This document shows, one piece after another, positions 1 through 20,097 of a DNA stretch of 20,097 nucleotides. The DNA is taken from IMG/VR virus record IMGVR_UViG_3300024346_006028, positions 1 to 20,097 of that record. One strand, given 5' to 3'. Each line of letters starts with the position of its first letter. Position 1 is the stretch's first letter. This stretch comes from a virus. A program made the position numbers and the translations under genes. The notes under the pieces were generated by a model. It ran no database searches, was not told the DNA's origin, and saw nothing but the letters and a program-made list of their open reading frames with translations.

Positions 1-868
1 CCATTTGAGTGTATTCATGTTCTGGAATTTTGTCAGCCCACTTATCAGGTTCACCAAAAGCGGCAATTACTTCAAGTCGTACTTCTTCGTCAAGCATCTC
101 AAATAAAGACTTCAAACCGTCTGTGTTAAACAAGTCCGCTTCGTCTTCTTCGGCATCGTGAACTTCTTCTTCAAATCCTTCACGGGCTGCATGCATGCCT
201 TCCAAAAGGACTACCAAAGTATTCAACTCACCGCGAGACATTGGCCATTGACGGTTATTTAACTTTAGATGCTCTGAGCGCAGTTCTTCTTTTTCTTCTT
301 CGTTGAGGTCGTTAGAGCGAATCTTAAAGTTGCGGTGTGCTTCGTCACGCTCAATATCTGATGCCCAGTCCGTACTTGGCTTAGAAGGGCGTTCCTTGGA
401 CTCCATAGCCACCACTGGGGTAGTTACTTGCTGTCCAGCGACTGTTGTCTTGTATGTAACAGAATTATTGGCGGAGCCTGAACTAATGGCATTTACAACT
501 ACTGGCTTTTCTTCTTTTCCAGCATTGATGTACTTGGTCATTGTGCGCAGGTCATCAATAGTGTCTGGGTATCCAGCCTTCTTGAGTGCTCGTCCCATTG
601 CCTTTGAGCAAAGAACATGCCATGCATCGCTGTCTTTAATCTTTCCTGCATCGCTTTGAGACTTATAAGCCGTGATTACAATCGGGTCGCTAGGGAACCG
701 TGTAATTTCCGCAACACAAAACTTTTCATCTGATGTCTTTGAGAAAGACAACGGAATGTTTAGTGATTGTGCATCGGCTTCGTGAAACTTAATTTCACCT
801 TCTGGCCAGTCGGCCTTGAATAAAGCCCAGCGCAGGGATGTTGATAGATAGCCTTCTTGAATTGCCAT
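1..868 (-). CDS. Partial gene, possible Erf/Rad52-like ssDNA-annealing or recombination protein
   Basis: The reading frame starts at ATG 868-866, with AGGAG about 8 nt upstream, and stays open for 289 codons to the left edge, so the C-terminus is missing. I do not firmly recognise the family. The N-terminal 120 residues look like a compact alpha/beta domain and contain SKAMGRALKKAGYP (about residues 88-101). This resembles the conserved segment of Erf/Rad52-superfamily annealing proteins, where a helix with GRAL is followed by a Gly-Tyr turn. Residues 120-170 are a low-complexity Ser/Thr/Val linker. From about residue 170 the protein is charged, with Glu-rich stretches (NEEEKEE, EEEVHDAEEDEADL), as in phage DNA-binding proteins with acidic tails. 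It follows the tail genes, where many actinophages begin their replication and recombination genes. The recombination role is inference from one motif and position; the coding call itself is firm. Confidence 0.8.
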   Translation of the reverse strand, partial: MAIQEGYLSTSLRWALFKADWPEGEIKFHEADAQSLNIPLSFSKTSDEKFCVAEITRFPSDPIVITAYKSQSDAGKIKDSDAWHVLCSKAMGRALKKAGYPDTIDDLRTMTKYINAGKEEKPVVVNAISSGSANNSVTYKTTVAGQQVTTPVVAMESKERPSKPSTDWASDIERDEAHRNFKIRSNDLNEEEKEELRSEHLKLNNRQWPMSRGELNTLVVLLEGMHAAREGFEEEVHDAEEDEADLFNTDGLKSLFEMLDEEVRLEVIAAFGEPDKWADKIPEHEYTQM

Positions 869-894
869 TTTTATTCTCCTTATAGGGAATTGTT

Positions 895-923
895 ATTGTA
901 GTGGGTGATTATTGATTATCCAA
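895..923 (-). promoter_or_regulatory. Possible sigma70-like promoter for the left-edge gene
   Basis: On the minus strand TTGGAT (923-918) and TACAAT (900-895) are separated by exactly 17 nt. The expected start of transcription is near 888, giving a leader of about 20 nt that contains the AAGGAG ribosome site of the gene starting at 868. The -35 half matches the consensus in only three positions and overlaps the end of the 52-residue gene. It would mark the start of a new unit after the tail module. Confidence 0.35.
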
Positions 924-1067
924 CACTGCTGTTGGTGATTCTAGTTCCGCAATTTTTGTGCGTAATTGCGCATTGAGCGCCTGAAGAATAGCAATGTCAC
1001 GGGACATGGCTGCTACTTGATTGCTTAGCGATTCAATTACAGCGTTTGGGTCTACTTGTTCATTCAT
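909..1067 (-). CDS. Small protein of 52 residues, coiled-coil-like, unknown function
   Basis: The frame runs from ATG 1067-1065 to TAA 911-909. It is preceded by AGGAA about 7 nt upstream and lies 8 nt after the stop of the 74-residue gene, so it looks like a member of the same operon. A second ATG two codons upstream is not in this frame. The residues SLSNQVAAMSRDIAILQALN followed by AQLRTKIAELE show hydrophobic residues in heptad spacing, consistent with one long amphipathic helix or coiled coil. There is no signal peptide or membrane segment. I do not recognise a family. Its place directly after the tail fibre gene suggests a small virion or chaperone-type accessory, but nothing in the sequence proves that. 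Confidence 0.72.
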   Translation of the reverse strand: MNEQVDPNAVIESLSNQVAAMSRDIAILQALNAQLRTKIAELESPTAVLDNQ

Positions 1068-1075
1068 TGTGTTTC

Positions 1076-1300
1076 CTATTGTTGTTCATCTGATGGTATG
1101 GGTGCCATTGGCACAACGGACATAATTTCTTCAATTGTTTTACCTACTATACCGTCTCCAAGAATTTTTACTCCTTGAGACAATATGTTATTGTAAAGAC
1201 CTTCAAGCGAATTTAATCCATGAGTTAAAACCCATTGTTCTTTATCTTCAGGCTTACAAACCTTCGATAAAATATAATCGTATTTAGGGTCAATTTCCAT
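1076..1300 (-). CDS. Small unknown protein (74 residues) coupled to the tail fibre gene
   Basis: The gene begins inside the end of the large tail gene (11-nt overlap). AAAGGAG sits about 7 nt before the ATG at 1300-1298, inside the last codons of that gene, so the start is well supported and translation is probably coupled. The protein is soluble, with no signal or membrane segment. It has a charged N-terminus with KPEDKEQWVLTHG, a central NNILSQGVKILGDGIVG and a Pro-rich tail. I recognise no family. Short genes directly after receptor-binding proteins in tailed phages are often fibre assembly factors or further fibre parts, but this is only positional inference. Confidence 0.75.
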   Translation of the reverse strand: MEIDPKYDYILSKVCKPEDKEQWVLTHGLNSLEGLYNNILSQGVKILGDGIVGKTIEEIMSVVPMAPIPSDEQQ

Positions 1301-4300
1301 TTATTTGCTCCTTTAGCAATTTAATTTCTGTATTCAGTTCTTGAATAGATTTTATACATATGGATAGTATTCCATTCGTATCAACTGCAAGCAAGTCTTC
1401 GTTATTTGAGTCTTTTTCGACCTTAACAACATCTGGGAAATTTTCTCTTACATCTTGGGCGATAAACCCATAGCGTTTAGGCTCTCCCTTAATGTGTTTC
1501 ATATTATATCTTTTTATGGATATGTTACTTAAAAGAGGCAACACGGCACCCAAATCATCAAAGTCTTCTTTTAGTTTTATATCTGAATACAGGTAAGTTC
1601 CAGCATTAATAATTCCGCCATATGTAACGGTCATCGCATCATAGGCAGCGCCGAATGTATCCCAGTTTGTTGCGTTCCTAAAGTGGAGTCGCCCATCTCC
1701 CCATCCACCAGCACCAAGGCTTGCTCCAATTCTAAAACCGCTGTGGTGCTGGTATGTTCCTCCCCAAATGCCAGTGTCGGTAACAAATGACAGGAAGTTA
1801 TACCCTTCTCCTCCTATGTACCCGTCGTCGCCGATTCTTGCAGTTTTTACACGACTTGAATACCCATCAAATCTTCCATATGCAGTTACACCGCCACCCG
1901 TTGAAGTGATTGTGCTTGATGCGGTAACAGAGCCAGCACCAGTAATATTATTATTATTAAGTATAAGTGTTCCGTAGAGCCAGTTAGTTCCCGTAGAGTA
2001 AATACCTGATGGGTGATACGAAGCATTTCCCGTACCAGCAACATTTGCATTTCCTTCATATGAATATGAGTTAATAACGCCGTTATTTAAATTTATTTGT
2101 CTTAAAAGTGTACCCGATGAGTTTTTTGAATAAACTCCAATATTGCCCACAGCCTGCCCTGCAATTTGTTCGTAGCAACCTATATCTATCCCTCCACTGA
2201 GTGTGTATCCAGGGCTAATTGGCCTAGTCGCTAGTTGAATTGCGTTGGTAAAAATAAGAACTGTATCTTGAATGTTTGCATTAGTTGAGTCGTCGTAACC
2301 ATTAAAATATGCATTACTTCTGAATTGTGTTGGCTCAATTTGAAATCTGGCATATCTAACATTAAAAGTTTTTGATGTTAGTCCTCCTGAAGATAAAGAC
2401 AAAGTATAGTTAGTTGCACCACTTGCTGTGTAAATACTAATATTGCCAGAACTATTAAGAGTGAGTGGTCCGCCAGTTAATGTTGTTGAACCAATAGACC
2501 ATCCGCCAATTGTTCCGCTTCCTGTAGCAGTCAAAGTTGTGGCAGTTACGGCTCCAGTTATGCTTGCGCCAGTTGCTGACAGTGCTCCTGTATTTGAAAC
2601 TTTAAAAGTTCCGACAGAATAAGTTGCTCCGCCAGACCATATGTTTCCAGCACTGTCTACATTAAACCAGTTAGGTGAAGTACCGATAGAAATAGTTCCA
2701 GCGGTTATGTTTCCTCGTACTGTTGCGCTTCCAAATTCAGATGAGCCGTCGTTGCGAATAATCCATCCAGTACTACCAGCAAGATAGTTGGGTGACTTGA
2801 TTGCTCCGCCGACTACTTGAAGGGCGTACTCGTCTACGGCCTGTCCATTAACTCCACCACCAGCAGAGAAAAATCCTTTTGCTGGAGTTGCTTCTGAATG
2901 AGTGCCATTTGAGTTAAGAGAAATTACTTTAGTTAGATATGGCCTACCAGAAGTAGCCAAACCTTCCACAACGGCGCTTGATGTTCTTGCTGTTACACGA
3001 GTAGAATGTATTTCAACAATTAATTTTGCAGTAGCGGCAGCGGGTGTACCAGATGTATCTGGCCCAGCATTATTGTAGATAAAAGTTGTTGAAGTCGGGA
3101 CGGATACAATTGGTATTGCAAAATCGTTTACTGTCGTATCTCCAGTACCCTCAATAATAATTTTTTGCCCGATTGTAAATCCATGCGCCCTGGATGTTGT
3201 GACGGTCGTGTTGTTTCCAGACCTGGAATAAGAACTGATTTTAAATCCGCCCTCATACAGAGAGCCGTCAACAAGTGCTCCACTTCCGTTTGTTCCGTTA
3301 TTAGCGTATGAAAAAGTTCCACCAATAAAAGTTGGAGCATAAACTGCTGTTACCGCGGCATTGGTTACATTGTATGCACCATTGGTTGCATTTGCCATAT
3401 TTACGGTAACCAAATCGCCGATTTGCAATAATGGCGCGTCTGCAGATGTTAGTGTCGCAACATTTGCGCTTCTGCTGGCAGCGGTTATTCTATTTAAAAA
3501 ACTTGTTCTGTATACAACTACCTCATAGCCAGAAGCATTTTCTGATGAGTGTGTCTCCCAAGATACGGAAACCCTATTTGACATTCCCTGAACAGACGGA
3601 ACTGGTGCGTTCCTAATTGAAGCGGCAGAAACTCTAGGCTGGCTGCTTACTAAAGTTTTTAAGCGCGAGCCTTCTGCCGAACCATAAATTGATTGATTCT
3701 GCAATTTAACCAATGCGTCTGGAATTACCGATTCAAATGTAAGTTGAACAGATGTCTGCATATCCGAGCCAATGCTTACAGATATTCCATTTACAATCCG
3801 TGGTTCATAAGACCCAATATCATATTCGACCAATACTTTGTCACCAAGACCAAAATCCAAGAATGCTTGGCGGTCTTCTGTTTCTACAAAGTCAATATCA
3901 ATTCCAAAAGTAAGACCAGCGGCTTTTTTTAATCCAGCAATAGCGGTATTTGATACTGCAATAGTGTCATTTCCAGGACCGCTATAAAAACTTTCGCGCC
4001 TTCCGTGTGTGGTCAAAATATCTTTATCTTGGCTTGAGTTAATCATGTAACTGTTGGTTGCAAAAACTACAGAGCGTAAATCGCGTGATGATGTTTTTGT
4101 TTCTGAAGAGTTAGCCAGGGGCAATGGAAGCATTACTGCTGAAGAACCAGTAGTTCTATCTGTTCCAAATGGGACTACATAAAGGTTATTTGGTTTACGG
4201 GCAATTGAAACAACACCAGTTGGAGAAACATGCCAATGACATTCTGTCTGCTCACATACGGTATTTATTGTATCTAGTAGCGTTTTCCCATAATCTAGGG

Positions 4301-5366
4301 TTATGTTTCCGCCATCTTTGGGAGTAGAACCTTTTGAGTCCGTAAGTCCTTCACTAGAATTAAGAGTGGAGTCAAGACTGAGCGCCCATGAAACTTTATT
4401 TCCTGCACCGCCACGGCCATATTCAGTTCTTGTGTCTCCCCAAGTAGAACCTTGTTGCATTGATAATTCATAACCAGTATCTGCTTCTTTGAAAAGAATA
4501 TAAAATCCGCCAACTGCCGTAAAAACGGTAGTTGCTAAAGAAAAAGTTATTGCTGTGGTTCCAAGCCGCGGTTCTGTTGCTTCAGAAGTGGGGCAAGCGT
4601 CCATCTGGAATGCTTTTTGACCATTTGCTGTTCCCTCTTGAACAAATGTGCGAGAACCTACATAGCACCACCTATCATCAAAATAAGCCAGGTTTGCGTC
4701 GCGCTCAAGTTTCCATTTTGTACTACCAGAACCTAGGTCGGTTATCATGTAAACACCATTATGAGCAGTGTTTGTTTGGTCCTTGACAAGGATTGTGTCG
4801 TTTAATCCTATTTCGCTAATTCCGTCTGTAGTTGGGAATGCTCCGTTTGCAGAAGCGGTTAATGTTCCGCTTAATTCGTTATACGCATAAACTGCCGATA
4901 GGTTTGCGGTTGTTGCAAAGCGAGCGAGAAACTCGTACCCTTTTAATTCGCGTGGGAGAAGTTGTATTCCTTCACCCATTTCTGCTTCTGAAGCAAGTGA
5001 ATAGTTTTCTGGAAGAACTGCGGCCCATTCAAGTTGCCCTGCTATTCCTCTTCCTGCAATGGTTGTTTCTTGTGCGTATCCAGCCCGCTGAACATTTACA
5101 TCCTCAATCAGAAATGTAAATACAAGAGTCTGATTACGCAGAATTTGAATTGCGTGAGAACCGTCAAATAGCACTCCAAAGCCAAATTCTGTATTGAATT
5201 GGTCGACAAATGTATCGTTGTAGTCGAGGGTTATTTTTCCGCTGCCAGTATCGCTAAGTTGGTCAGAGAACTCAAGAGATGTCCAGCGCGGTACATATGC
5301 TCGGATAGCAAGTGTTGTGGCATAAACAACACGAACATCCCATACCGAAAGAGGGGAAGTTGCCAT
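1290..5366 (-). CDS. Mosaic tail hub / tail fibre protein with C-terminal S74 intramolecular chaperone
   Basis: This 1358-residue protein appears to be the tail-tip hub and receptor-binding protein in one chain. Residues 1-148 and about 285-560 look like the two parts of a minor tail hub; both contain an LDYxxTxxDxxNT motif (47-59 and 357-369). Residues about 149-280 are an inserted tail-fibre module of the type GD..LVKDQT...NGVY...W...RD, with LNDTILVKDQTNTAHNGVYM at 188-207. An Fn3-like domain begins near 585 and ends near 835, interrupted by two beta modules (about 630-690 and 710-780). Residues 865-970 are Gly/Thr/Ser-rich repeats, 970-1260 a likely receptor-binding beta region. Residues 1261-1358 match the Peptidase_S74 chaperone, with SDIKLK at 1261-1266 and GFIAQDV at 40-46 of that domain. 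In this family the Ser and the Lys five residues on carry out self-cleavage after trimer folding. The ATG directly follows the stop of the Dit-like gene. Which receptor it binds cannot be read from sequence. Confidence 0.9.
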   Translation of the reverse strand: MATSPLSVWDVRVVYATTLAIRAYVPRWTSLEFSDQLSDTGSGKITLDYNDTFVDQFNTEFGFGVLFDGSHAIQILRNQTLVFTFLIEDVNVQRAGYAQETTIAGRGIAGQLEWAAVLPENYSLASEAEMGEGIQLLPRELKGYEFLARFATTANLSAVYAYNELSGTLTASANGAFPTTDGISEIGLNDTILVKDQTNTAHNGVYMITDLGSGSTKWKLERDANLAYFDDRWCYVGSRTFVQEGTANGQKAFQMDACPTSEATEPRLGTTAITFSLATTVFTAVGGFYILFKEADTGYELSMQQGSTWGDTRTEYGRGGAGNKVSWALSLDSTLNSSEGLTDSKGSTPKDGGNITLDYGKTLLDTINTVCEQTECHWHVSPTGVVSIARKPNNLYVVPFGTDRTTGSSAVMLPLPLANSSETKTSSRDLRSVVFATNSYMINSSQDKDILTTHGRRESFYSGPGNDTIAVSNTAIAGLKKAAGLTFGIDIDFVETEDRQAFLDFGLGDKVLVEYDIGSYEPRIVNGISVSIGSDMQTSVQLTFESVIPDALVKLQNQSIYGSAEGSRLKTLVSSQPRVSAASIRNAPVPSVQGMSNRVSVSWETHSSENASGYEVVVYRTSFLNRITAASRSANVATLTSADAPLLQIGDLVTVNMANATNGAYNVTNAAVTAVYAPTFIGGTFSYANNGTNGSGALVDGSLYEGGFKISSYSRSGNNTTVTTSRAHGFTIGQKIIIEGTGDTTVNDFAIPIVSVPTSTTFIYNNAGPDTSGTPAAATAKLIVEIHSTRVTARTSSAVVEGLATSGRPYLTKVISLNSNGTHSEATPAKGFFSAGGGVNGQAVDEYALQVVGGAIKSPNYLAGSTGWIIRNDGSSEFGSATVRGNITAGTISIGTSPNWFNVDSAGNIWSGGATYSVGTFKVSNTGALSATGASITGAVTATTLTATGSGTIGGWSIGSTTLTGGPLTLNSSGNISIYTASGATNYTLSLSSGGLTSKTFNVRYARFQIEPTQFRSNAYFNGYDDSTNANIQDTVLIFTNAIQLATRPISPGYTLSGGIDIGCYEQIAGQAVGNIGVYSKNSSGTLLRQINLNNGVINSYSYEGNANVAGTGNASYHPSGIYSTGTNWLYGTLILNNNNITGAGSVTASSTITSTGGGVTAYGRFDGYSSRVKTARIGDDGYIGGEGYNFLSFVTDTGIWGGTYQHHSGFRIGASLGAGGWGDGRLHFRNATNWDTFGAAYDAMTVTYGGIINAGTYLYSDIKLKEDFDDLGAVLPLLSNISIKRYNMKHIKGEPKRYGFIAQDVRENFPDVVKVEKDSNNEDLLAVDTNGILSICIKSIQELNTEIKLLKEQINGN

Positions 5367-6272
5367 TTAAAAGAATACCTTATTGTATGTAATTGCTACA
5401 GTAAAAGAGCCGCTAGTGCTAGATGCAGTAATACTATTATTTTGACCAGGGAACAATTCAAACCAATCTTGACGGTATCCAGACCTAAACAATGAAGAAA
5501 TTACATTGCTTGAAGCCTTGGTAATTGTAAAAGCAGAGGTGTCAATAATTACGGATTGACCAGATGTCAGTGTCCCAGTGTATCCAATCTGGCCTGGGTA
5601 ATTAGCAAGTGTTCCGTTTGTAATCCTAGGGTTTACTACAGTTTGTCCGCTATTTGCTGTAATTGTTATAGTCATTGCGGAAACTGGGGCACTGCCTATA
5701 TTTGCACTTGTTATAGAAGATGTTGTTCCAGCGCCACTAGTGCCATTCAATGTTGCCGTAACAGAACTTCCAATCCATAACGGATTTGGATACGAGATAT
5801 CAACCGAAAGCGTTGCGCAGTTAAATTGCTTAGCGTCGTCGTAGGAATATGCTGATGCAACTTCTGCATATGCGGTAAGGACCGTATCTACTGGTGCCCC
5901 AACCGTAGATAAGTAATGTTTTTCGATTTGCAAAGCGCCATTGTTTAGACCGTTTGGTGTTAAGCAATTAAGTATTCTATTTACATAGTCCATATTTTCA
6001 TTGAACTGTGCTCTTTTTCCTTCTTCCGTTGTTGGTATTGCTCCAGTTGTGGGGTTCGCGTCGCATATCCAAATGTTCCAAGTGTCCGTGCGTGGTCCAA
6101 AGCGCTTCTCGCGGAATACGCTTCCGTGCATGATTGGGCTAGTTACATTCTCGCCTTTGCGCTCTGGCAAGCCAGTACTAACCGATTCAACAGACCAACC
6201 ATAATTAGCCATTGATTCGCCGTTTACTGTGTACCATTCGGTAAATAGGGGATGAACTGTTGTGATGGCCAT
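5367..6272 (-). CDS. Distal tail (Dit-like) minor tail protein
   Basis: The 301-residue protein sits between the tape measure and the hub, where siphoviruses encode the distal tail protein that joins tube to baseplate. The N-terminal half (about 1-150) fits the siphovirus Dit fold: an early Trp/Tyr strand, then GLPERKGEN at 34-42, a mainly Gly/Arg/Asp strand region with GPRTDTWNIWI, and a helical segment around 84-104 (GKRAQFNENMDYVNRILNCL). The C-terminal half (about 155-301) is Ser/Thr/Ile-rich beta sequence like an Ig-type or galectin-like extension. Its ATG overlaps the tape measure stop by one base (TAATG), and its own stop lies immediately before the ATG of the hub gene, so all three are probably translationally coupled. 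The Dit call rests on position plus fold-like pattern; the structural role is quite sure. Confidence 0.82.
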   Translation of the reverse strand: MAITTVHPLFTEWYTVNGESMANYGWSVESVSTGLPERKGENVTSPIMHGSVFREKRFGPRTDTWNIWICDANPTTGAIPTTEEGKRAQFNENMDYVNRILNCLTPNGLNNGALQIEKHYLSTVGAPVDTVLTAYAEVASAYSYDDAKQFNCATLSVDISYPNPLWIGSSVTATLNGTSGAGTTSSITSANIGSAPVSAMTITITANSGQTVVNPRITNGTLANYPGQIGYTGTLTSGQSVIIDTSAFTITKASSNVISSLFRSGYRQDWFELFPGQNNSITASSTSGSFTVAITYNKVFF

Positions 6273-9200
6273 TATCCGAATAATCCTAGACTTGACATGT
6301 TCTGCATTCTACGAGCAATCGAGTCAGATGCTCGTTCTGGAACTGGGTTATTGACCGTAATACTAATAGGGTTGTTCGAGCCTTGTGAACCGTTCTGGGT
6401 ATCGTGAGAGGCAGTTCTGGCGTATCGCTCAAGAACGCTGTATGGGGTGATGCGGGCTGCCGCATTGGGGGTAATTAACTCTGGTCCAGATTCACCAACA
6501 AGTGTTAGGCGGCCTGGACTAAGCGCTCCACCCTTTGCTGCAGCAGCAACATTGTTGTCTTTAACATATTTATCCCAAAGCGCCTGACGGGCTGCGTCTC
6601 TTGTGGCATTTGCTCCGCCATTAATATACTCAGTAACTGTTTTATATTTAGTTTTAAGTCTTTTGTTTGCGTCGGCAAGAAAGTTTGCGCGGGCCACTGC
6701 TCTTGACATTTGTGCACCTGGCGCAGTTGGCTCAGTTGGGGCAACATAAGTAGGAGAATTTACAAGTGCACCTTTATCTGCTTCACCAGTTGCGCCAGTT
6801 ATCAACTTTGTCATATCTGGGCTGATAAATGGGGCAACATCTTTGTTTGTTACAAGACTTGCAAGGCCGTTGAAATAACCAACAGTTGCCCCAGCAAGAC
6901 CTGGAATTACAACACCTGCTATGTTCCCAAAAGTATCTGCCACATCACTACCAGCGGCTTTTGCATTAATATAAGCGGTAGTGAGAGAATCTTGCGCTAT
7001 AACAACATTCGCTGCTGCAGCGGCAGTTCTTCCTGCTGCAGATTCTTTAGCGGCTTCTGCATCAGTTAAATCATTTGTCGCTTTAGCCAAATCAGAAGAT
7101 GCTTCTTTGGCTTCATCCTGAGTATTTACAAGAGCGTCTTGCGCATCCTGATATTCTGCAAATGAAATCTTACCCAGTCGATAGTCTCGTGCTGCTTGTT
7201 GGGCTGCGGCTGCGGCTGTTTTAATTTGTGATTTTTCGTACCTAGTTACATCGGTACCCTGATTGCCACCAAACTTATTAGCCGCTTGGTTCTTGGCACG
7301 AGTAGCAGCACTGATAGACGAGTTAAGCATTTCTGCCGTATTTAATACTAGGAACTTTTTGAGGTCCACTTTTGCTTGGTCAAGGTTTAGTTTTGCATCG
7401 ATTAAGGCAGTAAAAACAGTTAATTTGCTTGTAACTTCTGATGTTATTGATTTAATTAAATCAGTAATTGGGGTCTTTATAAGCGATTTTGCCGCATTTA
7501 CGCCTTCAGCAAACTTGGTCAGGAAATTTCCGCCCAAGTCTTTTGCGCTTTTCCCACCAAGGGTAGTAGCCATAAGGTCGTACACGCCTTTTGAGACTTT
7601 ACTTCCTTGCAACTTTACTGTTTTAGCAAGTGCTGCTTGGTCGTCTGCCTTGCTTGTCTTTCCTGTTGTGTCAAGTCCTGACAATATGTCATCGTACGGG
7701 TTCTTGTTCGCCTCGGCTTTTGCTTTTGCTGCTGCGGCTGCCTGTGCCACGGTTAAAGCGGCAACTTTTTTAGGGTCAGGAGAACCGCTGGTTCTGTAAT
7801 TGCGCATCTGGTCAGCGCCAGACATTGCAGACCAAATATCTTTTGATAAATCCAGTGCCGCTTTGATTGCAAACGGAGTTCCTGCAGTTATTCCGTTTGC
7901 AACACCTTGAGCAATTGGAATTCCTACTTTTTCGTGCATTACAGTTGAAGGAGACTTAATTCCAAGAGACGCTTTATATTCATCAATAATGGCTTGTGCG
8001 CTTTTTTGTGCAGCGGTTCTTAAATCTTTTTCGCCAGCACCAACGCCAGTTGCTATGCCGCCACTAGTGTCTTTTCCAGCATCACTTGCTTTTGACAAAT
8101 CTATATCGTCGGTAGAGAAAGTTTTTGAAATCCATTCTGGTGTAAATTCAATTCTTGTTCCGCTTAAATCAAGATTTTTACCTAAAATGCTGGAGAACAT
8201 TTCTGTAATAGTTGTGTCGCTCATGCCAATTTTTTTCAACTGATTTGAGTACGCATCATATGCTTTCTGAGCAGCAACTGCTCCTGCTTCTCCTCTTACC
8301 TTTTCGTCTCCAGCAGTATTGGCGTATGTTGCATTACCAATATCAAGAACGGATTGCGCCGCTTCTGCGACCGCTTTTCTAGCCTTGAGCGATTCTTCTG
8401 AGTTGGAGTTAAAGTTTCCTCCAGACTTTCCTAAAGCCTGAATAGAATCTTGTACTGCTCCTCTGTACGCTATTTCCGCATCAACCATTCCCATCTGTGA
8501 ACTAAACAATGCTTCTTGTCCTCTTTTTACTTCCTTTAATGCTTTGGTGTACGCTTCCATCAAACTAGCCGCATCATTGATTGACCCATTGAGTCCGTCG
8601 CTAAATGCCACACTTAGGCTTGCTATGTCGTCAGAAAGAGTGAATACACTTTGGCTTGTAGCAGCAACTGCGCTAGATGTTTTATTAAATGAATCGATTA
8701 CATCCTGGCTAGTAATGACTGATATTTTTTGCTCTTCTGCGTAATTTTTAGTTCCTGCAGTTAATGCGTCAATTTTTGTGCTGAAAACACCAGCGTTATT
8801 TGTGAGCAACTCAAAGACAGTTGAGCCTTTTGTGTTTCCATCGACCGACTTGATTGCGGCTCTTGCATATTCTGTGGTTGCAATTTCGGCATCTTTGGTG
8901 CTTCCGCCAGCAGCAATTACTGAATCACTTACAACTTCTAGCGTTTTAATAAATTGCAAAGCCGAGCCACTTGTTGAACTCAAAGAATCGCTAAGTGGTC
9001 TTGTTATGCCTTGCTGAGAAGCCATGTCTCTTTCGAGGGTTTGTCTTACTGCTGCTTCAGTTCTATACTCTTTTTTGAGCCTTGCTATGTATGTTCCAAA
9101 ATCACCACCAGTGCTTGTTGCCCGTAAATATCCACCGCCCGATTTTGTTTCTCGTGCATCGTCAAAACCTTTGCTTATTCTTGCCTTGATTAGCGCGGCT

Positions 9201-11455
9201 CCATCCCTTTCTGCATTTATCAAACCTTTTTCTAGTTCAGACCTACTTACGCCGTACAAATCAGCATAAAAATCTCGCGCGGGTCCAGCAGTTGCTACAT
9301 CTCCAGCAAACTCTCCAGCGGCAGCCATTGCCCCAGACATTCTTGCTTCTTTGGTCATTTTTGAAACATTGTCTGTTACTGACTGAAGGCTCTTTTGTAT
9401 TTTTTTGCCTTCTTCAGTAAGTTTATTTTCTTCGTCTCTAGGGAGTAAGAAATTTCTAAATTGGTCTTGAGCAGTAACACTGCTTGTTGATTTACCGTTA
9501 CTTGAATAGTTGTATTCAATATTTACACCAATTACCAATGGTGCGACTCTAAAATTACTGAGTTCGTCTTTTAATCCTCTTACTTCGTCTGATACGCTTT
9601 TTACTGGCTTATTCATGTTTTTAAACAGCGATATTGTTTTACTAATTACAAATGTTGCGGCCATCATTCCGAGAACGAGTGCGCCCATTCCAAGCATGGC
9701 CTTACCTATTGTTGCATAAAAAACTTTAAGAGTAAGTGCTGTTGCGGCAGTAATGGTTCTAAAAGCGCCCATTGCGCCAGCAGACCCTACGGCTGCCCCT
9801 CTTTGCGCAAGCATTAGTTGAATGTTTTTAAACAAACTATTAGACATATTTATTTGCGATGTTGCCGCTGCTGTAGTTACCGCTCCTAATGCGCCTATGC
9901 CACCCGCTGTGGCCCTTGCAGCAGCACCAGTAATTCCAAGTCTTGCAGCAAGACCAGAAGTTGCGGCAGAAGTTCCTGTTACTGCAGCCCCAGCAGCAGT
10001 TGAAGATGCTCCTACCGCTCCCATAGAACTTATGTATGACTGGCCAGTTATAATATTTTTAACCATGCCAGTTGATTGGTCACGGAATCCGTTTGCTAAT
10101 CCTTGCAATGCAACAGTTGTAAATGCTTTCAATCTAATAAAAGTTGCAAGACTTCTAGTGAAGATTGTAAGTCCAATTGCTGCACCTGCAAAACCAGCCG
10201 CAGTTCTAATCAGCCAATCGTTGCGGGCGAAAAAAGCAAAAGCGGATGCTGCTTGTTTTCCTAAATCTGCAAGTGTTTTAATGAAGGGGGAAATTGCATC
10301 GCCGATTCTTACAAACGCAACTCTCATTTCTGCAGAAGCAGCGTTCATTTTAAAACCTAGAGTTTCTTGCATTGCCTGGAATGCCTTATCGGTATCTCCA
10401 GTTGCAGAACCAAGTTCTTGAAATATCAAGGCGTTTTTTTGCATGCTGGGGCCAATCAAAGCACTGATTGCAGTCAGCGGCCTAACATTTCCAAAAACTT
10501 TGGACATTGATTCAGCGTTATCACCTAACGCGCCATTTAGTTGTTCAAGTCCAGCAAAAAAACCTTTATTCTGAATTGTCTCTCTCAATGTCGCAGCAGA
10601 TATTCCGTATTTGCTTAGTTCTGCAGTTGCCTGAGCAGTAGGCTTTAATAAACTAGAGAGAATCTGGCGTAACTGGATTGCCGCCGTTCCAGCGGGCGCT
10701 CCTTGACGAGTAAGTGCGGCTACAGATGCAGCAACATCTTGAAATTTTAATCCAAAAGATGCCGCTACTGGGAGAACCTTACCCATTGCTGGGGCAAAAG
10801 AAGCGGCTTCCGCTTTACCTTCTCGCACTGCAGCAACAAGTACATCGGTTGCAATCGCCGCGTTATACATTCCTGGCGCGTAAGCGTTCATTACGCTTGT
10901 TGCCACATCCGCTACACCTTGAGTGGTTCCAAGACCAGCAGAAGCCGCGCGAGCAGAAACATTAAGAACATCGAGTGCTTCGGTTGTATTTTTAATACCA
11001 GCAGATGTGATGAAGTAAAGAGCATCTGCCAACTCTTCTGGTGCTTTTCCTACGGAACCAGCCATATCCAAAATGGCCGAACTCATTTTTTTGATATCTA
11101 CGGCAGTAACGCCTACCAAACCCTTAATAAGCCCCATAGATGTTTCAAAATCTTTAGAAGCCTGGATTGCATTTTTGCCAATTGTAATCAAAGGCATGGC
11201 TACCTTGTACATCATGAGGCTGCCAGTCATACGCATGGCATCGCCAGCAGCACGGTATGTCGGTACCGTATTCATCATTGAACGGTTCATGCCGCCAATG
11301 TGGGAGTTAAGGCCGCTCATAGCCGAACCTGCGGTATTGGCTCCACGGGTGACGCCGCTGAACATGCCCTGAGCCTTGCCAGCGCCATTAACCGAAACAA
11401 AAATTTGTTGACTTAACGGGGGTAAATTAATACCACCGCCACCTGGGGAACTCAT
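6272..11455 (-). CDS. Tape measure protein
   Basis: This 1727-residue protein is the longest gene in the window. Residues about 95-340 are a TP901-type phage tail tape measure domain (FETSMGLIKGLVGV, helical Ala/Leu-rich segments, LTRQGAPAGTAAIQLRQIL). Hydrophobic stretches near 415-440 and 565-610 may be membrane-active segments. A typical SLGIKSPSTVMHEKVG motif with a downstream IAQGVANGI lies near residue 1170, followed by long Ala/Lys-rich helices. The C-terminus carries GGALSPGRLTLVGESGPELI near 1642-1661, a hallmark of tape measure proteins. At about 0.15 nm per residue it predicts a tail of roughly 250 nm (inference). The ATG at 11455 has no good Shine-Dalgarno, and an in-frame TGA lies 15 nt upstream, so this start is the only ATG available; translation may be coupled to the short frame before it. 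Several antisense open frames across it are shadows. Confidence 0.95.
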   Translation of the reverse strand: MSSPGGGGINLPPLSQQIFVSVNGAGKAQGMFSGVTRGANTAGSAMSGLNSHIGGMNRSMMNTVPTYRAAGDAMRMTGSLMMYKVAMPLITIGKNAIQASKDFETSMGLIKGLVGVTAVDIKKMSSAILDMAGSVGKAPEELADALYFITSAGIKNTTEALDVLNVSARAASAGLGTTQGVADVATSVMNAYAPGMYNAAIATDVLVAAVREGKAEAASFAPAMGKVLPVAASFGLKFQDVAASVAALTRQGAPAGTAAIQLRQILSSLLKPTAQATAELSKYGISAATLRETIQNKGFFAGLEQLNGALGDNAESMSKVFGNVRPLTAISALIGPSMQKNALIFQELGSATGDTDKAFQAMQETLGFKMNAASAEMRVAFVRIGDAISPFIKTLADLGKQAASAFAFFARNDWLIRTAAGFAGAAIGLTIFTRSLATFIRLKAFTTVALQGLANGFRDQSTGMVKNIITGQSYISSMGAVGASSTAAGAAVTGTSAATSGLAARLGITGAAARATAGGIGALGAVTTAAATSQINMSNSLFKNIQLMLAQRGAAVGSAGAMGAFRTITAATALTLKVFYATIGKAMLGMGALVLGMMAATFVISKTISLFKNMNKPVKSVSDEVRGLKDELSNFRVAPLVIGVNIEYNYSSNGKSTSSVTAQDQFRNFLLPRDEENKLTEEGKKIQKSLQSVTDNVSKMTKEARMSGAMAAAGEFAGDVATAGPARDFYADLYGVSRSELEKGLINAERDGAALIKARISKGFDDARETKSGGGYLRATSTGGDFGTYIARLKKEYRTEAAVRQTLERDMASQQGITRPLSDSLSSTSGSALQFIKTLEVVSDSVIAAGGSTKDAEIATTEYARAAIKSVDGNTKGSTVFELLTNNAGVFSTKIDALTAGTKNYAEEQKISVITSQDVIDSFNKTSSAVAATSQSVFTLSDDIASLSVAFSDGLNGSINDAASLMEAYTKALKEVKRGQEALFSSQMGMVDAEIAYRGAVQDSIQALGKSGGNFNSNSEESLKARKAVAEAAQSVLDIGNATYANTAGDEKVRGEAGAVAAQKAYDAYSNQLKKIGMSDTTITEMFSSILGKNLDLSGTRIEFTPEWISKTFSTDDIDLSKASDAGKDTSGGIATGVGAGEKDLRTAAQKSAQAIIDEYKASLGIKSPSTVMHEKVGIPIAQGVANGITAGTPFAIKAALDLSKDIWSAMSGADQMRNYRTSGSPDPKKVAALTVAQAAAAAKAKAEANKNPYDDILSGLDTTGKTSKADDQAALAKTVKLQGSKVSKGVYDLMATTLGGKSAKDLGGNFLTKFAEGVNAAKSLIKTPITDLIKSITSEVTSKLTVFTALIDAKLNLDQAKVDLKKFLVLNTAEMLNSSISAATRAKNQAANKFGGNQGTDVTRYEKSQIKTAAAAAQQAARDYRLGKISFAEYQDAQDALVNTQDEAKEASSDLAKATNDLTDAEAAKESAAGRTAAAAANVVIAQDSLTTAYINAKAAGSDVADTFGNIAGVVIPGLAGATVGYFNGLASLVTNKDVAPFISPDMTKLITGATGEADKGALVNSPTYVAPTEPTAPGAQMSRAVARANFLADANKRLKTKYKTVTEYINGGANATRDAARQALWDKYVKDNNVAAAAKGGALSPGRLTLVGESGPELITPNAAARITPYSVLERYARTASHDTQNGSQGSNNPISITVNNPVPERASDSIARRMQNMSSLGLFG

Positions 11456-11456
11456 G

Positions 11457-11522
11457 TCATAAGTATTTCATTGTTTGGACAGCAACGCAAACGATTGCAG
11501 CATAAACAGAATCATAAATCAT
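11457..11522 (-). CDS. Possible 21-residue bridging ORF before the tape measure gene
   Basis: This frame begins with an ATG that overlaps the TGA of the frameshifted chaperone extension (ATGA). It ends with a TGA one base before the tape measure ATG. It therefore fills the gap between the two genes exactly. The peptide is mostly hydrophobic (MIYDSVYAAIVCVAVQTMKY and Leu). There is no independent Shine-Dalgarno and no family. If real, its main role may be to carry terminating ribosomes to a start codon that lacks a ribosome site. It could equally be a chance frame; treat it as a weak call. Confidence 0.3.
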   Translation of the reverse strand: MIYDSVYAAIVCVAVQTMKYL

Positions 11523-12165
11523 TTTTTAACACTCATGCCCATTGCTGCTGCAAATTGCATTATGTCTGAGCCTTGCGCTTTTTGTTTCATGTGTCCAGCG
11601 CTTTCAAAAACAATTGCTGCTTGCGCTGGACTACATTCCCAAAACTCGTCTAGGGTTCTACCTGTTTTAGTCCAGATGCTGAGCCAGTCTTTCCACGGGA
11701 GGGTTTTGGTTCCTTCGGAAGTTGGTTTTCTAGTTCTGCGTTTAGCGCTTGGCGCTGCTCCTCCGCGAGTTTTTCCGCCTGACGCAACAGACGACTCGCT
11801 GTTGTAGGGTCCACGCCGTTACAGATTGACCATGCCATTGCAATTGCATTTTGATAGTCAGTTAGCGCTCCTTCCAACATTGCTTCACCGATTTTTTGTT
11901 TGTCTTGCGCTAAGCAAATAGACAATGTTTCACGGCAGGTGCTAGAAGCACGAGTTTCCTGCATCTGTTGCCATTGTTCAAGGTCGCCGAAACGGTCCTC
12001 AATATCTGCAATGGTGTTGTGGTTAAAACGAACAAACGCAATTTCTTTTTCAAAATCGCCCTCTTCATTAAACTTGCGCTTCCATGCTCCACCTTCTGTG
12101 CGCTCTAAGACCGCAAGTTGGATTGGAACACCTTTATTTTTTAATACAATTGGGGTATAGTCCAT
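11519..12165 (-). CDS. Tail assembly chaperone, -1 frameshifted long form (lambda G-T type)
   Basis: Siphoviruses typically make a second, longer tail chaperone by -1 ribosomal frameshifting just before the tape measure gene, and the sequence supports that here. Near the end of the short form, the -1 frame is open and runs to TGA 11521-11519. It adds about 60 residues with a protein-like sequence: PWKDWLSIWTKTGRTLDEFW, then SPAQAAIVFESAGHMKQKAQ and a final MQFAAAMGMSVKK. If the slip occurs at the AAA codon 11706-11704, the product is about 215 residues from the ATG start. The T-like extension in lambda binds the tape measure while the G part binds major tail protein. The extension frame has no sensible start of its own. 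Exact slip position and efficiency cannot be told from sequence alone. Confidence 0.72.
11650..12165 (-). CDS. Tail assembly chaperone, short form (lambda G type)
   Basis: The 171-residue protein lies between the major tail protein and the tape measure, the standard position of the G-type chaperone that keeps tail subunits ready for assembly. Its sequence fits: an N-terminal beta strand part (MDYTPIVLKNKGVPIQLAVL), then an acidic segment with FVRFNHNTIADIEDRFGDLE and helices rich in Ala/Gln, ending in a Lys/Pro/Glu linker. A longer frame from TTG at 12213 exists, but I chose ATG 12165-12163: the TTG would lie inside the terminator hairpin, and the extra residues (with YPPYVYSER) look non-conserved. 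A TATAGT hexamer ends 6 nt before this ATG and there is no clear Shine-Dalgarno, which suggests a leaderless message. Confidence 0.82.
   Translation of the reverse strand: MDYTPIVLKNKGVPIQLAVLERTEGGAWKRKFNEEGDFEKEIAFVRFNHNTIADIEDRFGDLEQWQQMQETRASSTCRETLSICLAQDKQKIGEAMLEGALTDYQNAIAMAWSICNGVDPTTASRLLRQAEKLAEEQRQALNAELENQLPKEPKPSRGKTGSASGLKQVEP
11689..11707 (-). promoter_or_regulatory. Candidate -1 programmed frameshift region
   Basis: Two sites in the short-form frame could allow the -1 slip. The first is A AAA CCC (11707-11701), where the Lys tRNA can re-pair perfectly on AAA one base back but the Pro tRNA cannot. The second is T GGA AAG (11695-11689), which differs from the lambda G GGA AAG heptamer only in its first base and is in the correct phase. 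Both place ribosomes in the open -1 frame. Neither is a perfect canonical heptamer, so the site is uncertain even though a shift is likely. Confidence 0.45.
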
Positions 12166-12171
12166 CCGCTC

Positions 12172-12200
12172 ACTATACACATAGGGTGGGTATAAAGCAA
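12172..12200 (-). promoter_or_regulatory. Promoter for the tail assembly/tape measure operon, leaderless type
   Basis: TTGCTT (12200-12195) and TATAGT (12177-12172) are separated by exactly 17 nt, and TATAGT ends 6 nt before the ATG at 12165. Transcription would start at or next to the A of the ATG, giving a leaderless message. This agrees with the absence of a Shine-Dalgarno there and with the terminator-like hairpin just upstream. Confidence 0.55.
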
Positions 12201-12225
12201 ATGACGGCCCCAAAGGACCGCCATT
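12200..12225 (-). terminator. Terminator-like hairpin after the major tail protein gene
   Basis: Two 11-nt arms (12225-12215 and 12210-12200) flank a 4-nt loop. Read as minus-strand RNA all 11 positions pair, two of them as G-U wobbles; read as plus-strand RNA these two become A-C mismatches. The hairpin is thus tuned to transcripts on the minus strand. It lies 22 nt after the stop of the major tail protein gene and is followed by an interrupted U-run (AUUUGCUUUAU). It probably ends or attenuates the major tail transcript. Confidence 0.65.
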
Positions 12226-12246
12226 CGCAATTTTGGACTGTTTGAA

Positions 12247-12804
12247 TTAGGCTGAAAGGCCAGTTACTGCTTCGCGGAACTCAACTGTTCCGAATGCACC
12301 AGTGTAAGCAGAAAGAATTGCTTCTGCGTCAAACTGTGGCTGGCTGAAGTTGTCGGTCGAACCACCCATGATTGAACCGCCAGTTACTTGGCACTTGTTG
12401 AGAACCATTGCAATTTCAGAAAGGTCTGACTCAATATCATTGATAAGGAATTCAACCTTGAAGTAAGGAAGGCTACGGCTGTTAAATTCGTAGGAAGCGG
12501 TTTCTGATGAAGAACTACCTGCTGTTGCAACTGTGCCGCCGTAGATGGTTTTCATAACATCAAGGCTCAATTCGCTGTATGTAGCAGAGAAGTTAAGACG
12601 GTCAATCTTGCCTTTCTTGGCAAGAACCTTTCCGCCGTCACCCTTGAGTTCTGCTGTAACGAAGTTTGCTTCAACTGTTACTTCCTGAATACCAGGAACA
12701 TCAACTGCAGCACCATAGGTGGCTGATGAATCCGTGTCGGTAAGCATTTCGTATACTTTGCAATCCGCAACATCGAATGTGATTGTCGATTTATCTGCTG
12801 CCAT
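12247..12804 (-). CDS. Major tail tube protein
   Basis: This 185-residue protein is the likely tail tube subunit. It starts at ATG 12804-12802 with a strong TTAGGAG about 9 nt upstream. The sequence has the features of siphovirus tube proteins: an N-terminal strand region with YEMLTDTDSSATYGAAVDVP and a statement of beta strands (QEVTVEANFVTAELKGDGGK). It continues with a helix-turn containing NFSATYSELSLDVMKTIYGG and a C-terminal strand with FDAEAILSAY. It precedes the tail chaperone and tape measure genes, the usual order. It appears to have its own promoter (12869-12840) and a hairpin after its end, as expected for a protein needed in hundreds of copies. I see no Ig-like extension. The alternative, a tail terminator or completion protein, is less likely given the downstream gene order. 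Confidence 0.85.
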   Translation of the reverse strand: MAADKSTITFDVADCKVYEMLTDTDSSATYGAAVDVPGIQEVTVEANFVTAELKGDGGKVLAKKGKIDRLNFSATYSELSLDVMKTIYGGTVATAGSSSSETASYEFNSRSLPYFKVEFLINDIESDLSEIAMVLNKCQVTGGSIMGGSTDNFSQPQFDAEAILSAYTGAFGTVEFREAVTGLSA

Positions 12805-12824
12805 GTTATTTAACTCCTAAGTCC

Positions 12825-12838
12825 TGAGATTAGTCTCA
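12825..12838. repeat. 5-bp palindrome in the leader of the major tail protein gene
   Basis: TGAGA and TCTCA face each other across a 4-nt spacer, a few bases after the -10 hexamer and over the predicted transcription start near 12833. The position suits an operator better than an RNA hairpin, since the predicted RNA would begin inside it. Five-base arms can arise by chance. Confidence 0.3.
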
Positions 12839-12839
12839 T

Positions 12840-12869
12840 TTTATACCTCTACTTGTGCAGAAGTGTGAA
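12840..12869 (-). promoter_or_regulatory. Sigma70-like promoter of the major tail protein gene
   Basis: TTCACA (12869-12864; five of six consensus bases) and TATAAA (12845-12840; five of six) are 18 nt apart on the minus strand. The predicted start near 12833 leaves a leader of about 28 nt with the strong ribosome site. It sits in the 75-nt gap after the peptidoglycan-binding gene. This is the best consensus promoter in the window. Confidence 0.6.
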
Positions 12870-12879
12870 AGGGTAGTGA

Positions 12880-13278
12880 TTAGACGAGAGAGAGAATTTC
12901 GTGCCCGACAATGCCAGTTGGCTCAGAGCCAACGGATGCCTGATACTTCTTCACAGCCTCGTGTGTGTGAACACAGAAGATTCCAGTAGATGGGCAAGTG
13001 ATGCCCTTAGATACTAAATATTCTTGAACATTCTTGATTGCAACACCAGCGTCACCGCGCTTGAAGGTCTTGCCCGAATCGGCAACAGTTTTTTCGGCTT
13101 TAGCCTTTTTGACTGCTTTTACTTCTTCGACGATGATTTCTTCAATGGCAGCAGGTGCTTCTTCGGCAGGCGCTTCAGCAGCAGGTGCTTCTTCAGCCAC
13201 TACTTCTGCTTCAACTTCAGCAACCACTTCGGCAGGTGCTTCTGCTGGTGCTTCAGGGGTATCATTAAAATCTGTCAT
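12880..13278 (-). CDS. Peptidoglycan-binding-domain protein with Ala/Glu/Pro-rich N-terminus
   Basis: The 132-residue protein has two parts. Residues 8-46 are a low-complexity Ala/Pro/Glu/Val segment, followed by a Lys-rich joint (53-63). Residues about 72-131 match the PG_binding_1 fold: FKRGDAGVAIKNVQEYLVSK, then TGIFCVHTHEAVKKYQ and TGIVGHEIL, with the family's G(D/S)xG..V..lQ..L, tGxFg..T..AV..fQ and tGivG pattern. There is no signal peptide, so it would act from inside the cell after membrane opening, or as part of the virion. It starts 12 nt after the small membrane protein gene and both may be cotranscribed. It could be a separate wall-binding partner for the endolysin, which has no such domain, or a tail-associated wall binder. 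The ribosome site before the ATG is weak. Confidence 0.82.
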   Translation of the reverse strand: MTDFNDTPEAPAEAPAEVVAEVEAEVVAEEAPAAEAPAEEAPAAIEEIIVEEVKAVKKAKAEKTVADSGKTFKRGDAGVAIKNVQEYLVSKGITCPSTGIFCVHTHEAVKKYQASVGSEPTGIVGHEILSLV

Positions 13279-13290
13279 GGTCTACTGCTT

Positions 13291-13485
13291 TCAGGCTGCT
13301 GGTTTGTCACCAAAGAAAGAGGCAACCGCTGGGTCACCAATCTTCTTTGATACTACTGCAAAAACGGTGGCAAGCATAGGGATAGCCATTGCCATAAGAG
13401 CAGGGTCAACATTGTACTTGCTCATGAAATAGATTGCAATGCCCATGACACCGCCCTTTAGTCCTTGGTCACTAACTTGTCCCAT
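13291..13485 (-). CDS. Small membrane protein (64 residues), holin-like
   Basis: The start is firm: GGAGG lies 7 nt before ATG 13485-13483. The protein has a likely membrane helix at about 28-46 (PALMAMAIPMLATVFAVVSK) and a weaker hydrophobic stretch at about 10-22 (GGVMGIAIYF), then a short polar tail. This size and pattern is common among phage holins and antiholins. It precedes the peptidoglycan-binding protein, which fits a cell-envelope role. A second, better placed holin candidate lies at 16344-16180, so this one could be an antiholin, a holin partner or a virion membrane protein. The ribosome site is in an inverted repeat (13517-13486), which suggests translational control. No diagnostic holin motif is visible. 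Confidence 0.75.
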   Translation of the reverse strand: MGQVSDQGLKGGVMGIAIYFMSKYNVDPALMAMAIPMLATVFAVVSKKIGDPAVASFFGDKPAA

Positions 13486-13517
13486 AAATACCTCCGTATA
13501 AAGATTTAAAGGTATTT
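13486..13517 (-). promoter_or_regulatory. Inverted repeat that can hide the ribosome site of the small membrane protein gene
   Basis: In the mRNA, AAAUACCU (13517-13510) can pair with AGGUAUUU (13493-13486) as a perfect 8-bp stem with a 16-nt loop. The 3' arm contains the AGG of the GGAGG Shine-Dalgarno and ends directly before the AUG. Folding would block ribosome access, so the structure may act as a translational switch. Confidence 0.5.
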
Positions 13518-13521
13518 TCGC

Positions 13522-13541
13522 AGACTATTATCGTATAGTCT
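13522..13541. repeat. 7-bp perfect inverted repeat at the helicase stop codon
   Basis: AGACTAT and ATAGTCT flank a 6-nt spacer, and the outer base pair reaches into the helicase stop codon. There is no U-run after it on the minus strand, so it is a poor intrinsic terminator. A GATAAT hexamer (13532-13527) overlaps it and could be a -10 element, though no convincing -35 lies 16-18 nt upstream. It may be an operator or an mRNA 3'-end stabiliser. Confidence 0.4.
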
Positions 13542-15390
13542 AATTAACACCAGAACGCTGTGAAATCCTGCGCATCAGGTCAGCCAGAACAGAGTGTGAA
13601 ACTTCCGAGTTGCCGTCAGTGACGGAATCAACTACGCCTCGTTTTTGTTCTATCAATTCGTATATGTCTTCATCAATAGTTCCAGCACACATAATGTAAT
13701 AAACTTGAACATTGTTTACTTGTCCGTAACGATGGCATCTATCTTCGGCTTGGTCGTGAATTGCGGGCGTCCAATCTTGCTGAACAAATAGCACATCAGA
13801 AGCCGCGGTTAATGTGATGCCAACTGAACCAGCCTGAAGGTTAAGGACAATAACCCGTGCGTTTGCATCGTTTTGAAATGTATCAATAGCATTTTGGCGA
13901 GCAGCCATCTCATCTTTTCCGCTTACTCTAAGACCGCCGTACTTTTTGGCGAGAGTATCTACGATGCTGACATTATGAGCAAACACAACAAGTTTTCTAT
14001 CGGTCGATTCCAAGAATGAATCAATCCACTCATAGGTTGCTTCTAACTTTGCCTCAGTAGCAAGTTTCTTTAGAACACCCGTCTTCACTAGATGCTGAGC
14101 GGAGTCTTTGGCCTTGTAGCCATTCTCTGCAAGAAATGAAATTAAATCTTTCTCAGCCCGCATGTAGGACATCATCTCGGTAGCCGAACCAGTCACCGTA
14201 ACAATGTTGCGGGATTTTGCTGGAAGGTCTTTGAGAACATCTTCTTTAATTCTTCGGATATAGCAAATTTGGCGCAATCTGATATTTAGTTCGTTTGTAT
14301 TTGTTGCTCCAGAAGTATCCCAGTGGTAGCCATCGTAATAAGCGCCCGCATACCGCTTCAGGAAGGCCCATTTGCCTCCAAACTTGCCAAGCACTCCCAA
14401 GATGTCTAATTGACTTACAATCTCTTGTGGGGCGTTTGTGATGGGTGTACCGCTTAATAACAGAACCATTCCCGACTGGGGAACATACTTTGCTATCTGC
14501 ATCACATTTTTAGTTCTGGTAGCGGCTGGGTTCTTGACATAATGCGACTCATCACAAATCATTGCCTTGAGATTCATGAACTTTAAAGCCCCGACAAACT
14601 TAGTTACAATGTCATAGTTTGTTATAATTACATCTGCTTTTGTCACTTCATCTTTGGAGTTGAGAATCTTGACTTCTCTATGGGGTGCCCACTTCTTCCA
14701 CTCTCGTGACCAGTTTTCTTTAAGCGACTTTGGGCATACGACAAAAACTGGGTAAGCCTCTTCTTTTTCAATAGCCGCAATGGCTTGAATGGTTTTACCA
14801 AGCCCCATTTGGTCGGCAATAAAGCACCTTCTAGTCTCAATTGCGTACTTAACTCCAGCCTTTTGATAAGGCATCAGTTCTCCAGTAAGACGGCTTATCT
14901 CTATGTCGGCATCTACGGCGGAAGAACTTTCAAGCAAATTAGCCGCAGACGAGATGTTGCCTTCTAGTTCGTCTCGCAGGTCTTGATGCAAATCAAAAGA
15001 GAACCTGAAAGCAAACTGCATTAGTTCTTGAGTAATGCTTGCTGTCCAGCGCTTATCTTTGGTGTCCCATTTTTTTCCAGGAAGGAACTTGATTGCGGCT
15101 ATAACTTCTTCGTTGTATTCAAATTCTACGATTGCCTGTTTTTTATATGGATATATGCGGCGGGCAATTTGCTTTGGCTTTTTAGTTTCTTCTTCCGCAA
15201 ATACATCAAGAGGGAAACCGTATGATTCAGCAAACTCGTGCAAATCATTAGTGTAGCGAGTGCTCACAGTCCAGACAGAGTGCTTTGGGTTCCATGAAGC
15301 GGTTGGAAGGTCGGCAATAATATCTACTAATGATTGCTCATAGGGAAATGTTATTGAGTAAAGATTTCCATGCTTTTTTATGGATTTCAT
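13540..15390 (-). CDS. SNF2-family DNA helicase/translocase, SMARCAL1-like
   Basis: The 616-residue protein has the complete SNF2 motor. Motif I is DQMGLGKT (193-200), motif II DESH (280-283) and motif III SGTP (313-316). The C-terminal half has QAGSVGITLTAA (519-530) and the motif VI arginine region DQAEDRCHRYGQ (546-557). The N-terminus contains two copies of a short beta module with a W-x(2-3)-K-x(2-3)-W core (about 8-60, with WNPKHSVW at 33-40, and 84-135, with WDTKDKRW at 108-115). This resembles the HARP substrate-recognition repeats of SMARCAL1, an annealing helicase that acts at forked DNA. A phage role in fork remodelling, recombination or replication is therefore inferred. The ATG overlaps the stop of the WhiB-like gene by 4 nt, so the two are translationally coupled. 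No nuclease domain is visible. It is unusual for such a gene to lie between lysis-like and tail genes. Confidence 0.93.
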   Translation of the reverse strand: MKSIKKHGNLYSITFPYEQSLVDIIADLPTASWNPKHSVWTVSTRYTNDLHEFAESYGFPLDVFAEEETKKPKQIARRIYPYKKQAIVEFEYNEEVIAAIKFLPGKKWDTKDKRWTASITQELMQFAFRFSFDLHQDLRDELEGNISSAANLLESSSAVDADIEISRLTGELMPYQKAGVKYAIETRRCFIADQMGLGKTIQAIAAIEKEEAYPVFVVCPKSLKENWSREWKKWAPHREVKILNSKDEVTKADVIITNYDIVTKFVGALKFMNLKAMICDESHYVKNPAATRTKNVMQIAKYVPQSGMVLLLSGTPITNAPQEIVSQLDILGVLGKFGGKWAFLKRYAGAYYDGYHWDTSGATNTNELNIRLRQICYIRRIKEDVLKDLPAKSRNIVTVTGSATEMMSYMRAEKDLISFLAENGYKAKDSAQHLVKTGVLKKLATEAKLEATYEWIDSFLESTDRKLVVFAHNVSIVDTLAKKYGGLRVSGKDEMAARQNAIDTFQNDANARVIVLNLQAGSVGITLTAASDVLFVQQDWTPAIHDQAEDRCHRYGQVNNVQVYYIMCAGTIDEDIYELIEQKRGVVDSVTDGNSEVSHSVLADLMRRISQRSGVN

Positions 15391-15641
15391 TTAGAGAAGT
15401 AAAGACTTTCGGTATAAAGCGCTCTTCGCTCTTTTGGCGTGGTATTTCCCCAAACCCCAAAAAATATCTCGTTCTTTATTGCATAGTCTAAACATTGTTT
15501 TGCAACTGGACATTTAGAGCAAATTTCTTTTGCTTTTCTATAAAGGGCAATTTCTTTTCCCATATGTTCTTCGGATGGAAAAAACATGTCTGTCATGCTC
15601 GTGCAAACTGCCTGCTCAAGCCACGGTTCTTTAATGCTCAT
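15387..15641 (-). CDS. WhiB-family iron-sulfur transcription regulator
   Basis: The 84-residue protein has the four WhiB cysteines C13, C41, C44 and C50 in C-x27-C-x2-C-x5-C spacing, which ligate a [4Fe-4S] cluster. The turn after the cluster reads GVWGN (62-66), where most family members have GVWGG. The following PKERRAL is the usual basic tail, though the C-terminal basic region is short. WhiB proteins bind the primary sigma factor and change promoter choice or sense redox state; they are found in actinobacteria and their phages. This one could repress or redirect host transcription, or control the phage's own late genes. The start has AAAGGGAA about 4-11 nt upstream and the gene ends inside the helicase start (ATGA). 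Confidence 0.93.
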   Translation of the reverse strand: MSIKEPWLEQAVCTSMTDMFFPSEEHMGKEIALYRKAKEICSKCPVAKQCLDYAIKNEIFFGVWGNTTPKERRALYTESLYFSK

Positions 15642-15662
15642 TGTTCCCTTTGATTGTAGTTT

Positions 15663-16106
15663 TTATCTTGCTAAAGCAGACCAGAGTTCCAAGTCGTGCG
15701 ATTCTGGGTCTAGTCCAGACAATTCGCTCTGTTGCTTATGAATCATTATAGCGTTTGCTAACACTTCTGCGCGCGAATTGTTGTCATTTCCGCCGAACAT
15801 CATTGTTTTTACTTCGGTGATTCTGCGTTGAAGACCCGCTTTGTAGCGTAGTGCTTTGCGTTGCCATCCGTCAAATTTTTCTTTTTCAAACTTGTATTCT
15901 TCTGAATCAACAATGTTCAACTTGACATCTTCTGTCATCATTGAAATCCTGTCACGGTGATATGTCATTTGGGAATCTAATTCGTTAAGAGCGTTGATGA
16001 GTGAATTAAGCCAGTTGGCGTGGTTTTCTGGACTATTAAGAAAGTCCACTTCTTCGTCTGTCGCTTGGCCTTTGCATTCACGCTTAGCCATATCTTGAAT
16101 ATCCAT
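15663..16106 (-). CDS. Unknown helical protein (147 residues)
   Basis: The frame starts at ATG 16106-16104 with TAGGAA about 6 nt upstream and ends 21 nt before the WhiB-like gene. The protein looks entirely helical and soluble. An N-terminal charged part is followed by HANWLNSLINALNELDSQMT, then a long amphipathic region with many Lys/Glu/Arg (about 70-100, with KFEKEKFDGWQRKALRYKAG) that could be a coiled coil. There is no cysteine cluster and no membrane segment. I do not recognise a family. It shares an operon with the WhiB-like regulator and the SNF2 helicase and may have a DNA-related or regulatory role, but that is only context. Confidence 0.75.
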   Translation of the reverse strand: MDIQDMAKRECKGQATDEEVDFLNSPENHANWLNSLINALNELDSQMTYHRDRISMMTEDVKLNIVDSEEYKFEKEKFDGWQRKALRYKAGLQRRITEVKTMMFGGNDNNSRAEVLANAIMIHKQQSELSGLDPESHDLELWSALAR

Positions 16107-16152
16107 TAATTCCTACTTAATTGCGCCCTTGTGGGCATTTGGTAATTGTACA

Positions 16153-16174
16153 GGCGTGGGTATTTCAACCCGCC
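16153..16174 (-). terminator. Weak hairpin after the putative holin gene
   Basis: On the minus strand GGC-GGGU (16174-16168) can pair with ACCC and GCC (16161-16158 and 16155-16153) around a 6-nt loop, with a 2-nt bulge. It begins 5 nt after the TAA of the holin-like gene. The following sequence is not a U-run, so it may be a weak terminator, a pause site or nothing. Confidence 0.25.
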
Positions 16175-16179
16175 ATAAA

Positions 16180-16344
16180 TTAGTCGCTTTTAAAAACTGC
16201 GCTAAGCAAATGTGCTACCAATGCGGTGACGCTAATTATAACCCCATAGGTGCGCGTTTGGCCGCTGAGCGTAATTAGAACTAATCCAGTACCGCCAAGT
16301 GTCCATGACAATTCATTAATTTGGTCCGCTATTTTTTTCAACAT
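16180..16344 (-). CDS. Putative holin (54 residues, two membrane helices)
   Basis: This short gene starts at ATG 16344-16342. TAGGAGA lies 6-7 nt upstream and overlaps the stop codon of the secreted protein gene, so the start is well supported. The protein begins with a basic/polar amphipathic piece (MLKKIADQINELS), has a first membrane helix (TLGGTGLVLITLSG, about 15-28), a short polar loop with QTRTYG, and a second helix (VIISVTALVAHLLSAVF, about 35-51), then a charged end. Small size, two helices and position after a putative endolysin fit a holin that opens the inner membrane at lysis. Holins share little sequence, so the call rests on topology and context. Confidence 0.72.
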   Translation of the reverse strand: MLKKIADQINELSWTLGGTGLVLITLSGQTRTYGVIISVTALVAHLLSAVFKSD

Positions 16345-16353
16345 ATTTGTCTC

Positions 16354-18552
16354 CTACCGTCTCGTTCTTGTGGAACGCTTTTTGTTTGTGTCGGGGGCAC
16401 CGCCGCCACCGCCGCTATTACCTGAACCGCCTGGTGTTCCAGAACCGCCAGAATTTCCTGTTGGTGCACCGCCTGCACCAGGGGCAGCAAGCATTGCTCC
16501 AGCAGCAGCCGCTGCTACAACTACTCTTCTTGTCCCAACATCAACCGCTGAACCGAGCGGGGCATATGCGTCAATTGCACCATCGAACACATTAATTTCA
16601 GATTCCATCGATTCTCTTACTTCGGTTGGTGCGTCCTGAACAGCCTCAACTAGTTGTGCTGCTTCTTCTGGTGTTACATTTGATATGTCAACAGCGTCAA
16701 AAATTTCTGTTGCCTGTTCTCCGTCAATGCTTTGCAAAACCTTTCCGCTCGTGGCAAGGTCTGTTGCTTGGTCTTCCGTAACGCCGTTTTCAATTACTGA
16801 ATCAACTGCGGCCGCAACCTGGTCTGGTGTAATTGTTTCGGATTCCAATACTCCAACCAGTTCCTCAAACTGCTCGTTTGAAATTGGCTCATCCAAGACC
16901 GCTCCGATAATTGCATCAAACTTCTCATCAGAGATTGGCTCGTCAAACACGGCTTCAAGGGCATTAGTAAACTGCTCTGTAGTTAAAGGCTCGTCAAAGA
17001 CCGCTTGTACCGCAGTATCAAACTGTTCGTCACTCAAAGACTTAGTGTCTTCAAACACTGCGCTAACAGCGTCTTCAAACTGAGCGTCAGAAAGCGGACC
17101 ATCAAACACTGCCGTAACCGCATCTTCAAACTGTGCTTCAGAAAGTTTGGTTGGGTCTTCAAAGACCGCATCTACAGCAGCAGCAAAGTTATCATTAGAC
17201 ATGGGTCCGTCAAACACTGATTCAATAACCGTAGCGAATTGAGTATCTGTTAGTTCTTGGTCAAGAAGCGAGGAGACAACAGCGGTAAGTTCTTCTGGCG
17301 TTCCTGCATCTGCAACTAAATCACCAACGGCATTTGCAAGTCCTGCATTAGACATAGGACCATCAAAAATATCTGCAACTGCAGCATCAGCAGCGTCTTG
17401 GACTGCTTCTGGAACAACTATCGGCGGCTCGTCCGTTTGTGTTGTTGTCTCTTGTTCTGGGGCATATTGTGGTACCGAGGCGGCGGGTCCATCACCCTCG
17501 GGGTAACTTTCGCTCGTGGGTGTCTCAACTGGGGTTACCTCCACTGGTGTATCAAATATTGTTTCAATAAGAGTCGTTGTAGTTGGGGAAATTGGTGTTT
17601 CTATTTCAGGAATTGAGACAGTGGTGTTTTCTGTTGGAGGTGTTTCAATAGGTGGAGGAACAACCAGTGGTTCCGTAGTAGTGGTATTATCGGGGTATGT
17701 GGTTGTGGTCGATACCTCTGTTGTTGTGGTTGTTGATGTTGTGGTGGTCGTGGTAGTAACGGGAGTTGCACTAACAGTAAATGTCTCAACCATTGACGAA
17801 TAGACACTAAGTGTGTCGTTGTCTGCACGAACCCTAAATTGGTACTCAGTTCCGTTTGTAAGGTTGTAAACAACAGCCCATGTATTTCCAGTTGAAATAG
17901 CATAGGAAGTTTCCCAGTTATTGTCTGAGAAGAAAACCGCATAGCGCTCTGGGTGTGCATATCCTTCACCTTCTTCTGGAGCATCCCAGGAAAGAGCAAC
18001 GCTTCCTTCATATGGAATTGCACGGGGGTTTGTTGGAGTCCTCATAGCCAATGGTGGCAAAGTTGTCGTGGTCGTACTCGTAGTTGTGCTGGTCGTAGTT
18101 GTTGTACTTGTTGTACTTGTTGTACTTGTCGTAGTTGTGGTGGGTGGAGCGTTTGTCGGAGCAGAAGCAGACTCCACTACATAGGAAGTTCCGTACCATG
18201 AATTGGGGTTTCCACAACAGACACTTGTGCGAAGACGATATGTCCCAGTGTTTTGAACACTGTAGGAAATGTATGAATCCAAGCCATAGTAGTCGTCATT
18301 TACGGCAAGAACCGTGTTGTCGCCGTCGTACAACCACAATTGGCTATCAATTCCGTACTGCTGAGCGTAGGTTCTTATGGTGAAAGTCGTACCAGTCTCA
18401 AGGACAAAGTAATAGTCGTTTGGTCCAGTTGTAGTAAAAGTTGTTGTTTGGGGGACTTCATCAGCCGCTTTTACGGCGCTGAAACCAAAACCACCCGTTA
18501 TGAACTGAAGCAAAGCGTAAAGTATTAAAGAAGCGCCTATTTTTCTATTCAC
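16354..18552 (-). CDS. Large secreted repeat protein with PPC-like and Fn3 domains
   Basis: The 732-residue protein starts with a signal peptide: N-terminal MNRK, a hydrophobic core and a likely cleavage after AVKA (26-29). Residues about 33-128 resemble a bacterial pre-peptidase C-terminal (PPC) beta domain, with DSQLWLYDGDNTVLAVNDDY and NTGTYRLRTS. A Thr/Ser linker (136-166) leads to an Fn3-like domain (about 172-262, with VALSWDAP and LTNGTEYQFRVRA) and a second Thr linker (264-296), then a Pro/Thr/Glu region. Residues about 400-590 are some eleven 17-19-residue helical repeats of form LSxxQFxxAVxAVFDxP. The end has a hydrophobic run (RRVVVAAAAAGAMLAAP), a Gly-rich stretch and a basic tail KKRSTRTRR. 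No catalytic domain is seen. A GTG start without Shine-Dalgarno follows TATAAT by 6 nt. It lies between the endolysin and holin candidates. An outer-envelope or adhesion role, or a lysis aid, is possible; function is unknown. Confidence 0.87.
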   Translation of the reverse strand: MNRKIGASLILYALLQFITGGFGFSAVKAADEVPQTTTFTTTGPNDYYFVLETGTTFTIRTYAQQYGIDSQLWLYDGDNTVLAVNDDYYGLDSYISYSVQNTGTYRLRTSVCCGNPNSWYGTSYVVESASAPTNAPPTTTTTSTTSTTSTTTTTSTTTSTTTTTLPPLAMRTPTNPRAIPYEGSVALSWDAPEEGEGYAHPERYAVFFSDNNWETSYAISTGNTWAVVYNLTNGTEYQFRVRADNDTLSVYSSMVETFTVSATPVTTTTTTTSTTTTTEVSTTTTYPDNTTTTEPLVVPPPIETPPTENTTVSIPEIETPISPTTTTLIETIFDTPVEVTPVETPTSESYPEGDGPAASVPQYAPEQETTTQTDEPPIVVPEAVQDAADAAVADIFDGPMSNAGLANAVGDLVADAGTPEELTAVVSSLLDQELTDTQFATVIESVFDGPMSNDNFAAAVDAVFEDPTKLSEAQFEDAVTAVFDGPLSDAQFEDAVSAVFEDTKSLSDEQFDTAVQAVFDEPLTTEQFTNALEAVFDEPISDEKFDAIIGAVLDEPISNEQFEELVGVLESETITPDQVAAAVDSVIENGVTEDQATDLATSGKVLQSIDGEQATEIFDAVDISNVTPEEAAQLVEAVQDAPTEVRESMESEINVFDGAIDAYAPLGSAVDVGTRRVVVAAAAAGAMLAAPGAGGAPTGNSGGSGTPGGSGNSGGGGGAPDTNKKRSTRTRR
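16783..17355 (-). repeat. Tandem repeats coding for 17-19-residue helical units in the secreted protein
   Basis: About eleven units, each near 51-57 bases, code for residues 400-590. The best preserved central units read LSEAQFEDAVTAVFDGP, LSDAQFEDAVSAVFED, LSDEQFDTAVQAVFDEP and LTTEQFTNALEAVFDEP. The protein pattern is kept better than the DNA, which points to selection on the repeat fold. Outer units are more diverged (for example ITPDQVAAAVDSVIENG). Confidence 0.8.
17665..17763 (-). repeat. Thr-rich linker repeat (second linker)
   Basis: This codes for residues about 264-296 of the secreted protein: runs of Thr broken by Ser, Glu, Val and Pro. The DNA is built from variants of ACN codons. 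It separates the Fn3 domain from the Pro/Glu-rich region and would be an extended, probably glycosylatable spacer. Confidence 0.7.
18055..18147 (-). repeat. Thr/Ser-rich linker repeat (first linker)
   Basis: This codes for residues about 136-166, mainly Thr with regular Ser. The DNA shows short direct repeats of a 9-base unit (ACAAGTACA-like, three copies near 18105-18130). It links the PPC-like domain to the Fn3 domain. Confidence 0.7.
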
Positions 18553-18558
18553 CCCATA

Positions 18559-18564
18559 ATTATA
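18559..18564 (-). promoter_or_regulatory. -10 element of a leaderless promoter for the secreted protein gene
   Basis: A perfect TATAAT ends 6 nt before the GTG start at 18552, so transcription would begin at the start codon. No ribosome site is present. The upstream region is very AT-rich but I see no good -35 at 16-18 nt. Confidence 0.5.
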
Positions 18565-18605
18565 AAATAATTATATGGATAGAATATGTACTTCTTTGGT
18601 ATGCC

Positions 18606-19133
18606 TTACGCAGGCTTAGGAAGTGCCCGCCATGCTGCTTCAAATTTTGCAGCATCTTTTGCCATCTCTGGAGAAAGTTCTACATGCAACCACATACCGC
18701 CGAAACTTCCAGCGTTATCATCGACGGTAAAAATTTTTACCCCAGCAGAATTTTCGCCTCTTGAGCACCTGAACCCGCGACCATAGCCCTTGTTCTTGTC
18801 TTTAGTGTTTGCATCATATGCATAGTCGTGAATTTCTTCAATGCCGAGTTCTTTGGTGTGAGCAAGGAACCAGTCCCACATAGCAACGCCGACTTTGCGG
18901 TCTGAATAACCAATGTCGATAGCAGCACCAGTGGCGTGAACTGACATCCACTTTTCCATACCTGGGTCGCCCATCTTCTTGCCTTCAGTATGAGAATTTC
19001 TCATCAATCGCGGGGAATAAATCCCCAAATTCTTGGTTTTCCAACGGGCCGCACAAAGCGCATTTAATTTTTCCGTACCTGGCTGAGCACCTTTTCCGTC
19101 AAAACTGGGGTAATAAGAATATTTTCTTGGCAT
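18606..19133 (-). CDS. M15-type peptidoglycan peptidase, putative endolysin
   Basis: The 175-residue protein carries the zinc-site pattern of the M15/VanY-type peptidases: SVHATGAAIDI (64-74) gives His66 and Asp73, and WLHVEL (148-153) gives His150. These enzymes cut peptide stems or cross-links of peptidoglycan. The length fits a single catalytic domain; no separate wall-binding domain or signal peptide is present, so export to the wall would need a holin. The N-terminal 60 residues contain KLNALCAARWKTKNLGIYSP, which probably packs on the catalytic domain. It starts a block with the secreted repeat protein and a holin-like gene. The ATG at 19133 has no Shine-Dalgarno but has TATACT 6 nt upstream. 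An alternative role is a virion-associated wall peptidase for DNA entry. Confidence 0.88.
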   Translation of the reverse strand: MPRKYSYYPSFDGKGAQPGTEKLNALCAARWKTKNLGIYSPRLMRNSHTEGKKMGDPGMEKWMSVHATGAAIDIGYSDRKVGVAMWDWFLAHTKELGIEEIHDYAYDANTKDKNKGYGRGFRCSRGENSAGVKIFTVDDNAGSFGGMWLHVELSPEMAKDAAKFEAAWRALPKPA

Positions 19134-19139
19134 GACCCA

Positions 19140-19145
19140 AGTATA
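19140..19145 (-). promoter_or_regulatory. -10 element of a leaderless promoter for the endolysin gene
   Basis: TATACT ends exactly 6 nt before the ATG at 19133. A second TATACT-like copy lies about 12 nt further upstream (CTATACTGG near 19150-19158). The -35 region is not convincing. The same spacing occurs before two other genes in the window. Confidence 0.45.
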
Positions 19146-19165
19146 TACCAGTATAGGCTGATTAT

Positions 19166-20097
19166 CTAATTACTTCTTAGTTCGTAGAAGCCTTTGCCCC
19201 AAAGGGTGAGGAGTCTTTCAAAGTACTTCTCGTACAAAAGAGCATTTGCTTCTAAGCCGAAACGGTTAACTGCGTATTCTCTGATTGCCTTACGGTCAAG
19301 ACTCGGAGCGGCAACAGCAGCATCAATGAATTGTTGCAATGAGCGACAACGGAATCCGTTTACTCCGTGAACGATGTTTTCAGGGAAAGCGCCCCAGTCT
19401 GTACTGATTACAGGGGTTCCACACGCCATAGCCTCAGCCACAACCAGACCAAAAGGTTCCGTGTAAATCGTGGGCACAAATGAAGCAATCGCCCCACCCA
19501 TCAACTTGGCTCGTTCTTCCGTCCCCACAACGCCTACATACTCACCGTAATCGGGTACAGTTCCATGCCCAGCGACGATGAGACGCTTTCCTAGGTGTCT
19601 ACAGACATCTACTGCCACCTGATAGCCCTTACGGTCAATTAAGCGTCCTATGAAGAGGTAGTAGTCATCTGGAGTCTCCCTGAATGGGAAGTCTTTGATA
19701 TCCACATGGCCAGGGATTACATCGTCATAAAACTGACCATCAACATCGTTGGGATTGCCAGCCGCCGCCCCATAAATAACATGCATCCAAGCGTAGGACT
19801 CAAATACCTTATACTTGGCAAAAGCACCGCCATACCCGACCTCAAACTCTACGGTCATATTGCTTGGGAAGGCGTCAGCGATTACTTTGTGTGCCCGTCC
19901 ACCGATTACGCAAATAAAATCTTTGGGCTGAATTCGCTTAGCCATCTCTTCAATGGCAGTATTGTTAAATTTAACCCAATGAGGCAGTGAGTAATCAAAA
20001 GAGGCAAGGGAGTAATGCTTGCCTTCTAGCGAGTCAAGGCGTTCCTGTTCTGAGATACACATGATGTTCTCGTCGCATGGAGCATCAGTAAATTCTC
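19166..20097 (-). CDS. Glycosyltransferase family 4-type protein, 5' end outside the window
   Basis: The frame is open from the right edge to TAG 19168-19166. An ATG at 20062 exists, but the frame continues upstream of it with EFTDAPCDENI, and much of the N-terminal Rossmann domain would be missing if it started there, so the gene is probably cut by the window. The C-terminal GT-B domain is clear: LFIGRLIDRKGYQVAVDVCR with RLIVAGHG, then FVPTIYTEPFGLVVAEAMAC followed by GTPVI. The E-x7-E pair of GT4 enzymes (both Glu in EPFGLVVAE, codons near 19459-19433) binds the donor nucleotide sugar. A closing ENIVHGVNGF is typical. It would move a sugar from a nucleotide donor to an unknown acceptor: phage DNA, a virion protein or host surface glycan. 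Such genes are frequent in actinophages. Confidence 0.9.
   Translation of the reverse strand, partial: EFTDAPCDENIMCISEQERLDSLEGKHYSLASFDYSLPHWVKFNNTAIEEMAKRIQPKDFICVIGGRAHKVIADAFPSNMTVEFEVGYGGAFAKYKVFESYAWMHVIYGAAAGNPNDVDGQFYDDVIPGHVDIKDFPFRETPDDYYLFIGRLIDRKGYQVAVDVCRHLGKRLIVAGHGTVPDYGEYVGVVGTEERAKLMGGAIASFVPTIYTEPFGLVVAEAMACGTPVISTDWGAFPENIVHGVNGFRCRSLQQFIDAAVAAPSLDRKAIREYAVNRFGLEANALLYEKYFERLLTLWGKGFYELRSN

Follow-up and report, generated by a model that had tools for sequence, protein, structure and literature searches.

We propose, with a probability of about 0.7, that the ORF analysed here encodes the larger protein of a host-type module of two genes for the display of membrane-anchored proteins at the cell surface. 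The ORF lies in a window of 20,097 nucleotides (the whole stretch of viral DNA that was analysed, IMG/VR record IMGVR_UViG_3300024346_006028), and the small half of the module, a partner with two transmembrane helices (two-TM partner), is encoded just downstream (Table 1). Hundreds of actinophages carry this gene pair, in most cases next to, and not as part of, a separate endolysin/holin cassette. We regard it as a host-type surface-protein module because the pairing of its genes is obligate and because bacteria hold single copies of it without phage or lysis genes.

Table 1. Features of the module and its peptidase neighbour in the window (residues refer to the surface protein)
Feature	Position	Strand	Details
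Surface-protein gene	16354..18552	minus	732 aa (732 codons), GTG start, TAG stop
Signal peptide	18466..18552	minus	residues 1-29, cleavage between V-K-A and A (A-x-A type); sequence and rule-based check
PPC-like domain	18157..18441	minus	residues ~38-132; weak alone, one of 65 relatives has a Pfam PPC call
Thr linker 1	18055..18147	minus	residues 136-166
Fn3 domain	17767..18051	minus	residues ~168-262; phmmer match to titin
Thr/Pro/Glu-rich linker	17401..17766	minus	residues 263-384; sequence
Regular 17-residue helical repeats	16783..17253	minus	residues 434-590; AlphaFold pLDDT about 90
Conserved C-terminal domain	16525..16782	minus	residues 591-676, ends in YAPLGSAVDVGTRR; (near-)invariant columns in phage and host proteins
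C-terminal transmembrane segment	16471..16524	minus	residues ~677-694; hydrophobicity and AlphaFold helix 672-688
Gly-rich spacer and basic tail	16357..16470	minus	residues 695-732; sequence; disordered in AlphaFold model
Partner, 54-aa two-TM protein	16344..16180	minus	TLSGxT motif at hairpin; phrog_29041 (function unknown)
M15-like metallopeptidase neighbour	18606..19133	minus	motifs HATGxAxD...WxHxEL; outside module

Architecture of the surface protein

A first IMG/VR scan with the surface protein returned 55 relatives. Compared with the nearest of them (L001), dN/dS is 0.13 for the whole gene and 0.08 for its C-terminal part, i.e. the gene is under purifying selection, and these low values mark it as a working gene. 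The 732-residue ORF, which a sequence-only reading of the DNA had proposed, is real and lies on the minus strand. Its N-terminus has the signal peptide claimed in that reading, with an n-region (NRK), a hydrophobic core and a V-K-A cleavage site near residue 29. By a simple rule 80 of the 85 full-length relatives that are distinct share this architecture, and as a control none of the internal windows of these relatives (0/85) is equally hydrophobic. The window protein has no lipobox, no Cys being present before residue ~112.

The Fn3 domain suggested earlier is confirmed by a phmmer match of residues 182-246 to a titin domain (E = 3e-4) and by Pfam fn3 calls in relatives; in the window protein Pfam does not call fn3. 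For the PPC-like domain, Pfam makes no call in the window protein but one among 65 relatives (E = 1.7e-6), so that this suggestion leans mainly on relatives. The two linkers described as Thr-rich indeed contain 67% and 54% Thr. In 65 full-length relatives Pfam finds fn3 (13), PA14 (11), LCCL (3), beta-helix (2), SUEL lectin (1) and PPC (1) all of them binding or adhesion types, as well as one weak match to a phosphatase N-terminal (Fn3-like) domain; a catalytic domain was found in none of the relatives, in line with the earlier remark that none can be seen in the window protein.

Autocorrelation of the window protein peaks at 17, 34 and 51, and a strict 17-residue motif matches eight times in residues 434-590, compared to a mean of 0.001 in shuffled sequences. 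Degenerate units stretch the solenoid to about residues 386-652, and with these included the original count of about eleven repeats is a fair one. An AlphaFold model of residues 385-732, calculated with 26 relatives (mean pLDDT 83, about 90 in the repeats), contains a helix of ~11 residues per 17 residues, i.e. an alpha-solenoid, followed by a helix (residues 672-688) that, in the model, would fit a single membrane pass, and finally by disorder. With regard to known alpha-solenoid families (HEAT, ARM, PPR, PUF, TPR), Foldseek (best E 6e-4, TM-score 0.16) and a VIA comparison (best Z 12.6, to a designed protein and in the usual range for helical repeats) suggest that the neighbours of the modelled solenoid among solved structures are generic helical-repeat arrangements. 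Among viral structure models (BFVD) the true relatives either are phage proteins without a name or bear the label 'Fibronectin type III', 'PA14' or 'TerB_like'. We read the label 'TerB_like' as a generic helical-repeat likeness and not as a function, and the same holds for weak Pfam matches to GatB_YqeY, Glycos_trans_3N, Ac75 and SpoVIF, all of which lie under the curated cut-offs. The repeats had been put forward as a possible new helical-repeat family, yet they are absent in 37 of 107 distinct relatives; we thus reject them as the defining feature of the family, in which they appear to be an optional stalk.

What is constant across the relatives is a C-terminal domain of ~100 residues, the membrane helix and the two-TM partner. 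The domain has the family motif Y-x-P-x-G/D-S-x-V-x-V-x-x-R-R, and searches of Pfam, NCBIfam, PADLOC and PDB sequences gave no match covering it. A C-terminal hydrophobic segment is present in 78 of 85 distinct full-length relatives, which supports the earlier idea of surface retention through the C-terminus, and the ending described for the window protein (Arg-flanked hydrophobic run, Gly-rich spacer, KKRSTRTRR tail) is present in full, its helix being Ala-rich and of moderate hydrophobicity. With LPxTG proteins, the substrates of sortases, the window protein has in common the signal peptide, a C-terminal motif, the hydrophobic segment and the basic tail. However, no LPxTG precedes its C-terminal helix, where YAPLGSAVDVGTRR stands, and instead of LPxTG it has a folded domain of ~100 aa, the RR motif and a dedicated two-TM partner. 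A scan of related loci found LPxTG in separate genes only.

The two-TM partner and the bacterial copies of the pair

In the window the partner gene starts 9 bp downstream of the surface gene, and its Shine-Dalgarno sequence AGGAGA overlaps the TAG stop of the latter. Across the family the partner is a two-helix membrane protein of 54-66 aa, and T-L-S-G-x-T at the hairpin is invariant. With a partner HMM, a homologue that directly follows the surface protein, overlaps it or is fused to it was found in 55 of 55 evaluable loci of the first survey, a count that includes the window, L057 and L058 and leaves out L006, L017 and L052, where the C-terminal end is off the contig. Of two independent IMG/VR scans, one used only the small protein as query and found 421 relatives, and the other used only the C-terminal domain and found at least 489; the best 80 of each scan were kept. 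Among the best 80 of each, the surface protein accompanies the small protein at 79 of 79 evaluable loci and the two-TM partner accompanies the C-domain at 79 of 79, i.e. 158 of 158 evaluable loci are paired, the two exceptions being contig-end cuts. At two loci (L173 and L214) one extra secreted-protein gene sits between the surface gene and the partner, in L214 with an LPVTG end. Overlaps of 1 or 4 nt occur in 63 of the 97 split pairs. The partner is often translationally coupled to the surface gene, and by its distribution the two-TM protein is an obligate partner of the surface protein.

Surface protein and partner may also form a single ORF, as in L034/L035/L038, L043/L046-L049, L057, L058 and nine bacterial proteins, and on the tree there are at least five changes between the split and the fused state. 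In L032 the sequence ...TATCAGGAGAACTAACCATGAAAAGA... provides a stop and then a start between the two genes, and in L035 ...TACGAGGAGGAAACAATGAAAAGG... is an open frame in which the Shine-Dalgarno sequence and the ATG are kept in frame. A good Shine-Dalgarno sequence and an ATG are found at the old two-TM start in the fused ORFs of L035 (around 9285), L043, L046, L048 and L049. Because these elements survive in the fused ORF, internal initiation could still yield free partner, and the phage fusions may thus give both fused and free partner from one ORF. In an AlphaFold model of the fused L035 protein, a folded domain is followed by a membrane helix, which a long disordered linker joins to a hairpin of two helices, the hairpin with modest confidence (pLDDT about 58-78).

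Among named phages, neither megablast of the window nor tblastn of the 54-aa protein gave a match, and the 65-aa version of the partner and the C-domain match DSL-LC01 only. The matching protein, WJZ48438.1 (hypothetical protein, Actinomycetia phage DSL-LC01, OQ999401), has a homologous C-domain fused to the two-TM module; unlike the window protein, it contains no 17-residue repeats and is encoded away from the annotated endolysin. No discussion of WJZ48438.1 was found in the accessible part of the DSL-LC01 paper (PMC10611076).

The pair also occurs in bacterial chromosomes. In a sample of 151 genomes of one bacterial family the C-domain is present in 13 and the two-TM model in 14, including the same 13 places, so that all 13 genomes with the C-domain show the pairing (hypergeometric p 7e-18). 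The family lies in a class holding an 'Acidimicrobiaceae' MAG, and the carriers are MAGs, almost all of one Acidimicrobiia family. A 14th bacterial carrier (G446/L086, fused) came from the class sample, and a phylum sample of 396 genomes added none. Pair members are together or fused in 14 of 14 bacterial chromosomes, always as a single copy; of those in the family sample, 8 are fused and 5 are split. As there is one copy per genome, we reject a general sorting signal of the bacterium, i.e. a sortase-like system serving many proteins. As far as longer flanks were read, the copies are surrounded by housekeeping genes, assigned by eye from their sequences to phosphoglycerate mutase, dCTP deaminase, oxidoreductases, MFS and ABC transporters, VOC and DedA proteins, and no phage or lysis genes were seen in these longer flanks.

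The pair of the Acidimicrobiia MAGs (L059, L060, L061; G001, G002, G003) shares with the phage module the C-domain, the membrane helix and the two-TM partner, in split or fused form, and likewise the signal peptide and the Thr linkers, but differs in its N-terminal domains and in being chromosomal, without phage or lysis genes. NCBIfam and PADLOC have no family for the pair of Acidimicrobiia and phages. The homologues in 14 bacterial genomes bear out the host-like origin that had been suspected, and from architecture and context capture from bacteria is likely. In the unrooted tree phage and host sequences group with two changes, and a topology with all phages in one clade is not rejected (p-AU 0.27). 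A gammaproteobacterial-MAG contig (L058, JAURLY010000091.1) bears a fused module together with an endolysin and a holin; its lysis genes are of actinophage type, and it is most likely a misbinned phage. One module-bearing bacterial genome also encodes a BNR-like protein resembling some phage N-terminal domains (L085, 10768-13608), and this gene is a possible donor of exchanged domains.

Roles considered for the module

Related phages retain the C-terminal part and swap the adhesive N-terminal part. In L002 and L009 the part after the linker is 91% identical, with no detectable homology before the linker end, and the same syntenic place holds PA14 and Fn3 domains in L050, a beta-helix in L030 and a BNR-like domain in L024. 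Secreted LPxTG proteins are encoded in the same operon as the module at eight loci (8/8 members of that family). Proteins with such signals, e.g. LPKTG-hydrophobic-RRRESQ, adjoin the pair or lie between its genes in L024 (9352-10806), L025, L028, L039, L050, L051, L054, L055 and L214 (4396-5580), and these phages seem to wall-anchor their own proteins through the host sortase. Near the module, L045 (10521-12302), and also L041 and L044, encode a secreted protease that has Thr linkers and is, by eye, subtilisin-like.

In the mechanism that we envisage, the large protein would be exported via Sec until its C-terminal helix halts it in the cytoplasmic membrane, where the two-TM partner would complete, stabilise or assemble the anchor. 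The Y-P-GS-V-V-RR segment and the TLSGxT hairpin loop perhaps mediate the contact, and both would lie at the outer membrane face if the partner is oriented N-in/C-in. The solenoid and the Thr linkers would raise the binding domains through the wall. O-mannosylation of Thr-rich linkers is known from actinobacteria, and those of the surface protein are possibly modified in this way. After late expression, a binding domain of the phage's choice would cover infected cells, or their debris, and this coat might mask receptors, exclude competing or sibling phages and protect progeny. The phage copies are kept in the late tail/lysis region, and fast exchange of N-terminal domains on a fixed anchor fits such a masking or exclusion role. 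We tentatively infer that the most likely role is to remodel the surface of the infected cell at a late stage, in the form of superinfection exclusion or of receptor masking.

Conceivable, if rather unlikely, is instead a surface-type auxiliary gene, an adhesin captured from a host that would benefit the cell during infection or lysogeny, e.g. in particle attachment, aggregation or grazer defence, and not exclude phages. The module has close cellular counterparts, with RCC1-like, DUF4082-like or DUF285-like N-termini (by eye), only binding-type domains were found, and DSL-LC01, which bears a relative, was predicted to be lysogenic (PMC10611076). However, the placement is late and in the lysis region, a lytic phage would gain little from host adhesion, and the N-terminal domains turn over fast whereas the anchor stays.

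A late position would also suit a lysis component, in which the partner would act as a two-TM (co-)holin like LysF1a and the large protein as an envelope-disrupting or lysis-timing factor directed at the actinobacterial wall. The M15-like metallopeptidase, probably an endolysin by its motifs, is encoded about 50 bp upstream of the surface gene (no match in Pfam, PHROGs or PDB sequences). An M15-like peptidase or an M15 plus PG-binding endolysin lies no more than a few genes away in 45 of 55 loci, and a peptidase or endolysin within 4 kb of the pair in 69 of 107 distinct relatives, so that the position near lysis genes is recurrent, in keeping with the lysis-like block described earlier. Moreover, the partner, with 54 aa and two hydrophobic helices, is in the size range of holins (one to four TM helices) and resembles LysF1a in this respect (PMC13056207). 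Yet a separate phrog_443-type holin is found nearby in 62 of 107 relatives and a further single-TM protein in 40 of 107; it is these neighbouring proteins of ~77-110 aa, not the partner, that match the holin phrog_443. The partner has no holin family match, its only clear match in PHROGs being phrog_29041, with none in Pfam. Nor is it a free-standing lysis gene, since it is fused to or paired with the surface protein in 14 of 14 bacterial genomes and in phages, the fusion occurring in several lineages and the chromosomal pair of Acidimicrobiia lacking lysis genes, and six loci (L032, L036, L041, L044, L045 and L057) hold the pair apart from peptidase genes, and in L032, L036, L041 and L057 it also stands clear of endolysin genes. 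We thus reject the two-TM gene as a holin: of the proposed placement between endolysin and holin the upstream peptidase stands, whereas the downstream 'holin' is replaced by an obligate partner. As the cassette is complete without the pair, as six loci keep the two apart and as the bacterial copies have no lysis genes, the association with lysis is one of place, i.e. the late operon, and not of identity, and a lysis component, to which the frequent proximity of endolysin and holin genes lends some weight, is improbable.

Several further observations concern this neighbourhood. The M15-like peptidase family is carried by 37 of 55 surveyed loci. Holin-like proteins matching phrog_443 in L030 (11898-12230) and L058 (2910-3212) score higher to phrog_26427 'nuclease', probably a mislabelled family. 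In the window, positions 12880-13278, between the major tail protein and a helicase, encode a protein of 132 aa that has a PG_binding_1 domain and whose N-terminus is acidic and rich in Ala, Glu and Val, i.e. a wall-binding part without catalytic domain, and a WhiB-like regulator is encoded downstream of the module (15387-15641), like in other actinophages.

Finally, a virion structural protein (tail fibre or decoration) is very improbable: Fn3, PA14 and beta-helix domains are known in tail proteins too, and Fn3 minor tail proteins are encoded just upstream in L002 and L007, but the signal peptide (80/85), the C-terminal membrane helix with its two-TM partner and the homologues in bacterial chromosomes argue against it, and structural homologues were looked for in PHROGs and not found, the surface protein matching no structural (tail or head) family.

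Relation to known systems and implications

The window protein is large and multi-domain, lacks a lipobox and has a membrane helix and a partner, whereas Llp, whose host is Gram-negative, is a small lipoprotein of the outer membrane. T5 Llp and similar proteins are phage-made and block receptors on the host surface (PMC9586334), and by analogy receptor blocking at the host surface might be a likeness shared by the display module. LysF1a and LysF1b of F1 mycobacteriophages are a holin-like pair, LysF1a being described as a lysis-cassette protein (PMC13056207). LysF1a shares with our partner the small two-TM build and the position near endolysin genes in actinophages; however, it is not tied to a surface protein, whereas the two-TM protein of the window type is paired or fused with one, also in bacterial chromosomes.

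Phage-made surface proteins are a known kind, and what is new is the obligate two-TM partner, common to bacteria and many phages; a literature search found nothing describing the pair. At roughly even odds, we are dealing with an undescribed two-component mode of anchoring, in which a C-domain and helix need a two-TM partner and which is used by one protein per Acidimicrobiia genome and as a domain-swapping cassette in hundreds of actinophages.

A small two-TM gene beside an endolysin is normally annotated as holin, and the module may serve as a warning, as this is probably wrong here. The gene pair, whose linkage is obligate in bacterial chromosomes as well as in hundreds of viral contigs, is unnamed in the annotation libraries searched, and it provides a marker for actinophages. 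Aquatic actinobacteria and their phages are abundant, and the effects of such phages on the host surface have hardly been described. For these bacteria the pair offers a candidate, open to testing, for superinfection exclusion or for remodelling of the surface and, possibly, a new mode of membrane anchoring of proteins.
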